DNA from: an uncultured Bacteroidales bacterium
GTDB lineage: Bacteria; Bacteroidota; Bacteroidia; Bacteroidales; Paludibacteraceae
Direction: 5' to 3'
Length of the DNA stretch: 64,000 nt
Assembly: GCA_902780235.1 (NCBI GenBank)
Contig: CACZEL010000022.1
Coordinates: forward strand, 1-64,000
A model generated the notes under the pieces. That model did not search any database, had not been told where the DNA came from, and saw only the letters and a list, made by a program, of their open reading frames with translations. The position numbers were made by a program, and so were the translations under genes. Positions 1 through 64,000 of the stretch are shown piece by piece. Position 1 is the stretch's first letter. The number at the start of each line of letters is the position of its first letter.

Positions 1-99
1 ATGTCAGAAATGACAGTAACATGTCTATGAAATTAGGACAAATGTCTACTGACTTAGAAAACTAACAAAAAAACTGTCTACTAAATTTAGGAAAAGACA
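1..99. mobile_element. Probable terminal region of an insertion sequence (IS21-like by pattern)
   Basis: Three degenerate direct repeats with the core tgtcta...tta(g)g lie at 22-40, 43-57 and 75-95. The last ends at a gaca/ccgg junction (position 99), exactly where the ROK reading frame stops resembling its family. Multiple short terminal repeats and a TGT...ACA tip are a pattern of IS21-family ends. Only about 100 bases of the supposed element lie in the window and no transposase is visible, so the family name is an inference. Confidence 0.35.
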
Positions 100-638
100 C
101 CGGCTTTGGTGAGTCCACCGAAAAGAATGATTGCCTCGGGGCTTGAGAAATGGACGTAATCTGCCAGTTTCTGCCCGAGCAGATGGCCGGTGTAGTCGAA
201 TATCTCCTTGGCTACGAGATCGCCTTTCTCGGCAGCGTCGAATACATCCTTGGAGGTGATATGATTTATATCCGCCACGTTACGCAGGAGCGTCGGCCGG
301 GTGGTCGAGGTGACGATCTCCTTTGCCGTACGCGCAACGCCGGTAGCGGAAGCGTACGCCTCGATACAGCCTTTCTGGCCGCAACCGCAGAGACGGCCGT
401 TGCCGGAGTGGTCGATCTTGCAGTGACCCAACTCGCCGGCGAAACCGTCATGGCCGTAGAGCAGTTTGCCGTCGATGACGATACCCGAACCTACGCCGGT
501 GCCCAGCGTAATGACGATGAAGTTCTTCATGCCTCTCGCCGAGCCGTAGATCATCTCACCCTGTGCCGCTGCGTTGGCGTCATTGGTGATGGTGCACTTG
601 ATACCCATGTCGATGCCGATTGCGTAATTTTTCATCAT
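87..638 (-). pseudogene. ROK-family sugar kinase (glucokinase-like), internally deleted and 3'-truncated
   Basis: ROK proteins phosphorylate glucose, N-acetylmannosamine or related sugars with ATP. Visible family blocks are TNDANAAAQGE, the phosphate-binding stretch TLGTGVGSGI, the substrate/catalytic stretch HDGFAGELGH and the zinc-binding cluster CGCGQKGCIE (C-x-C-x4-C). The frame opens with a normal ROK start (MKNYAIGIDMG) but runs straight into TNDANAA, which normally lies about 100 residues later. The first ATP-binding motif and much of the N-terminal lobe are therefore missing. The frame also stops just after SPEAIILFGGLTKAG, where the family continues for about 50 residues, at the junction with a probable insertion element. 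It starts directly after tatC, so it was probably the last gene of the tatA-tatC transcript. It is unlikely to be an active kinase. Confidence 0.75.
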
Positions 639-647
639 ATGAAATAG

Positions 648-1418
648 TTATTTGATTATAAAGATGCTCAGTTCATAGAGCAGATAAATAGGAATCGTGA
701 CAAGCAAGAGGGTAAAGGGGTCGCCAGTGGGAGTAATGAGGGCCGCAAGGATGAGAATAGCGACAAACACATGCTTACGATAGCGTATCAGATACTCTCT
801 ACGAAGGATACCCATTCGGGAAAGGAGCCATGTCAGAAGCGGAAGCTCAAAGAGCAACCCCATTAGCGAGGATAAGATTAAGATCAGAGAGATATAGGAC
901 GAGAGACTTATTTGATTAACCACAAGTGATGTGACCTGATAGGTTACCAAGAACCGAAAAGACAACGGAAATATTAGAAAATAATTGAGGCACACGCCTG
1001 CAGCAAAGAGCAAGACAGAGCCCATAATAAGCGTTGTGCTGACGCGTTTTGTCTGCTTTTCCATTGCCGGAGAGATAAATCCATACAACCAATACACTAT
1101 CAGCGGCATGGCGATTACTATGCCAGCAAAGAGAGAAACTTGAATATGCGTCATGAATTGAGCCGTTAGTTCGGTATTCAAGAAACTCACCTCTACCTGC
1201 TCCGGGCACAAGGCACTCCACCCTATAGTTTTCGCCAAGCAGCAGAGTGCACGATAAAGGACAAAATCGGATTGCGCCGGGGCGAAGATACAAGCAAATA
1301 ACTGCTCCTTAAAGAAAAAGGCGCCTAACGAAGCAATGAGCCACGCAGAGAGTGACTTCAATATAACGCTCCGTAATTCATCCAAATGTTCCCAAAAACT
1401 AAGGTTTGGTTCAGGCAT
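648..1418 (-). CDS. tatC: Sec-independent (Tat) translocase subunit TatC
   Basis: TatC is the polytopic inner-membrane receptor that recognises twin-arginine signal peptides and, with TatA, exports folded proteins. The 256-residue product begins with the family signature FWEHLDELR, has about six hydrophobic segments, and carries the conserved FELPLLTWLL stretch and the RKHVFVAILILAALITPTGDP block of the fifth and sixth segments. Its length is normal. Its ATG overlaps the end of tatA by 8 bases, so the two are translationally coupled. The damaged ROK gene follows within about ten bases. No tatB is visible, which fits Bacteroidota, where a two-component TatAC system is usual. A possible client, the Gfo/Idh/MocA protein at 7736-9166, lies about 6 kb away. 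Confidence 0.95.
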   Translation of the reverse strand: MPEPNLSFWEHLDELRSVILKSLSAWLIASLGAFFFKEQLFACIFAPAQSDFVLYRALCCLAKTIGWSALCPEQVEVSFLNTELTAQFMTHIQVSLFAGIVIAMPLIVYWLYGFISPAMEKQTKRVSTTLIMGSVLLFAAGVCLNYFLIFPLSFRFLVTYQVTSLVVNQISLSSYISLILILSSLMGLLFELPLLTWLLSRMGILRREYLIRYRKHVFVAILILAALITPTGDPFTLLLVTIPIYLLYELSIFIIK

Positions 1419-1605
1419 CGGTTTCGCCTTTGGATGCTTCTTGTTTTTGCTCTTCGGTCTTATCGGCCTCGTCTTTACCGTTCATCCCATCTTTAAATGA
1501 GCGCAATCCTTTGCCCAAGCCGCGCATCAATTCAGGAATTTTCTTTCCACCGAAGATGAGTAAGATTACCAACGCAATAAGAATAATTTCCCACGTACCT
1601 AACAT
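1411..1605 (-). CDS. tatA: Twin-arginine translocase subunit TatA/E
   Basis: This is a 64-residue, single-span membrane protein. An N-terminal hydrophobic helix (about residues 5-20) is followed by the hinge FGGKKIPELMRGLGKGLRSF, the amphipathic helix typical of TatA, and then a highly charged, disordered tail. TatA oligomers form the protein-conducting part of the Tat system. It is the first gene of the tatA-tatC transcript and overlaps tatC by 8 bases. Nothing in the sequence separates TatA from TatE, but the position before tatC and the lack of a second copy favour TatA. Confidence 0.95.
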   Translation of the reverse strand: MLGTWEIILIALVILLIFGGKKIPELMRGLGKGLRSFKDGMNGKDEADKTEEQKQEASKGETDA

Positions 1606-1631
1606 AACACTAAGATTAATTTGTTTAACTA

Positions 1632-3170
1632 TTATTTATTCTGAATTTTGAGCGTTTTTAGAATGATAGGCTCCATGATGGCATAACCGGCCTCCAGAGG
1701 ATGCACCTCATCCTTGCTCAGCCCTTTCTTCAGACCTCCGTCTGTATCCACCATGGCGCTATAATAATCCACATACAGGATTTTGTTTTTCGCCGCATAG
1801 GCTTTAATCATCTCATTGAGCGCCTGAATCTGCTGCGGAGCGTCCACGACGAACGGATTCCAACGGAAAGACCGTGCAGGCAGGACAGAGCAGAGAACAG
1901 GACGAATCTTATTCGCCTTCGCCAGTTCGCACATCGAGATGATATTCCCCATCGTGTTCTCCAGCGAGATCGTGCCGTTGTTCTGCGCGATATCATTGGT
2001 GCCGCATAGGATGACTACGTTTTTAGGATGCAGTTCGATTACATCCTGCCGGAATCGTACCAACATTTCCGAAGATGTCTGTCCGCTGATACCACGTCCG
2101 ACAAAGCCGTGGGAATGGAAAAACTCAGGCCGCATCTTCGCCCAATTATAAGTGATACTGTTGCCATAGAAGACCGCATTCACTTTGGTTTTATTGGTTA
2201 CAAGTTCGGCATTGGAGTCTGCGTACCTCCTGAATTTAGCCCAATCGCGTGTTCGTTTGTTTCGATCGAAGAGTGTCTCTTTGCGAATGTGCATAGATTG
2301 GTAATCTTCTTTGCAAGAGGTGGCGATAAAGGCAGAAATCAGTTTGTCTATATGGTCACGATCCTGGAACTGACGCGAGAATCCCCATCCATGCTTACCC
2401 AATGGTACGATGAGCAAGGATGATGGCACATTGTTCGCTGTCAGTGCCTGATAAAAACGGATACTATTCTCTATTTTGACAGTAGGGTCATCCTGACAGG
2501 CAACGATGAGACAAGGAGGAGTCTGCGGTGTCACCTGCTTTTCAGCCGACCAAAGAAGTCGTTGTTCCTCGGTAGGTTGCGGACCTAAGAGTTGTTTGCA
2601 TGAACCGGCATGGGTGATGGTACTATCCATGGAGATGACCGGATAGACGAGAATGCCGAAGTCGGGTCGAGTGACCGAATCGGTATAATGGGTCAAGAGC
2701 GACGCCGCCAGATGTCCTCCAGCCGAGAAGCCTATGACACCGATGGTAGCATCCGGTGTTTTCCATACCTCTGCACTATCCCTTAGAATGCGTATGGATT
2801 GCAGGGCATCATGAAGTGGGATATACTCATGGTTATTGGGTAAGCGATACTTGAGCACCGCCACGATGTATCCTTGCGGCACGAAATATTCCGCGACCTT
2901 GACTCCCTCATTCCCGGATGAGACAAAGGAGTATCCACCTCCAGGGATTGAGAGGAGGATGCCTTTGGGTGTGCTATCGGGTTGATAGATATCCAGCCGA
3001 GGTTCGGCTATCTGATATATCTTAGTCTCGTTTTTAACATACTCATCCGCGGCTGTATAGCCATTTGAATCAGGAGCTCCATCAGGATATAGCCATACCG
3101 TTTGCGCCGGCGTGAGCGCGTACATGCTCAAGGAGAGCAACAAGGATGTAAAGCAGATAAAAAGTCTCAT
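1632..3170 (-). CDS. Secreted two-domain esterase: alpha/beta-hydrolase plus SGNH/GDSL hydrolase
   Basis: The chosen ATG (3170) gives a clear signal peptide, MRLFICFTSLLLSLSMYA. An earlier in-frame start at 3221 would run into the transporter gene. Domain 1 (about residues 25-285) is an acetyl-xylan-esterase-like alpha/beta-hydrolase: oxyanion stretch SIPGGGYSF, nucleophile elbow GFSAGGH (Ser about 149), acid in CQDDP and His in GKHGWG. Domain 2 (about 325-510) is an SGNH hydrolase: YGNSITYN (block I Ser), RGISGQTS (block II Gly), CGTNDIA (block III Asn) and DEVHPLEAGY (block V Asp/His). Both domains retain a complete set of catalytic residues. Such fusions commonly remove acetyl or other ester groups from plant polysaccharides, but the substrate here is unknown. 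The gene lies just downstream of the transporter gene on the same strand. Confidence 0.85.
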   Translation of the reverse strand: MRLFICFTSLLLSLSMYALTPAQTVWLYPDGAPDSNGYTAADEYVKNETKIYQIAEPRLDIYQPDSTPKGILLSIPGGGYSFVSSGNEGVKVAEYFVPQGYIVAVLKYRLPNNHEYIPLHDALQSIRILRDSAEVWKTPDATIGVIGFSAGGHLAASLLTHYTDSVTRPDFGILVYPVISMDSTITHAGSCKQLLGPQPTEEQRLLWSAEKQVTPQTPPCLIVACQDDPTVKIENSIRFYQALTANNVPSSLLIVPLGKHGWGFSRQFQDRDHIDKLISAFIATSCKEDYQSMHIRKETLFDRNKRTRDWAKFRRYADSNAELVTNKTKVNAVFYGNSITYNWAKMRPEFFHSHGFVGRGISGQTSSEMLVRFRQDVIELHPKNVVILCGTNDIAQNNGTISLENTMGNIISMCELAKANKIRPVLCSVLPARSFRWNPFVVDAPQQIQALNEMIKAYAAKNKILYVDYYSAMVDTDGGLKKGLSKDEVHPLEAGYAIMEPIILKTLKIQNK

Positions 3171-3180
3171 ATTATTTTTT

Positions 3181-4572
3181 TTATTTTTTACTACGGGCTT
3201 TATGCCATACAACGCAGACAAGGAAGACAGAGAGGGAAGCTGCGGTTATCCAGAAGATAAGAGCGGGTGTAAAGTCATAAGTATATTGCTCCACTCCATC
3301 CACCACGGAAGTGACCGTTTTATGGGTATCAATGAGAAGCCCGGAGGCTATGTCTTGTAGTCCGGCAGCAGCATAGGATGCGATGCCGACGACACCGAGG
3401 GCTGCACCTGACGCTTCGCGCGGTACTATATCGACCGCCATGAGTCCTCCAAGGAAACAGATGAGCACACCGATGGCGATACCGAAGAGTACCATGGCAA
3501 GTATGTTCACCCATCCGGCATCACCGCCAAAGGCGAAGAGTATGAGCGCAAGCACTTCAAGGACACCGGCTGCCACGGCAGGGATATAGCGGTTTCCTTT
3601 GAATGCCACATCGCTGAGCCATCCGGAAAAGACGGTTCCAATAATACCGAGCAACGCGTTGATAGAGATAATCTGCGTGGCATTAGCGAGGGTAAATCCC
3701 TTTGCTTCCTGCAAGAAGAGCACACCCCATCCGTTCACCGCATAGCGTGAAACATACATAAAAGCCGAAGCCAATGCGAGCACCCAGACATAGGGGTTAC
3801 GGAGGACGGCTTTCTGCGAGAAGCCGATGGAATGGTCTTTTTTCTGCTCGGGTTGTTCCTCGCCAGCCATAACGGCAACGGAGGGCATTCCTTCCGCTTC
3901 GGGTGAGTCATGGAGGAGGAAGACGATGAGCAGGAAGCCGATGATACCGGCGATGGCAGCCCCGATGAATCCGAACTGCCAGCCGAGGAGGGAGACGAGT
4001 CCACCAACGAGGAGGAAAGAGAAGAACTCACCAAGGTTATGGGAGAGAGACCAGAATCCATAGAACGACCCTCTGCGCGAGAGGGGATACCATCTTGACA
4101 GAGCCACGACGCAAGGCGGTGCACCCATGGACTGTGTCCACCCGTTAACGCCCCATAAAACAGCGAAGACGGCATAGAACACTCCTTGTGAAATGACCAT
4201 ACCCTTGACAGAGATAAGTCCGAGCAGTCCGACAACGATGTTCGCGACGGTGGAGATGAGCAGACCGGTAGCCATGAAGCGGCGTATGTTCGAATGGTCG
4301 GCAAGGAAGCCGTTGACGAACTTACCGATAGCATAGGTAAAGAGGAGCGCGGAGGAGATGACACCGAGTTGTTTGGCATCAAGTACTCCGGCATCCATGA
4401 TGGGTTTCTTGACTACGTTAAGGGATGTCCGGCATACGTAGTACATGCTGTAACCGAGTGTTACGGCAAAGAAGGAAGCCCATTGCATTCGTTTGAAACG
4501 GGCGTTGCGTTGCTGTTCCGACTCTTCGCAGAGAGGGGCTACAGGTGATTTTTGAAAGAAATTGTATCTCAT
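3181..4572 (-). CDS. MFS transporter of the organophosphate:phosphate antiporter family (GlpT/UhpT-like)
   Basis: This is a 463-residue major facilitator with about 12 hydrophobic segments. The early block LGYSMYYVCRTSLNVVKKP, the motif GKFVNGFLADHSNIRR after the second helix, and MGAPPCVVALSRWYPLSRRG are typical of the GlpT/UhpT/UhpC group, which exchanges glycerol-3-phosphate or hexose phosphates for inorganic phosphate. The ATG at 4572 is preferred over a GTG at 4587 because it forms an ATGA overlap with the stop of a 23-codon ORF. A nearby glycerophosphodiesterase and the remnant of a second GlpT-like gene suggest glycerol-3-phosphate as cargo; the adjacent NagB-like gene would equally allow amino-sugar phosphates. 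Confidence 0.85.
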   Translation of the reverse strand: MRYNFFQKSPVAPLCEESEQQRNARFKRMQWASFFAVTLGYSMYYVCRTSLNVVKKPIMDAGVLDAKQLGVISSALLFTYAIGKFVNGFLADHSNIRRFMATGLLISTVANIVVGLLGLISVKGMVISQGVFYAVFAVLWGVNGWTQSMGAPPCVVALSRWYPLSRRGSFYGFWSLSHNLGEFFSFLLVGGLVSLLGWQFGFIGAAIAGIIGFLLIVFLLHDSPEAEGMPSVAVMAGEEQPEQKKDHSIGFSQKAVLRNPYVWVLALASAFMYVSRYAVNGWGVLFLQEAKGFTLANATQIISINALLGIIGTVFSGWLSDVAFKGNRYIPAVAAGVLEVLALILFAFGGDAGWVNILAMVLFGIAIGVLICFLGGLMAVDIVPREASGAALGVVGIASYAAAGLQDIASGLLIDTHKTVTSVVDGVEQYTYDFTPALIFWITAASLSVFLVCVVWHKARSKK

Positions 4573-4640
4573 ATTTTTTTTCTCCACATCGTAGTGATCT
4601 GCTCCAGGGTCTTGCCTTCCAAAGAAAATGGATTTGTCAT
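4569..4640 (-). CDS. Possible 23-residue leader ORF before the transporter
   Basis: An ATG at 4640 opens a 23-codon frame (MTNPFSLEGKTLEQ...) whose TGA overlaps the ATG of the transporter as ATGA. The tight overlap would couple translation of the two. I recognise no family. It may be a true leader or the remnant of a gene that once preceded the transporter, as happened at 6837-6840, where the glycerophosphodiesterase stop overlaps a dead transporter ATG in the same way. Confidence 0.35.
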   Translation of the reverse strand: MTNPFSLEGKTLEQITTMWRKKI

Positions 4641-4665
4641 AGTCAAAATATATTTAAGTCAAAAA

Positions 4666-6624
4666 TTATCCCAAAAGATGATACTGTACGAATGCCTCAA
4701 TGGCTTCGTAGTTGGCGAGTCCGAGACGGGCGTACAGCTCGGCAGTGGCATGATTGCGGTCTTCGGCACGTTGCCAGAAGAGTCGTTCGTCATCGCCCAT
4801 GAAGGGTGCAGACTCCATCTGCGACTGATGCCGGAGGATGGTGTTCCGTTTATGCCGCAGTTCTTCCGGTGACATCGGTACTGCCATCTCGATCAAATCT
4901 ACTTCCCACTCCATCCACGCACCGCGGTACATCCATATACGGCAGTCGCGCAACCATGACTCTGTGGCTTTCAGTTCGTCGAGTGCAGCCAGTACGGCAT
5001 CGAGACACACTTTGTGGGTACCATGCGGGTCAGCCAAATCACCGGCAACGAAGAGTTCATGAGGGCGGATAGCCATTAGCAGATTCTTCACAATATCTAC
5101 GTCTCTCTGAGTCAAATCTCCTTTCTTGACCGTTCCGGTCTCGTAAAAAGGCAAGTTGAGGAAGTGGATATGGTCTTCGGATAGTCCCATGAAACGATCC
5201 GCGGCAGTAGCCTCTCCGCGTCGAATAAGGGCTTTGAGGTCGAGGATCTGACGCGGCGTATAATCCGCAAGGGTAATGGGTGACGGGTTACCGGTTACAG
5301 GAGCGTCAGGGATGACCGCTTTGTACCCGTTCATGAAATCAAGGAAGTACTGGAGGTTGGAATCATCAACGGCGATGCAGCCGGAGGTCTCATAGGCTAC
5401 ATGGACGTTATGTCCCTGCTTGATGAGACGTTGGAATGTACCACCCATGGAGATGACGTCATCGTCCGGATGGGGAGAGAAGATGAGGATATCCTTTGGG
5501 TAGGGTTTGGCGCGTTCGGGACGGTTGGAGTCATCCACATTGGGTTTTCCTCCGGGCCAACCGGTGATCGTATGCTGGAGGTCATTGAAGACCTTGATGT
5601 TACAATCATACGCCGAACCGTATTGGGTGATGAGTTCCGATAGTCCGAAGTCGTTGTAGTCGCGGTTGGTCAGTTTGAGGATGGGTTTGCCGGTTTGTTC
5701 GCACAGCCACACGATCGCGCGGCGTGTGAGAGCAGTATCCCATTGACAGGAGGTAACAAGCCACGGGTGATGGATGCGGGTGAGCAGCGTAGCGGCACCC
5801 AAGTCGCAGTAAATATGCGCATTAGCATGCATCTGGAGTGCGGAAGCCGGACAAGCGGTATCTACAGGTCCTTCGACGGCGGTCTTTATCTGCTGCGCTT
5901 TATGTTCTCCCCATGCGCAGAGGAGAATCTCTTTCGCTTGGAGGATAGTTCCCAAGCCCATAGTGATGGCTAAGGGTGGTACTTGCTCCACCGTACCAAA
6001 GATGGATTTGGCTTCCTCTTTGGAGTTATTATCCAGCACAACGAGTCGGGTGGCACTCTGCATGGGCGAACCGGGTTCATTGAAGCCGATATTTCCGTTT
6101 CGTCCGATACCCAATAGTTGTAAATCGACACCTCCCAGTTCCTGCATCCGCTGATCGAGATGTGCAATCATGGACATCAGGTCTTTCTGCTCTTTGGAGG
6201 CATCGAAGGTGTAGATATTCTCCCGCGGGATATCCACCCGACTGATGAATTGCTCCTGTATCTGTCCAAAGCAGGCCGCATCAATAGTTGGCAAGGGATA
6301 GTACTCAAAGAGGTTAAATAGGATAACATTGCGGAAGCTGAGTTTTTCTTCCGTATACATCCGCACCAGTTCATCGAATACGTCTGTCATAGTCTGTCCA
6401 CTGACCAGTGACAGAACCATAGACTTGTTGTCCCGTTGTTTTTCGCGAATACGTTCCGCGATGCGTTGTGCGACCGTATGGGCACCCTCACGCGCTGTCT
6501 CAAAGACAGCGGTGGGGATTTTCTCCATGCGGCTCACGCGACTCAACTCCAGCACGTCATCCGTGCGGTAAAGATACTCAGGGATACGGGTAAAACTTAT
6601 CTTTGAGGAAAGGTTGTTGCGCAT
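4666..6624 (-). CDS. NagB-like (glucosamine-6-phosphate deaminase fold) protein fused to a LmbE/PIG-L deacetylase-like domain
   Basis: This is a 652-residue cytosolic protein with no signal peptide. Residues about 35-300 follow the NagB/glucosamine-6-phosphate isomerase fold, with LSLVSGQT for phosphate binding, LFEYYPLP at 105-112 and GIGRNGNIGFNEPGS at 172-186. Residues about 375-640 carry the LmbE/PIG-L metal motif PHPDDD (384-389) and a later DPHGTH (zinc His). Fusions of this kind are annotated as NagB in Bacteroides. Measured against E. coli NagB, the ring-opening and general acid/base positions (Asp72, Asp141, His143) read Phe, Asn and Asn, so true deaminase activity is uncertain. A role in amino-sugar phosphate metabolism, perhaps with linked de-N-acetylation, is an inference. 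The gene lies upstream of the transporter. Confidence 0.75.
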   Translation of the reverse strand: MRNNLSSKISFTRIPEYLYRTDDVLELSRVSRMEKIPTAVFETAREGAHTVAQRIAERIREKQRDNKSMVLSLVSGQTMTDVFDELVRMYTEEKLSFRNVILFNLFEYYPLPTIDAACFGQIQEQFISRVDIPRENIYTFDASKEQKDLMSMIAHLDQRMQELGGVDLQLLGIGRNGNIGFNEPGSPMQSATRLVVLDNNSKEEAKSIFGTVEQVPPLAITMGLGTILQAKEILLCAWGEHKAQQIKTAVEGPVDTACPASALQMHANAHIYCDLGAATLLTRIHHPWLVTSCQWDTALTRRAIVWLCEQTGKPILKLTNRDYNDFGLSELITQYGSAYDCNIKVFNDLQHTITGWPGGKPNVDDSNRPERAKPYPKDILIFSPHPDDDVISMGGTFQRLIKQGHNVHVAYETSGCIAVDDSNLQYFLDFMNGYKAVIPDAPVTGNPSPITLADYTPRQILDLKALIRRGEATAADRFMGLSEDHIHFLNLPFYETGTVKKGDLTQRDVDIVKNLLMAIRPHELFVAGDLADPHGTHKVCLDAVLAALDELKATESWLRDCRIWMYRGAWMEWEVDLIEMAVPMSPEELRHKRNTILRHQSQMESAPFMGDDERLFWQRAEDRNHATAELYARLGLANYEAIEAFVQYHLLG

Positions 6625-6637
6625 AAGGCAATTTTAA

Positions 6638-6840
6638 TTAGAATGCTTGAGCTCCTTCAGGGGTCGGATCATTGTTGATAGCTATACTTGGTCCCTCATA
6701 GTTGGACAACAATGCGGATGAGATGACACCGAGTTGGGTGGCATCAAGGAAGCCCATTGCATTCGTTTGAAACGGGCGTTGCGTTGCTGTTCCGATTCGT
6801 TACGTAACGGAGCAGCAGGTGATTTGGAGAAGAAACTCAT
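6638..6840 (-). pseudogene. Chimeric remnant: 5' end of a second GlpT-like transporter joined to another gene's 3' end
   Basis: The ATG at 6840 overlaps the stop of the glycerophosphodiesterase gene (ATGA). The first 31 codons (MSFFSKSPAAPLRNESEQQR..., through MQWAS) closely match the N-terminus of the intact transporter at 3181-4572. About 33 codons are then missing. DNA matching LDAKQLGVISSALL follows, shifted out of frame, and then an unrelated stretch LSNYEGPSIAINNDP...AQAF ending in TAA at 6638-6640. That last part resembles the end of an alpha-glucosidase-type beta-sandwich, but this is only a guess. At least two deletion junctions are present. Confidence 0.8.
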
Positions 6841-7730
6841 CTTTTATGCTTCGATTGAAGATAGTTAATCAGATATTCGGGACGGTCGGTCTGGATGATA
6901 CGAAAACCGAGCGAGTCGATGAGATAACCGTAATGGGCATCGGGGTCTTTGTATGCTTCGTCATCTTCATGTCCTCCGCAGAGGGTATCCCAAAGGCAGT
7001 TAACCCAGAGGAGAGACTTGCCTTGTGCGAGCGCAGAAGCCTGCTTGACATAGGTATCATCGGTGCGCCAGCACAGTTCAAAAGCGCATGGGTTGCTTGC
7101 GAGGTGGGCAGTGAAGGTCTCCACGGAAGCGGAATCGTTCATATCGACGATGGGCATATAGATGACCTCATCAAGGTATTGCCCATAGAGAGCCCGCACT
7201 TCGTCTGCCGGTTTGCGTCCTTTCATGATGATCTGGCGGGTCGTGCCGGTCTCTTGAAGGATAGGTACAACGAGGTCGAAGTAGCGATCGGCTTTATCGA
7301 GGTTGATGAGCACGCGGTCTTTACAGAGGAGCAATACTTCGCGCAAGGTAGGTATCTCATGCCGCGTACGGATGTTGACCCCGTTCTTCAGGCGGAACGT
7401 ACGGATGCTGTCGAGGGTCATCTCAGCGACAAGTCCTTTCCCTGTTGTTGTCCGATTAATCTTGCTATCGTGCATCACAATGAGTTGGCTGTCTGCCGTA
7501 CACTGTAGGTCGAGTTCCACGATGTCCACACCCATATTGATTGCGGATTCGATAGCCGGCATCGAGTTCTCGGGCCATCCACGCCAATCGGCGCGATGGG
7601 AGGCGACCAATACCCGTTGGCAATCAGGATTGAGCAAATCTGCACGAATCTGTTCGCTACGGGGAGCATCATCTGATGCGGAGCAAGCCGCAAAGAGAAG
7701 TACCAAAAAGAAAAAACAAGTATGCTTCAT
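6837..7730 (-). CDS. Glycerophosphodiester phosphodiesterase family lipoprotein
   Basis: This 297-residue protein has a lipoprotein signal peptide (lipobox LFAAC, Cys16), so it should be anchored in the periplasm or on the surface. GDPD-family TIM-barrel landmarks are present: SHRADWRGWPENS (catalytic HR and metal-binding PEN), VELDLQ (metal-binding Glu and Asp) and VMHDSKINRTT (second catalytic His). The expected reaction is hydrolysis of glycerophosphodiesters to glycerol-3-phosphate and an alcohol. Its stop overlaps the dead GlpT-like ATG, so enzyme and glycerol-3-phosphate transporter were probably once coupled. It begins 5 bases after the Gfo/Idh/MocA gene and so ends the long SusCD transcript. 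Confidence 0.88.
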   Translation of the reverse strand: MKHTCFFFLVLLFAACSASDDAPRSEQIRADLLNPDCQRVLVASHRADWRGWPENSMPAIESAINMGVDIVELDLQCTADSQLIVMHDSKINRTTTGKGLVAEMTLDSIRTFRLKNGVNIRTRHEIPTLREVLLLCKDRVLINLDKADRYFDLVVPILQETGTTRQIIMKGRKPADEVRALYGQYLDEVIYMPIVDMNDSASVETFTAHLASNPCAFELCWRTDDTYVKQASALAQGKSLLWVNCLWDTLCGGHEDDEAYKDPDAHYGYLIDSLGFRIIQTDRPEYLINYLQSKHKR

Positions 7731-7735
7731 ACGGA

Positions 7736-9166
7736 TTATAATTTGACGATTTTATTTTTCAGTCGGGCCTCTTCGGCGCGGAAACCCATGACATGGCTTT
7801 CGACGGACACATCAATGGTAGAGGACAGGTATTTCTCATCCTGATTAGCCACAGCGAGTACAAAATCTTTAACGATACCCCAGTCGCCTCCTGCATGTCC
7901 TTCATAGCCGGGCAGTTTGCTGATGTCTTCATCCCAGACATACTGTTTGCCTGTAAGGAAATCCGTAAGCGTGAAGGTTTTCATATCCCCTACGATATCG
8001 CCTTTCGTACCCATGATACGCGTTTTCCGTCCGCCATAGGAAGTGAGTGCCTCTACTTGGAGTGATGCTGTGGAAGGAATTGTTCCATCGGATCCGTCAA
8101 ACTCGAGATTGCATACATAATGGTCGCACTGGTCGTTTTGACAACGGAAGACGCAGCGGCCATAATCGGTGGTACGCAGATAGTCTGTTATCTTGGCATC
8201 TTTAGCGAGCCTGTCTTTAGGCAGCGCGTCAAAGACATACAAATACCGATGTTCACGTAAATAAATCTTCAAGGCGGAGAAGGGACATTGCTTCTCTACT
8301 GCGCAGTCGAAGCATCGGTCGGCGGCGCCTTGCGGTTCGTTCTTACGTACAAAGAAAGACAGGTCTCCGAAAGCAGACACGCGCCTGCATGGTTTGCCAA
8401 GCAGCCATCGGACAATATCCAAGTCATGGCATGATTTGGCAATGATGATAGGCGTTGTTTCTTTGGCGGAATGCCAATTGCCTCGCACATAGGAGTGCGC
8501 CATATGATGGAATCGGATAGGTTCGAGATGCTGCATGCTGACTATATCCCCAATTCTTCCCTCGTCAATCACTCGTTTGAGTGCCCGGAAATACGGGGCA
8601 TACCGCAACACATGACAAACGCCGACAAGGCGACCGTACTTACGTGCCTGACGGAGGATGTCGGTACATTCCTTGGCAGTTTGCGCAATCGGTTTTTCCA
8701 ATAGCACATCATAGCCGGCAGCCAAGGCCCGCATACAAGGATGATAATGCACATTATCGGGCGTAGCGATTATAACCGTGTCCGCAAACTTAGGCACACG
8801 GAATACCTCGGACCAGTCACCGAACTGATAGTCGGAAGGGATACCATATTCTTTCGCCATCTGCTCGCGTCGAACAGCATTGATATCCGCCACTCCCACT
8901 ATTTGCAGAGATGCGGGATATTGCTTGCTATACGAAGCGTAAACAGAGCCCCGTGAACCCGCACCGATAACAATCGCCGTGACAGGCCGCAGCACCTTTG
9001 CTTCCTGATCAGGCAAACCAAACGAGAGCCGCTCTGCATTCTTAGGAAGATTTGCCTTGGCAGTGTCCGCTTCCGCAGCATGCAAAAGGGACGAGCCCGG
9101 CAAAGAGGCGACCGCCATGGTAGCCGCTCCGATACCGAGCGTTTGAAGAAATTCTTTGCGTGTCAT
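7736..9166 (-). CDS. Exported Gfo/Idh/MocA-family NAD(P)-dependent oxidoreductase (GH109-like)
   Basis: This 476-residue protein starts with a Tat-type signal (TRKEFLQTLGIGAA, cleavage near Ala30) that has Arg-Lys instead of Arg-Arg. A Rossmann domain follows, with IGAGSRG at 67-73, VADIN, and the family EKP (157-159). SCHDLDIVRWL (about 246-256) is in the C-terminal catalytic half. Two Cys clusters, C285-x2-C288-x5-C294 and C338/342/347/352, could bind metal. Family members oxidise sugars or, as GH109 enzymes, split alpha-glycosidic bonds with a bound NAD. The gene lies between GH65 and the phosphodiesterase in the SusCD-associated series, which suggests periplasmic sugar processing. The substrate is unknown. 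Confidence 0.8.
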   Translation of the reverse strand: MTRKEFLQTLGIGAATMAVASLPGSSLLHAAEADTAKANLPKNAERLSFGLPDQEAKVLRPVTAIVIGAGSRGSVYASYSKQYPASLQIVGVADINAVRREQMAKEYGIPSDYQFGDWSEVFRVPKFADTVIIATPDNVHYHPCMRALAAGYDVLLEKPIAQTAKECTDILRQARKYGRLVGVCHVLRYAPYFRALKRVIDEGRIGDIVSMQHLEPIRFHHMAHSYVRGNWHSAKETTPIIIAKSCHDLDIVRWLLGKPCRRVSAFGDLSFFVRKNEPQGAADRCFDCAVEKQCPFSALKIYLREHRYLYVFDALPKDRLAKDAKITDYLRTTDYGRCVFRCQNDQCDHYVCNLEFDGSDGTIPSTASLQVEALTSYGGRKTRIMGTKGDIVGDMKTFTLTDFLTGKQYVWDEDISKLPGYEGHAGGDWGIVKDFVLAVANQDEKYLSSTIDVSVESHVMGFRAEEARLKNKIVKL

Positions 9167-9177
9167 ATGTTTATCAT

Positions 9178-11265
9178 TTATTTGATTACGATATCATGAT
9201 ATCCCTGCCTCCGTATTGTAAGTGACTTCCACTCTTTGGGTAGCACCGGACGGTAAGCCTGTTTGAGCCCCTTATCCGTGATATCGAGTCCTGCAAAACC
9301 GAAGAGAAGAGCTTGGAGTGTTCCTCCTGCTCCGGTAATGAAATAGGGATTCGTACCGCCATTAAATTCAGCCACAACACGGAAAGGCGGGTTGAGATTC
9401 GGCAGATAGGAGTCTCGCCACCAGTAGATAGCGTTATCGGCATCTCCAAGACGAGCATATAGCGTGGCATAGATAGACTTAGACATTGCCGGTGTGCGTT
9501 TCTCGGGAACGGTTGAGATATAATACTCCAGATTACGCTGAATAGCCTGTTTATCCGTGAGTACATGTAGTGGATAAGCCAGGAGAACTACATCCGCTTG
9601 CTTGGTAGGAGCTCCGTCGTAGGAATCATGCTCGACCACAACGCCATCGTTCCCATAGGTCAGGTGCAGTTTTGAAGCGACCTGTTCCCAATCGGGAGAG
9701 GGCTTCAATCGCAGCACCTTAGCAGCTCTTGACGCATTCTGCAGGTCGGTTTTGGCAACGCCTATGGTATAGGCATTGTTATTCACCTGCTTTCCGCCAT
9801 ATCTATTTTGATTCCATTCATCAGCCCCGATGACGTTGATAATATCGCCATTGGGTTCGATACGGCTTACCCAGAAATCCGCCGCTTCGCGGATGAGGGG
9901 ATAACCGACCGAAGCGAGCCATTGTTTATCGCGCGTGACACAATAGTATTGCCAACACGCACAAGCTATATCAGCCGTAATATGGTTTTCTAATTCGGAA
10001 TAGAGATTTGGCAAGGGCGTTTCATCGAATCCCGTTTCGCCACTTTCCCATGGGAACATCACTCCCTTATATCCATGCATATATGCATTATATCGCGCCG
10101 CATTCATGCGGTTATACCGATATTGCAGCATCTGTCTAGCCATCTGTGGCTGCATCAGCAGCAAGACCGGAAACATCCACGTCTCCGAATCCCAAAAGAC
10201 ATGCCCCTTGTACCCCAATCCGGATAGCCCCATCGGAGAACAAGAAGAAGGTTGGTCCGTACGATAGAATGCGTAGTGGTGATAGAGCATAGAACGGATA
10301 TCGTGCTGTGCTTGCGAATCACCCTCAATGATGATATCCGATAGCCACAAATCCGCCCATGCATCATTATGTCTCTGCCAGAGGCGATTGTATCCCTCTG
10401 TCATTTGATATAGCGTAAGACGCTCTGCTTGATTATGGGCTTGAGGTACCACATTGGATGCAAGGATGTTGCCCACGAGGCAAAAATGGAGCGTATCGCC
10501 TTCATTGAGATGGCAGGAAAAAGACATGCTATTGTTGCGGGATGCGGAATCCTCTGCATAAACAGGTATATAGGGTGTGCCCTGCTCTATATCATCCGGA
10601 AAGAGGAAGGCCGTAGTCGCAGCAAGGTCATGTTGTCCCGAAGGCGACTTTGCAGTAGTTGAGAGCAGGTAATAGGTAGGATGGGTCTTGACAAAACTAT
10701 TTGCTTTGTTTTTGCAGCGCGATAGACAGGAGTGCGGTTCAGGCAGGTTGTCCGGCACACGATGGCGGTTGGTGACCTTGAGGTCGATATCCGTGAGCGC
10801 AACGAGATGTATATCGGAGAGAAAGCCATAAGGCATATGCCTCAGAGCTACGATGGTGTAAGTCGTTTGGAGTTGATCAGCATACGTAAAAGACCCTGAA
10901 AATGCAGCATTATGGAAGTTTAGTCGCTGTGAATAGTTCACGACCGCTTCGGGTTGTATATCCATTCCGTTTACTTGGAGGAGGATATCCAGCGGATTGA
11001 TGTTCGGAAAGAAGTTGTTAACTCTGCCCGAACCGTATATGTCGTACAGTCCTCCGACGACTACTTTGTCCACTTGGAGGGGATGGCGACTGCTGACAAG
11101 TCCTATCTGTCCATTGGCAGAGGTGATACCGTAATAGTCGCCCTGCAAGGGTTGGTCTGTACGGATGCTCCATGGGTCTTGCGACCACGCAAGAAGCGGA
11201 TATAGAATAAGCGATAATACAAGAATAATCCGTGCCATGGATTTGATATTTATAACCTTATTCAT
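9178..11265 (-). CDS. Secreted glycoside hydrolase family 65-like protein
   Basis: The start at 11265 (ATGA overlap with the preceding stop) gives 695 residues with a signal peptide ending near LLAWSQ. An N-terminal beta-sandwich (about residues 30-290) is followed by an (alpha/alpha)6 barrel with GH65 landmarks: GHVFWDSETW (354-363), FPWESGETGFDETP, ENHITADIACA, GADEWNQN (putative general acid Glu483) and TKQADVVLLAYP. GH65 contains phosphorylases and hydrolases acting on alpha-glucosidic disaccharides such as maltose, trehalose and kojibiose. The motif that binds phosphate in the phosphorylases is not obvious and the protein is exported, so hydrolase action, for example an acid-trehalase type, seems more likely. 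It lies in the SusCD-linked gene series. Confidence 0.82.
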   Translation of the reverse strand: MNKVINIKSMARIILVLSLILYPLLAWSQDPWSIRTDQPLQGDYYGITSANGQIGLVSSRHPLQVDKVVVGGLYDIYGSGRVNNFFPNINPLDILLQVNGMDIQPEAVVNYSQRLNFHNAAFSGSFTYADQLQTTYTIVALRHMPYGFLSDIHLVALTDIDLKVTNRHRVPDNLPEPHSCLSRCKNKANSFVKTHPTYYLLSTTAKSPSGQHDLAATTAFLFPDDIEQGTPYIPVYAEDSASRNNSMSFSCHLNEGDTLHFCLVGNILASNVVPQAHNQAERLTLYQMTEGYNRLWQRHNDAWADLWLSDIIIEGDSQAQHDIRSMLYHHYAFYRTDQPSSCSPMGLSGLGYKGHVFWDSETWMFPVLLLMQPQMARQMLQYRYNRMNAARYNAYMHGYKGVMFPWESGETGFDETPLPNLYSELENHITADIACACWQYYCVTRDKQWLASVGYPLIREAADFWVSRIEPNGDIINVIGADEWNQNRYGGKQVNNNAYTIGVAKTDLQNASRAAKVLRLKPSPDWEQVASKLHLTYGNDGVVVEHDSYDGAPTKQADVVLLAYPLHVLTDKQAIQRNLEYYISTVPEKRTPAMSKSIYATLYARLGDADNAIYWWRDSYLPNLNPPFRVVAEFNGGTNPYFITGAGGTLQALLFGFAGLDITDKGLKQAYRPVLPKEWKSLTIRRQGYHDIVIK

Positions 11266-11633
11266 TGCCCTACTTTTTTTAAGGTAATCGGGTAATAAAA
11301 TGGCGGGTAGATTTCTGCCCAACCCACTTGCATGTTAGTAATCGTCAGGGTATCATGGTTAAACCAAAACTGACATGTTGTTTCATAATCGGGCTCGCCT
11401 TTTGAGACCCAGTTACGGATAATATCCATACGACCATTATCAGTGACATGATATGTACAAGTACATCCTTCTTGGAGTATTATTTCATTGTATGTAATGA
11501 TTGTGTTTGGCATTGTACTGCAATCAAGTCGTTGCCATTCTCCAATAAGTGATTCATTAATATTGATTCTCGCAGAACAACTCCACAAAATCAACATAGC
11601 AAGAAGAATAAATATGTTATTTACTGATTTCAT
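11262..11633 (-). CDS. Small lipoprotein of unknown function
   Basis: This 123-residue protein has a lipoprotein signal (LILWSC, Cys19) and a short, mainly beta-type mature domain (GEWQRLDCS..., CTCTYHV, TCQFWFNHDTLTI) that recalls lipocalin-like small lipoproteins, although I recognise no family. Both ends overlap neighbours as ATGA (11262-11265 and 11630-11633), so it is coupled to GH65 and to the preceding lipoprotein. This gene and the next are visibly richer in A+T than the genes around them, which hints at separate acquisition. Confidence 0.7.
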   Translation of the reverse strand: MKSVNNIFILLAMLILWSCSARININESLIGEWQRLDCSTMPNTIITYNEIILQEGCTCTYHVTDNGRMDIIRNWVSKGEPDYETTCQFWFNHDTLTITNMQVGWAEIYPPFYYPITLKKVGQ

Positions 11634-12019
11634 TTCAACATTTGAGTTATTTTAACTTGTTTAAAGCTATCTATATTATTCAATGCCAATTCCATTGTGT
11701 TGCTTAATGGGGTAATCCATTGGATAGTATCGTTGGGTTCTAGATATGTATATTGAAAAGTCCTTGATATATTTGATATACGAACATAAGGACCTCCTGT
11801 CATGTTATTCTCTATGTAGTCGTAAAAACATTCAGCCTCATTAAAAGATAGTAAAGAGTCTTTATTATTAGTAACGATGAATACTCCGAGTTGGTATTCT
11901 TTATTTACGTCATAGCATCCTATAATGCCAACCGCATGCCCTGTAGTATAATTGGTATCATTTACCGAACATGAAGTTAACAAAATTAATTGCAATAGAG
12001 CGAATAAGATTTTTTTCAT
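11630..12019 (-). CDS. Small lipoprotein of unknown function
   Basis: This 129-residue protein has a clear lipobox (ILLTSC, Cys17). The mature part (GHAVGIIGCYDVNKEYQLGVFIV..., then ISNISRTFQYTYLEPND) is predicted mostly beta and matches no family I know. It overlaps both neighbours by 4 bases (ATGA), so it is translated together with the nuclease/beta-helix protein upstream and the lipoprotein downstream. Composition is A+T-rich relative to neighbours. Confidence 0.7.
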   Translation of the reverse strand: MKKILFALLQLILLTSCSVNDTNYTTGHAVGIIGCYDVNKEYQLGVFIVTNNKDSLLSFNEAECFYDYIENNMTGGPYVRISNISRTFQYTYLEPNDTIQWITPLSNTMELALNNIDSFKQVKITQMLK

Positions 12020-14391
12020 TGTCTGATTATTTTATGGCCATTGACGATATATATTCCTGACGGAAGAACATTGATGTCGGTGCCCATATATTGCCCTGTA
12101 ACGGAATAGACTGCACCGTTGGGAGCAGATAAGTCCATCTGCACGTCTTCCACCCCTTCGGGTTGGTCGTTGCCGGTAAACTCGACGGCACCGACGCAGG
12201 ACTGGAGGTTGCGATTCCGGTTGACCATATCGCGTGTCACGGAGCCGCTGATGGAGCCGTCGCCGTTGAGGTCATAGGTGAAGGCGGACTCGCACATACG
12301 CTGGTTGGCAGGCAGACAAGCGATGGAGTATGTACCGAGTATCTTCTGATAGATAGGGTATGCTCCATTGGTTTTGATATGCGGCGTATATTGTCCACCT
12401 GTGAGTGTACCGCCGAAGGCATCGACGATGGTGTTCTCCCAGCCGTTTATCTCGGTAGAGGATGAATAGAGGTTGTAGGTGTCTCTCCAGAGGTTAACAT
12501 CGGAGGATATGGTATAAAGATCCGCCCAAATAGGAGCGTCATCCCCTATCTTCTGGTCGTTGGCGAGAATGAGGTTGTCCATGAGACAGAGTTTGCCTTT
12601 GAAGACCGCAAGTGCGCCACCGCCAAAGTTCTCCGCTGCACCGGCGAAGGTGGTATGATTTCCCATAAAGCTACAGAGTCCTATATTGAGGGGGATGGTG
12701 TTGGCGGTCATATCCGCCCAAAGGGCAGCACCGCCATATCGTTTGGTGGCTGTAGCCAAACCTTTCTTGGCAGAAAGGGTATTGTTGAGAAAGACACAGT
12801 TAAGGACATGTGCGGCTTTAGGTGCGGTGATAGGAGACAGATCGAGTGCTCCCCGCGTAACTGCGGTATTCGCATTGAATGCGCAACGTTGTACATCCAG
12901 TGTGGTGCATCCCATCATCTCGACAGCACCTCCGGCGGATGTTGCCTGATTCGCACTAAACCGGCAATCGCTAATCAGCACTTTTTCACGTTCTTGAAAC
13001 CAAACAGCACCACCATTGGCAGCACTGTTACGCTCAAAGATACAACTGAACAATCGCAGATTCTCCCCTTTATGCACAATAGCGCCACCATTGTTCGTAG
13101 CAGTGTTATCATGTATATAACAATCCGTCAATTGTATTTCCGGTCCATAAGAATAGATAGCAGCACCTCCATCGATAGTAGAAGAAGCCGCACCGGATAA
13201 CTCCATATGGTCCAGTATAAGATTGAAATAATGCGGAATGGAGATGATGGATTCGGTTAGACCGTCGGCTTGCAGATGGGAGGTTCCAATCCGGGTAGTA
13301 AAGGAGGGATCCCACCCTCCGCTCAAAACGACGGAACAGTCGGGTACAATGGGTTGTGTTAGCGTATATGTACCCTCTGAAATGAGAATGGTATCTTCCA
13401 TCGTCGCGTTTTCAAGAGCCAAAGAGAGAGAGGCTTCATCGGTAGCGTGAAATACCGTAGGATGCTGCTCGGTGAGAAGACGGAATCGTCCTAAGACAGG
13501 ATAGTGGTCGGAAGGATTGACGGTTCGTCCGGATTCGGGATAATACTCGGTGATGATATGGCGCGAGAGCGGCTCCATATGGTCATAGAAGATGTAGTCG
13601 TACTCTTGCCCTGTTTTCTGCTTGACAGCAGGTGTCCATCCGGTTGTAGTAGCCGTTATCTGTGGGCCATCAGCAGGAAGACATTGGTTAACGGGTGCGG
13701 TGAGAGCGAGGTCATAGAAATGAGATGCATAACCGCGATATGCCTCTTCGTGAGCGGAACGGGACATATTAAAATCCCCCACCATAACCATAGGTTTCTG
13801 CCCTACCAATTCACGGATGCGTTTGCCAATCAGTTTGCCGGACTCCACACCACACTCAGTAGCTCCATAGTTGACATGTGTCGATACGAAGTAAAAGTCT
13901 TGTCCGGAGGCATTATCTGACAGATGTAGCCATATGCACGTGCGTGGGATATCTTCGCCCCACCCTTTACCCGGTTTTTCCGGATGCTCATTGAGGTAGA
14001 AAAATCCTTGGTTGAGCACCGTATATTTGTCGGATTTATAGAAAATAGAATTATAGGAATAATTCTTCCCTTCTCTTTCAACGGAGTAGTCGGCATAACC
14101 CGTAAGCATTTCGCGGAGATCTTGGAGTTGCGATTTTTGGGTAACCGCATCCTTGTTATTTCCGGTTACCTCCTCCATGCCTACTATATCAAAGTCATAT
14201 TCGGTGATGTTTCTCACCACATATTCGCGTCGGTTCGCCCATAATTGCTCGCCGGTGTCTCCATTGGAGGCATTGACATAGCGCACATTATAGTTTGCAA
14301 ACCGATGCACTCCTACTTCTTCGGCATGCCCCGAAAGCATAGCCACCACGGGTAGCAGGCATAAAAATCTTCTCAACGCATTCATATTCAA
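12016..14391 (-). CDS. Secreted endonuclease/exonuclease/phosphatase-fold domain fused to a beta-helix and a sorting tail
   Basis: This 791-residue protein has a signal peptide ending near SGHAEE. Residues about 30-305 form an EEP (DNase I-like/sphingomyelinase-like) domain with all landmarks: NYNVRYVN, GMEEVTG (metal-binding Glu), THVNYG, VGDFNMS, EYDYIFY and SDHYPVLG (catalytic Asp-His). Residues about 310-690 are a parallel beta-helix with POMP-like repeats (GGAIVHKG, GGAVWFQE, GGAVEMMG). The last 35 residues (NGAVYSVTGQYMG...LPSGIYIVNG) resemble a classical type A T9SS C-terminal domain. It could degrade nucleic acid or phosphodiesters, or act on phosphorylated glycans. It lies just after the HAD gene. 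Confidence 0.82.
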   Translation of the reverse strand: MNMNALRRFLCLLPVVAMLSGHAEEVGVHRFANYNVRYVNASNGDTGEQLWANRREYVVRNITEYDFDIVGMEEVTGNNKDAVTQKSQLQDLREMLTGYADYSVEREGKNYSYNSIFYKSDKYTVLNQGFFYLNEHPEKPGKGWGEDIPRTCIWLHLSDNASGQDFYFVSTHVNYGATECGVESGKLIGKRIRELVGQKPMVMVGDFNMSRSAHEEAYRGYASHFYDLALTAPVNQCLPADGPQITATTTGWTPAVKQKTGQEYDYIFYDHMEPLSRHIITEYYPESGRTVNPSDHYPVLGRFRLLTEQHPTVFHATDEASLSLALENATMEDTILISEGTYTLTQPIVPDCSVVLSGGWDPSFTTRIGTSHLQADGLTESIISIPHYFNLILDHMELSGAASSTIDGGAAIYSYGPEIQLTDCYIHDNTATNNGGAIVHKGENLRLFSCIFERNSAANGGAVWFQEREKVLISDCRFSANQATSAGGAVEMMGCTTLDVQRCAFNANTAVTRGALDLSPITAPKAAHVLNCVFLNNTLSAKKGLATATKRYGGAALWADMTANTIPLNIGLCSFMGNHTTFAGAAENFGGGALAVFKGKLCLMDNLILANDQKIGDDAPIWADLYTISSDVNLWRDTYNLYSSSTEINGWENTIVDAFGGTLTGGQYTPHIKTNGAYPIYQKILGTYSIACLPANQRMCESAFTYDLNGDGSISGSVTRDMVNRNRNLQSCVGAVEFTGNDQPEGVEDVQMDLSAPNGAVYSVTGQYMGTDINVLPSGIYIVNGHKIIRQ

Positions 14392-14397
14392 TATTAC

Positions 14398-15006
14398 TTA
14401 TAAGTCAAACGCCTTTGACAAGGCATCTATATTTTCAAATGTTTTCCATCCTTTCTGTTCTCCGGCTTTCCTGTTTCGCTCCGCATCATCAATATAGATT
14501 ACGGGTTCATCATAGGGTACGGCTTTGCATACCTCGTCGTAAATCGGTTTTTCCGGTTTATAAAGATGAAGGCGGAAAGAAAGGAACACATGGTCAAAAT
14601 GGTCATCGAGCGTATATCCGTCATAACAGAACATCGGCTCGATATACTGCCAATGCATCTCATTGGTGTTGGATAACAGACAAACCGTATGTCCATCTTG
14701 GCGCAAGCGCCGCAGGAGGGCTTTTTTACCCTCCTGCACGGGCGCCAATTCGGATAACCAGACTTGTCTGATCTGTTCGTATGTTATATCTGAGCGGCAC
14801 AATGCATGAAAATGGTTCAGTGCTTCACCGGTAGTAATCAATCCCAGCTCATAGTCATGCAAAAACGAGTCCCCTCCTCCAGCCAGTAGCACCTCGGGGT
14901 CCAAACTGCATTGCTCCTTCTCGGGCATCAGTTGCCGGAAACGCTCCATGAAGCCCGGCACATCTATATCCGAGAGGACACCGCCCATATCAAATACGAA
15001 CGTCAT
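14398..15006 (-). CDS. HAD-superfamily (subfamily IA) hydrolase
   Basis: This 202-residue cytosolic protein has all four HAD motifs: VFDMGGVL (I, nucleophile Asp), CLLSNTNE (II), LYKPEKPIY (III Lys) and YIDDAERN (IV acidic pair). The helical cap lies between motifs I and II. The second Asp of motif I is replaced by Gly (DMGGVL), as in many subfamily IA members including haloacid dehalogenase-like and FMN/hexose phosphatases. Alpha-D-glucose-1-phosphate phosphatase-like members share this start, and such an activity would fit a sugar-catabolic locus. It is 2 bases from the beta-helix gene, inside the SusCD transcript. Confidence 0.85.
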   Translation of the reverse strand: MTFVFDMGGVLSDIDVPGFMERFRQLMPEKEQCSLDPEVLLAGGGDSFLHDYELGLITTGEALNHFHALCRSDITYEQIRQVWLSELAPVQEGKKALLRRLRQDGHTVCLLSNTNEMHWQYIEPMFCYDGYTLDDHFDHVFLSFRLHLYKPEKPIYDEVCKAVPYDEPVIYIDDAERNRKAGEQKGWKTFENIDALSKAFDL

Positions 15007-15008
15007 GA

Positions 15009-16640
15009 TTACAATTCCTGACCAAGCGTATTATAGGTCTTGCTGCCACGAAGAATAACCACCTGACCATCGCGGATGGTTTTTGTGCATTTTACAGCAC
15101 TACCTATATTCTCCACGCCTTCCGCCGTGTCAACCCAGACAGGCTCCACGCCATTCGGATCATAGGAACCGGCGACGGTGGTGGCAGCACGGGTATAACC
15201 ACGTTGGTCTTTATCCAGATCCATCACTTTCGCCATGTCGTCAACAGGCCATGCCGCAATAGCGGTTTTGAGAGCCGCCATATCAATCGGGGCCACATCA
15301 GCCAGCGGAGCGACAACATCACATACGCCACCTTGGTTGGCAATAGCATTGGTGCCAAAGATGCTCTCAATCGTATTCACCGTTTCCAGCGAGGTCGGGA
15401 TATTGTCAGAGGCAATGAAACCGCTGTTCTCGACAGTACTATTATTCATCACCGTACCGATTACATTGTAACCCGCACTATATGCAGCAGTGCTGGCAGC
15501 CTGAATGAAAACCACTGCATCAGAAGAGGTAAAGTCATCATTTGCCGCATACTCCACCATGATATTACCGGCAAAGTAGTTTTTCGAATTTGTGCCTGCA
15601 GAAACGGCAGAACCGTTATTTGAGCCACGGCTGCTGCGCTGACGGCAAGGGTTATTGTAGAAGGTATTGTTGATAAAGTATGCAGATGCATTACTACCTA
15701 CGCGGATACCTACGCCACGATACCAGCATTTACTATCGGCAACGAGGCAGTTTACGAGATACACGGAACCGCCATTATCCGAAACGGAGCAGTTGCCGCC
15801 ATAGGTACCCCATTTCTCTGCCCCCGGAACACTTAGCACGGTACCATAAGCTATGTTATTGCGGAACTCGCAACGCTCGAAGTAAGCAATCGAAGCATCC
15901 AGCGGGTCAGTAGAAGAAGAGTTGGACTGACGCGGACGAACCTGGAAGGCAGCACCAGAGCCCTTGGCAGTAATATTATCGCGGAAGATACAATCGAAGC
16001 AGCGTACGGCACTACCCCAAATCTCTATAGCTCCATTCGAACCGTTGGCGTCATCGTCTGTCTGCGAGTCATTATTGAGGAAACGGCAGAAATGGAAGTC
16101 CACCTGCGCAGCCTGTACGAATACCATATTGCCCCAATACTTGCTATTCAAGCGCAGACCATCTCGGAAGGTAATACCCCAGATTTCTGTTTTCTGCCAG
16201 TCGGAATAATACGCTTCGCTTTTAACATCAGCGGTACCATCGCCGATGTAAACGAATGCATAGTCGGTATTATCTCCCTTGCCGTCTCCATCCAAGTCGG
16301 CAGAGAATACAGACTGTCCGCCCAGCAAGTAGTTGTAGGCGATTTTTGTACCGGTCATTGTAGCGGGATAACCGCCCTTAAGAACCACCCCTTGCGGGAT
16401 GACCCACTTATTGGTGTTGATGTCCGGCGCATAGGAGCCTTCCATCAGATAGAACTCGGTACCCGGTTCAGCATCTGCCAAGGTAGAGCCGAGCAAGTCG
16501 GCACCGGCAGCGTTTTCCCATGATGTACCGTCTTCATCACCCAGACCTACCGGAGCGAAGAAATAACGTGTTACCTCTTCTTGAGCGAAAAGGCATGTGC
16601 TGAGCATTACACTTAACACAAGAAAGAAAGTTTTTTTCAT
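15009..16640 (-). CDS. Secreted right-handed beta-helix protein with short C-terminal sorting tail
   Basis: This 543-residue protein starts with a signal peptide (MKKTFFLVLSVMLSTCLFAQ). The body is a parallel beta-helix made of repeats such as FHFCRFLNN, CFDCIFRDN, YFERCEFRNN, YLVNCLVAD and YFINNTFYN. These occur in polysaccharide lyases, adhesins and Bacteroidales surface proteins. No lyase-type catalytic triad can be assigned by eye. The last 24 residues (RDGQVVILRGSKTYNTLG, then QEL) match the tail shared by five other proteins in the window. It is the first gene after susD and probably acts on, or binds, the same glycan at the cell surface. Confidence 0.82.
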   Translation of the reverse strand: MKKTFFLVLSVMLSTCLFAQEEVTRYFFAPVGLGDEDGTSWENAAGADLLGSTLADAEPGTEFYLMEGSYAPDINTNKWVIPQGVVLKGGYPATMTGTKIAYNYLLGGQSVFSADLDGDGKGDNTDYAFVYIGDGTADVKSEAYYSDWQKTEIWGITFRDGLRLNSKYWGNMVFVQAAQVDFHFCRFLNNDSQTDDDANGSNGAIEIWGSAVRCFDCIFRDNITAKGSGAAFQVRPRQSNSSSTDPLDASIAYFERCEFRNNIAYGTVLSVPGAEKWGTYGGNCSVSDNGGSVYLVNCLVADSKCWYRGVGIRVGSNASAYFINNTFYNNPCRQRSSRGSNNGSAVSAGTNSKNYFAGNIMVEYAANDDFTSSDAVVFIQAASTAAYSAGYNVIGTVMNNSTVENSGFIASDNIPTSLETVNTIESIFGTNAIANQGGVCDVVAPLADVAPIDMAALKTAIAAWPVDDMAKVMDLDKDQRGYTRAATTVAGSYDPNGVEPVWVDTAEGVENIGSAVKCTKTIRDGQVVILRGSKTYNTLGQEL

Positions 16641-16673
16641 AATAAATAATTTTAGGGGTTAATTATAATAATA

Positions 16674-18476
16674 TTAGTATTGCAAACCATCTATCCATCC
16701 CGGGTTCTGGCTGAGCGCTCCGGATGTCATGGTGCGGTCGGTGATAGGGATAGGATACAGGTAGTCTTTATCTTCATTCCACTGCATAATCATGTCTTTA
16801 TAGGCGACCATATTGCCGGAAGTGCCGTTGGAGAGGAAAACATCCTGGTCGAATACCAGACAGGTCACGCCGAGTCCTCCGCTTTTCTTGGTGGCAGAGA
16901 GCAGGATATTAGCTTTCCCGTCGCCGGTAAGGTCATATTTGCCTTCGCCCGGGAAATACAAACCGAGCCTCGGCAGAGTGAACAAGTGTCCCTCTCTCCA
17001 TCGCATGATATCCCAATAGTGGAGTCCTTCCAGCGGTGTCTCTATGAGTCTTTCACGTCGAATCTCCAGCAGCACGCCTTTGTTGGGGTGTGCGAGGAGC
17101 ACGGGCGAAGAGAACCCGTATCCGTTCTCCGAGATCATGCCGGCATCCGGATTGGCATTCGCATCGCTCATACTCAAATGCGCCACACCGGCTCTATCAC
17201 GCAGCAGATTGACGGATTTGTCAAGATCAGACTGCGTAAGCGTTCCAAGTTCGGCTTTCGCCTCCGCATAATTGAGATATACCTCTGCTACCCGGAAAAT
17301 CGGCATGGTGCATACGCTGCCACCCCAAGTATTATAGGTTGACTCCATGATGTACTTGATGTACTTGTAGCCGGTATAAGTCATCTGCATATTGACGGCG
17401 TACGATTTGTCAGCTCCCATTTGTATATATCCCGGTGCATGTATGGTCTGCGCCATACGCGCATCCCGGTTTTCAAACACATGGATGTATGTAATGGTGT
17501 CGAAGCCCTGTTGGGAGGTAAAGGGAGTGCCGTCGCTCATCAGGTACAGGTCGGCATACCGTTTGGTGAAGCCGGTGGCACGCGCCACGGACCATGCCTG
17601 TGCGTTATGCTTGATATCCAAATCCTTGCTATACGCCCGTGCCCAAATAATTTCCTCCGTTTGCGGAGTGAGCGTAGCAAACAGCATCCGATAGGGTTCC
17701 GCTCCGGTCGTATAGAGACTGTATCCTCCCTCTTGCATGAGTGTGAGCGAAGCATCGGCACATTGCTGTAGCAGGTCATCCCAAGGAAGCACTTCGCTAT
17801 AAACCGAACTGCCACCGTTGAACGTAGTTCCGGCATGGTACTTGCGGAACGTACCCTCAAACAAGCACACACGGGACTTAAGCGCAAGGGCTGTCCACTT
17901 ATTGACTTCATAGGCAGAACGCATGGCGGGCAGCTCATCAACAGCCATATCCAAATCGGCAATGATATTTCTTACTACCAAGTCTCTGGAGTCACGCGGA
18001 CGATTCAGGGACTCTTTATCGTCCGCATTGATTACATGGTCGTACCATGGCACCGCGCCAAAACGCTGCAGCATATTGAAATAGAAGTACGCGCGGAAGA
18101 AATGCGCCACGCCTACGTAGTGCGTACGGGCATCTGCATCCGAACATTGGTCGGCGTTCGCCAGCAGATAATTAATCTTGCGAAGCGTTTTCCATACATC
18201 CTTACTCCAATAGGCTTCACCGCTATGGATATCGCGTATGCCGCGCATCACGTCATTGGGGACGGGTGCCACGAAATGCTCGCCTTCCTCTGCATACATT
18301 GTTTCCGGGTCAGGCATCATGCGATAGAAATAATTGCTATACTCTTTGAGTGCTGTTCCCGATGTAAAATAGGTAACGGTAGAGAGCTGGTCCTCCGGCG
18401 CAAGATCCATGTTGCAGGAGGTGAAGCAGAGCGTCATGACCGCTAAGGCTGTTATTTTTGAAATAGTCATATTCAT
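16674..18476 (-). CDS. SusD/RagB-family glycan-binding outer-membrane lipoprotein
   Basis: This 600-residue protein has a lipobox (LCFTSC, Cys21) and the family start NMDLAPEDQLSTVTYF. RagB/SusD landmarks are TLRKINYLLANADQC, AHFFRAYFYFNMLQRFGAVPW, NKWTALALKSRVCLFEGTF and, near the C-terminus, EIRRERLIETPLEGLHYWDIMRWREG. TPR-like helices form the glycan-binding lid over the SusC barrel. The gene begins 6 bases after susC, the invariant order of these pairs. The captured glycan cannot be read from the sequence. Confidence 0.95.
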   Translation of the reverse strand: MNMTISKITALAVMTLCFTSCNMDLAPEDQLSTVTYFTSGTALKEYSNYFYRMMPDPETMYAEEGEHFVAPVPNDVMRGIRDIHSGEAYWSKDVWKTLRKINYLLANADQCSDADARTHYVGVAHFFRAYFYFNMLQRFGAVPWYDHVINADDKESLNRPRDSRDLVVRNIIADLDMAVDELPAMRSAYEVNKWTALALKSRVCLFEGTFRKYHAGTTFNGGSSVYSEVLPWDDLLQQCADASLTLMQEGGYSLYTTGAEPYRMLFATLTPQTEEIIWARAYSKDLDIKHNAQAWSVARATGFTKRYADLYLMSDGTPFTSQQGFDTITYIHVFENRDARMAQTIHAPGYIQMGADKSYAVNMQMTYTGYKYIKYIMESTYNTWGGSVCTMPIFRVAEVYLNYAEAKAELGTLTQSDLDKSVNLLRDRAGVAHLSMSDANANPDAGMISENGYGFSSPVLLAHPNKGVLLEIRRERLIETPLEGLHYWDIMRWREGHLFTLPRLGLYFPGEGKYDLTGDGKANILLSATKKSGGLGVTCLVFDQDVFLSNGTSGNMVAYKDMIMQWNEDKDYLYPIPITDRTMTSGALSQNPGWIDGLQY

Positions 18477-18482
18477 AAGGCG

Positions 18483-21400
18483 TTAGAATGTTGCGGTTAA
18501 ACCAAAGGTGAATGTGCGTGCGAAGCCATATGTAATCGCCTGCGAGCTGACCACTGCCTGCTCCGGGTCGATACTGCGGCAATACTTCTGCAAAGGACTC
18601 CAGCACCAGGGATTCTCCGCAGAGAAATAGATACGGAAATCAGAGAATACGTTTTTCCAGCACGGCAAGGTATAACCGACGGTGATATTTTTCATACGAA
18701 GATATCCCACATTGAGCATATACCGTGTGTTGGCAGGACCAAGGGAGTTCGCCGAGCCCAGCGCTTCGTACGCACGATAGCGCGGGAAATAGGCATCGGG
18801 ATTATCCTCACTCCACACATTGGTCATAAAATCCTTTGCCATAAATCCCTGATAGGGTCGCGAATAGGGTCCCCAGAAGGTAGTAGCCTCCGTCATCGGA
18901 TACCAGTCACGGCGTCCCACCCCTTGGAAATGGATACTCAGGTCCACTCCGTACCATTCAGCGCTGATATGGAAATTATAGTTATACTTAGGCAGCGTAT
19001 TACCGATGATACGGCGGTCACCCGGGTTATCCACGGTATTGTTTCCTGATGTGATGACACCATCACCATTGAGGTCCACATAGCGCACATCGCCCGGATG
19101 AAGTCCCGGAGCCTTGGAATCAAGCACACCGACTATATCGGTATAGACCATTGAGTTGACGGGGTCCACTTTGGTCAGATAGTCATCAACCTCCTCTTGG
19201 GTCTGGAACAAGCCGTCAATCTCGTATCCCCACAGTTCGCCAAGTTCCTGTCCTTCATAATAGGTAGATAATAGCTTTTCAGGATTATTGTATTTGGTGA
19301 TGAACGTGCGGTAGTTACCTACACCGCCGCCGATTTCGTACTTGAAATCCTTTCCGAGGACATTATGCTTGTCTCGCCATGTGACGGCAAGTTCCCATCC
19401 TTTGGTGGACATGTTAGCAGAGTTCTGCTTGGGGTCTGTTGCTCCATAGACAGAAGGCAGTGCGGAACCGGTGTTGAGCATTCCTTTGGTATTACGCATG
19501 TAGATGTCGCCCGTGAGAGAGAGGCGGTTATTGAAAAAGCCGAGATCCAAACCGAGGTCATAGGTGGTCATCTTCTCCCAGGTGAGCGTACCGACATTTG
19601 GATCCGCTTCGGTAGCATAGGAGAGGACGGTAGCACCGTCCAGCGTGATATCTTGGGTAAACATACCATCCGCATCGATAGACTGGATGTAGTCGTAATA
19701 ACCAGTCATCTGGTTAGCGAGTTGTCCGGCAGAGAAACGTATCTTGGCATTATCCCACCAATCATGAATAGACTCCCAGAACGGTTCTTCCGACATACGC
19801 CATCCCAGACTTCCGCCCGGCGTAACTGCCCAACGATAACCCGGTGCAAAGCGCGAAGAGGCATCGGCACGCACGCTGACCTCGAAGAGATAACGTCCGT
19901 TCCAGTCATAGTTCACACGTCCGAAGAAACCGTTGGTAGCTACCGTCTTGATGCTCTCGCTCAATTCGGTTACTTCACCTTTGGCGAAATTAAACGATGA
20001 GAGATTTTCGGTCATGAGGTCCATCCGCTCTGCCTCGAGCGAATGATAGCGATACATCTCGCCGTTATATCCCGCCGTGAGGGTAAGGTGATGCTTATCC
20101 CATGTGGGTGTCCAACGCAGATAGACATTGTAGTTATGCGTCTGGTACCGCGCCAATTGCTGGTGGTACGAATCGACAGAGCGGAAGTTCTCAATCAAGT
20201 CCGTTGTCCCCTCTTTGGCTGAATAGGGCACTTTGACGGAGCGGTTGCTAATCTCCTTCATACGCCATGTGAACGAATAATCCGCATTGAGCGTAAGATT
20301 CTTGTAAAGGTCAAAGGTAAGCGAATTCTGAATGACCATCTCGCGGTTGAGATTGAGGTTCTTATGCTTGCCATTGAGCAGCAGCGCACTCATACCGTCA
20401 CCTACCGTTCCCTGCCCGGAGTATATCCAGGGGTTGAGATACACAAACGAGCCGTCGGGATTGGTGGCGGGAATGTATGCCATCGCATGGAGTGAGCCTA
20501 CACGGAAAATCTCACGAGACGATTCCGTACCCGGATAGGTGTATCTCGACGAGAAGAAGGAGAAGTTGACACCATAGTGCAGCCAGGGTTTGATATTGAT
20601 ATTCACCTTGGCGCGGGTTGAGAACTGATGCCACTTGTCGTTATCGATACGAATCATACCATCCTCGGTGTAATACCGTCCGCTGACGAAATAGTTGATG
20701 CGGTCATTACCGCCTTTGAGGCTGACGTTATAGTCCTGCATGGGGCGGATGGTTTTATAATAATGGTCGTACCAATTGAAGTTGGCATAATATTTATAGG
20801 TACCGTCATTCTGCGTAACCACCCATGGCCGTTCTGGGTTCTCGGTCTCATCATTGAGGCGCATCCATAACTCGGCATAATCCGCTTCGGTATAGGTAGT
20901 CATCGCGGTCTTGGTATGCTGGAGCATGAAGATATCGCTGATGTATGCGGACCAGAATCCCTGCGTAATAAAATCATGGTCAGTAGTCGGTGATTTCCAT
21001 CCGGCTTTAGCATCAATAGTGACTTGCGGAGCGAGTCCTTCCTTACCGGATTTGGTAGTGACCAGAATAACACCGGCAGCGGCTTTGGAACCATAGATAG
21101 CGGAAGCGGAGGCATCCTTAAGGATGGACACGGACTCGATATCATTGGTATTGACACGGGAGAGTTCCATCTCTACACCATCCACCAGCACCAGCGGCTT
21201 GGTGGTAGAAGAGTTGTTGATAGAAGCCAGACCACGAATATTAAAGTTGTAGGAGGCACCCGGTCCGCCGGCGGACATGGTGATGTTGAGCGCAGGGTCG
21301 GCGCCCTGCAGGGCTGTGACCATATTCGGTGTCGGACGCCCGACGATGTCCTTTGACTCGACTACGCTGACGGCTCCGGTAAGGTTCACTTTCTTCTGCG

Positions 21401-21980
21401 CGCCATAGCCGACAACAACCACTTCATCGAGCTGAGCCGTAGACTCCGCCAGCATTACGCGATAGATATCGCTACCGGCAGCCACCCGCAACTCATAGGT
21501 CTCATAACCGAGATAGGATACTTGGAGGTACTGACCGGTAGATGCTTCGAGTGAAAAATTTCCGTCGAAGTCGGTGATAGTACCTTGGGTGGTACCTTTG
21601 ATGACGACCGAGGCGCCAATGACGGGTTCATTGGATTTCTTGTCCAGCACGACACCGGTTATATGTCGGACCGCCGACTTTTTCTCTTCAACGGAGAGCA
21701 CGATGACATTATTCTCCGCCATTTTGTATGAGATGCCGGTTCCTTTGAACAATTGCTTGAGCGCCTGCTCCAAGGGGGTCTGATTAAGCGTGAGGGTGAT
21801 GAGGTTATCCAACCCTGTGAGATTATTGTTGTAGAAGAAATGGTAATCGCATTGCTGCTCAACCATCGGCAGCACCTCCCGTATAGGCTGGTTGGTTACT
21901 TTCAGCGTCACCACCTGCGCTTGGACGGTCAACAACGACAGGAGCATTAAGGATAATGCTAATACAAATTTGCATCTCAT
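18483..21980 (-). CDS. SusC/RagA-family TonB-dependent glycan importer with N-terminal STN signalling domain
   Basis: This 1165-residue protein has a signal peptide ending near TVQAQ. Residues about 23-95 are an STN (secretin/TonB N-terminal) domain that contacts a FecR-type anti-sigma factor. About 105-185 is a carboxypeptidase-regulatory-like domain (ITGVVLDKKSNEPVIGASV). The TonB-box-like sequence DEVVVVGYG and a plug (IESVSILKDASASAIYGSKA) follow, then the 22-strand barrel ending TFGLTATF. It imports large oligosaccharides using TonB energy. The STN domain ties it to the sigma/anti-sigma genes at 27505-29105. It heads the susC-susD part and is 15 bases from the preceding lipoprotein gene, so no separate promoter is likely. 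Confidence 0.96.
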   Translation of the reverse strand: MRCKFVLALSLMLLSLLTVQAQVVTLKVTNQPIREVLPMVEQQCDYHFFYNNNLTGLDNLITLTLNQTPLEQALKQLFKGTGISYKMAENNVIVLSVEEKKSAVRHITGVVLDKKSNEPVIGASVVIKGTTQGTITDFDGNFSLEASTGQYLQVSYLGYETYELRVAAGSDIYRVMLAESTAQLDEVVVVGYGAQKKVNLTGAVSVVESKDIVGRPTPNMVTALQGADPALNITMSAGGPGASYNFNIRGLASINNSSTTKPLVLVDGVEMELSRVNTNDIESVSILKDASASAIYGSKAAAGVILVTTKSGKEGLAPQVTIDAKAGWKSPTTDHDFITQGFWSAYISDIFMLQHTKTAMTTYTEADYAELWMRLNDETENPERPWVVTQNDGTYKYYANFNWYDHYYKTIRPMQDYNVSLKGGNDRINYFVSGRYYTEDGMIRIDNDKWHQFSTRAKVNINIKPWLHYGVNFSFFSSRYTYPGTESSREIFRVGSLHAMAYIPATNPDGSFVYLNPWIYSGQGTVGDGMSALLLNGKHKNLNLNREMVIQNSLTFDLYKNLTLNADYSFTWRMKEISNRSVKVPYSAKEGTTDLIENFRSVDSYHQQLARYQTHNYNVYLRWTPTWDKHHLTLTAGYNGEMYRYHSLEAERMDLMTENLSSFNFAKGEVTELSESIKTVATNGFFGRVNYDWNGRYLFEVSVRADASSRFAPGYRWAVTPGGSLGWRMSEEPFWESIHDWWDNAKIRFSAGQLANQMTGYYDYIQSIDADGMFTQDITLDGATVLSYATEADPNVGTLTWEKMTTYDLGLDLGFFNNRLSLTGDIYMRNTKGMLNTGSALPSVYGATDPKQNSANMSTKGWELAVTWRDKHNVLGKDFKYEIGGGVGNYRTFITKYNNPEKLLSTYYEGQELGELWGYEIDGLFQTQEEVDDYLTKVDPVNSMVYTDIVGVLDSKAPGLHPGDVRYVDLNGDGVITSGNNTVDNPGDRRIIGNTLPKYNYNFHISAEWYGVDLSIHFQGVGRRDWYPMTEATTFWGPYSRPYQGFMAKDFMTNVWSEDNPDAYFPRYRAYEALGSANSLGPANTRYMLNVGYLRMKNITVGYTLPCWKNVFSDFRIYFSAENPWCWSPLQKYCRSIDPEQAVVSSQAITYGFARTFTFGLTATF

Positions 21981-21995
21981 GGAATCAGGTGTTAA

Positions 21996-22406
21996 TTATT
22001 GAACGTGTATTGTGACAGGAATCTGAACCGGTTGAAAATCCCAATTGGGATACTCCAGTCTTCCCCAGAAATAGATACGCACTTCGCCGGCTTTGGTAAG
22101 GGCAATCTTACTTGAGGTGAAAGAGACAATGCCATCCACCGTGTCGGGCGTACAGAAGTCCGCCGTCATATTCGGGTCGCTGCCCCACCAAGAGGTATAG
22201 AACCAATACTTGGCCTCCTTGAGCGAAGCATCACCCGGTGTGAGCATCGTGATAGAGCACTGCACAGAGTCACCGAGCGCATAGACCTCTTTGGCGGGCG
22301 TGACGGTGATGGTGCTGAATGTAGGTAGCTCGCGCGCCTTCTCCCCGGTGCACGCGACAAACGCGAGCACCAAGGAAAAGAGAGCGAAAATATATGTCCG
22401 TTTCAT
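21996..22406 (-). CDS. Small lipoprotein of the SusC/D locus, unknown function
   Basis: This 136-residue protein has a lipobox (LAFVAC, Cys19). The mature part (TFSTITVTPAKEVYALGDSVQCSI, then EAKYWFYTSWWG and GEVRIYFWGRLEYP) looks like a single Ig/PKD-type beta-sandwich rich in aromatic residues. Placed directly before susC it may be a surface glycan-binding protein or SusE/F-like accessory, but it is much shorter than those. I recognise no family. Confidence 0.75.
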   Translation of the reverse strand: MKRTYIFALFSLVLAFVACTGEKARELPTFSTITVTPAKEVYALGDSVQCSITMLTPGDASLKEAKYWFYTSWWGSDPNMTADFCTPDTVDGIVSFTSSKIALTKAGEVRIYFWGRLEYPNWDFQPVQIPVTIHVQ

Positions 22407-22437
22407 AAAGAAATGAGATTTTGACCAAAGATTCTAA

Positions 22438-24090
22438 TTATAATTGCGAACCCAAGACATTGAATTCCTTGCCATCACGAAGGATGAGGAGTTGTCCGTT
22501 GCGGATAACCTTAACGGCCTTGACAGCAGTATTGGCATCGTCAATACCAGTAGGAGTCGACTGTACCGTAATGGTCAGGGTCATGTCAGTCAGCAGAGCC
22601 GGCAAGGTATAGATACCTGCCTCCGGTGTCAGAATAGCGTCACCGCAGGTTACGCTCGTGATGCTATAGTTTTCATCAGGCTCTATAGTAGCGGTAGTTG
22701 TATAGCCCTTTGGCAGCGAATAATCACCTGCTGTTTTCGTTTCTCCGCCGACGGTGAGCGTTGCATGGTCAAATGCAGCGATAGTCAAGGTATAGTACGG
22801 CAACTCATAGGCACCAAGATCTACACCTTCAATATTACGGTTATTGCCATCTAAATCCTTTGTAACAACAGCGATAGAAGAGTTCGCTCTACCCAACATT
22901 GGGGATTGCCAAGTCAGGCGGTAGTCACCATTGGCAGGGTCTGCAAAATGCGGAGCACGGCCCGTCTGCTCGTTCTGATCTCCATCCAGATAGGTATCAT
23001 CCTCATCGTTACTCATGCTCAATTTGATACCGTTCGTGGTATTCTGATGGGCGATGGCGTTGTAAACACGGTTTGCTGCAACATAATGCGAAATATAATA
23101 TATCTGCGCGGTCTGCACAACGCCGTTGTGCTTGTTGCCCCAAACGATATTATTCGCCAGTTTGGTGCCATTGTCCGAAGTAGCACCACAGGAGATACCA
23201 CATCTGGTGTTATCGCCCGCATTGCTGCTCAATTGGTCGTTGTCCACAATGGTACAGCCGATGATGTCCGAGTTGGCGGACTCTACGCCCACACCACCTA
23301 CCTTGCCGGTAGCCGTATTGCCGACCACCAGACAGTTGATGAGCTGGCACTTACCGAACAGACGCACACCACCCGTGTCGCCGCCGGAGTAGTTGCCCTT
23401 CACAATACAGCCCACCAAACGACCACTTTGCAAGTGTACGCCACCCGCAGGGCCTTTCTTGACAGAGTTATTGGTGTTGTTGTTCTCGATGATGCAGTTG
23501 AGCACCGTACCGCGTACACGCACGCCGCCGCCGTGTGTTCCGCTGTTATTGCGGATCCAGCAGTCCTCGGCGCATACGTCCGTGGCTGCGTCCACGGCAT
23601 CGTTGCCGACACCGCCACCCATACAGTTACCGTTGTAGGCGAAGGTGTTATTCTGAATGAGGCAGTGCTTGACCTGACCTTTCTTGCCAAGCGCCACACC
23701 GGCACCGAGATTAGCAGCCGGCACACTGCTGGCTGCGGTCAGTTTGCCGTTCTGGATGGTAAAGTTGGACCAGACGGTGAGTGTGGTAAAGTTAGCTGGT
23801 TGCTCCAAAACACGTCCGTTCTCCTGGGCGTCGAGGATGGAAGCGTAGTCGGTCTGGGACTCAAAGTTCTCATCCCAACCACCGGAGACATTGACACCTT
23901 CCTTCATCTGGAAGTTACCATAATAGGTACCGGCTTGCACATAGACGGTTGTTCCTGCCTCTGCGGCATTGATAGCGTTCTGCAGTTGTGTACCGGTCAT
24001 GTCCGCCGTCACTTGTGTCTGGGCAACAAGCACTACGCTTGTCGCCAGACTTAGTATCATCATAGAAATCTTTCTCATCGCATTATTCAT
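22438..24090 (-). CDS. Secreted right-handed beta-helix protein with short C-terminal sorting tail
   Basis: This 550-residue protein has a signal peptide (start at 24090, or 24078 at MRKISMMILSL). After GTQLQNAINAAEAGTTVYVQ comes the block YYGNFQMKEGVNVSGGWDE, shared with both halves of the neighbouring 24308-27466 protein, then beta-helix rungs (KHCLIQNNTFAYNGN, EDCWIRNNSGTHGGGVRVRG, LINCLVVGNTATGKVGGVGV). A FIVAR/Big-like module (about 430-510) precedes the tail (RNGQLLILRDGKEFNVLG). Repeated surface helices of this sort are found in adhesins and chondroitinase-type lyases; no catalytic residues can be named. Confidence 0.82.
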   Translation of the reverse strand: MNNAMRKISMMILSLATSVVLVAQTQVTADMTGTQLQNAINAAEAGTTVYVQAGTYYGNFQMKEGVNVSGGWDENFESQTDYASILDAQENGRVLEQPANFTTLTVWSNFTIQNGKLTAASSVPAANLGAGVALGKKGQVKHCLIQNNTFAYNGNCMGGGVGNDAVDAATDVCAEDCWIRNNSGTHGGGVRVRGTVLNCIIENNNTNNSVKKGPAGGVHLQSGRLVGCIVKGNYSGGDTGGVRLFGKCQLINCLVVGNTATGKVGGVGVESANSDIIGCTIVDNDQLSSNAGDNTRCGISCGATSDNGTKLANNIVWGNKHNGVVQTAQIYYISHYVAANRVYNAIAHQNTTNGIKLSMSNDEDDTYLDGDQNEQTGRAPHFADPANGDYRLTWQSPMLGRANSSIAVVTKDLDGNNRNIEGVDLGAYELPYYTLTIAAFDHATLTVGGETKTAGDYSLPKGYTTTATIEPDENYSITSVTCGDAILTPEAGIYTLPALLTDMTLTITVQSTPTGIDDANTAVKAVKVIRNGQLLILRDGKEFNVLGSQL

Positions 24091-24119
24091 TTAAGGGTTT
24101 GGTTTTCCGTTGTACTTCA

Positions 24120-24266
24120 TCAATCACCACCATTCGGATAGGTAGGATCAGCGGAATCAATCGAGACACCGATATCGCTCGAAGGAGCACTGCCCGCCAA
24201 GAGATTCGAAACAAGGGACATGGTCTGCAGCTCCGTAGAAGGAGCATTGTAACTAAGTTTTTTCAT
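24120..24266 (-). CDS. 48-residue small protein between the two beta-helix genes
   Basis: An ATG at 24266 opens a 48-codon frame: MKKLSYNAPSTELQTMSLVS, then NLLAGSAPSSDIGVSIDSAD and PTYPNGGD. The layout (MKKx-Y-x-x-P-x-x-E, a short hydrophobic stretch, LLAGS, then an acidic, Gly/Pro/Ser-rich tail) is one I recall seeing in many small Bacteroidales ORFs of unknown function next to surface-protein genes. It has no transmembrane segment and no clear signal peptide. Spacing to both neighbours is small, consistent with co-transcription. It may be a secreted peptide precursor or a small regulator. Confidence 0.6.
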   Translation of the reverse strand: MKKLSYNAPSTELQTMSLVSNLLAGSAPSSDIGVSIDSADPTYPNGGD

Positions 24267-24307
24267 AATTATACGTGTTATTTATTATAGTTTACCTGTC
24301 AATCAGT

Positions 24308-27300
24308 TTACTTAACCATTTGACCTTGTGCATTATAGGTCTTGCCGTCCCGAATGATGATGAGTTGGCCGTCCTTGATGAATTTACCGGTGATCAGTGA
24401 TTGGTTATTGGTGATTGTTTCAATGGCGGTCGTGGTGTTCGTCGCGTTGTGGATACCGATCACTCTGCGGCGCGGCGAAGGAGCCTGCGGCGTGTATTCG
24501 GGAACATCCTCCAACTTGACGTACGCTCTGTTGGCAGCTAATGTAATCGCGCCACTGGTAGCAGGATGGAGTTCGTTGTTCTGGAGCACGTACAGTCCTT
24601 CTCCCTCAAGGTCGGTGCCTGCTATTGTTCCGTACAGTCCTCCTTCATGGCCAGCCGCAGCCGGTTGGCCCTGCACGGTATAGCCAAACGATACGTTATC
24701 AGCCGAAGCGAGGAAGAAATACGGTTTGCCGGCTTCCATGACGTCTGCCTCTTCCAAAATCAGTCCGGTCTGCATAGCGTCCGAGAAAGAGAGCACTTTG
24801 TAGGGTTGTGCACCGGTAATATTCGCCACTTCCACTGCGTAAGGCAGACAGATCGTACCATAACGTCCGGCAGTCGTAGCGCGGTTGTACACCACCTCTG
24901 CCGCTTCTGCATAGGTATACTCATAGCAACCGCGGTCAATCGTTCCCACTTTACGGGCATTGCCGGCGAGGTCGGTTGTTTCGTGGAAGTAGCCTCCGTG
25001 TCCTGAGTCAATCAGTTCAGACGGATAAGCGAGGGTATAGTCGCCATGAGCGGCATCCGTAAAGCCCGGGTCAGTATCTTTGTCCAGCAGAATGGTGTTG
25101 ACACCTTCGAAGTCCTCTCCACCTGCCAGTTTTCCATTCCAAACAACGGCATTGTGGACGAAGTTATTCTTTTGGTTGCCATAAGAAGAAAGGAGCATAA
25201 TCTGGCTTGCTTGTACTTCATTATTGGCTTTGTTGCCCCATACAATATTATTACAGAACTGCAACGGACCACCTACGTTAACACGTACGCCACACCAATC
25301 GGGGTTGGAGGATGAAGTCTGAGAGTTATTCACAATGGTATTGCCGAATACATAATGTACACCGCCCTCCAGAGCCATTCCTCCGACGCGCTGTGCCGCA
25401 CTATTACCAACTATCAAACAGTTAGCAATCGTACATGATTTGTTATTATCATATGTTAAGCGTACTCCGCCTGTATTCTCGTTACTTGTATTATTACGAA
25501 TAATACTATTGTACATAGCAGCGCCACTTTGTAACATAACGCCACCGGTATTACTTGTTGTCGTAGCATTGTTCTCTACTATACAATTCTGCACCGTACC
25601 ACCATATGCACGGATACCCGCTCCTGCTTTCGCTTGATTGTTTCTCACCTCGCAATTCAATGCTATCGCAGCCTGCAAGTGGATACCACCACCGGCGTCT
25701 GTTACTGTATTATTTTCAATGACAGAGTTCTGAACCGTTCCTCTAATACGCATACCACCGCCTTGGTTTGCCGTGTTGCCAGAGATGATACAATCATCAA
25801 TGATTACACCGGCATTAGTGTCATCACAATAAACACCACCACCTTGCGTAGTGCAGGCATTATTCATCACTTTACAATGGTTCAGTTGACCATTCTTACA
25901 AAGGCTTACACCACCGCCTGTGCCCGTCACATTTCCGTTCTGAATAGTAAGATTGCTCCAAATAGTAAGTGTGTTGAATGCTGCGGACTGCGTTAATACA
26001 CGGCCGCTGTTCTGTGCATCCAGAATGGTTGCATAGTCGGTCTGAGCCGTAAATTCAGCATTCCAACCACCGCTGACGTTCACACCATTCTTCATAGTAA
26101 AGTTACCAGTATAAGTGCCGGCTTCCACATAGACGGTCTCACCTGCTGCGGTAGCATCAATAGCAGCCTGCAAATCTTCGTCTGAATGTACATAATTATC
26201 CACTATTATAGGATATTGATATTCATAGCATCCCAAGTCCACATTTGTACCGGAGATACGAGCATTTCCTGCAAGGTCCACAGAACCTTGTGCTTGTGCA
26301 TTAGAGCCTTTATCTACAAGTGCAGATGTCTCCAACAATGAATAGTCGCCGTTGGCAGCATTCGTAAAGCCTGGATTTGTACTTTTATCTAAAAGAATTG
26401 TTCCTGTTCCATATGTATTCGGACGTACTATTGCATTATTAAGAAAATTAGCCGTAGCATACGGATTGTAATTTCCAGTAATTTGCAATTGGTCATCTTG
26501 TGCAGTCCCGTTGACAGTATTTCCCCATACTATGTTATTAATAAATTTGGTTGCCTGGCCTTCACTAGTATTCAAATGCACGCCGCAACGATTGGCATTG
26601 CCGGTTCCTTTTTGATTATTCCCTACAATGGTATTGTTGTAAACTATGTGAGCAGATTTACCTGCCATTTGAAGACCACCTACTGAACCCGTAGCTGTAT
26701 TATTTATTATAAGACAATTTGCCATTGTACAAGCTTTATCACCTGTTATACGAACACCGCCAGTATCCTTACCGATATTGTTACGGATAATACAATTGTA
26801 CATTGCTCCACCATAATGCAGTTGCACTCCTCCGCAAGCATTGATTGTTGTGGTATTATTCTCAATAATGGAATTTTGAATCACACCGCATATACGTACA
26901 CCACCACCATGAGAAGCAGTATTGCCACGAATAATACAATCATCTACCAACACAGAAGTTGTGTATCCATTCTCATACACACCGCCTCCACTAGCTTCTC
27001 CTGAAGCTGCATCAAAAAGATTGTTCTGAATAAGACAATGCTTTACCTGACCCTTGTCGCAAAGGAACACGCCAGCACCAGCTTTATCCGTCTGCTGTGC
27101 CGTAAACCTACCATTCTGGATGGTCATATTGCTCCAAACGGTAAGCGTATTATAGTTTTCCGATTGGTTGAGGACACGGCCGTTGGACTGCGCATCCAGC
27201 ACCGTTGCATAGTCGGTCTGGGCGGTGAAACCTTCGTTCCATCCACCGGACACATTGACGCCTTCTCGCATGGAGAAATTACCGATGTAGGTACCGGCTT

Positions 27301-27466
27301 GCACTTTGAGTTCATCACCTGCAGAAGCAGCATTGATTGCCGCTTGCAGCGCTGTTCCGTTTTGCGCAGCAGTTATGCCGCCATCATAGGAATACGTTAA
27401 CGTTGCGGCTTGGGCGCTTGTCCAACAGAGCAACCCAACGAACAAAGGAATAAAAGTTTTTTTCAT
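24308..27466 (-). CDS. Large secreted beta-helix protein with an internal duplication and C-terminal sorting tail
   Basis: The ATG at 27466 gives 1052 residues with a signal peptide (MKKTFIPLFVGLLCWTSAQA). Two homologous beta-helix halves follow, each opening with an AGTYxGNF block, MxxGVNVSGGWN and FTAQTDYATxLDAQ, and each closing with an LVDKG/LIDSG...DLAGNAR block and a C-Y-E-Y motif. The second half has additional rungs. A C-terminal beta domain (TAGRYGTICLPYAVEV...) and a linker precede the tail (KDGQLIIIRDGKTYNAQG). The linker TITNNQSLITG is encoded by a heptanucleotide array at 24391-24418. It is the first structural gene after the anti-sigma gene and should belong to the locus it controls. 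Confidence 0.85.
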   Translation of the reverse strand: MKKTFIPLFVGLLCWTSAQAATLTYSYDGGITAAQNGTALQAAINAASAGDELKVQAGTYIGNFSMREGVNVSGGWNEGFTAQTDYATVLDAQSNGRVLNQSENYNTLTVWSNMTIQNGRFTAQQTDKAGAGVFLCDKGQVKHCLIQNNLFDAASGEASGGGVYENGYTTSVLVDDCIIRGNTASHGGGVRICGVIQNSIIENNTTTINACGGVQLHYGGAMYNCIIRNNIGKDTGGVRITGDKACTMANCLIINNTATGSVGGLQMAGKSAHIVYNNTIVGNNQKGTGNANRCGVHLNTSEGQATKFINNIVWGNTVNGTAQDDQLQITGNYNPYATANFLNNAIVRPNTYGTGTILLDKSTNPGFTNAANGDYSLLETSALVDKGSNAQAQGSVDLAGNARISGTNVDLGCYEYQYPIIVDNYVHSDEDLQAAIDATAAGETVYVEAGTYTGNFTMKNGVNVSGGWNAEFTAQTDYATILDAQNSGRVLTQSAAFNTLTIWSNLTIQNGNVTGTGGGVSLCKNGQLNHCKVMNNACTTQGGGVYCDDTNAGVIIDDCIISGNTANQGGGMRIRGTVQNSVIENNTVTDAGGGIHLQAAIALNCEVRNNQAKAGAGIRAYGGTVQNCIVENNATTTSNTGGVMLQSGAAMYNSIIRNNTSNENTGGVRLTYDNNKSCTIANCLIVGNSAAQRVGGMALEGGVHYVFGNTIVNNSQTSSSNPDWCGVRVNVGGPLQFCNNIVWGNKANNEVQASQIMLLSSYGNQKNNFVHNAVVWNGKLAGGEDFEGVNTILLDKDTDPGFTDAAHGDYTLAYPSELIDSGHGGYFHETTDLAGNARKVGTIDRGCYEYTYAEAAEVVYNRATTAGRYGTICLPYAVEVANITGAQPYKVLSFSDAMQTGLILEEADVMEAGKPYFFLASADNVSFGYTVQGQPAAAGHEGGLYGTIAGTDLEGEGLYVLQNNELHPATSGAITLAANRAYVKLEDVPEYTPQAPSPRRRVIGIHNATNTTTAIETITNNQSLITGKFIKDGQLIIIRDGKTYNAQGQMVK
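24391..24418. repeat. Heptanucleotide array inside a beta-helix gene
   Basis: Four consecutive heptamers (tgatcag, tgattgg, ttattgg, tgattgt) encode the linker just before the sorting tail. The string tgattggttattgnTgattg recurs at 42661-42680. Confidence 0.7.
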
Positions 27467-28157
27467 GATACTAAAAGTTTTTAGTTGCAATTAAACGTAT
27501 GTTGTTATCTTTTTTTGCGCGGGTATATATAAACCATTGTGTCATTATCCACATGATAACTCATGTCCGACGCAAGGCAGAGCACATCGAGGATGTTCCG
27601 TAGGGATGAGCGGCCAAGGTAGCCGGTGAAGCGCTCCTGCTTGAGTTCATCCGAGGTAATGACGAGGTCAATGTTATAATTGCGGGACAGCTCAGCGGCT
27701 ATCTCTTCAAGGGTCTGGTCGTTATACTTGATCTCTCCGTTAAGCCATGCGGTATAGTCGGAAGGCGTGACGGTATGCTTGGAGAGGGCGAAGGTCTGCC
27801 GATCCATGAGCACACGGCTGCCGGGTTCCATCGTAAGATCGGCATCGCGGGCGTTGACCCGCACCTTGCCGTCACGTAGCACCACAGATATATTTGACTC
27901 ATCGCTATAGTTACGCACATCGAAAGAAGTTCCTAGACAAGTGACGGTCATGCCGTTGGCAGTAACCACAAACGGATGCTCGGGATCACGTGCCACTTCA
28001 AAGAAGGCTTCGCCGTCGATGGAGACCTGACGTTTGCCGTCAGCGAGGTTATAGCGCACAGTGGTCTGGGCATTGAGCGTGAGCAACGAACCATCAGGAA
28101 GGGAGACACGGCTGTGCTCGCCCATACCCGTCGTGACAATGATGTCACGAATTTGAT

Positions 28158-28192
28158 TATTTGAGATTTGAGATTTGAGATTTTGATTTTGG
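28158..28192. repeat. Heptanucleotide array in the anti-sigma gene
   Basis: Five consecutive heptamers (tatttga, gatttga, gatttga, gattttg, attttgg) encode the linker (IQNQNLKSQISNN) just outside the membrane helix of the FecR-type protein. Confidence 0.65.
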
Positions 28193-28280
28193 ATGCCAAA
28201 GAGGACCCAACCGAGGGCGCCGGAGATGATGAGGATGAGCATGACGGCAGCTATCGACCAGCAACGACGGCTGATTAAAG

Positions 28281-28356
28281 GACGCTGTGTACGAGCGTAA
28301 ACATTATTTAGAATACGCGACGCTGTGTACGAGCGTAAACATTATTTAGAATACGC
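28281..28356. repeat. Perfect 38-bp tandem duplication (two copies)
   Basis: The unit beginning gacgctgtgtacgagcg occupies 28281-28318 and again 28319-28356. Because 38 is not a multiple of three, the second copy shifts the reading frame of the anti-sigma gene and introduces a TAA. Confidence 0.95.
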
Positions 28357-28552
28357 TCGCGTATGGGTTCGGGCATGCCGCCCTCGGCAAACTCGATGTC
28401 CGTCCGAAGCCAGCCACCGAGCTGTTCGTCCGCATGGAGCTGACGCAGCAGGCCCTCCCGCTCCTCAGCGGTAGCATTACCTGCCAGATATTTCTCGAAT
28501 AATTGTTTCATTGAATTTTGCCTTTCTATCTATAGGACAGCCGAGTGCGTCG

Positions 28553-28567
28553 CATCCCCTAATCGGG
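28553..28567. promoter_or_regulatory. Repeated palindromic motif upstream of the anti-sigma gene
   Basis: The sequence catcccctaatcggg lies 42-56 bases before the anti-sigma ATG and is repeated at 29134-29148 before the sigma gene. Its core is an inverted repeat around taatc. A shared binding site or RNA hairpin is inferred. Confidence 0.45.
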
Positions 28568-28577
28568 AGGAGAATTT

Positions 28578-29105
28578 TTAATCATTTAATCTTGCTCGTA
28601 GTTCTTTGAGGGCGAGGGTGATGTGGATCTCGACCGTTTTCTCACTGATATGGAGGGCGGCTGCGATCTCTTTGTTGGTCTTGTGCTCGAAGCGGCTCAT
28701 AGTAAAGACACGTTGCCGCATAGGAGGCATGCTCGAGACAACTTGCTTGAGGTAGTCTTCGAGGGAACGGGCGTTCTGCCTGCTCTCCGGTTCGGTAGTC
28801 GCCTCGGAGCCGTGCTGCATGACGTACTCCTCATAGACATACCTGACCATGTCGTGCTCGCAGTAGTTGAGGAAGGTATGCTTGGCAGTAGAGAAGAGAT
28901 AGCCGAGAGCCGCCTGCTGATCACGGAGACTGTCCCAGTGCTCCCACAGACGAACGAAGGTCTCCTGCACGATCTCCTCGGCGAGGTACGAATCCCCGCC
29001 GGTCAGGCGCAGGGCAAAGCCATAGATATGGCGGCTATACGCGTCGTATAGTTGCTCAAACTCGCGCTTGCGGGCGGCTGTTCTATTATTGCCGAATATG
29101 CTCAT
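28578..29105 (-). CDS. ECF-family RNA polymerase sigma factor
   Basis: This 175-residue protein has the two conserved ECF domains. Region 2 (about residues 14-85: FEQLYDAYSRHIYGFALRLT, then EEIVQETFVRLWEHWDSL) binds core polymerase and the -10 element. Region 4 (about 120-172: MPPMRQRVFTMSRFEHKTNK, then EIAAALHISEKTVEIHI) has a helix-turn-helix for the -35 element. The anti-sigma gene lies 66 bases downstream and a SusC with STN domain further on. This is the arrangement by which Bacteroidota induce a polysaccharide locus when SusC is loaded. With the anti-sigma gene split, the factor may be unrestrained. Confidence 0.95.
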   Translation of the reverse strand: MSIFGNNRTAARKREFEQLYDAYSRHIYGFALRLTGGDSYLAEEIVQETFVRLWEHWDSLRDQQAALGYLFSTAKHTFLNYCEHDMVRYVYEEYVMQHGSEATTEPESRQNARSLEDYLKQVVSSMPPMRQRVFTMSRFEHKTNKEIAAALHISEKTVEIHITLALKELRARLND

Positions 29106-29133
29106 TCTATGAATATGACAGTTGAGATGGACA

Positions 29134-29149
29134 CATCCCCTAATCGGGG
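29134..29149. promoter_or_regulatory. Palindromic motif upstream of the sigma gene
   Basis: catcccctaatcgggg lies 29-44 bases before the sigma-factor ATG. cccc-taatc-gggg is a short hairpin. The first 15 bases are identical to the motif at 28553-28567, so it may be an autoregulatory or RNA-level element. Confidence 0.45.
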
Positions 29150-29161
29150 TGTGATTTTTTA

Positions 29162-29460
29162 GAAAAAAAGCGCAGGATCTGTATTTTATTACTTGTCCTG
29201 CGGTTCAGAGGCTCTGCTACAAGCTTTGTTATAACCGAACAAGCAACACAGAACCTACGCTAAAAAAGTACATCAATCTCCCTCTGCCGGGAGCATAATA
29301 TACCCTACGCATATATCTATTGTTGCATTGCTTTGACTATAACAATTTGGAATGTAGCAGTTTTCCGAACCGTCAAAACACGCGCTAATAAACGCTTTTT
29401 ATGTAATCGCTTATAACACCAACGATCAGAGCGGAAAGGATCTATATGCACCCTTTCGGG
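29162..29460 (-). ncRNA. Structured non-coding RNA candidate (6S-like / Bacteroidales-1-like?)
   Basis: No protein frame fits here. On the minus strand a promoter (29463-29494) is followed by a hairpin (29448-29463) and, near the 3' end, by a compact folded core. Strand 29248-29261 pairs with 29169-29182 over 14 positions with two mismatches. Inside it CUUGUUC...GGUU pairs with AACCGCAGGACAAG around a further CAGAG/CUCUG hairpin. Seven U residues follow the closing stem, as in an intrinsic terminator. A long closing stem around an open centre recalls 6S RNA, and Bacteroidales-1 RNAs are described with just such a promoter and terminator. I cannot confirm the family from memory of its consensus. 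The true 5' end may be at the promoter or nearer the core. Confidence 0.55.
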
Positions 29461-29462
29461 TG

Positions 29463-29494
29463 CAAAGATACTGATTTTTTCGCAAATAACCAAA
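29463..29494 (-). promoter_or_regulatory. Bacteroidota-type promoter for the ncRNA
   Basis: Minus strand: TTTG (29491-29494), 20 bases, TATCTTTG (29463-29470). It matches the TTG-N20-TAnnTTTG form seen at other starts in this window. Confidence 0.7.
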
Positions 29495-29561
29495 TTTTTC
29501 GTATAAAATCGTATAGAAAACTGTATTTTGAAGCGAAATCAAAGGGGAATAGCGGATACGT

Positions 29562-29703
29562 GTCGGCAACTAGCCGACGTAATACGAAGAAGAGGCGCAG
29601 AAAGGGAGATGCCGGCAACTAGCCGACGTAATACGAAGAAGAGCGCAGAGATGGAGAGGCGAGCGGGAATGTCGTCAGCTAGACGACGTAATACAAAGAA
29701 GAG
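29562..29703. repeat. REP-like hairpin cluster, downstream side of the RAYT gene
   Basis: Three copies in the same orientation have hairpins at 29562-29578 (GTCGGC-AACTA-GCCGAC), 29611-29627 (GCCGGC-AACTA-GCCGAC) and 29671-29687 (GTCGTC-AGCTA-GACGAC). Each is followed by GTAATAC(G/A)AAGAAGAG. The third copy changes both sides of the stem together, which keeps pairing. Spacing between copies is 49 and 60 bases. Confidence 0.85.
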
Positions 29704-29742
29704 AAATACAAAAAAGAGAGAGACGAAGAAGGGGAGATAAGA

Positions 29743-30789
29743 TCAGCGGGCGGAGATTTCCTCTGCCATCTGATTAAGGGCGACACACTCGGCACGAGTG
29801 ATCGTGCGTTTGTCGGGATCGTGCGTCCAAGGAGAGAGGATAAGCAGGCGGCCTGCGGCAACGGCATCGAAGAGAAGGTCGGATGGTTTGAAATAATTGC
29901 CGAAGCCGTTGTCGGAGAGGTAGATAATATAGCGATTGTCGTGGAGGAGGGCATGGAGCACTTCCTGTTCATCGCGAGAGATGAAAGGCGAGACCATGAC
30001 CGTGCCTTTGGAGGCGGCATCGAGACAAGCAGCTTTGTAGTCTTTGAGGGGCTGATCGTAGCCATGTTCGACGGCATCCTTGACCCACATGCTGCGTACG
30101 TGGACGGGTTGGCGGAACTGCTCCATGAGGACGCCGATATTGCCGACGGCATCGTAGGTGCGACCGTTGATCTCGACGTTGTGCTGGACACAGAAGAAGC
30201 CGGGTTTGAGGCGCTTGGTTGCGAGGCGCGCAGGGTTCATGTCAAGATAGCGGATAGCGGTGGGTAATTGGCGGTACTGCGACATGGGGCGTAAGAAAGG
30301 TTGGCCTGTGAAGACAGGCGAGAGAGCATAGAAAGCGTCGTTGCCTATCTGCGTGCGGAGTAAGGCGGGGTCGGGGTAATAAGCTGAGCTATCTGCCAGA
30401 GAGGATACTGCAAACGAATAGGCGCGGCCAAGCGTGCGGGCTGCCCGCCAAAAGCCAGTAATGACAGAAGAGATACCTTTCTTCATCGTCCGACGGACGT
30501 ACAAGATCGCGTGCAGGTGGTTTGGCATAAGGCAGAAATGGAGCACTTGTACCTCGGGATAGAACTTCGGTATACGGAGCAGACGATCAACGACCGCGTC
30601 ACCAAGATCCGTGCGCTTCACGAAGGCCTGCATGGGGTCGTTATCGAGGATGACGAGTTCGCCGAAAAGCGGCTGACGAGAGGGGACGACCATGGTGACA
30701 TGATACAAACCGGCGCCTTTCCACACCGTGTCGGGTTGTTGCCATTGCCATGTATCGTGATCCATACTACCGAATTTTCTCTGCCACAA
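29743..30789 (-). CDS. REP-associated tyrosine transposase (RAYT; HUH, Y1/IS200-like)
   Basis: This is a 348-residue protein. Residues about 25-170 form a Y1 transposase domain: GLYHVTMVVPSRQPLFGELV, the HUH motif in LHFCLMPNHLHAILYV (His-Leu-His), then RRTMKKGISSVITGFWRAA. Catalytic-Tyr candidates lie downstream (QYRQLPTAIRYLDMNPARL is a family block). The C-terminal half (about 200-348) has an SLOG/Rossmann-like look (MVSPFISRDEQEVLHALL, RLLILSPWTHDP) and may be an added domain. REP-like hairpins lie on both sides (29562-29703 and 30897-30969), which identifies it as a RAYT rather than a free IS200 element. It has its own promoter at 30818-30848. RAYTs cut and join single-stranded REP DNA and are usually kept as single-copy, domesticated genes. 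Confidence 0.85.
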   Translation of the reverse strand: MWQRKFGSMDHDTWQWQQPDTVWKGAGLYHVTMVVPSRQPLFGELVILDNDPMQAFVKRTDLGDAVVDRLLRIPKFYPEVQVLHFCLMPNHLHAILYVRRTMKKGISSVITGFWRAARTLGRAYSFAVSSLADSSAYYPDPALLRTQIGNDAFYALSPVFTGQPFLRPMSQYRQLPTAIRYLDMNPARLATKRLKPGFFCVQHNVEINGRTYDAVGNIGVLMEQFRQPVHVRSMWVKDAVEHGYDQPLKDYKAACLDAASKGTVMVSPFISRDEQEVLHALLHDNRYIIYLSDNGFGNYFKPSDLLFDAVAAGRLLILSPWTHDPDKRTITRAECVALNQMAEEISAR

Positions 30790-30817
30790 AGGCGCGATTA
30801 TTTTTCAAATTCTGGTG

Positions 30818-30848
30818 CAAAGGTACGAAAAAATCCGCACATACGCAA
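30818..30848 (-). promoter_or_regulatory. Promoter of the RAYT gene
   Basis: Minus strand: TTG (30846-30848), 20 bases, TACCTTTG (30818-30825), about 28 bases before the ATG at 30789. Confidence 0.75.
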
Positions 30849-30896
30849 GAGAAAAATGCAAAATGGGCGAAAATGGCAGCGTAGAGAGGGGGAAAT

Positions 30897-30969
30897 GTCG
30901 GCAGCTAGCCGACGTAATTCGAAGAAGAGAGGGATAACGAGGGCGGGGGAATGCCGGCAACTAGCCGAC
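30897..30969. repeat. REP-like hairpin pair, upstream side of the RAYT gene
   Basis: Hairpins at 30897-30913 (GTCGGC-AGCTA-GCCGAC) and 30953-30969 (GCCGGC-AACTA-GCCGAC) have the same orientation as those beyond the gene's other end. The first keeps the downstream GTAATTCGAAGAAGAG; the second has lost it after GTA. Confidence 0.85.
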
Positions 30970-31046
30970 GTATGAAATGTAAACGAAACGCAATGTAAAT
31001 CAACTGAAACGTCACCGCGATGCAATGTAAATGAAATGTTTTCAAA

Positions 31047-31076
31047 TTAAATGATTCCAAATTAAATGATTCCAAA
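31047..31076. repeat. 15-bp direct repeat in the rpoC 3' spacer
   Basis: The unit ttaaatgattccaaa occurs twice in tandem. The surrounding spacer 30970-31100 has no gene but contains several scattered aatgtaaa words. Confidence 0.8.
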
Positions 31077-31100
31077 TCGAATGTAAATGTAATGTAAACG

Positions 31101-31127
31101 AAAAAAGGAAGAGCGATAGTCTCTTCC
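31101..31127 (-). terminator. Intrinsic terminator after rpoC
   Basis: On the minus strand GGAAGAG pairs with CTCTTCC around a 7-base loop and is followed by TTTTTT. It lies about 35 bases beyond the rpoC stop and ends the ribosomal/RNA polymerase transcript. Confidence 0.85.
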
Positions 31128-31161
31128 CTTTTTCAAATGTTGATTTTTCAGAATGAATAAA

Positions 31162-34100
31162 TCAATATTGGTCGTCGCCGTTGAGGGCGGCTTCGGCTGC
31201 TTCGCGGGCAGCTTGGATAGCGGCATACTCCTCTTGGTTGTGGACGGAGATACGGCTGAACTCACGCATACCGGTACCGGCAGGGATGAGGTTACCGCAG
31301 ATCACGTTCTCCTTCATACCCTCGAGGTAGTCCACCTTACCGCGGATAGCGGCCTCGTTGAGCACTTTCGTCGTCTCCTGGAAGGATGCAGCGGACATAA
31401 AGGACTTCGTACCGAGGGCAGCACGGGTGATACCCTGCAGGATCTGCTTTGCGGTAGCGCACTCTGCGTCACGCGCCTTAACGAGTTTCTTATCGCGGCG
31501 GCGGAGCGAAGAGTTCTCATCGTGGAGGCGACGCGCGGTAACGATCTGTCCTTCGCGGAGGTTCTCGGAGTCACCGGCATCGGTAACAACCTTACGACCC
31601 CAGATACGATCGTTCTCCTCGAGGAAGTCGAGTTTATCCACAATGTCACCTTCCAGGTACCTTGTGTCACCCGGTTCGAGGATCTCGACCTTGCGCATCA
31701 TCTGACGTACGATGATCTCGAAGTGCTTATCGTTGATCTCTACACCCTGCATACGATACACCTCCTGTGCCTCGTTGACGATATAGTTCTGTACCGCTGT
31801 CGGACCTTGGATCGCCAAGATATCGTCCGGCGTGATCGAACCGTCAGAGAGAGCCACACCGGCGCGTACATAGTCACCTTCCTGAACAAGAATCTGCTTG
31901 GTCAGCGGGATGAGGTATGCCTTTTGCTCGCCGAGCTTGGAGGTGATGAAGAGCTCACGGTTACCACGTTTGATCTTACCGAAGGAGATCTCACCGTCGA
32001 TCTCGGCTACGACAGCCGGGTTGGACGGGTTACGAGCCTCGAAGAGCTCGGTGATACGCGGCAGACCGGAGGTGATATCACCACCGTTGTTGGTAGCACG
32101 TGCCATGGTGAAGAGGGACGAACCGATCTTGACAGCTGCGCCGTCGGGATAGGTGAGGTTCGCCTTCACCGGCAGGTTGTACGAACGGAGGACGTTACCA
32201 TCCTTATCGACGATATGTGCCTGCGGCATCATGGTCTTATCCTTGGACTCGGTGATGAAGACTTCCTTCTTCTGGGTCTGCTCATCGGTCTCGGTCTTAC
32301 AGGTGACGCCCTCGATGACATCCTCGTACTTGATGAAACCATCCTGCTCGATGATGAGCGGTGTCTGGTACGGATCCCACTCGCAGACGACGGTACCCTT
32401 CGGGTATTTCTCGCCCGGCGTGATGAAGAGTTTGGATGCATAGAGGATATCGAAGGTAGCCAAGATGACACCGGTCTTCTCATCCTTGAGGTTCATGGTG
32501 TTCTTACGGCTTACGATGATCGTATCGCCTGCCTCGGTGGTGATAGTACGGAGATCTTCGATCTCGACGATACCGTCACGTGTGAGGGTATATTTATCCT
32601 GTGCTGCAGCACCCGCCAGACCACCGGCGTGGAAGGTACGGAGGGTCAGCTGTGTACCCGGCTCACCGATCGCTTGTGCGGCGATGACACCGACTGCTTC
32701 ACCCTTCTGAACCATCTTACGCGATGCGAGGTTACGTCCATAACATTTCGCACATACACCATGCTTGGATTCGCAGGTGAGCACGGAACGGATGACTACC
32801 TCTTCGATACCGGCTGCCTCGATGGCTTCGCATTGTGCCTCGCGGATCTCTTCGCCGGAAGCGACGATGAGGTTACCTTCGTTATCATGGATATCGTGTA
32901 CGGATACACGACCGAGGATACGGGTGGTAAGAGAAGCCTTGACGTGACCGTTCTGATCTTTGATGGCGCGTGCAGCGATACCACGGAGGGTACCACAGTC
33001 TTCCTCATTGATGATGACATCGTGCGACACATCGACGAGACGACGAGTGAGGTAACCGGCATCGGCGGTCTTCAAAGCGGTATCAGCAAGACCCTTACGG
33101 GCACCGTGGGTAGAGATGAAGTACTCGAGCACGGACATACCCTCTTTGAAGTTCGCGATAACCGGGTTCTCGATGTCGGTACGTGTATCGGTAGAGCCGG
33201 CTTTCATCGGCTTAGCCATAATACCACGGATACCGGCGAGCTGTTTGATCTGACCGGCGTTACCACGGGCACCGGAGTCCATCATCATGTACACGGAGTT
33301 GAATCCCTCGTCCGCCTCAGCCATATGCTGCATAACGACCTTGGTCAGCTGCTCATCGATATCTTTCCAAGTATCAACGGTCTTACGATAACGCTCATCG
33401 TCACCGATGAAACCGTTGACGTAGTTGAAGTAGAGTTCATCGACGGTCGCGTTACCTTTGGCTACGAACTCCTCACGCTCCTCCGGAATGATGATATCAT
33501 TGAGGTTGAAGGACAGACCGCCCTTGAAAGCGCGGTAGTAACCGAGGTCCTTGATGTCGTCGAGGAATTTCGCTGCACGAGCGACACCGCATGTCTTGAT
33601 GACGTTGGTGATGATCGCCTTGACCGCACCTTTCTTCATGAGCACGTTCTGATAGCCGATCTCCTCGGGCATGTACTGGTTGACAATGACACGACCCGGG
33701 GTGGTCTCGATCAGTTCGCCGTTGATACGCACTTTCACTTTGGCGTGGATGTCCGCACGTCCTTCGTTGAGGGCGATGATGGCTTCCTCTTCGGAGTAGA
33801 AGGCGAGACCTTCACCTTTCGCGCCCGAGCGTTCCTTCGTGATATAATAGAGACCGAGGATCATATCCTGCGACGGTACGGTGATCGGGTTACCGTTCGC
33901 CGGGTCGAGGATGTTATGGGATCCGAGCATGAGCAGTTGCGCCTCGAGGATAGCCTCGTTGGACAGCGGCAAGTGCACAGCCATCTGGTCACCGTCGAAG
34001 TCGGCGTTGAAGCCGGCACAGGCCAGCGGGTGCAACTGGATAGCCTTACCCTCAATCATCTTCGGCTGGAAAGCCAAGATACCGTGACGGTGCAGTGTCG

Positions 34101-35451
34101 GAGCACGGTTGAGGAGAACAGGGTGTCCTTCCATTACGTGCTCGAGGATCTCGTAGATCTCCGGATCGCGGCGATCGATGATCTTCTTCGCGGACTTCAC
34201 CGTCTTCACCTTACCGCGCTCGAGGAGCTTACGGATGATGAACGGTTTGTAGAGTTCGGCCGCCATCTCTTTCGGCAGACCGCACTCGTGCATCTTGAGT
34301 TCCGGACCTACGACGATAACGGAACGCGCGGAGTAGTCCACACGTTTACCGAGCAGGTTCTGACGGAAACGTCCTTGTTTACCCTTCAGCGAATCGGAGA
34401 GGGACTTCAACGGACGGTTAGCGTCGGACTTCATCGCCGTGGTCTTACGGCTGTTGTCGAAGAGGCTATCGACAGCCTCCTGAAGCATACGCTTCTCGTT
34501 ACGCAGGATGACATCCGGCGCTTTGATCTCGACGAGCCGTTTGAGACGGTTATTACGGATGATGACACGACGATAGAGGTCGTTGAGGTCGGAGGTCGCG
34601 AAACGACCACCATCCAGCGGCACGAGCGGACGCAACTCCGGCGGAGTAACGGGCAGTGCCTGGAGGATCATCCATTCGGGACGGTTCTTACCGTTGGAAG
34701 CGCGGAAAGCCTCTACTACTTGCAGACGCTTGAGAGCCTCCTGACGGCGCTGCGCCGAAGTCGATTTGTCGGCAGTAGCGCGGAGCTCGTAGGACAAGCC
34801 ATCAAGATCAAGGTTGCAGAGCAGGTCATAGACCGCCTCGGCACCCATCTTGATGATGACCTTGTTGGGGTCGTTATCCTCGAGCATTTCGTTGTCCTCC
34901 GGGATGATGTTGACTACCTGCTGGTATTGATCCTCATCGAGGAGCATCTGGTCCTCGATCGGCAGGCGGTTCTTATCCGTCTCGCTCTTCTCACCGATCT
35001 CCTGACCGGCGAGGATACCGGCACGAACGACGAGGTATTTCTCGTAATAGATGACGGACTCGAGTTTCTTGGTCGGGATACCAAGGAGCGCTGCCATCTT
35101 GGACGGCAGGGAGCGGAGGTACCAGATATGTGCTACGGGAACGACGAGTTTGATATGACCCATACGCTCACGACGCACTTTCTTCTCTGTTACTTCGACG
35201 CCGCAACGCTCGCAGACGATACCTTTGTAACGGATACGTTTGTATTTGCCGCAATGGCACTCGTAATCTTTGGTAGGACCGAAGATACGCTCACAGAACA
35301 AACCGTCACGTTCAGGTTTGTAGGTACGATAGTTAATCGTTTCCGGTTTGAGCACCTCACCCGAGGAGATCTGCATGATCTCATCCGGGGAAGCGAGACC
35401 GATCGTGATCTTAGTAAAACCGGTTTTCTTATTTTCTTGTTTAAAAGCCAT
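31162..35451 (-). CDS. rpoC: DNA-directed RNA polymerase subunit beta'
   Basis: This 1429-residue catalytic subunit has the N-terminal zinc ribbon [20 protein letters not shown] and the active-site metal loop [16 protein letters not shown] (three Asp chelating Mg2+). The bridge-helix/trigger-loop region with [19 protein letters not shown] and the second zinc site [16 protein letters not shown] follow, then [19 protein letters not shown]. It is full length, with the extended form usual in Bacteroidota. It is 15 bases from the rpoB stop and is the last gene of the operon, followed by an intrinsic terminator. Confidence 0.99.
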
Positions 35452-35466
35452 ATTAGTCCTCCAAAA

Positions 35467-38400
35467 TTATTCCATATTGATACTAAGTGCAAGACCTTGC
35501 AACTCATGCAGGAGCACGTTGAGCGACTCCGGCAGACCCGGTGTCGGGAACGGTTCACCTTTGACGATGGCCTCGTAGGTACGAGCACGACCGGTGACAT
35601 CATCGGACTTGATGGTGAGGATCTCCTGGAGCACGTGCGCAGCACCGTGTGCTTCGAGTGCCCAAACCTCCATCTCACCGAAACGCTGACCACCGAACTG
35701 TGCCTTACCGCCGAGCGGCTGCTGGGTGATGAGGCTGTACGGACCGATCGAACGTGCGTGCATCTTATCATCGACCATGTGACCGAGTTTCATGAAGTAG
35801 GTCACGCCGACGGTAGCCATCTGGTCGAACGGTTCGCCCGTCTCACCATCGTAGAGCTGTGTCTTACCACCACGCGGCAGACCGGCTTTGTCGGTCCACT
35901 CGTCGAGCTGCTCCATGGTACAACCGTCGAAGATCGGGGTCGAGAATTTGACACCCAGCTCCTGACCGGCCCAACCGAGGACAGCCTCGAAGATCTGACC
36001 GATGTTCATACGGGAAGGCACACCCATCGGGTTGAGGACGATATCCACCGGCGTACCATCTGCGAGGAACGGCATGTCCTCGACACGTACGATCTTGGAT
36101 ACGATACCCTTGTTACCGTGACGACCTGCCATCTTATCACCTACGCGGATCTTACGACGTTTCGCGACATAGACCTTCGCCATCTGGATGATGCCGTTGG
36201 GCAGTTCGTCGCCGATGGTGAGGTTGAATTTATCGCGCTTGAGTTGCGCGTCCATCTCCCTGTATTTGGCGATATAATTGAGGATACACTGCGAAACGAG
36301 TTCGTTCTTGTGCTCGTCAGCGGTCCACCCCTCGTGGAGGACAGAGAAGAAGTCGATCTCGTTGAGACGCTCCTTGCTGAAATGCTGTCCCTTGGCGATG
36401 AGTTCGGTACCGAGGATATCCTTGACGGAAAGGGCTTGACGGCCATTGAGGATGTGATAGAGTTTCTCGATGAGCAGGTCGCGAAGCGCCTCTGTCTTCT
36501 CGCGGAACTTCAGATCCATCTTCTGCATGGTCTCCTTATCGTCCATCTTCTGCTTGCGGTCTTTGTTCGCACGGCAGTAGAGTTTTCTATCGATGATGAT
36601 ACCGTCGAGCGACGGGCTGCACTTGAGGGAAGCGTCCTTGACGTCTCCGGCTTTGTCACCGAAGATAGCCTTGAGGAGTTTCTCCTCCGGACTCGGGTCG
36701 GTCTCGCCCTTCGGCGTGATCTTACCGATGAGGATATCACCCGGTTGTACGTATGCACCGATACGGATGAGACCGTTCTCGTCGAGGTCTTTGGTAGCGT
36801 CCTCGGAGATATTGGGGATATCAGAGGTGAATTCCTCCATGCCGCGCTTGGTGTCACGTACCTCGAGCAGCTGCTCTACGACGTGTACGGAGGTGTACAT
36901 ATCCTCGCGAACGATACGCTCGGAGAGGACGATGGCATCCTCGTAGTTGTAACCCTTCCAAGGGATATACGCTACCTTGAGGTTCTTACCGAGTGCCAAC
37001 TCACCGCCTTGGGTGGCATAACCCTCGGTCAACATCTGACCCTTGGTCACCTTGTCGCCCTTGCGAACGAGCGGGTGGAGGTCGATGGTCGTGTTCTGGT
37101 TGGTCTTCTCAAACTTCGGCATCTTATACTCTTTCTCTGCGGGCTCGAAGGAGATGAACTCCTCTTCCTCAGAGCGGTCGTACTTGATACGAATGATGTC
37201 GGCATCGACATAGGTGACCGTACCGTCGCCTTCGGCGATGAACTGTGTACGGCTGTCGGTAACGAGTTGCTCCTCGATACCGGTACCTACGATCGGCGCC
37301 TCGGAGGTGATCAGAGGTACGGCCTGGCGCATCATGTTCGATCCCATGAGGGCACGGTGAGCATCATCGTGCTCGAGGAACGGGATGAGCGCAGCAGCGA
37401 CCGAAGCGATCTGGCACGGAGCGACGTCCATGAGGTTAACCTCCGACGGTGCAACAACCGGGAAGTCGGCACCGAGACGGGTCTTGACCTTGGTACGGAT
37501 AAAACTACCGTCCTCGCGGAGCGGCGCGTTACCCTGTGCTACCACCTGGTTCTCCTCATCTTCGGCGGTCAGGTAAACGACATGGTCGTTATCGAGGTCC
37601 ACGATGCTGTTAGCTACCTTACGATACGGGGTCTCGATGAAACCGAGATCGTTGATCTTGGCGTAGATACACATGGAGGAGATAAGACCGATGTTCGGTC
37701 CTTCCGGCGTCTCGATAGGACAGAGACGGCCGTAGTGGGTATAGTGTACGTCTCGCACCTCGAATCCGGCACGGTCACGACTCAGACCACCGGGACCCAG
37801 AGCCGACATACGGCGCTTATGGGTGATCTCGGCGAGCGGGTTCTGCTGGTCCATGAACTGGCTCAGCGCGTTGGTACCGAAATAAGAGTTGATGATCGAG
37901 GAGATTGACTTGGCGTTGATCAGGTCGGTCGGCGCAAAGACCTCGTTGTCACGCACGTTCATTCGCTCACGAACGGTACGAGCCATACGAGCCAGACCGA
38001 TACCGAACTGGTTGTAGAGCTGCTCACCGACGGTACGAACACGACGGTTGGACAAGTGGTCGATATCATCCACCTCGGCGTTAGAGTTGATGAGCATGAC
38101 GAGGTACTTGATGATCTCGATCATGTCTTCTTTGGTCAGGACACGAGTGTCCTCCGGGATCGACATGTTCAGTTTGCGGTTGATACGGTAACGACCTACC
38201 TCACCCAGGTCATAACGCTTCTGGGAGAAGAAGAGGTTCTGGATCATCTCTCGTGCCGTTGCATCATCGGCCGGCTCGGCGTTACGCAGTTGGCGGTAGA
38301 TATAGAGGACAGCCTCTTTCTCCGTCTTAGCCGGGTCTTTCTGCAGGGTGTTGAAGATGATGGAGAAGTCGTTCTCACGCTCCTGATCCTTGTGGAGCAG

Positions 38401-39279
38401 GACGGACTTGGATCCGGACTCAAGGATGATGTCGATGATCTCCGGGGTCAGTTCTTCCTCACGCTCAACGACGATCTGGTTACGCTCGATGGAGCTCACC
38501 TCACCGGTGTCCTCATCAACGAAGTCCTCGATGGTCGGTTTCATGACGTAACCGGCCAGTTTGCGACCCATGCAAGCCTCGAGTGCCTCACGATTGACCT
38601 TCACTTCCTCAGCGAGGTCGAAGCAGTTGAGGATGTCTTTGTCGGACTCAAAACCGATAGCACGCAGGAGGGTTGTCACCGGCAATTTCTTCTTACGGTC
38701 GATGTAAGCATACATGACCTTGTTGATGTCGGTAGCGAACTCGATCCATGAACCGCGGAACGGGATGATACGTGCCGAGTACAGTTTGGTACCATTCGAG
38801 TGGATAGACGTTCCGAAGAAGACACCCGGCGAACGGTGCAACTGCGAGACGATGACACGCTCAGCACCGTTGATGACGAACGTACCTTTCGGCGTCATGT
38901 AAGGGATGGTACCGAGATAGACATCGGAAACGACGGTATCGAAGTCCTCATGATCCGGATCGTCACAACTCAGACGCAATTTGGCTTTCAAAGGCACGGA
39001 ATAGGTCAAGCCGCGCTTGATGCACTCCTCGATGGAGTAGCGGGGACGGTCGACGCTGTAGTCCAAGAAAGCGAGCGTGAAGCTGTTACGGGTATCCTGA
39101 ATCGGAAAGTTCTCCGAGAATACCTTAAAGAGTCCCTCTTTACGACGCTGCTCAGGAGTCGAATCCATCTGCAGGAAGTCGGCGAAGGACTTCAGCTGAA
39201 TGTCGAGAAAGTCAGGATACGGCATATGCTTTTGCATACGGCTGAAATTGACTCTCTGCTGTTTTTTACTTGTAGCCAT
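35467..39279 (-). CDS. rpoB: DNA-directed RNA polymerase subunit beta
   Basis: This 1270-residue subunit contains [20 protein letters not shown], the rifampicin-region stretch [20 protein letters not shown] followed by [18 protein letters not shown], and [11 protein letters not shown]. The C-terminal [14 protein letters not shown] and [15 protein letters not shown] blocks that contact beta' and the active centre are also present. The rifampicin-binding positions visible here (Asp, His and Ser/Leu equivalents in this stretch) look wild type. It is separated from rplL by a 234-base spacer with two hairpins, a likely attenuation or processing point that sets the ratio of polymerase to ribosomal proteins. 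Confidence 0.99.
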
Positions 39280-39440
39280 TATTTTAGATGGTTAATAATT
39301 GTTTAACAGAATAAAACTGTTGGTAATGAATAATTTAAATCTAAATCGGCGGTGATTTCTTTTATAGTATTTTAACTTTCACCCTACAATAATTACCAAA
39401 TTTTTCAGTTTTTTAATCATCCTGTCTTAATGAGCAGAAA

Positions 39441-39497
39441 AGGTTTAGACCCCCATTTGCATAGGGATCTAAACCTGATCCACTCGAATTAGAGTGG
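39441..39497 (-). promoter_or_regulatory. Two stem-loops in the rplL-rpoB spacer (attenuator/processing site)
   Basis: CCACTC...GAGTGG (39480-39497) and AGGTTTAGA...TCTAAACCT (39441-39476) lie after the rplL stop and before rpoB. Neither is followed by a U-run on the minus strand, so partial termination or RNase III cleavage is more likely than full termination. The rest of the spacer (39280-39440) is A+T-rich with no gene. Confidence 0.6.
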
Positions 39498-39513
39498 TTG
39501 GTTGGGGGAGGTA

Positions 39514-39894
39514 TTACTTGAGTTCTACCTCAGCGCCTACCTCTTCGAGGGCTTTCTTCAGAGCCTCAGCGGTAGCTTTGTCAACGCCTTCCTTAACGTT
39601 AGCCGGAGCAGCGTCTACGATGTCCTTAGCCTCTTTCAGGCCAAGACCGGTTTGCTCCTTAACGGCCTTAACAACCTGGAGCTTGTTAGCGCCTGCGCTC
39701 TTGAGAACTACGTCGAACGAGGTCTTCTCCTCTGCTGCCTCAGCAGCTGCACCAGCAGCAGGAGCAGCAGCAACTGCTACAGCTGCAGCAGCCGGCTCGA
39801 TTCCGTACTCCTCTTTGAGGATAGTAGCGAGTTCATTTACTTCCTTAACGGTAAGGTTAACTAATGTTTCAGCAATAACTTTAAGATCTGCCAT
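39514..39894 (-). CDS. rplL: 50S ribosomal protein L7/L12
   Basis: This 126-residue acidic stalk protein has an N-terminal dimerisation domain ([20 protein letters not shown]-like start at residues 5-40), an Ala-rich hinge (about 38-58) and the C-terminal factor-binding domain with [20 protein letters not shown] and [20 protein letters not shown]. It forms the stalk that recruits EF-Tu, EF-G and other GTPases. It is 61 bases after rplJ, the usual L10-L7/L12 pair. Confidence 0.98.
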
Positions 39895-39955
39895 GATCGT
39901 ATAAATTTTAAATGTTTTTTAATTCAGTTTGTTTTGTTTCCTAGGATTCCTAGTT

Positions 39956-40483
39956 TTAGGCGCGCTCCTCCAAAGTTTTGAGCACTCCGTGAATTGTGTT
40001 CTTCCCGCTTTCGAGAGCCGAGATAACGTTCTTCGCAGGCGATTGCAGCAATGCAACGAGTTCTGCGATGAGTTCGTTCTTGGACTTGATCGTGCAGAGG
40101 AAGTCGAGGTTTTGCTTACCAACGTAGATAGTCTCTTCTACGTAAGCAGCTTTGAGTTGCGGCTTAGCCTCACCTGTCTTGTCGCCCTTGGTGAACTCTT
40201 TGATGAGTTTAGCAGGTGCGTTACCGGTGTTGCTCAGCATGAGTGCAGTGTTACCCTTGAGTGCTTCGAAGATCTCTGCATCGATGCCCTTTGCTTCGAG
40301 GGCCTTCTGGAGCAGTGTGTTCTTAGCTACCAAGAGTTTGATATCCTGCTTGAAGCATGCGCGACGCAGGTCACTGGTCTTCGCAGCATTCAGACCCTCG
40401 ATGTTAACGAGGTAGAAATGTGCGTATTCAGCCAGTTGAGCGCCAAGAGCTTCAATGACGAGATTTTTATCTTCCTTTTTCAT
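39956..40483 (-). CDS. rplJ: 50S ribosomal protein L10
   Basis: This 175-residue stalk base protein binds 23S rRNA through its N-terminal domain (FYLVNIEGLNAAKTSDLRRA, CFKQDIKLLVAKNTLLQKAL) and holds L7/L12 dimers through a C-terminal helix. The length is normal. It sits between rplA and rplL. An L10-binding autoregulatory leader is usual in this operon, but the 23-base gap to rplA is too short for one here. Confidence 0.97.
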   Translation of the reverse strand: MKKEDKNLVIEALGAQLAEYAHFYLVNIEGLNAAKTSDLRRACFKQDIKLLVAKNTLLQKALEAKGIDAEIFEALKGNTALMLSNTGNAPAKLIKEFTKGDKTGEAKPQLKAAYVEETIYVGKQNLDFLCTIKSKNELIAELVALLQSPAKNVISALESGKNTIHGVLKTLEERA

Positions 40484-40506
40484 ACTTGTCTGTAAATTTT
40501 AAGAGA

Positions 40507-41196
40507 TTAAAGCGATTTGGTATCGATCTTAATACCCTGACTCATAGTGCTGGAAAGATAAACGCTCTTGATGTACTCACCTTTAGATACAGCCGGCTTG
40601 AGGTGCTTGATCGTGTCGATGAACGCGAGTGCGTTCTCCGCGATCTTGTCAGCGCTGAAGCTTACTTTACCGATGGAGGTATGTACAATACCGAACTTGT
40701 CAACCTTGAAGTCGATCTTACCGCCCTTAACCTCTTTAACAGCTTTCGCTACGTCCATGGTAACGGTACCGCTCTTGGGGTTCGGCATGAGTCCGCGAGG
40801 ACCGAGCACGCGACCGAGAGCACCGATCTTACCCATGATCTGAGGTTGGGTGATGATGACGTCAATGTCCGTCCATCCACCTTTGATCTTTTCAATATAT
40901 TCATCCAGACCAACGTAGTCAGCACCTGCCTCTTTAGCAGCTGCCTCCTGATCCGGAGTACACAATGCGAGAACGCGAACAACTTTACCCGTTCCGTTAG
41001 GGAGTGCAACGACGCCACGAACCATTTGGTTAGCCTTACGCGGGTCAACACCCAGACGTACGTCGATATCTACACTTGCATCGAACTTTGTGGTAGTGAT
41101 CTCTTTTACGAGAGCAGCTGCCTCTTCGATGGTGTACAGCTTACCTGCTTCAATCTTCTCAGCAGCAAGCTTCTGTTTTTTTGTCAGTTTTGCCAT
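40507..41196 (-). CDS. rplA: 50S ribosomal protein L1
   Basis: This 229-residue L1-stalk protein has the start [40 protein letters not shown], the signature [20 protein letters not shown] and the RNA-binding block [20 protein letters not shown]. It controls E-site tRNA release, and in many bacteria it represses its own mRNA. It is 23 bases after rplK and part of the same transcript. Confidence 0.98.
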
Positions 41197-41219
41197 AATT
41201 GTTGATTGATTGAAATAGG

Positions 41220-41642
41220 TTATTTAACTACGATACCCATACTGCGAGCAGTACCCTTGACCATCTTGAGCGCGGACTCTACGGTGAAGCAGTTGAGGTC
41301 CACCATCTTGTCCTGTGCGATCTGCGTTGCTTGTTCCTCCGTGATCGTTGCTACTTTGGTACGGTTCGGTTGATCCGATCCGCTCTTCACCTTAGCAGCC
41401 TCGAGGAGCTGGATAGCTACAGGAGGAGTCTTTACGATGAAGTCAAAAGACTTGTCGACATAAACGGTAATGATAACAGGCAGCACTTTACCTGCCTTGT
41501 CTTGCGTTCTGGCATTGAACTGTTTGCAGAACTCCATGATGTTCACACCCTTCGAACCCAGAGCCGGGCCTACCGGAGGTGCAGGGTTGGCTGCGCCACC
41601 CTTGATTTGGAGTTTGATAAAACCAGCAATTTCTTTAGCCAT
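41220..41642 (-). CDS. rplK: 50S ribosomal protein L11
   Basis: This 140-residue protein binds the GTPase-associated region of 23S rRNA. Visible family blocks are [20 protein letters not shown] followed by [20 protein letters not shown] and the C-terminal RNA-binding signature [14 protein letters not shown]. It has normal length and lies 138 bases after nusG. That gap (41643-41780) has no gene. It includes two ctttcga heptamers at 41695-41708. Confidence 0.98.
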
Positions 41643-41780
41643 AGTTTTACGTTGTTAATAGTTTTTGGCCTGATAACGGGCTTTTGTCTTTTTTCTTTCG
41701 ACTTTCGACTAATTCACCCTCGGCCGGTTAATAAATTTTGAAACTATCGAGTAGTAACTAACGACTTGTAACGGAGTCTC

Positions 41781-42332
41781 CTACTCTTTTTCTACCTGGT
41801 TGTAGCCCAACTCCAGCGGAGTCTGGCGATCAAAGATCGTTACAACTACTTTGAGTTTGTGCTTATCCGCTGCCACCTCTTGGATAGTACCCTTGAAGCC
41901 GTTGAACGGACCGTCGACCACCTTGACGCTCTCGCCGACAAGGAATTCGATTTCGCTTGCCGCGCGAACCTCGCTTTCGCTAGCCAGACCAACGAGTTTG
42001 TTGACCTCAGCCTGCGAAACCGGTCTCGGTTTGACGGTCGTCTTACCGCCGCTCAGGAAACCCAATACGTTCGGGATGTTACGCAAGAGCGGGAAGCTCT
42101 CGTCGCACAGGTAGCACTCTACGAGCAGATAACCCGGGAGGAGATTGCGCTCCTTCTCCGTACGTTTTCCATTCTTCAGGGTAACTACTTTCTCCCGCGG
42201 GATGAGCACTTGCGACACATACTCACGGAAAAGCGAACTCGATACCAGAGCATTATTGATATACTCCTCTACCTTGTTCTCCTTACCGCTGATAGCGCGC
42301 AACACGTACCATTGTTTTTTGTTCTCAGCCAT
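41781..42332 (-). CDS. nusG: Transcription termination/antitermination factor NusG
   Basis: This 183-residue protein has an NGN domain (KQWYVLRAISGKENKVEEYI, then LLPGYLLVECYL and LRNIPNVLGFLSGG) that spans the polymerase clamp, and a C-terminal KOW domain (GESVKVVDGPFNGFKGTIQE) that contacts Rho or ribosomal protein S10. It is in the usual secE-nusG-rplK order. A heptanucleotide array fills most of the short gap to secE. Confidence 0.97.
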   Translation of the reverse strand: MAENKKQWYVLRAISGKENKVEEYINNALVSSSLFREYVSQVLIPREKVVTLKNGKRTEKERNLLPGYLLVECYLCDESFPLLRNIPNVLGFLSGGKTTVKPRPVSQAEVNKLVGLASESEVRAASEIEFLVGESVKVVDGPFNGFKGTIQEVAADKHKLKVVVTIFDRQTPLELGYNQVEKE

Positions 42333-42367
42333 ACTTTAAAGTTGAATGTTTAAAGTTTAATGTTTAA
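42333..42367. repeat. Heptanucleotide array between secE and nusG
   Basis: Five heptamers: actttaa, agttgaa, tgtttaa, agtttaa, tgtttaa. The same words recur at 46141-46175. Confidence 0.75.
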
Positions 42368-42372
42368 AGAAC

Positions 42373-42561
42373 TTAGAACAGACCATAAACGAAGGTCATG
42401 ATACTCTCAAAGCACCAGTCCATAAGCCACACGATGAGCGCTAAGATGATGGAAGCAATCAATACGATCACCGCGCTTTGTGCCAACTCCTTACGGGTAG
42501 GCCAGCTTACTTTGTGAACCAGTTCGTTGTACGATTCTTTTACGTTTTCTACAAAAGCCAT
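42373..42561 (-). CDS. secE: Preprotein translocase subunit SecE
   Basis: This is a 62-residue single-span protein. The family block YNELVHKVSWPTRKELAQSA precedes the hydrophobic helix (VIVLIASIILALIVWLMDW). SecE stabilises SecY in the inner-membrane Sec channel. The ATG at 42561 (MAFVENVKESY) is preferred over an earlier in-frame start at 42600 because it matches the family's usual N-terminus. It is followed by nusG. Confidence 0.95.
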   Translation of the reverse strand: MAFVENVKESYNELVHKVSWPTRKELAQSAVIVLIASIILALIVWLMDWCFESIMTFVYGLF

Positions 42562-42650
42562 ATTAGTAGATTTTTTATTATTCTTATTTGCGTAGCACAA
42601 TTCGGCTACAGCATGGGCTGAAGTCGAATTGGAAGCTATGTCTGTAACAT

Positions 42651-42713
42651 TGGTTATTGATGATTGGTTATTGATGATTGTTTCCTTTCACCTTTCACTT
42701 TTCACCTTTCACC
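42651..42713. repeat. Heptanucleotide array between tRNA-Trp and secE
   Basis: Nine heptamers in unbroken phase: tggttat, tgatgat, tggttat, tgatgat, tgtttcc, then four of the type tttcac(c/t). The word set changes midway but the seven-base period does not. Confidence 0.85.
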
Positions 42714-42720
42714 TTTTAGC

Positions 42721-42790
42721 ACGGAAGGCAGGAATCGAACCCACATTGACGGTTTTGGAGACCGCTTTCCTACCATTGGAAGACTTCCGT
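42721..42790 (-). tRNA. tRNA-Trp (CCA)
   Basis: The acceptor stem ACGGAAG/CTTCCGT, a D-arm CTTCC-AATGGTA-GGAAA and the anticodon loop CTCCAAA (anticodon CCA) are present, with a T-arm containing GGTTCGATTCC. No CCA tail is encoded. The position between tuf and secE is conserved in Bacteroidota. Confidence 0.93.
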
Positions 42791-42857
42791 TCGTCGGAAG
42801 CGGCGATCAATGATTACGTTACTACGTAACTAATGTAATTGTCGCGCTTCCTCCTCT

Positions 42858-42889
42858 TCATTCAACGAGCAGTTGTGCTCGTTGAATGA
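42858..42889 (-). terminator. Perfect stem-loop after tuf
   Basis: TCATTCAACGAGCA pairs fully with TGCTCGTTGAATGA around a 4-base loop, about 20 bases after the tuf stop. There is no U-run, so it may act as an mRNA end or processing signal that frees tRNA-Trp rather than as a complete terminator. Confidence 0.6.
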
Positions 42890-42909
42890 TTGAGGAATTC
42901 GATTGATTA

Positions 42910-44097
42910 TTAGTCAATCAGTTTGGTGATCTGACCAGAACCTACGGTACGTCCACCCTCACGGATTGCGAAACGCAGACCCTCAGAGCAAGCTACCGGA
43001 TAGATCAACTTAACAGTGATCTCGAGGTTATCGCCAGGCATTACCATCTCAGTTCCTTCCGGCAGAGTGATCTCACCGGTAACGTCCATTGTACGGATGT
43101 AGAACTGCGGACGATAGTGGTTGTGGAACGGAGTGTGACGGCCACCTTCCTCTTTCTTCAAGATATAAACGGAAGCCTTGAACTCACTGTACGGTTTAAC
43201 GCAACCCGGGTGAGTCAATACCATACCACGCTTAACCTCATCTTTGTCGATACCGCGGAGCAGCAGACCTACGTTATCACCAGCCTCACCTTGATCCAGC
43301 AATTTGCGGAACATCTCAACGCCGGTTACAACGCTCTTCTTACCTTCGCTACCCAGACCGATCAACTGAACCTCATCACCAACTTTGATGACACCGGTCT
43401 CAATACGACCCGTTGCAACAGTACCACGACCGGTGATCGAGAATACGTCCTCTACCGGCATCAGGAACGGTTTATCAACGGCACGTACAGGCAGTTGGAT
43501 CCAGTTGTCGCAAGCGTCCATCAGCTCGAGCACTTTCTCTTCCCACTCAGGAACACCGTTCAATGCACCAAGTGCAGAACCACGGATAACCGGAGTGTTG
43601 TCGCCGTCGAACTCATAGAAGCTGAGCAACTCACGCATTTCCATCTCAACGAGGTCAAGCATCTCAGGATCGTCAACCATATCGCACTTGTTCATGAATA
43701 CAACCAGGCGCGGTACGTTTACTTGGCGAGCCAAAAGGATGTGCTCACGAGTCTGAGGCATCGGACCGTCAGTAGCAGCTACTACGATGATAGCACCGTC
43801 CATCTGAGCAGCACCGGTTACCATGTTCTTTACATAGTCGGCGTGACCCGGGCAATCCACGTGAGCGTAGTGACGGTTAGCCGTCTGATACTCAACGTGA
43901 GCGGTGTTAATGGTAATACCACGCTCTTTCTCTTCCGGAGCGTTGTCAATAGAGTCGAACGAACGGAGCTCAGACAGACCTTTCTTTGCCAATACGGTAG
44001 TAATAGCAGCGGTCAGAGTCGTTTTTCCGTGGTCAACGTGACCGATGGTACCGATGTTAACGTGCGGTTTCGAACGGTCAAATTTTTCTTTTGCCAT
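42910..44097 (-). CDS. tuf: Elongation factor Tu
   Basis: This 395-residue GTPase delivers aminoacyl-tRNA to the ribosome. G-motifs are GHVDHGKTT (P-loop), the switch [21 protein letters not shown] (G3) and MNKCDMVDD (G4). Domains 2 and 3 follow with [13 protein letters not shown] and [17 protein letters not shown]. It has normal length. A promoter at 44485-44515 drives the tRNA genes and probably tuf as one transcript; the tRNA-Gly just before tuf is truncated. Confidence 0.99.
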
Positions 44098-44130
44098 AGT
44101 AATTCTTTAATTTTTATTAACGTTAATAAA

Positions 44131-44187
44131 CAAACCCGCGACCCCCAGCTTGGAAGGCTAGTGCTCTATCGACTGAGCTACTTTCGC
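44131..44187 (-). pseudogene. Truncated tRNA-Gly (UCC)
   Basis: The 5' acceptor strand GCGAAAG, the D-arm, an anticodon arm CTAGC-CTTCCAA-GCTGG (anticodon UCC), the variable loop and the T-stem strand GCGGG are present. The sequence departs from a tRNA inside the T-loop (GGTTTG), so the second T-stem strand and the 3' acceptor strand are absent. The tuf leader follows at once. The gene cannot yield a normal tRNA. In related genomes, as I recall, a complete tRNA-Gly and often a second tRNA-Thr stand here. Confidence 0.85.
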
Positions 44188-44216
44188 GTTAAACGAGAGA
44201 TTAGCTCTCGATTGTG

Positions 44217-44298
44217 TGGGTGCGGATGGATTCGAACCACCGAAGTCGAAGACAGCAGATTTACAGTCTGCCCCATTTGGCCACTCTGGAACACACCC
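44217..44298 (-). tRNA. tRNA-Tyr (GUA)
   Basis: A class II tRNA of about 82 bases has acceptor GGGTGTG/CGCACCC, anticodon arm GCAGA-CTGTAAA-TCTGC (anticodon GTA), a long variable arm and the T-arm GGTTCGAATCC. No CCA is encoded. Confidence 0.93.
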
Positions 44299-44313
44299 AT
44301 TTTTTCAATGTAC

Positions 44314-44376
44314 ACTTTAGCTTTTGGCTATTGGCTTTTAGCTAAGAGCTAACGGCTAACGGCTAACAGCTATATT
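44314..44376. repeat. Heptanucleotide array between tRNA-Thr and tRNA-Tyr
   Basis: Nine heptamers in phase: actttag, cttttgg, ctattgg, cttttag, ctaagag, ctaacgg, ctaacgg, ctaacag, ctatatt. Confidence 0.85.
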
Positions 44377-44377
44377 T

Positions 44378-44453
44378 TGGAGCCTCTAGTCGGACTCGAA
44401 CCAACGACCGCTGGATTACAAATCTAGTGCTCTACCAACTGAGCTATAGAGGC
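44378..44453 (-). tRNA. tRNA-Thr (UGU)
   Basis: Acceptor GCCTCTA/TAGAGGC, D-arm GCTCAGTTGGTAGAGC, anticodon loop TTTGTAA (anticodon TGT) and T-arm GGTTCGAGTCC are present. The 3' CCA is encoded (44378-44380). One pair of the anticodon stem is mismatched (A-C). Confidence 0.92.
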
Positions 44454-44484
44454 GCACTACCAACCTTTTGGTCGAAAGCGGGTG

Positions 44485-44515
44485 CAAAGGTACTGCTTTT
44501 TTTTGATATGACAAA
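44485..44515 (-). promoter_or_regulatory. Promoter of the tRNA-tuf transcript
   Basis: Minus strand: TTTG (44512-44515), 19 bases, TACCTTTG (44485-44492), about 35 bases before tRNA-Thr. Confidence 0.75.
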
Positions 44516-44552
44516 ATATTTTTGAAAAAAAATGCAAAAAATCGTCATTTTC

Positions 44553-45488
44553 TTACTTTTTACCCTCATTATTACCCTTTGCACGGGGGTGAGTCGCATT
44601 ATAAACGCGTTTTATCTGCTCAAAAGTGGTATGCGTGTAGATCGAGGTCGTACTGAGCGAAGCGTGACCTAAAAGTTCCTGAATCGTACGGATATCGGCG
44701 CCGTGATCCAACATGGTCGTCGCAAACGTATGGCGAAGCACGTGCGGAGAATGTTTCTTGAGCGTCGAGACCTCTCCCATGCGCGTGCGCACGATATTAT
44801 ATAAGGTGTATTTCGTCAAATTCGGGAAAAACCGGTCGTTTTCTCGAGATGTCGAGATCTCGAGGTCTCGAACCTCCATATACTTTTTGATCTGCTCGAT
44901 GAGTTTGTCGCCGATAGGCACGATACGCTCCTTGCGGCGTTTACCGAAGATACGGATCTGACCTTGGTTGAGGTCGATATCGGCATCGGTAAGGTTCAAC
45001 AGCTCTGCCTGACGCATTCCGGTTTGGTAGAGCAGCGAGATGATGAGATCATCTCTTAAGACCGTTTCACTGTTAGACCGCTTCGCTGTTGGATCGGCTT
45101 CGCCTGTTAGACCGTCCTGCGGACTGTTAGATAGCGCGCGTTGCATCTCCTCTTCGCGGAAGAAGACAGGAAGCGGTTTGTCGGCTTTGGGCGGGATGAT
45201 ACGGGCGGTGATATCCTTACTCACTTTGCCTTGCCGCAACAAGAACTTATAGAACGAGCGCAGGGCAGACAGACGACGCTTGACCGATCGCGGCGACAGA
45301 TGTTGCTCCTCGATCATATCCAGCATCCAAGCCTTCACGTCGCTCTCGTCCAAGTCTTCCGGCTTGAACTCCTCGGGCTCCCAACCCAAAAAACGGCAGA
45401 AGTCACGCAAGTCATCGCGATAGGCTTCTACCGTTCGTTCGGAGTATTTCCGCTCAACAGATATATAGTTCAAAAAATGTTGAATCAA
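44553..45488 (-). CDS. xerC: Tyrosine recombinase XerC/XerD
   Basis: This 311-residue site-specific recombinase resolves chromosome dimers. The core-binding domain (about 1-105) precedes the catalytic domain with TGMRQAELLNL (first Arg), FGKRRKERIVP (Lys), HVLRHTFAT (His-x-x-Arg-His), LLGHASLSTT (His) and SIYTHTT (nucleophile Tyr). The start is a TTG that overlaps the stop of the kinase gene upstream as TTGA, and no ATG in frame would give a full N-terminus. An insertion of about 25 residues (QDGLTGEADPTAKRSN) lies between the domains, encoded by imperfect ctgttag repeats at 45070-45130. The location before the tRNA-tuf genes suggests xerC, but xerD cannot be excluded. Confidence 0.88.
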   Translation of the reverse strand: MIQHFLNYISVERKYSERTVEAYRDDLRDFCRFLGWEPEEFKPEDLDESDVKAWMLDMIEEQHLSPRSVKRRLSALRSFYKFLLRQGKVSKDITARIIPPKADKPLPVFFREEEMQRALSNSPQDGLTGEADPTAKRSNSETVLRDDLIISLLYQTGMRQAELLNLTDADIDLNQGQIRIFGKRRKERIVPIGDKLIEQIKKYMEVRDLEISTSRENDRFFPNLTKYTLYNIVRTRMGEVSTLKKHSPHVLRHTFATTMLDHGADIRTIQELLGHASLSTTSIYTHTTFEQIKRVYNATHPRAKGNNEGKK

Positions 45489-46132
45489 ATCTCCTTACCT
45501 GTTTTTTCTTCGGACTCAAACGGGAAGAGACCGAACAGTTCGGCATCAATACGGTCGGTGATCCAGCGAAAGTCCTCCGGGTTATCGCCAAACTTGATCC
45601 GATCGCCCTCCACGATGAGCAGTTTGCCCTTGTAATCCTTGATCCAGTTCTCGTACTTATCATTCAGACCCTGCAGATAATCCAACTTAATTTGCTGCTC
45701 GTATCCGCGGGCACGTTTCTGGATCTGCGCTACCAACGTCGGTACGGACGCACGGACATAGATGAGCAGGTCCGGCATCTTGACAAGCGTCGTCATCAGT
45801 TCGAACAGATCCTGATAGTTGTCAAAATCGCGGTCAGACATAAACCCTTGGTCATGGAGGTTCGGCGCAAAGATACGGGCATCCTCGTAGATAGTACGGT
45901 CCTGAATGATATACTTGTCGGACTTACCGATCTCCACCACGTCTTTGAAACGTTTGTTGAGGAAATAGACCTGCAGGTTAAAAGACCAGCGAGCCATGTC
46001 GGCATAGAAATCCGAGAGATAAGGGTTATACTCCACGCTCTCAAAACGCGGTTCCCAGCCATAATGTTTGGCTAACATGTTGGTCAGCGTCGTCTTTCCG
46101 CAACCAATATTTCCGGCGATTGCTATATGCAT
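45485..46132 (-). CDS. Deoxynucleoside kinase
   Basis: This 215-residue kinase has the P-loop GNIGCGKTT, the substrate motif RFESVEYNPYLSDFY, the DRS-type motif IIQDRTIYEDARIF, and the lid QKRARGYEQQI. It phosphorylates deoxynucleosides for salvage. The gene next to it encodes a paralogue, as in the dAK/dGK heterodimer of lactobacilli, so the two may form one enzyme. Its TGA overlaps the xerC TTG. A heptanucleotide array lies in the gap between the two kinase genes. Confidence 0.88.
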   Translation of the reverse strand: MHIAIAGNIGCGKTTLTNMLAKHYGWEPRFESVEYNPYLSDFYADMARWSFNLQVYFLNKRFKDVVEIGKSDKYIIQDRTIYEDARIFAPNLHDQGFMSDRDFDNYQDLFELMTTLVKMPDLLIYVRASVPTLVAQIQKRARGYEQQIKLDYLQGLNDKYENWIKDYKGKLLIVEGDRIKFGDNPEDFRWITDRIDAELFGLFPFESEEKTGKEI

Positions 46133-46140
46133 CTTTATAA

Positions 46141-46175
46141 TGTTTAATGTTTAATGTTTAAAGTTTAATGATTAG
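46141..46175. repeat. Heptanucleotide array between the two kinase genes
   Basis: Heptamers tgtttaa (three times), agtttaa, tgattag. It overlaps the last codons and stop of the upstream kinase and shares words with the array at 42333-42367. Confidence 0.75.
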
Positions 46176-46806
46176 AGGACCAATTATTTTCAGAGAATAA
46201 TCCGAATAGTTCGGCATCGACGCGATCGATGACCTTGCGGAAGTCGGCAGGGTTATTCTCGAAATCCATGTCGTCCGACTCGATGACGAGCACACGTCCG
46301 TCGTACTGATGGAAGATAAAATCTTCGTATTTCTCATTCAGTCCGGACAGATAATCGATCTGCATTGTCTGCTCGTAGTCCCGTCCGCGTTTTTGGATCT
46401 GCGCGATGAGCGCCGGAACGGACTTACGCAAGTAGATCATCAGGTCCGGGCGTTTCATCTGCGATTTCATGAGGTCGAACAGCTCCATGAAGGTCTCGAA
46501 ATCACGCTGACTAAGGTCACCGCGTTCGTAGTTATTACGCACGAACACATACACGCCTTCAAAGATCGAACGGTCCTGGACGATGGTATGCGAAGCCTGC
46601 TGTACGACCATCATGTCCTTGAAGCGCTCCTTGAGGAAATAGGTCTCCAAGCAGAACGCCCAGCGCTGGATATCGCCGTAGTAATCCTCGAGGTACGGGT
46701 TGAAACTCACGCTCTCAAAGCGCGGTTCCCACCCATAGTACTTCGCCAACATCTTGGTCAGCGTCGTCTTACCTGCTCCGATATTTCCGGCGATCGCAAT
46801 GTACAC
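46165..46806 (-). CDS. Deoxynucleoside kinase (paralogue)
   Basis: This 213-residue protein is similar to its neighbour throughout: P-loop GNIGAGKTT, RFESVSFNPYLEDYYGD, IVQDRSIFEGVYVF and lid QKRGRDYEQTM. Differences in the substrate pocket (GVYVF against DARIF after the DRS motif) suggest different base preference. It is the first gene of the kinase-kinase-xerC series. Its last codons are made of the heptamer array at 46141-46175. Confidence 0.87.
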   Translation of the reverse strand: MYIAIAGNIGAGKTTLTKMLAKYYGWEPRFESVSFNPYLEDYYGDIQRWAFCLETYFLKERFKDMMVVQQASHTIVQDRSIFEGVYVFVRNNYERGDLSQRDFETFMELFDLMKSQMKRPDLMIYLRKSVPALIAQIQKRGRDYEQTMQIDYLSGLNEKYEDFIFHQYDGRVLVIESDDMDFENNPADFRKVIDRVDAELFGLFSENNWSSNH

Positions 46807-46880
46807 GATAGTTTTTCTTCGAAAAACGTTAAAGGGTTAAATAGTTAAAATGGTTTCTTTTTAAAAGAAACGTTAAACTG

Positions 46881-49493
46881 TTAACGGATCTCCATTCCTG
46901 TAATGGTATAGACCTTGTCTCCGCGGAGGATGAGCACTTGACCGTCACGCAGAATCTTACTTGCTTTCGCAGCCTCGTTAGTCTGCACGTTCTCGATCGG
47001 CAGCAAGCTCTCGAGGTCAAGGTTGATCTCCGGTGCTGCAATCTTCGAACCGGTGAAGATCTTCACTTCTCCTGCCGCCAGATTATACGAACTGCCGGCG
47101 AGGGCGCCACCTGCGTAGTAGTCATACCATGTGCCGGAAGGCAGGTTCACGGTCTGTGCACTCGCGGGATCGAAGTTAGCCGCCACGAACACATCGCTGC
47201 CCCATGTGACGGTACGTACCTTGAGACCTCCGCCAATGCTCTGAGCGGTCGGGTTGCCGGCGAACACGTTCGGTAAGATCTTCGTACGCAACTGAATCGC
47301 TTGCGCACATTTCTCATATGCCTTCACACGGTTCGGATCGCTGAAATAGCCATGCACTTCCGGACGCGGTTTTTTGTTACAACGATAGTCCTCCTTGTAG
47401 GTATCCGGATGTCTGTCTTCGCTGTTGATGGAGAAGTCATAACCGATCTCCTCGAACTGCCAGATCATATGCGGACCGTTGAGCAGCACGTTCATCACCA
47501 CGTTCTCCGGTACGCGACCGATACGGGTAGCGAGGTCGGTCTTAATGGCTCCGTTACCGTATTGCTTGCACTTGTACTGCATTCGCTCCTCGTCGTGGCT
47601 CTCGCAATAGGATACGTATCCGTCGTTATTGGCGTTCGCAAAACTGTCGCCGTCCTTGAGCCAACCCATCGCTGTCTGGCAATACGCGTTGTTCGTATTC
47701 TCCCAGCAAAGCATACCTTCGTTGATCAACTGCGGACGATCCGTACCGGCACTGGAGCCCCAATGTTCGCAGATCATATAAGCGGTCGGCGAAACAGCCT
47801 TCACACCCTTGTTATAATAGTCCTTGAGGTTCGTAACGGCATTGTACTGCGGGCCGCAGAGACCGTGACTCAGGTCGAGACGGTAACCGTCCACCTTGTA
47901 CTCGGTCAACCAATACTGTAGCGCGCGAATGAACATCGTGTGCGCCGGCTTAAAATCATGGTTCCAGTCCTCATAGACATTGTCTCCGTGAGGCGGGTTG
48001 GTATTGAACCACGGGTTGCTTGCCAAGTCCGTACCGTAGGGATAGAGTTTGTTCATCGGGTTGTTACCCGTCGCATGGTTAAACACCATATCGAGGATCA
48101 CCGCGATGCCGCGACTATGGCAGTCATCGACGAACTCCTTGAACTGCTTCGGGGTAGCGTATGCCTTGTCCAACGCGAAATAGAGGGCAGGCGAATAGCC
48201 CCAGTTGTAGTTACCGTCGAACTCGCACACCGGCATCAGTTCGATCGCGTTCACACCCAGTTGCTGGATATAATCCAGACGCTCACGAACACCTTGGAGC
48301 GAACGTTTGGCGGTATAGTCATAGATCCACAACTCGTAGATAACGAGGTTGTTCTTGTCCGGACGCTGGAAATTGAGCGTTGCCTCCGACCACTCGTACG
48401 GATCCTTGTTGGTCTGCAGCACCGAGACGAAACCGTCTCCCTTGGACGGATAAGGTTTCAGAGTCGGATCTACTACTTTCGGTTCGTACGGATCATCGCC
48501 CGTCAGCACTTTCTCCGAATAGACATCGCAGATACGCTTGATCACACCGTCGGCACGTACCACTACATACTGGAACGCGTACTCTTTCTTCGGGGTCAGG
48601 TTATCCAACTCGATCCAGAAATAAGCGCTATCAGGAGCCTGCTTGAGTTGGTACTCATTGCTGATGGTCCAGTTGTTGAAATCACCCACGACGAACACAT
48701 GTTTCGCAGCCTTGGTCTTACTGCCGGCGTAAGTACAAAGGGTCACCTTGGTCGGATCGGCGTTGTAGTAGATACCGTTGTTGATGCCCGCAGGACGTGT
48801 TCGGAGAGTCGGGGTAGAAGCGACACAGGTGAACACGGTCGCTTTCGCGGTCTTCGTGTCGTCTGTGGCTTCCAGCTCAAAGGTATAATCGCCGGTCGTA
48901 TTGAAGGTCGCGTTATAGGTCATCTCCGTACCGGTAGCCGTCTTCACCACCTCGCCGTTCCGCTTGAGTGTCATGGTAGCTGTCTGGGTAGCATAGCACT
49001 TGAGTTCGGCCGCACTGCCTTGCGTCGTGATCTCGCCCAGCGTGGACACGATGCTGGCGCTCAGACCCTTGGACGCTAACTTGAGGATGATATCTGCGCC
49101 GCCGGCTCCACGACCGACCTTACCGTTATCTTTACCGTCGGTGAAGAGCATCAGGATACGCGTGATGGTCATGTTGGACGGTACGCCATAGAAAGTGTAT
49201 AAGTTCGGGATGGTGATCTCCCAGTTCGATCCGTTCTTGGTCATCTTGGTCTTGTCCGATTTCGACGGCCAAGCAGCCAACTGGTATTCCCATTTGCCGC
49301 TGGCGTTCACCTCCACGCAGGAGTAGAGGTAGCACTCGGTAGCACCTACCATACCTTTGTCACCCTCGTTGGGGTTGAAAATAAACTTCACCTGTCCTGT
49401 GTAGCCCTGCTGTATGATAGCAGGTTCAGTAGTCACTTGGGCAAATGCACACATGGCTACCAAGAGCAGCAAACTGATAATGATCTTACGCAT
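46881..49493 (-). CDS. Secreted GH13 alpha-amylase-family enzyme with CBM48-like domain and sorting tail
   Basis: This 870-residue protein has a signal peptide (MRKIIISLLLLVAMCAFAQ). Two beta-sandwich domains (about 20-225) are followed by a CBM48/E-set module (about 250-340, KHVFVVGDFNNW) and the (beta/alpha)8 barrel (about 384-760) with region I DMVFNHATG, region II VDGYRLDLSHG (nucleophile Asp540), region III MICEHW (acid/base Glu576) and region IV ESHDEERM (Asp634). A C-terminal beta domain and the tail (RDGQVLILRGDKVYTITG) close the protein. It should cut alpha-1,4 or alpha-1,6 glucan outside the inner membrane. A CBM48 plus GYRLDL resembles branching/debranching-type members. It follows two other amylase genes on the same strand. 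Confidence 0.9.
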   Translation of the reverse strand: MRKIIISLLLLVAMCAFAQVTTEPAIIQQGYTGQVKFIFNPNEGDKGMVGATECYLYSCVEVNASGKWEYQLAAWPSKSDKTKMTKNGSNWEITIPNLYTFYGVPSNMTITRILMLFTDGKDNGKVGRGAGGADIILKLASKGLSASIVSTLGEITTQGSAAELKCYATQTATMTLKRNGEVVKTATGTEMTYNATFNTTGDYTFELEATDDTKTAKATVFTCVASTPTLRTRPAGINNGIYYNADPTKVTLCTYAGSKTKAAKHVFVVGDFNNWTISNEYQLKQAPDSAYFWIELDNLTPKKEYAFQYVVVRADGVIKRICDVYSEKVLTGDDPYEPKVVDPTLKPYPSKGDGFVSVLQTNKDPYEWSEATLNFQRPDKNNLVIYELWIYDYTAKRSLQGVRERLDYIQQLGVNAIELMPVCEFDGNYNWGYSPALYFALDKAYATPKQFKEFVDDCHSRGIAVILDMVFNHATGNNPMNKLYPYGTDLASNPWFNTNPPHGDNVYEDWNHDFKPAHTMFIRALQYWLTEYKVDGYRLDLSHGLCGPQYNAVTNLKDYYNKGVKAVSPTAYMICEHWGSSAGTDRPQLINEGMLCWENTNNAYCQTAMGWLKDGDSFANANNDGYVSYCESHDEERMQYKCKQYGNGAIKTDLATRIGRVPENVVMNVLLNGPHMIWQFEEIGYDFSINSEDRHPDTYKEDYRCNKKPRPEVHGYFSDPNRVKAYEKCAQAIQLRTKILPNVFAGNPTAQSIGGGLKVRTVTWGSDVFVAANFDPASAQTVNLPSGTWYDYYAGGALAGSSYNLAAGEVKIFTGSKIAAPEINLDLESLLPIENVQTNEAAKASKILRDGQVLILRGDKVYTITGMEIR

Positions 49494-49512
49494 AATTGTG
49501 AGTATTTAATGA

Positions 49513-51786
49513 TTATAATTGTCTTCCGGTTACGTCATACACTTTATCGCCATAGACGATACGCAGTTGACCGTTCTGCAGGTACTTCACGCCGCTTTTC
49601 TCGGCTGTCGGTACTTGCTCCACATCCTCTTTCGGGCTCCATTCGCCGGTATAGTACATCGCCACTTTGTTGGTCTTGAGAGCCGTCTTGTATCCCGACG
49701 GAGCAGCTTCGTTGGCGGCTGAACCGAGATAGAGGATCAAGGTACCTTTCTTACCCGTCACCGTCGCTTTGTACCATCCGCTACCGCTCTGCTCTTGTAC
49801 CGCACTCTCCGAATGGATACCGGCGCTCTTACGCGCCATGATCATCTTCTGGATGTCGGCTTTGTAGGTGTACCAATGCGGCCAGAAGACGCACGGGATA
49901 CCCGGCATGGACAGCATATACGCGTTGCATTGCAGGATCAGGTCTTGGTTCTGCAGGGACGAATGACCGTCCGTACTATTACCACAGTCGGTATTGCCGA
50001 TATCGCTTCGGTTGAAAGTGTCGTGGTTATCCACGAACGAAACGGCATACTTCGCATAGCCTTTGCCACGCATACCCGGGTTCATCAACTTGTCGTACCT
50101 ATTGGACGCGATACCCTGCTGGTAGCAGGTGTAGAAACTTGCAAAGTCAAAGGTCATCGTGTGCTGGTGAGCATTGTCAATACGCTGCTTGAGCACGTTC
50201 GGGTCACCGTTCCAGTATTCCATCACGGACAGATACGGTTTGGCTGCCGAGACATATGCGTCCACATGGCTCACATGGAATCCGCCGCAGTAGTCAAAAC
50301 GGAAACCGTCGTATTTCATCTTACCCTTCAGATACTTCAGGTAAGCCTTGCACATGTTCTGCACATTCTCGTTCTGATGGTCCCAGTCGCGGGCAGAAGG
50401 ATAGTTGGCATTCGACTCCTGACCGTCATCTGCATGCGTACCCAGGGTACCATGTCCCTGCGCTTCGTCGTTGCTGGTGATCCAAGTGCTGAGCGGACTG
50501 AACGAACCGCCGTACTCCGTTCCGAAATTCTGCGTCAGGAAATTGACCCAGTTCTGGTCTCCCATATGGTTGATCACGATATCGGCAATTACCTTTGTTC
50601 CGCCGCGGTGGAAAGAGGTGATCAGCGTAGTGAGTTCAGCCTCCGTTCCCATCGAGTTATTCTGGTTCGGGTACTGCATCGGCAGGTAACCCATCTTATC
50701 TTTCGATCGGCAAGAAGGAGCCAACCATACCAAGTCGAAATAGCCGTTGATGTCCGCCGCTTGGTTTTGCAAAGCCGACCATGTGCTGCTTCCATAAGTA
50801 CGGTCCCCGTCGCTCTCGCCGTGACTGTTCCAATAGAAAGCCTGCAACATCACGTCTTCGCTCTGAGTCGGAACGGCTACGTCGTAGTCCGGCACTACAT
50901 AACTGTCCTCTTCGCCAGAACCGCCGCCCATATCCAGATGATAGGCGTCATAGGTCGCCTTATCCACACGCTCCAACTTGATCTGTCCTTTGAAATTGAC
51001 CTCGCGCATGATGATGTAGTTCACACCCTGCGGGATCGCCCATTTCTGACCTCCAGACCAACCGTTTGCCCAATCGAAAGTCACTGTCATGTCGTCTATC
51101 GTGGTCTGCGTCTTGGAGTAATAGAAGTTGCCGTCATCATCCTTCATGGCGATATAACTACCCATCTGACAATCGATGGTTAACTTACCGTCCACGAACT
51201 TGTAGTTATCGTCGAACAATGCATAAGCAGTCTCTCCGCAGTCGGCGCCGTTAATCCAGCCAATCGCATAGAAATTCTTTCCGGCCGTGTTACCGCTACC
51301 ACCTTGACCGCCGCCTTGGCCGCCACCTTCACCTCCTTGGCCACCGCCTTCGCCGCCGTTACCGTACGTGCTCCACGAACCCGTACTTGTTTCGCCGCCC
51401 CAACCGGTGATGGTATATAAGTTCTGGTTGGCAGAAACAGACAGGTCGCTCGTCTTGTTCCATACCTTGCCGTCACCCCATTCGGGTGCGGTCATCGAAC
51501 TGTTACAACGGCAGAAGATCACATGATCGCTGGCGTCGCTGATATCAGCCTTCCACACATTACCTTCCTCGCGGGTCATCCAACCGGACCATTGTCCTTG
51601 ACCGGATCCCTGCCAGTGCCAAATCGCGAACTTATTCGCGTTATCCGTTTCCCAAAGGTTGCTTCCTCCTGTATTCAAATACAATGTCTTGGCGCAAGCA
51701 TCAGAACTTACGACCAAGCACATCATACATAACACCGTCGCGTACAATGACGAGGCGATCGTTGATGATAAGTTTGTACGTCTCAT
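49513..51786 (-). CDS. Secreted GH13 alpha-amylase with N-terminal starch-binding-type modules, Gly-rich linker and sorting tail
   Basis: This 757-residue frame starts at 51786. Its signal peptide (MRRTNLSSTIASSLYATVLC, cleaved near DACA/K) is read out of frame over the last 86 bases of the preceding gene. The alternative ATG at 51726/51723 would leave only a stub. A carbohydrate-binding-like domain (33-130) leads to a Gly/Gln repeat linker (about 143-165), a second beta domain (170-275) and the catalytic barrel (about 310-660): ADIVINHMG, YDGFRFDYC (Asp498), SVMEYW (Glu523) and FVDNHDTF (Asp589). The tail QNGQLRIVYGDKVYDVTG ends the protein. It resembles GH13 alpha-amylases of the plant/archaeal type. 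Confidence 0.87.
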   Translation of the reverse strand: MRRTNLSSTIASSLYATVLCMMCLVVSSDACAKTLYLNTGGSNLWETDNANKFAIWHWQGSGQGQWSGWMTREEGNVWKADISDASDHVIFCRCNSSMTAPEWGDGKVWNKTSDLSVSANQNLYTITGWGGETSTGSWSTYGNGGEGGGQGGEGGGQGGGQGGSGNTAGKNFYAIGWINGADCGETAYALFDDNYKFVDGKLTIDCQMGSYIAMKDDDGNFYYSKTQTTIDDMTVTFDWANGWSGGQKWAIPQGVNYIIMREVNFKGQIKLERVDKATYDAYHLDMGGGSGEEDSYVVPDYDVAVPTQSEDVMLQAFYWNSHGESDGDRTYGSSTWSALQNQAADINGYFDLVWLAPSCRSKDKMGYLPMQYPNQNNSMGTEAELTTLITSFHRGGTKVIADIVINHMGDQNWVNFLTQNFGTEYGGSFSPLSTWITSNDEAQGHGTLGTHADDGQESNANYPSARDWDHQNENVQNMCKAYLKYLKGKMKYDGFRFDYCGGFHVSHVDAYVSAAKPYLSVMEYWNGDPNVLKQRIDNAHQHTMTFDFASFYTCYQQGIASNRYDKLMNPGMRGKGYAKYAVSFVDNHDTFNRSDIGNTDCGNSTDGHSSLQNQDLILQCNAYMLSMPGIPCVFWPHWYTYKADIQKMIMARKSAGIHSESAVQEQSGSGWYKATVTGKKGTLILYLGSAANEAAPSGYKTALKTNKVAMYYTGEWSPKEDVEQVPTAEKSGVKYLQNGQLRIVYGDKVYDVTGRQL

Positions 51787-54700
51787 TATTCTTCTCCTTT
51801 ATTATGATTTCCTCAATTCCTTCTTCCCACGGGCTGTCGGGTTCACCGTCGCAGTTGGCATCCACTACTGCCTGACGGCAATTCGGATTCCACAGGTAGC
51901 AGGTATTCTCATCCACGTAGATATCCTGGGTCTGCGGTTTGTTATTGCCTTCCGTGAAGATGACATAGATCTCCTTCAGCTCATCCGGCATCGTATAGAC
52001 ATGCCATGCGCCTTCGGTCTGTGTCCACTTGATACCCGGCCATTTGGAGGTTCTGCCGTCCAAAGCGTACGGGGTATCGATATACTTACCGTTCACTTTC
52101 ACGCGCGTGAACGCGTAAATATATAGGTCAGTCCACTCTTCGGGTTTGATGAACTTAACCGTCAACGGACCCGATTGCGGAGCCTTGTAGGCATAACGCT
52201 CGGCATATACTTTCGTGCTCTCGCGGCTGGTAGGATCGTACGCGAACGCTTTCACTACCGTCGTGGCATCCACTTTCAGATTGACCTCACCTACCTCCAT
52301 CTTCGAATCCGTCGTCGGCTCTGAACCGTCAGTCGTGTAATAGATCATCGCGTTCGAAGCGCCTACCGTATAGATATGTACATCCACACCCTCTGCCGGG
52401 TCATGGAAATAACCTGTCTCCGGCGTGATCACCAGGTCGAATGCCGGATTCAACTCCATATCGCAATTCTCAATCTCTTCTTCTTCCTTGCTTACCTCAG
52501 CCTTACCTTCACGCCATCCGTAACATGCATCGTAGTTAGCATCCAAGTTGTTCGATTGTACATGGAGCGAACCGCAATCGGTACCCGAACTGAATTGGAA
52601 CTTCACCTCCTTCAACTCCGGGTCGAACTCATAACTGTACCATCCTTCCGGATCCATGTACAGACGAGCACCCGGGTATGCACCCAACAAGAACTCCGAG
52701 GTCGTATCGGTCTCCGTGATGATCTCTTTCCATGCGTAGATATACGCTTTCTCCCACTCTTCCGGTTTGTTGAGACGAACGCGGATACCACGTTGCAGCG
52801 GTTCACGATAGGTGTAGGTATATTCCTGAATACGACTCATGGCGTCGCCGCACATAGCCATTACTTTCAAGGTAGTTGTCTTCGTAAAATTCAAGGCCTG
52901 GGTATATTGTGCACTCTCCGTCGTCGGATCCGTACCGTCGATGGTATAATAGATAGTAGCGGCGCCGCTTCCACCTACTGCCTGGATCGTCACGTTGATA
53001 CCGCCAATGCTGTCTTCGAACGCCTGACTCGGGGTCACGATCAGACCCGGCGCTACATCGCCGTTCGCCTGAACCCACATCGCATAGCCGTTACCGTACG
53101 CTACGCGGGTGTAACCGTCAAACGTGTTACCGGCCTTGTTACCCAAGCACAGGATCAGATAACCGTTCTTACCCTGTACCGTACATTGATAACCGCCTTG
53201 CTCCGCCATCTCGTTGCTTACCGGACTCTCCGAGTGAACACCTGCGAGATGACGTGCGTTGATCATATCCTTGATGGCTGCTTTATGTGCTACCCAGTGC
53301 GGATAGAACACACACGGCACACCCGGCATACCCAACAAGAACGCGTTCGCTTGCAGCAGACGATCTTGCATCTCCGGCTTCATCGAATTACCGGGACCGC
53401 CGAACTCATTCTGATCACGCAGGAAGGTGTCGTGGTTATCAATGAAGGTCACGGCATGCTTCGCCATACCGGCGCCTAACATACCGCTGGCTTTACAGCC
53501 GTTATAATTGAAGGCAGCGATACCGTCATTGAACGCCATATACTTACCCGGGAAATCAAGCGACATCGTGTTTCCCTGCGCGTCGTTGATAGCCTGCTGG
53601 ATAGCGCCCTGACTGGCCCACAACTCCATGAACGAGATATAAGCGCCTCCTGCACTGTTGTAATCGTTGATATGGCTGGCATGGAAACCCTTGCAGTAGT
53701 CATAACGGAAACCGTCATAGTGCATCACGTCGATCATCCATTTGGCGTACGCACGGTACATCTCACGTACGTTCTCCTGATCATGCGCCATATCGCGTGC
53801 CGCACCGTAGTTTGCCTCGTTCTGACCGTCATAACTCGGACCGTCATCCGGCGCGCCGGTAGCCATGCCGTAACACTCAGCGGCATCCTCTTTGCAAGCC
53901 GGGTTATTCATCTCATCCGTGCTGCAGACCCATGATCCGTCCGGCTGGAACACACCGTACTCACCGAAGTCCTGCACCGCGAAATCACACCAGCTGCTCA
54001 TAGCCTCAAGGTGGTTGACCACCATGTCCGCTACCACTTTCGTACCGCTGTTATGGAAGGCTGCGATCAACTTCTCCAAGTCAGCACGCGTTCCCCAGTC
54101 GCTGTTCTGGTTCGAATATTGACGCGGGTGATAACCCGTTCCGCTGGCGAGTGCACTAGGCGGCAACCAGATCAGATCGAAATAAGCACCGATCTCACCC
54201 GATTGCTCCAACAGCGTTTTCCAACGCGTGTTGCCGTACAGATCCGTACCGCGCTCGGAGTCGTTATCCTTGTAGCTGTCATAATAGAAACCTTGCAACA
54301 GCACGTCCGGACATTGGCTTGGCACCGAACTGGCGGGCTTCTGACCTTTTTTCACATACACTTCGTCCGCACCCTGGATCAGCTTGATATAGAAATCATA
54401 ATCATCCGTCTCCGTCACTTTCCATTTGCCATTCTCAACGGCAAACTGATAACCTGCCTGATCCAGGTTCACGATCCACGTAGCCTTCTGACAAGTGTCA
54501 TACAACTGTACGTACTCGCCTGCCTCAAGGTGCAAACCGAGAATCATCCACTCGTTGTACTCTGTCTGACCGGTGTTCTTTCCGGCTGCTACATAACGCT
54601 CGCCAACCATCACACCGTACGCCTCCGCACACGAAGCCGCCGGATGATACGGTTCTCCTTCGCCGCAGTTAGCACCGCCACCGATATACAACTGGTCGTT

Positions 54701-55030
54701 ACCGTACTTCAACTTGATGTAGAAATCGTAACAACCCGTGTTGGTCGTCGTGTAATAACCGGCTTGCTCATTGCGCGAGAAACCGGCTACCGTCCATTCA
54801 TCCAAAGCAACCGTCCATGTGTCGCCGTTCGTCGCGTTACACAGTTTAAACTGGTCACCCGCTGCCAACTGGACATGCGCCAGATACTCGTCAAAAGTAC
54901 CGGTAGCCTGATCCTTTCCCTGATACGATGCCGAAAACAGCACCGTGTCATTTACCAAAATTCCGTAACTCTGGGCCTGCATACACACTACACATACCAA
55001 GGCCGTCATCATCAAAAGAAATTTCTTCAT
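51701..55030 (-). CDS. Large secreted GH13 alpha-amylase with CBM26-like and chitobiase-like modules and sorting tail
   Basis: This 1109-residue protein has a signal peptide (MKKFLLMMTALVCVVCMQAQ). Two homologous N-terminal modules (about 22-118 and 138-230) each end in YDFYIKLxxGxDxxYV/I. The catalytic barrel (about 240-620) has ADMVVNH, YDGFRYDYC (Asp444), SFMELW (Glu469) and FIDNHDTF (Asp534). After it come two alternations of a chitobiase C-terminal-like module (IYYTIDGTDPTTES; IYYTTDGSEPTTDS) and a CBM26-like starch-binding module (VRLNKPEEWEKAYIYAW; VKFIKPEEWTDLYIYAF). The tail INDRLVIVRDGVMYDVLG is the least conserved of the set. A promoter lies at 55100-55130. It probably degrades raw starch at the cell surface. 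Confidence 0.9.
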   Translation of the reverse strand: MKKFLLMMTALVCVVCMQAQSYGILVNDTVLFSASYQGKDQATGTFDEYLAHVQLAAGDQFKLCNATNGDTWTVALDEWTVAGFSRNEQAGYYTTTNTGCYDFYIKLKYGNDQLYIGGGANCGEGEPYHPAASCAEAYGVMVGERYVAAGKNTGQTEYNEWMILGLHLEAGEYVQLYDTCQKATWIVNLDQAGYQFAVENGKWKVTETDDYDFYIKLIQGADEVYVKKGQKPASSVPSQCPDVLLQGFYYDSYKDNDSERGTDLYGNTRWKTLLEQSGEIGAYFDLIWLPPSALASGTGYHPRQYSNQNSDWGTRADLEKLIAAFHNSGTKVVADMVVNHLEAMSSWCDFAVQDFGEYGVFQPDGSWVCSTDEMNNPACKEDAAECYGMATGAPDDGPSYDGQNEANYGAARDMAHDQENVREMYRAYAKWMIDVMHYDGFRYDYCKGFHASHINDYNSAGGAYISFMELWASQGAIQQAINDAQGNTMSLDFPGKYMAFNDGIAAFNYNGCKASGMLGAGMAKHAVTFIDNHDTFLRDQNEFGGPGNSMKPEMQDRLLQANAFLLGMPGVPCVFYPHWVAHKAAIKDMINARHLAGVHSESPVSNEMAEQGGYQCTVQGKNGYLILCLGNKAGNTFDGYTRVAYGNGYAMWVQANGDVAPGLIVTPSQAFEDSIGGINVTIQAVGGSGAATIYYTIDGTDPTTESAQYTQALNFTKTTTLKVMAMCGDAMSRIQEYTYTYREPLQRGIRVRLNKPEEWEKAYIYAWKEIITETDTTSEFLLGAYPGARLYMDPEGWYSYEFDPELKEVKFQFSSGTDCGSLHVQSNNLDANYDACYGWREGKAEVSKEEEEIENCDMELNPAFDLVITPETGYFHDPAEGVDVHIYTVGASNAMIYYTTDGSEPTTDSKMEVGEVNLKVDATTVVKAFAYDPTSRESTKVYAERYAYKAPQSGPLTVKFIKPEEWTDLYIYAFTRVKVNGKYIDTPYALDGRTSKWPGIKWTQTEGAWHVYTMPDELKEIYVIFTEGNNKPQTQDIYVDENTCYLWNPNCRQAVVDANCDGEPDSPWEEGIEEIIIKEKNNETYKLIINDRLVIVRDGVMYDVLGRKF

Positions 55031-55099
55031 TGTATTAGTTGTTTATTTATTATTAACCAGTTAAGTTTGCTCAGCTCGTTGTCCGCTCATTTTGCTCTG

Positions 55100-55130
55100 C
55101 AAAATTACAAAAAAAATCCGACATGCGCAA
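55100..55130 (-). promoter_or_regulatory. Promoter of the amylase genes
   Basis: Minus strand: TTG (55128-55130), 20 bases, TAATTTTG (55100-55107), about 70 bases before the ATG at 55030. The remaining spacer (55131-55261) shows no gene. Confidence 0.75.
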
Positions 55131-55261
55131 GTATTTCGGACAAAAAAATACATTTTTTAGTATATTTGTTTGTTTTAGACCGGATTGTTTGTTTTTTCCA
55201 GATCTTAATTTATGCCTTTCCAAGATCCTTGATTTTGCTTCTATTTGTTTTTGGTTATTGC

Positions 55262-55978
55262 TTATTGCAGTTTTTCAAGTTTGAGCACATATACCTTTTT
55301 CCCCTCTACCCTAAACGTCACATTCCATCCCGCATAGTCCAATTTGTACTCCCTTTGCGGATCATCCTGATACCCCGGACGCGGGTCTTGTGCTAATAAA
55401 TACGTAAGCGCTTCCTTATCATCTCGTGGTAATCCTAGACTTTTCCCGTTCCATTCTATTTCTAATCGCGTATCCTTATGCTCCTCTGCAAAACCGTTCA
55501 GTGCCTCTTCATGGCTGTCCGAAAAACTCAAATACGGCTTGATATCGTATATCGGCGTGCCGTCCAGCACATCTGCACCGCTGACAATAAGTTCAAGAGA
55601 ACCGCTTTCGACTTTTGACTTTTGACTTTTGACTACTTTTACCAATCGCACGCTGGACAGGCCAAGCGGATTCGGACGAAACGGACTCCGCGTCGCAAAA
55701 ACACCCATCCGCTTATTCCCGCCCAACTTCGGCGGCCGTACCGTCGGCGACCAGTCTAACTTATCTCCCTCTCTTGTGGAGAGGGTTGGGGTGAGGTTTG
55801 CCCCCCATATCAACCACAAATGGCTATATCCCTCTATTCCTCGCAAAGCTTCTGCAACCCGATATTCGGGTTCAAAAACGATACGTGTCAAGATAGGACT
55901 TTCTTCCCTGCTCTGTCTCGGAATACCGAACTTATCCGTGTGCCCGTTTCTGGCATATGCAATCACTTTTAACTCCAT
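55262..55978 (-). CDS. trmO: tRNA (adenine-N6)-methyltransferase TrmO/TsaA
   Basis: This 238-residue protein of the TsaA/UPF0066 family methylates t6A37 of tRNA-Thr using S-adenosylmethionine. Family landmarks are ELKVIAYARNGHTDKFGIPR, EGYSHLWLIW, GVFATRSPFRPNPLGLSSVR (SAM site), VSGADVLDGTPIYDIKPYLS and a C-terminal DPRPGYQ. The ATG at 55978 is preferred to an upstream start at 56038 because the extra residues are not family-like and would cross the promoter. Two tracts of repeat DNA are tolerated in frame: a palindromic insertion at 55757-55800 (NLTPTLSTREGDKL) in the loop before the SAM block, and a heptamer array at 55610-55637 (KSQKSKVES). Confidence 0.88.
   Translation of the reverse strand: MELKVIAYARNGHTDKFGIPRQSREESPILTRIVFEPEYRVAEALRGIEGYSHLWLIWGANLTPTLSTREGDKLDWSPTVRPPKLGGNKRMGVFATRSPFRPNPLGLSSVRLVKVVKSQKSKVESGSLELIVSGADVLDGTPIYDIKPYLSFSDSHEEALNGFAEEHKDTRLEIEWNGKSLGLPRDDKEALTYLLAQDPRPGYQDDPQREYKLDYAGWNVTFRVEGKKVYVLKLEKLQ
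55610..55637. repeat. Heptanucleotide array inside trmO
   Basis: Three copies of gactttt and one of gactact encode the surface loop VVKSQKSKVES. Confidence 0.75.
55757..55800. repeat. Palindromic repeat inserted in frame in trmO
   Basis: The segment contains CCCTCTC-ttgt-gGAGAGGG followed by ttggggtgagg and is translated NLTPTLSTREGDKL. Very similar 'LTPTLS.REGE' strings are known to me from dispersed repeats in many unrelated bacteria. Confidence 0.6.
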
Positions 55979-55996
55979 TTTTACGCAAATTTGGCG

Positions 55997-56027
55997 CAAA
56001 ATTACAAAAAAATGCGCATTTATGCAA
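55997..56027 (-). promoter_or_regulatory. Promoter of trmO
   Basis: Minus strand: TTG (56025-56027), 20 bases, TAATTTTG (55997-56004), about 19 bases before the ATG at 55978. Confidence 0.75.
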
Positions 56028-56043
56028 AAAAAATGCAAAAAAA

Positions 56044-56075
56044 TTTGGTCATGTCAAAAAAAAGCAGTACTTTTG
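56044..56075 (+). promoter_or_regulatory. Promoter of tRNA-Phe
   Basis: Plus strand: TTTG (56044-56047), 20 bases, TACTTTTG (56068-56075), about 50 bases before the tRNA. It is divergent from the trmO promoter. Confidence 0.75.
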
Positions 56076-56127
56076 CACCCGCTTTTGCAAAATGGTACAT
56101 GGTAAATGACCAAATTGTAAATGGCTC

Positions 56128-56200
56128 GGTGCCATAGCTCAGTTGGTAGAGCAAAGGACTGAAAATCCTTGTGTCCCTAGTTCGATTCTCGGTGGCACCA
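56128..56200 (+). tRNA. tRNA-Phe (GAA)
   Basis: Acceptor GGTGCCA/TGGCACC, D-arm GCTCAGTTGGTAGAGC, anticodon arm AAGGA-CTGAAAA-TCCTT (anticodon GAA) and a T-arm containing AGTTCGATTCT are present. The 3' CCA is not encoded. Confidence 0.95.
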
Positions 56201-56201
56201 C

Positions 56202-56229
56202 AAAAAACGACCTCAACGGGTCGTTTTTT
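56202..56229. terminator. Bidirectional intrinsic terminator
   Basis: AAAAAACGACC and GGTCGTTTTTT pair around a short loop. It can stop tRNA-Phe transcription from the left and the TamB-like gene from the right. Confidence 0.85.
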
Positions 56230-56248
56230 GCGTTATATAGTTCGCTGT

Positions 56249-59200
56249 TTAGAACGGATAACCTATACCGAAATTGAGTCGCAGGGCATCGAGCACCGAA
56301 GGCATGTTATAATAACTGTGAATCGGTTGGTTATAATCCACATTGTAGTTCTTGTCATAGCGGTACGTTTGATAGGGTGCGTGGATACCATAACCCAGAT
56401 CGAGTCGGATAACCAGACCATCCAGATCGAGGCGCAGACCCAGCCCCGTGCCCAAGGCGATCTGTTTGGCGAACTCGGGATTATTGAATACGCCGTCATA
56501 CAGGGTCTCGGGGATACCCAGACGCTCGATATAATCCGCATACCCTGCCGCTTTGAACATATCCGCCGTCGAGAGCCAGTTCCACACATTGCCCGCATCC
56601 ACGAAAGCTGCGCCGAACAGTTTCCACACGATCGGGAAACGCAGTTCGAAATTGGCTTCCAGTTTCACATCGCCGGCATGGAAGAAACTCTGGTTGTATT
56701 TGGCCGAATAGAAATTACCCGGACCGTAGGCATAAGGCGACGAGGCACGCAGACTGTTCGGTCCGCCGCTATAGAACGCTTCCGACAGAGGGGTAAAGAG
56801 GGAGTTACCGACCGGTATGTTCGAGCCTGCATAGAGACGGGTGGCGATCGATACCTTGTCCGTCAGGTTGAACTTGTTTCTCAGTTCCGCCGATAACTTC
56901 ACGAACTGATTGAACGTGATCTTACCTAAGGGTTTGTCTATATCGCCCCATTTATAGCCGAAGGCGCAATAGAGCGCATTGATGAGGTTACCCGCCTCTT
57001 TCACGCCGAGATTCAGGCATGTGTTCACCGCCCGTTTGGCACGGTAGTCATCGTAGATGAAGTTATACCCGATCGAGGGCACGAACTCATCGCTCGCCAG
57101 CACTTTCATCAGTTGCGGGTACTCCGCGGCTTTGCTATACAACTCCTCCGCCTCGGCTTTGACCGTCACTACCGAGAGCGAGAAAGGCGTGAAGGCGTGC
57201 GTGATATACGGATTAAACGGCGAGCGGATGAAATAGGTGAACGAACCGCTCAACTTATGCACGCCGTATCCGCCGGCGATGTTCTCGTACTGATAGCCGA
57301 CCATATAGCGCGTGTCGCCTTCGGGGTTGTTGTCGCCTATCCAATGCAGGTAGGGGAAGATCAGGGACGCGTTCAGACCGAGTTTGTACGTATCCGTCTT
57401 CTTCGGATCACCCGGATGGCGGTCGCGCAAGGCCCAGTAATAGGCGCCGTTGCCCTTGATAGAGAAGGTCTCACCTTTGCCCAACAGGTTCTTCACGCTC
57501 GATTTGAGCGTCAGGTCGGGACCGATACTGTTGTTCGACCGATACGCCACACCGGCGTCTGCCGTCAGTCCGTAGGTACGCGTGATACTGTCACCTCGGA
57601 ACAGTTCGCGACGACGCCAGTCTTTCTCGGCACGCACGCCCAGACCCGACTTGAACAGTTCGCCTTCGAGGATATTATTGTAGTCCCGCTGCGAGAAGAG
57701 CCTCAGCATAACAGTACCGTCCTTGGTCAGTTTATAGTCGGCGGAGAAACTGGACAGCAAACCGGAACTCGTATTGATCTCTGGGTTGTCGGTCAGCGTC
57801 GAACCGATAGTCAGACGCAGTTTGTCTTTGAAGAACGACTTACTGATCGATATATTCATATCATTGGTCTCACCGGCCGCATGTTTAGTCTTGGCGCTAC
57901 TGATGTCGATATCCACCACCTTACCCATTTTCGAGTTGGCCATGGCGGCATTGATACGGCTGTTAATGATGGAGGACAAGGCATAGCCGCTTTGTTGTGC
58001 GGCATCGTTACTGGCTCCCATGTACATACCCGTTGCCAAGAGCGTGGCCGCCAATCCTTCGCGTGTATCTTCGTCCAACAGAGCCAACTCATGCGTGATC
58101 GCCTCGTCGTCTGGGGCCTCGAGGAAGAAACCGATACTGCCCAGACCGATCGAGTCCAGTGCGCCGGTAACCCGCACACCGGTGGTAAAATCGACCCGTC
58201 GCGTCTCTTCATCTTCGGCCTGCACGTCGGCTTTCACTTGCTGCGAAGCAGAGACATGCAGTTGGGTCTGTCCCAAGGGACCGTCAAAATCCACATGACT
58301 GCCCGAATCAATACGGAATGGCATGATCGGGTACGCTTTGGGTGAGTAACGGACCACGCCGTCATCCACATCCAACCGACCGCCTAAGTCCAACGCGCCG
58401 TCGGCCACGCCGTACCGGGCATGTACCGTACCGTGCGGTTTGACTTGCGCCAGGTTCTTCTTATCAATCGGATAGGTGATATCCGTTGTCGGCAGCACCG
58501 TCACATCCACATCGGCAATGATGCTGTCGAGCGAACCCGTCACCGTGCCTCGGATATCGGTTGCTAACTCGCCATATACGGGGAAAGGACCGCCTTGGGG
58601 CAACTTAGCCGGCGCAAAACTGTCCGCAGCAAGCGTGATATCGAGGCGCATTCTGTCCAGATCCAGACCGCCGGTCAAGGCTACAAACGTGCTGTCCGCC
58701 GCGTAGATCGGCAGACCGTTCAGGTCCACTTTGTTATGTTGCATCACGATCGGGGTCTCCCCCAGACCGATCTGCACCTCATAGGGTCTGTAGAGCGCTT
58801 TCACGCCCAAGGGGCGCACCTCCGCAGAGATATCTGTTTTAGATGGCAAACCGTCCACCGATGCCTGTGCCCTCATCGCGCCCTCGAGATCGATATCTTC
58901 GAGCGTTACGAAACTGTTCACCAGTTCGAGCGGGATATCATCCAACTGCACATCGGCGCGCAGGGCGTTGGGATAAAGGGTCGAGGGTGCTATCTGCAGG
59001 TCGATATCATGATTGCCCAAGTCCTTGTTTTCATAGACGATACTGTCCAGTTTCAGTTTTCCGTCGCCGTACAGGTCGCGTCCTTCCCGTCTCAGGTCCA
59101 ACTGAGCTGAAGCGTTCGTGCAGAGGTCATAAAAACTCATCGCCCCGTCGGTCAGACGCGTGTCCGCTTGCAGCTTCGCCTGCGTCTCTCCTTCCGTCAT

Positions 59201-60829
59201 GAGCAGCGACAAAGCCGTTTGGATCTGAGGCAGACGCATGTTGGTGAGTTGGAAGGTGAAAGGAGAAAGGTCAAAGGTCGTTTGATCGGAGTCCGAACGC
59301 AAGGCTACCGACAGTTCGTTGAAGTCCACGCCCGTGCTGTCGATGATGGCCTGTATCGGACTGCCTTTGCGCAAGGTAATGTCCGCACTCAGCGCCGGGA
59401 TCTGCCGGCGGATCGTATCGAGCATCGTCAGGTCCTCCAGCGTCGTCAAACGGCTTATCACCGTCGAGTCCGTCACGGTCTGCACAAGCGGTAAGATCTG
59501 ATCAATCAAGGTAAACAGCGGCATCGGCGACTCCACCGAAGCCTCCAGACCCGGCATCGTCAGATCGAGCGAGGTCTCGTCGTCTGTCGATCCTTCGAAC
59601 GTGGTATGCGACAGGTTGAAATCATTGTACTGCGCTTCGTCTAAGTGCAGTTTAACATGCGAGCGTAGCGGCTTTTTCGGATCGATGCCCCTACCCTTGG
59701 CTTCGAGGTCACCCGCCAAGACCACACGGGTCGAGTCGCCTAAGAAAGGCGTCAGATTGACCCGCTCGATATGCACTTGTGCGTCATAGGCCTCGTGCTC
59801 GATATCGTAGGAAGCACGCAGACGTGCCTTGCTGCCTTGATAGGTTGCGTCGCCCTCCACATTCACGCAAAGGGTCTCGATATCCATATTGGTCGACCGA
59901 AGGTCGGCAGTCGCACCGATCTCGTCCGAACGGGCATGCAGCCCGTTGCTTGTGATGAGGTTCTTATTCAGATCGACGCAGGCATTGCCGTGGATCGTGT
60001 CGAAAGGCAGATGTAGAGAACCCAGATCAAAAGTAAAATCGCCCACCTCCAGTCGTTTGGCGTCGTACAGGTTTCCGCCTACATCCGCCAACACGTCCGT
60101 TGACAGATAGTTCGTACGGATATCCATGCCTAAGGGGGTCAGACGAAAATGCACATTCCGCATGATGCCGTCCGTCACGTCGTACGCCATCCGCAGAGGC
60201 GTCGTGTCTTGCGCCGTCATATCCGGAGTCGTCTCCCGCAGGTCGATGCCCACGAACGTGTCATCGAGGCGCAAGCCGTTGAGCGGGTACTTGCCTTCGG
60301 CAATCACCACCTCCGGACTCGTCAAGGCCAAGCGTTTGGTGACCACATCCACGCCCACCGCCTCGATCAGGCTGTCGGAGTGAAAGGTGGTCGTTTCCAA
60401 TTGCATTTGGTCAATCACAATGGGCATATTTAAGATTTTCTGAATACTGAAAACCGAGTCCTGACCACTTGTTTTCGCTATCGCTTTCAGTCGCAGAGAG
60501 CGCGTATAGACCAGGGTGTCCTTTCCGCGATGACCGATAAAAAGGCTGTCGATCGCGATCTCTAAGGGCAGGTCCGCTTCACCTTTATAAGCGCTGTAGA
60601 GCACTTTGGGCGAATGATGGAAGGGGGACAGATAGAGCGAGTCGAGGTCTATATCATAGTCGGTTTTCTCATTGGCGATCGCGACCCCTTTGTCCAGCAC
60701 CGCCTTACGGGCAGATGGCGTCACGACCACTACGGTTGCCGCTATCAACAGCAGCAACACCAGACCCGTCACCGTGCCTAATAAAGCAACCGGGATCTTC
60801 CACCAAAGGCCTCTCCTTTCAACTTTCAC
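56249..60829 (-). CDS. TamB-like translocation/assembly protein fused to an Omp85 (TamL/BamA-type) barrel
   Basis: This is a 1526-residue protein. A single N-terminal membrane helix (about 10-36) anchors it in the inner membrane. A very long beta-rich region (about 37-1063) is TamB-like, ending in the family's DUF490 features: GPLGQTQLHVSASQ, TREGLAATLLATGMYMG, FFKDKLRLTIGSTLTDNPEI and FSADYKLTKDGTVMLRLFSQ. From about 1064 the sequence becomes an Omp85 barrel: LTLKSSVKNLLGKGETFSIK, GGPNSLRASSPYAYGPG (1355 onward), GDVKLEANFELRFPIVWKLF, GAAFVDAGNVWNW and QIALGTGLGLRLDLDGLVIR, ending in Phe. TamB and TamL are normally separate proteins. POTRA domains are not seen. One chain would thus bridge both membranes and help insert outer-membrane proteins or carry lipids. 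It is 10 bases after the 60840 gene's stop and is the last gene of that transcript. Confidence 0.82.
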   Translation of the reverse strand: MKVERRGLWWKIPVALLGTVTGLVLLLLIAATVVVVTPSARKAVLDKGVAIANEKTDYDIDLDSLYLSPFHHSPKVLYSAYKGEADLPLEIAIDSLFIGHRGKDTLVYTRSLRLKAIAKTSGQDSVFSIQKILNMPIVIDQMQLETTTFHSDSLIEAVGVDVVTKRLALTSPEVVIAEGKYPLNGLRLDDTFVGIDLRETTPDMTAQDTTPLRMAYDVTDGIMRNVHFRLTPLGMDIRTNYLSTDVLADVGGNLYDAKRLEVGDFTFDLGSLHLPFDTIHGNACVDLNKNLITSNGLHARSDEIGATADLRSTNMDIETLCVNVEGDATYQGSKARLRASYDIEHEAYDAQVHIERVNLTPFLGDSTRVVLAGDLEAKGRGIDPKKPLRSHVKLHLDEAQYNDFNLSHTTFEGSTDDETSLDLTMPGLEASVESPMPLFTLIDQILPLVQTVTDSTVISRLTTLEDLTMLDTIRRQIPALSADITLRKGSPIQAIIDSTGVDFNELSVALRSDSDQTTFDLSPFTFQLTNMRLPQIQTALSLLMTEGETQAKLQADTRLTDGAMSFYDLCTNASAQLDLRREGRDLYGDGKLKLDSIVYENKDLGNHDIDLQIAPSTLYPNALRADVQLDDIPLELVNSFVTLEDIDLEGAMRAQASVDGLPSKTDISAEVRPLGVKALYRPYEVQIGLGETPIVMQHNKVDLNGLPIYAADSTFVALTGGLDLDRMRLDITLAADSFAPAKLPQGGPFPVYGELATDIRGTVTGSLDSIIADVDVTVLPTTDITYPIDKKNLAQVKPHGTVHARYGVADGALDLGGRLDVDDGVVRYSPKAYPIMPFRIDSGSHVDFDGPLGQTQLHVSASQQVKADVQAEDEETRRVDFTTGVRVTGALDSIGLGSIGFFLEAPDDEAITHELALLDEDTREGLAATLLATGMYMGASNDAAQQSGYALSSIINSRINAAMANSKMGKVVDIDISSAKTKHAAGETNDMNISISKSFFKDKLRLTIGSTLTDNPEINTSSGLLSSFSADYKLTKDGTVMLRLFSQRDYNNILEGELFKSGLGVRAEKDWRRRELFRGDSITRTYGLTADAGVAYRSNNSIGPDLTLKSSVKNLLGKGETFSIKGNGAYYWALRDRHPGDPKKTDTYKLGLNASLIFPYLHWIGDNNPEGDTRYMVGYQYENIAGGYGVHKLSGSFTYFIRSPFNPYITHAFTPFSLSVVTVKAEAEELYSKAAEYPQLMKVLASDEFVPSIGYNFIYDDYRAKRAVNTCLNLGVKEAGNLINALYCAFGYKWGDIDKPLGKITFNQFVKLSAELRNKFNLTDKVSIATRLYAGSNIPVGNSLFTPLSEAFYSGGPNSLRASSPYAYGPGNFYSAKYNQSFFHAGDVKLEANFELRFPIVWKLFGAAFVDAGNVWNWLSTADMFKAAGYADYIERLGIPETLYDGVFNNPEFAKQIALGTGLGLRLDLDGLVIRLDLGYGIHAPYQTYRYDKNYNVDYNQPIHSYYNMPSVLDALRLNFGIGYPF
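59250..59277. repeat. Heptanucleotide array inside the TamB-like gene
   Basis: Four heptamers tggaagg, tgaaagg, agaaagg, tcaaagg encode part of a beta strand (SPFTFQL). Confidence 0.65.
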
Positions 60830-60843
60830 CTTTCAACTTTCAG
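60816..60843. repeat. Heptanucleotide array across a gene junction
   Basis: Four heptamers ctttca(a/c/g) cover the start codons of the TamB-like gene and the last codons of the gene before it. Confidence 0.7.
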
Positions 60844-61697
60844 AAGCTTCTCTGAACACCAAACTTCAATCCGTACAAACCGGGCGTGAAATGACTGGAC
60901 AGGAGGTTCGACAATTTACCCGAGAAAACGATGATATCGTTCGAATATTCCTTGTGTCGCAATCCGGTCTCGGGGTCCTGATAGAAACGTGTCGAGCCGC
61001 TGTAACCGAAACTCATGATCGAGAAGAAAACCTGGAATGTTTTCTTTTTGCTGAACTGGTAGGTGATCACCGGCGACACCTGTGCGCCGTAGGTCACGTT
61101 ATGCCGCAGTCCCTCGTAATCGGTACCGGTCACCTTACCGTCCATCACGCGCGGAAACTCCATGCCGGCGAACACACGTGCCTCCAACCATATCCCCACT
61201 TTGCCGTCAAAAAGGGTCTTCATCCGGTAGCGCATATACGGCGACACCTCCCATGATCCGTGCATCACACGCAGGTCCTCGGTGTATTTGGCCCCGTCCA
61301 GAGCGACATAGGAATAGGTCGTATAAGTGTCCTGATACGAACCGCCGAAACGCATACCCAGGTAATAGCGCTCTTTGAGACGCCAACCGATCTCAGGCGT
61401 TAGGGCAATCGACCAGCCGTTCTCTTTCTTGTCCGACCGAGAGTCGTGATGGAAATAGATATCGAAATTATACCCGTAGTACAGTTTCTGTTTCCACAAG
61501 GGTATCTCTTCCTCTTGAGTTGCCACACTGTCCTCCACCGTCTCTATTGTCCGTGTCTCACCTGCTACTTTCGCTACCGAAGCCAGACCGTCCACGATAT
61601 GATCGTCCTCAGCCCGGCAAGTTGAAAATTGAAAATTGAAAATTGACAGGAAGAAAAGAACGAGAATCCCTTTCACCTTTAACCTTTCACCTTTCAC
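60840..61697 (-). CDS. Outer-membrane beta-barrel protein of unknown function
   Basis: This 285-residue protein has a signal peptide (about 1-28, FLSIFNFQFSTCRA), part of which is encoded by a gaaaatt heptamer array. The mature part alternates aromatic and polar residues as in a beta-barrel (KLYYGYNFDIYFHHD, GWRLKERYYLGMRFGGSY, TFQVFFSIMSFGYSG) and ends in Phe (LKFGVQRSF), the outer-membrane insertion signal. It has about ten predicted strands, similar in size to small OMP_b-brl porin-like proteins. It overlaps the antiporter gene by 4 bases and is followed by the TamB-Omp85 gene, which may help assemble it. Confidence 0.75.
   Translation of the reverse strand: MKGERLKVKGILVLFFLSIFNFQFSTCRAEDDHIVDGLASVAKVAGETRTIETVEDSVATQEEEIPLWKQKLYYGYNFDIYFHHDSRSDKKENGWSIALTPEIGWRLKERYYLGMRFGGSYQDTYTTYSYVALDGAKYTEDLRVMHGSWEVSPYMRYRMKTLFDGKVGIWLEARVFAGMEFPRVMDGKVTGTDYEGLRHNVTYGAQVSPVITYQFSKKKTFQVFFSIMSFGYSGSTRFYQDPETGLRHKEYSNDIIVFSGKLSNLLSSHFTPGLYGLKFGVQRSF
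61624..61644. repeat. Heptanucleotide array in a signal-peptide coding region
   Basis: Three perfect copies of gaaaatt encode the core of the signal peptide (SIFNFQF) of the 60840-61697 protein. Confidence 0.75.
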
Positions 61698-61704
61698 TTT
61701 TCAC
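61670..61704. repeat. Heptanucleotide array at an overlapping start/stop
   Basis: Five heptamers ctttcac, ctttaac, ctttcac, ctttcac, ttttcac contain the ATG of the outer-membrane protein gene and the stop of the antiporter gene. Confidence 0.75.
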
Positions 61705-63061
61705 CTCCCTCTTCGTGCTTATCATTCTCACTCATGTTCGTCAGGAACAGGTCCACCACGCGTTTGGTAACCACGGTCTTGCGAACGGCGTGACGTACCT
61801 TGTCGGAATGCGCCATGAACTTCTCTTCCGAACCCTCCGAAACGGCGTTCTCCGCTTGCTCCACCTCTTGCTCACGCGCATCGATCTTGGTCTTCAGACG
61901 CGAGGAAGCATGCTTGTAGAGGAAATTATAGCAGGGAACGGTCGTCTTCATGATATACGGAGTGAGGAAGGTTGTCAGCACAGAGGCTGCTACAATGATC
62001 GGATAGATAGCAGGATCGGTCACGCCGAGTTTGCTTCCGAGCGCGGCAATGATAAATGAGAACTCACCAATCTGCACGAACGAGAAACCCGTGCTCATCG
62101 CGTCTTTCATCGTCTCGCCGCCCCACCAGCAACCGAGCGTACCGAACACGATCATACCGACGATGATCACGATCGACACGAACAGGATCGACGGCCAATA
62201 TTCGAGTAGAGATGTGGGGTTGATCATCATACCGACGGAGACGAAGAAGATCGCCGCGAACACATTCTTCAGCGGCGCCATCAGTTTCTCGATCCGGTGC
62301 GCCTCCAGGGTCTCGGCTAACACCATACCCATTACGAATGCACCGAGTGCGCTACTGAAACCGGCTTCCTCTGCTGTCAGGACCATCCCTAAGCACAGAC
62401 CCAAGGAAAGAATGATCAGCGTCTCATCGTTCAGGTACGGACGAACCTTACGAATCAAGGTCGGTATCACCAATATACCTACCACGAACCAAACGACCAA
62501 AGTCACGGCCAATACGCCCACTTTCTTGAGCAGCTCCACGCCCTCGAAACTATTCTTCACCGCGATACTGGACAGCAATACCAACAGCACGACGGCGACG
62601 ATATCCTCGAGAATCAGGATACTCGTTGCGCCCTTCACGAACCGAGCCTTACTCAGCCCCGCCTCATCGATCGCTTTCATCACGATTGTAGTACTGCTCA
62701 TACAGAGCATCGCTGCGAGGAAGAGCGAGTTCATGTTGTCCAACTCGGCAAAAATACCGACGCCGTACCCCAACAGCAGCATACCGCCGATGATAGTGGC
62801 GGCACCGATAAGCGCCGTCTTGCCGCTCTCAAACAGGTTCTTCAAACGGAACTCCAGTCCGATACAGAACAGCACGAAAAGCACACCGATATTGCCCCAC
62901 GCTTCCACGTTCTCGTGGTTAACGATGTTCTCGCCGAACAAGTTCGGGCCGACCAAGATACCGGCTACGATGTATCCCAATACAACCGGTTGCTTCAGCA
63001 ACTTAAACAGCAGACTCACAATGCCTGCCGTGATCATCAAGATATATAAATCGTGTACCAT
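61694..63061 (-). CDS. CPA2-family cation:proton antiporter (KefB-like)
   Basis: The ATG at 63061 (MVHDLYILMITAG) gives 455 residues; an upstream start at 63085 is possible. There are about 12-13 hydrophobic segments, with family blocks KQPVVLGYIVAGILVGPNLF, GVLFVLFCIGLEFRL, SSTTIVMKAIDEAGL, LILEDIVAVVLLVLLSS, LGAFVMGMVLAETLEAHRI and GFSFVQIGEFSFIIAALGS. It exchanges Na+ or K+ for H+ across the inner membrane. No C-terminal TrkA-N domain is present; instead a charged tail of about 60 residues follows. It is the first gene of the antiporter-OMP-TamB series. Confidence 0.9.
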   Translation of the reverse strand: MVHDLYILMITAGIVSLLFKLLKQPVVLGYIVAGILVGPNLFGENIVNHENVEAWGNIGVLFVLFCIGLEFRLKNLFESGKTALIGAATIIGGMLLLGYGVGIFAELDNMNSLFLAAMLCMSSTTIVMKAIDEAGLSKARFVKGATSILILEDIVAVVLLVLLSSIAVKNSFEGVELLKKVGVLAVTLVVWFVVGILVIPTLIRKVRPYLNDETLIILSLGLCLGMVLTAEEAGFSSALGAFVMGMVLAETLEAHRIEKLMAPLKNVFAAIFFVSVGMMINPTSLLEYWPSILFVSIVIIVGMIVFGTLGCWWGGETMKDAMSTGFSFVQIGEFSFIIAALGSKLGVTDPAIYPIIVAASVLTTFLTPYIMKTTVPCYNFLYKHASSRLKTKIDAREQEVEQAENAVSEGSEEKFMAHSDKVRHAVRKTVVTKRVVDLFLTNMSENDKHEEGGEK

Positions 63062-63112
63062 AATTGCAATTCGGCGGGAAACCAATCCCGCCGAACTAAA
63101 TAAAAAATTCTT

Positions 63113-63499
63113 TTAACGACTTACAACAAACTTGATCTCGTCGTTCTTGCCACGCTGCAACTCAATCACTTTCGATTTCCACTCGTACGTTCCGGCATCA
63201 TACACCATGAACTCGTACTGCATCTTAGCTACAGAAAGATTGATGTTGATCTTTGCGATACCGCCGGTACCGGTCTTAACGTACTCCCAGCAGTCCTGGG
63301 TCTCAGTAACCAACTCCTCCGGAGACGGAAGGATGTCCGAGATAATGATCGATGCCAAGTCAGCATAGAATACCGGGCAACCCATAACCGGCTCGCCCTG
63401 TGCGTTCTCTACGTACACGTTTACTTCCGACGTCTTGGTCTTGCAACCCGTCAAAACGATTGCCATTACAGCAACCAATGCGATAAGAATTTTTTTCAT
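63113..63499 (-). CDS. Lipoprotein of unknown function
   Basis: This 128-residue protein has a lipobox (IVLTGC, Cys19). The mature part (VNVYVENAQGEPVMGCPVFY, then GIAKININLSVAKMQYEFMV and VIELQRGKNDEIKFVV) reads as a small beta-sandwich of the carboxypeptidase-regulatory or Ig-like kind. It has its own promoter at 63540-63570 and is separated from the antiporter gene by 51 bases. I recognise no specific family. Confidence 0.75.
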   Translation of the reverse strand: MKKILIALVAVMAIVLTGCKTKTSEVNVYVENAQGEPVMGCPVFYADLASIIISDILPSPEELVTETQDCWEYVKTGTGGIAKININLSVAKMQYEFMVYDAGTYEWKSKVIELQRGKNDEIKFVVSR

Positions 63500-63539
63500 A
63501 AGATTATAAAATTTTGTTTGTTATTACATAAAACGTCTG

Positions 63540-63570
63540 CAAAATTACACATTTTTTTTGATACTTGCAA
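63540..63570 (-). promoter_or_regulatory. Promoter of the lipoprotein gene
   Basis: Minus strand: TTG (63568-63570), 20 bases, TAATTTTG (63540-63547), about 40 bases before the ATG at 63499. Confidence 0.75.
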
Positions 63571-63628
63571 ATTTTGACGCATAAAATCTACAAAATAATC
63601 ATTTTTTTACGCAGAGTACAGACCTAAC

Positions 63629-63659
63629 TTGCGCATGTAAGAAAATATTTGTACCTTTG
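63629..63659 (+). promoter_or_regulatory. Promoter of the GH88/105-like gene
   Basis: Plus strand: TTG (63629-63631), 20 bases, TACCTTTG (63652-63659), 23 bases before the ATG at 63683. It is divergent from the lipoprotein promoter. Confidence 0.75.
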
Positions 63660-63682
63660 CAACCGTTTAGAACCATATGATC

Positions 63683-64000
63683 ATGAAGAAAATCATCGCC
63701 CTCTGCGGCATTCTCATCGCCTTATGCGCGTGTTCCCGCAATGAGTACCTCCAACTGGCGCGTAACATCGCCGACAGCGAGATGCGTCACAACCCCGACT
63801 TATGGACCTGCGACGGTGCACCCAAACCCAAATGGGAGTACACCCCTACCCTCATGGCGCGGGCTTTCCTCGAACTCTATGCCGACACGAAGGACACCGT
63901 TTATCTCAATCATGTGCAGCGCTTTGCCGATCAGTTTATCGGCGAAGACGGGTCTATTCTGACCTACAAGCAGAGCCTCTATAACATGGATCGTATTCAG
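63683..64000 (+). CDS. GH88/GH105-like unsaturated glycuronyl/rhamnogalacturonyl hydrolase lipoprotein (cut by window end)
   Basis: This is the only plus-strand protein gene. The visible 106 residues start with a lipoprotein signal (ILIALCAC, lipobox Cys). They continue SEMRHNPDLWTCDGAPKPKW, then EYTPTLMARAFLELYADT and a GEDGSILTYKQSLYNMDRIQ block. The W-x-x-DG...KPKWEYTxGL-like opening and the YNMDRI block are typical of GH88/GH105 (alpha/alpha)6 enzymes that remove unsaturated uronic acids made by polysaccharide lyases. The catalytic Asp residues lie beyond the window. An ATG two codons earlier (63677) is an alternative start. Confidence 0.78.
   Translation, partial: MKKIIALCGILIALCACSRNEYLQLARNIADSEMRHNPDLWTCDGAPKPKWEYTPTLMARAFLELYADTKDTVYLNHVQRFADQFIGEDGSILTYKQSLYNMDRIQ

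Follow-up and report, generated by a model that had tools for sequence, protein, structure and literature searches.

A POTRA-less TamB2–TamL2 fusion in Paludibacteraceae, a probable natural single-chain translocation-and-assembly module

In an uncultured member of the Paludibacteraceae (Bacteroidales), a TamB-type protein and an Omp85 outer-membrane barrel are, judging from the sequence, encoded by one frame, in which an N-terminal membrane anchor and a TamB-type body run directly into a barrel that lacks POTRA domains. The gene lies in a window of 64,000 nucleotides (assembly GCA_902780235.1, contig CACZEL010000022.1, positions 1 to 64,000), and comparison with related genomes confirmed at the sequence level that the single-chain fusion is real. 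The same comparisons established the domain order, the junction, the loss of POTRAs and lipobox, the grouping of the barrel with a particular set of relatives, and the co-existence of the fusion with canonical TamB and TamL. The protein is probably a natural single-chain translocation-and-assembly module (TAM), a fused TamB2–TamL2 pair in which the pairing of TamB strand and barrel has been made permanent and POTRAs have become dispensable. The features of the locus are as follows.

56249..60829, minus strand: TamB2–TamL2 fusion gene, 1526 aa; alignment made with 37 further complete fusions
60722..60811, minus strand: N-terminal hydrophobic signal-anchor region, about residues 7-36 (hydropathy)
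57596..60769, minus strand: TamB2-like periplasmic body and C-terminal pseudosubstrate segment, residues 21-1078 (TamB2 profile)
57566..57595, minus strand: junction between TamB2-like and barrel segments, residues 1079-1088 (10 aa)
56252..57565, minus strand: Omp85/TamL2-type barrel, residues 1089-1526, with a final Phe (TamL2 profile)
60840..61697, minus strand: 285-aa outer-membrane-type barrel protein, candidate client or partner (signal peptide by eye)
61694..63085, minus strand: Na+/H+-exchanger-type antiporter (PF00999, 202 bits)

The frame opens with a GTG codon at 60829, its stop codon ends at 56249, and none of its 1526 codons is an internal stop. The uninterrupted TamB-type/Omp85 chain described in the first-pass annotation thus holds near residue 1064, where that annotation had placed the junction, as it does elsewhere, and the sequence blocks that it quoted were all located (GGPNSLR at residue 1355, GDVKLE at 1386, FVDAGN at 1409, and GLGLRLDL at 1462). 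The fusion point itself stood, with its position given slightly too early: the stretch resembling TamB2 proteins extends to residue 1078 (position 1522 of 1543), and the one resembling TamL2 proteins starts at residue 1089 (position 362 of 773). The proposed inner-membrane anchor was borne out as an N-terminal hydrophobic segment, and its placement in the inner membrane is presumed. The top 19-residue hydropathy window begins at residue 18 (2.60), the runner-up across the whole chain reaches 1.28, and on this hydropathy scan alone the window copy has a TamB-type signal anchor. For comparison between copies, 48 fusion loci were fetched, and five duplicates (identical over the last 600 residues) and six copies cut at the 5′ end were removed, leaving 37 which with the window make 38; near-identical copies stay in this set, as does one sequence (L044) whose start was called too late.

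The C-terminal part matches Omp85 profiles, as had been proposed: PF01103 covers residues 1307-1524 with 58.6 bits (cut-off 24). The TamL model NF052279 aligns residues 1085-1526 with profile positions 335-747 of 747 at 308 bits, below its cut-off of 400; a full-length match above 400 bits was thus not obtained, and the barrel half alone was matched. The annotated absence of POTRAs was likewise upheld, as no POTRA model matched the window copy and the TamL alignment begins only at profile position 335. Positions 362-773 of 773 of a TamL2 profile match the fusion barrel with 286.5 bits. Arg 1361, the conserved L6 arginine, and the final Phe are present in all 38 aligned fusions; we take this arginine to be the counterpart of the BamA VRGF/Y motif. 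When solved structures were searched by sequence with the fusion, no significant TamB or TamA match was returned, and BamA appeared at E 0.41.

In the TamB half, PF04357 (TamB) gave no match in the window copy; it scored above its cut-off in 13 of the 48 fusions among the matches listed for a draw of 81 genomes of the genus, and matched 3 of the 17 fusions of set A1. Of six other fusions scanned singly, four passed the cut-offs of both the TamB and the Omp85 model within a single chain, and no POTRA model matched in these six or in set A1. Against a profile built from 16 TamB2 proteins, the window fusion scored 320.9 bits over five segments that lie between residues 21 and 1078, versus 25.2 bits for a canonical TamB profile made from nine sequences of the genus; this contrast is partly built in, because the TamB2 reference proteins, which are encoded beside TamL2 genes, were chosen for their likeness to the N-terminal part of the fusion. 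In the gaps between the five segments, 577 TamB2 positions face 96 fusion residues, and the body of the fusion is therefore shorter than that of its split relatives (residues 1-1078, compared to 1490-1621 aa for split TamB2), which makes its presumed reach across the periplasm less certain. An extra stretch, of 144 alignment columns after residue 407, is found in 29 of the 38 aligned fusions and is lacking in the window copy; body length therefore varies.

At the junction, the last 21 TamB2 positions and the first 361 TamL2 positions, which comprise the lipoprotein signal and the POTRAs, have been lost, and ten residues are too few to accommodate a POTRA or another signal peptide. No second hydrophobic signal or lipobox was found in the chain. 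With no TamL2 signal of its own, the barrel would need to be exported together with the rest of the protein.

The fusion is an addition to the TAM and Omp85 equipment of the cell, since canonical TamB, a TamL lipoprotein, and BamA are all retained. The same genome encodes a canonical TamB of 1492 aa (contig C11; PF04357, 149 bits), a BamA of 867 aa (contig C18; 303.9 bits, cut-off 297.15), and, in answer to the earlier suggestion that a separate TamL/TamA gene be sought, a TamL lipoprotein of 750 aa (contig C7; 664 bits) in which a POTRA was matched and the lipobox recognized by eye. Replacement of the canonical TAM by the fusion was accordingly rejected. A TamB match was obtained in 75 of the 81 genus-draw genomes (in G338 the sole match is the fusion), and a full-length TamL in at least 69, of which 41 carry the fusion. 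Contig C12 encodes one more Omp85 protein, of 504 aa (L038:5967-7481, minus strand; NCBIfam Omp85_fam, 282 bits, cut-off 200), which is too short to leave room for POTRAs beside a barrel.

On profile and tree evidence, the source of the fusion is a second TamB–TamL pair that Bacteroidales encode in an operon, here called TamB2–TamL2. In a tree of 103 barrel rows, from which duplicate loci and one partial row (L137) were left out, 17 fusions form one clade (100*), which is joined by 16 of the 17 operonic TamL2 rows (99*), apart from TamL; the remaining row (L126) falls elsewhere. The grouping of fusions with operonic TamL2 recurred in a 67-row tree with other rows (100*), which argues for shared ancestry with TamL-type barrels. 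Both were quick trees, in which the TamB part was not used and the stem of the fusions is long (1.56). Canonical TamB and TamL were rejected as the source on both trees and on profile scores (320.9 vs. 25.2 bits for the TamB half, 286.5 vs. 132.2 bits for the barrel). Common ancestry with operonic pairs of other Bacteroidota was unsupported, and because all 12 pairs taken from beyond the order fell elsewhere in the 67-row tree, TamB2–TamL2 is a name given by arrangement and does not denote orthology with the Flavobacterium johnsoniae proteins.

Among split pairs with measured spacing, 10 of 15 overlap, the overlap being exactly 4 bp in 6, although spacing depends on the start codon chosen. Because tamL2 in split relatives often begins before the end of tamB2, fusion would have required loss of the boundary between the genes together with deletion of the TamL2 lipoprotein signal and POTRA domains. 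One Paludibacteraceae relative has an unusually short TamB-like protein (1175 aa, L113:4053-7580) whose gene overlaps a TamL gene (L113:7553-9862) by 28 bp. Among the fusions themselves, the 103-row tree nested those of families f2 and f101 among those of Paludibacteraceae, which would suggest transfer between families, whereas in a test with full-length fusions a single Paludibacteraceae clade was not rejected (p-AU 0.57). When full-length fusions are placed on a tree, those of genera g140, g141, and g142 are interspersed with those of g1.

The arrangement of the fusion can be compared with that of two-protein systems. Partnership of TamB with TamA or TamL has been established by experiment and cryo-EM (PMC12800296, PMC12045153), TamL being the Bacteroidota counterpart of TamA (PMC12045153). 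In E. coli TamAB as described in PMC12800296, TamA β1 is paired, in the hybrid state, with the final TamB strand, TamB loop LP5 meets TamA extracellular loop 1 (ECL1), and POTRAs 1-3 contact TamB. Like this system, the fusion has an Omp85 barrel and a TamB body that is presumably anchored in the inner membrane; however, the E. coli system consists of two proteins, with three TamA POTRAs and both hybrid and non-hybrid states (PMC12800296), whereas the fusion is one chain with no POTRA. In F. johnsoniae, a 22-strand hybrid TamL–TamB barrel was modelled; TamB and TamL are separate proteins there and TamL is a lipoprotein with POTRAs (PMC12045153), whereas the fusion has neither lipobox nor POTRA. 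F. johnsoniae and other Bacteroidota likewise have a second operonic pair, TamB2/TamL2, with one gene starting before the stop of the other (PMC12045153). The words “fusion” and “fused” are absent from the main text of that paper. In Borrelia burgdorferi, TamB C-terminal strands were modelled as completing an Omp85 barrel, but the proteins are separate and the barrel is that of BamA with its POTRAs (PMC13382580). Omp85 proteins classed as noNterm, patatin (PlpD), and WD40-like resemble the fusion in that their N-terminal region is missing or bears other domains, yet none as described has a TamB body or inner-membrane anchor (PMC4104836). No description of a natural TamB–Omp85 fusion was found in searches of an open-access library.

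We propose that the N-terminal helix of the fusion serves as an inner-membrane anchor and that its TamB body would form a lipid-binding β-groove across the periplasm, the last strand of which would turn, via about ten residues, into barrel strand β1. The pairing of TamB strand and barrel, which is reversible in E. coli TamAB, would thereby become a permanent intramolecular hybrid barrel. If LP5 lies on the outer side, the end of TamB and the start of β1 would both be periplasmic, and a link of ten residues would therefore suffice; with docking made covalent, POTRAs may be dispensable. The likely job of the protein would be phospholipid movement, assembly of particular outer-membrane proteins, or both. 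A more specific version, which we hold only tentatively, is a TAM locked in the hybrid-barrel state, in which the last TamB strand and β1 form a hairpin within a permanently enlarged barrel (about 18-22 strands), POTRA-less and continuous from inner to outer membrane, and specialized in this genus for the neighbouring outer-membrane protein.

A fusion of TamB-type and Omp85 parts in many genomes argues that both parts work together. To this extent, the proposal that the fusion is direct evidence of partnership is sustained; it is not the first such evidence, since experiment and cryo-EM preceded it (PMC12800296, PMC12045153). A conserved, POTRA-less, one-chain TAM suggests that function is possible with permanent strand pairing and without POTRA docking, which bears on cargo delivery by TamB, on the standing of the hybrid barrel as working state or side state, and on the purpose of POTRAs. 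The fusion is also a target for structural work that needs one gene only, and it supplies a natural stoichiometry control. As what seems to be a one-piece version, from ruminant gut bacteria, of two proteins that ordinarily meet between the membranes to build the outer one, joined beside the known pairing point of a related pair, it could help test how such machines work, and the small outer-membrane protein linked to it is a candidate dedicated client.

The fusion is common within the genus of the window and rare beyond it. The earlier suggestion to look for it in related genomes proved fruitful: comparing barrel-only to full-length matches of the TamL profile revealed it in at least 48 of the 81 genomes of the genus draw, and it was further found in at least 11 of 150 in a family draw (four genera), in 5 of 295 in an order draw (including two further Bacteroidales families), and in 1 of 296 in a phylum draw, this being the window's own genome. 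These are metagenome assemblies, some far from complete, and absence is weaker evidence than presence. Among the genus-draw matches listed, barrel-only matches mostly begin at TamL profile positions 325-339 (264 and 266 in G158 and G182), and the fusion frames measure 1366-1680 aa in 45 genomes and are shorter (935, 953, and 472 aa) in three. Sixteen relatives came out of a scan of named genomes, each with the complete architecture and each among the 37 sequences kept, although the patterns used were derived from the fusion itself and so favoured close kin. All are Paludibacteraceae or Bacteroidales metagenome assemblies, and a ruminant gut site is named for 6 of the 16; five more have RUG names, which presumably mark rumen genomes.

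The 285-aa gene sits 10 bp upstream of the fusion gene and is in turn overlapped by 4 bp by the antiporter gene, which is a neighbour in several fusion loci. The outer-membrane model OMP_b-brl_2 weakly matched 4 of 14 homologues of the 285-aa protein (best E 8e-4) and did not match the window copy; all 14 end in Phe. A search of solved structures with this protein returned one unrelated chain only (E 0.099). Among the genus-draw matches listed, the protein is present in 42 of 48 fusion carriers and in 2 of 33 non-carriers (G344 and G360; Fisher p 4e-14, kinship not corrected). In 12 independent pairs, it changes with the fusion in about 9.9 and against it in 0.1 (median p 0.002, range 0.0005-0.07). 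Both genes are on one contig in 36 of the 42 co-carriers, at adjacency-compatible distances in 34 of the 36, and ORF maps revealed three arrangements: the 285-aa gene is mostly upstream, in G181 (L150) downstream on the same strand, and in G356 (L288) convergent. Genes resembling RND-type efflux pumps, as judged from ORFs by eye, lie immediately ahead of the fusion at two other loci (L144 and L290, from G192 and G340).

This association suggests the 285-aa barrel protein as the best candidate for a client or partner in the window's genus. It also raises the possibility, which we regard as rather unlikely, that the fusion is a device reserved for the assembly or secretion of a single outer-membrane protein encoded next to it, i.e., a two-gene client system and not a general machine for lipids or outer-membrane proteins. 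Co-occurrence, the concordant independent pairs, and adjacency in three arrangements all favour such a device. However, joint gain or loss of one cassette, without any contact between the proteins, would yield the same co-occurrence, and the G173 copy, one of the 42, has an in-frame stop. Moreover, a profile of the 285-aa protein, run on 27 genomes, was positive only in G193: there was no match in seven of the eight carriers scanned from outside the genus (G732, G799, G101, G223, G192, G303, and G224; G193 being the eighth), nor in the five scanned of the six genus carriers without the protein (G160, G340, G158, G338, and G354; the sixth is G349). The neighbour was for this reason rejected as a universal client. 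We favour a general TAM-like role for the fusion, with the 285-aa protein as its putative preferred client or partner in this genus.

A single-chain TAM also supposes that the chain stays whole. Export as one chain followed by cleavage in the charged linker near residues 1071-1088 (DWRRRELFRGDSITRTYG in the window), which would yield an ordinary non-covalent TamB–barrel pair, appears improbable. The charge of the linker and its differing length in 5 of the 38 fusions (four longer, by 2, 7, 9, and 9 residues, and one shorter, by 3) would suit such processing, whereas residues 1050-1105 are of identical length in the other 33, and a released barrel would have neither a POTRA nor a lipid anchor to hold it to TamB. 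The fixed 1:1 ratio of TamB to barrel put forward in the first-pass annotation assumes that post-translational processing does not occur.

It is still harder to credit that the fusion is a degenerate relic, a non-functional TAM paralogue retained in some genomes. Its distribution is indeed patchy: a TamL tree built from 69 members of the genus shows at least 12 changes of presence on its starred branches, a count that missing pieces of assemblies may inflate, and no fusion was found, among the matches listed, in genomes as near to completeness as G159, G175, and G233. However, there is no stop inside any of the 48 genus-draw fusions among the matches listed, Arg 1361 and the C-terminal Phe are invariant, mean column identity over residues 430-1526 is 77% (17 copies), and the neighbour gene has been retained despite changes of arrangement. 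The TamL sisters G164 and G233 are close; the former has the fusion (L138:6380-11110) and the neighbour protein, and neither was found in the latter among the matches listed, a contrast that is a candidate for recent gain or loss of a cassette. Finally, although a single miscalled base could join or split frames where neighbouring genes overlap by 4 bp, as in 6 of 15 split relatives, an assembly or gene-calling artefact joining two adjacent genes can be dismissed, because many separately assembled species genomes share the junction and their missing POTRAs and lipobox are not explicable by a lost base.

Repeated sequence is found in and around the locus. Five near-copies of the initial ~30 residues of the 285-aa protein occur in its own genome (two on C23, two on C1, and one on C16), and the signal-peptide region of this protein therefore seems to consist of repeated sequence. 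Tandem heptamers of the GAAAGGT type lie at 60816-60841, 61670-61702, 42685-42717, and 59251-59276, two of these at gene junctions beside the fusion; 10 matches were counted versus 0.01 expected. Similar short in-frame inserts are seemingly present, as judged by eye, within genes of the same genome, namely TrmO (55262-56038), MurG (L038), and TamB (L039).
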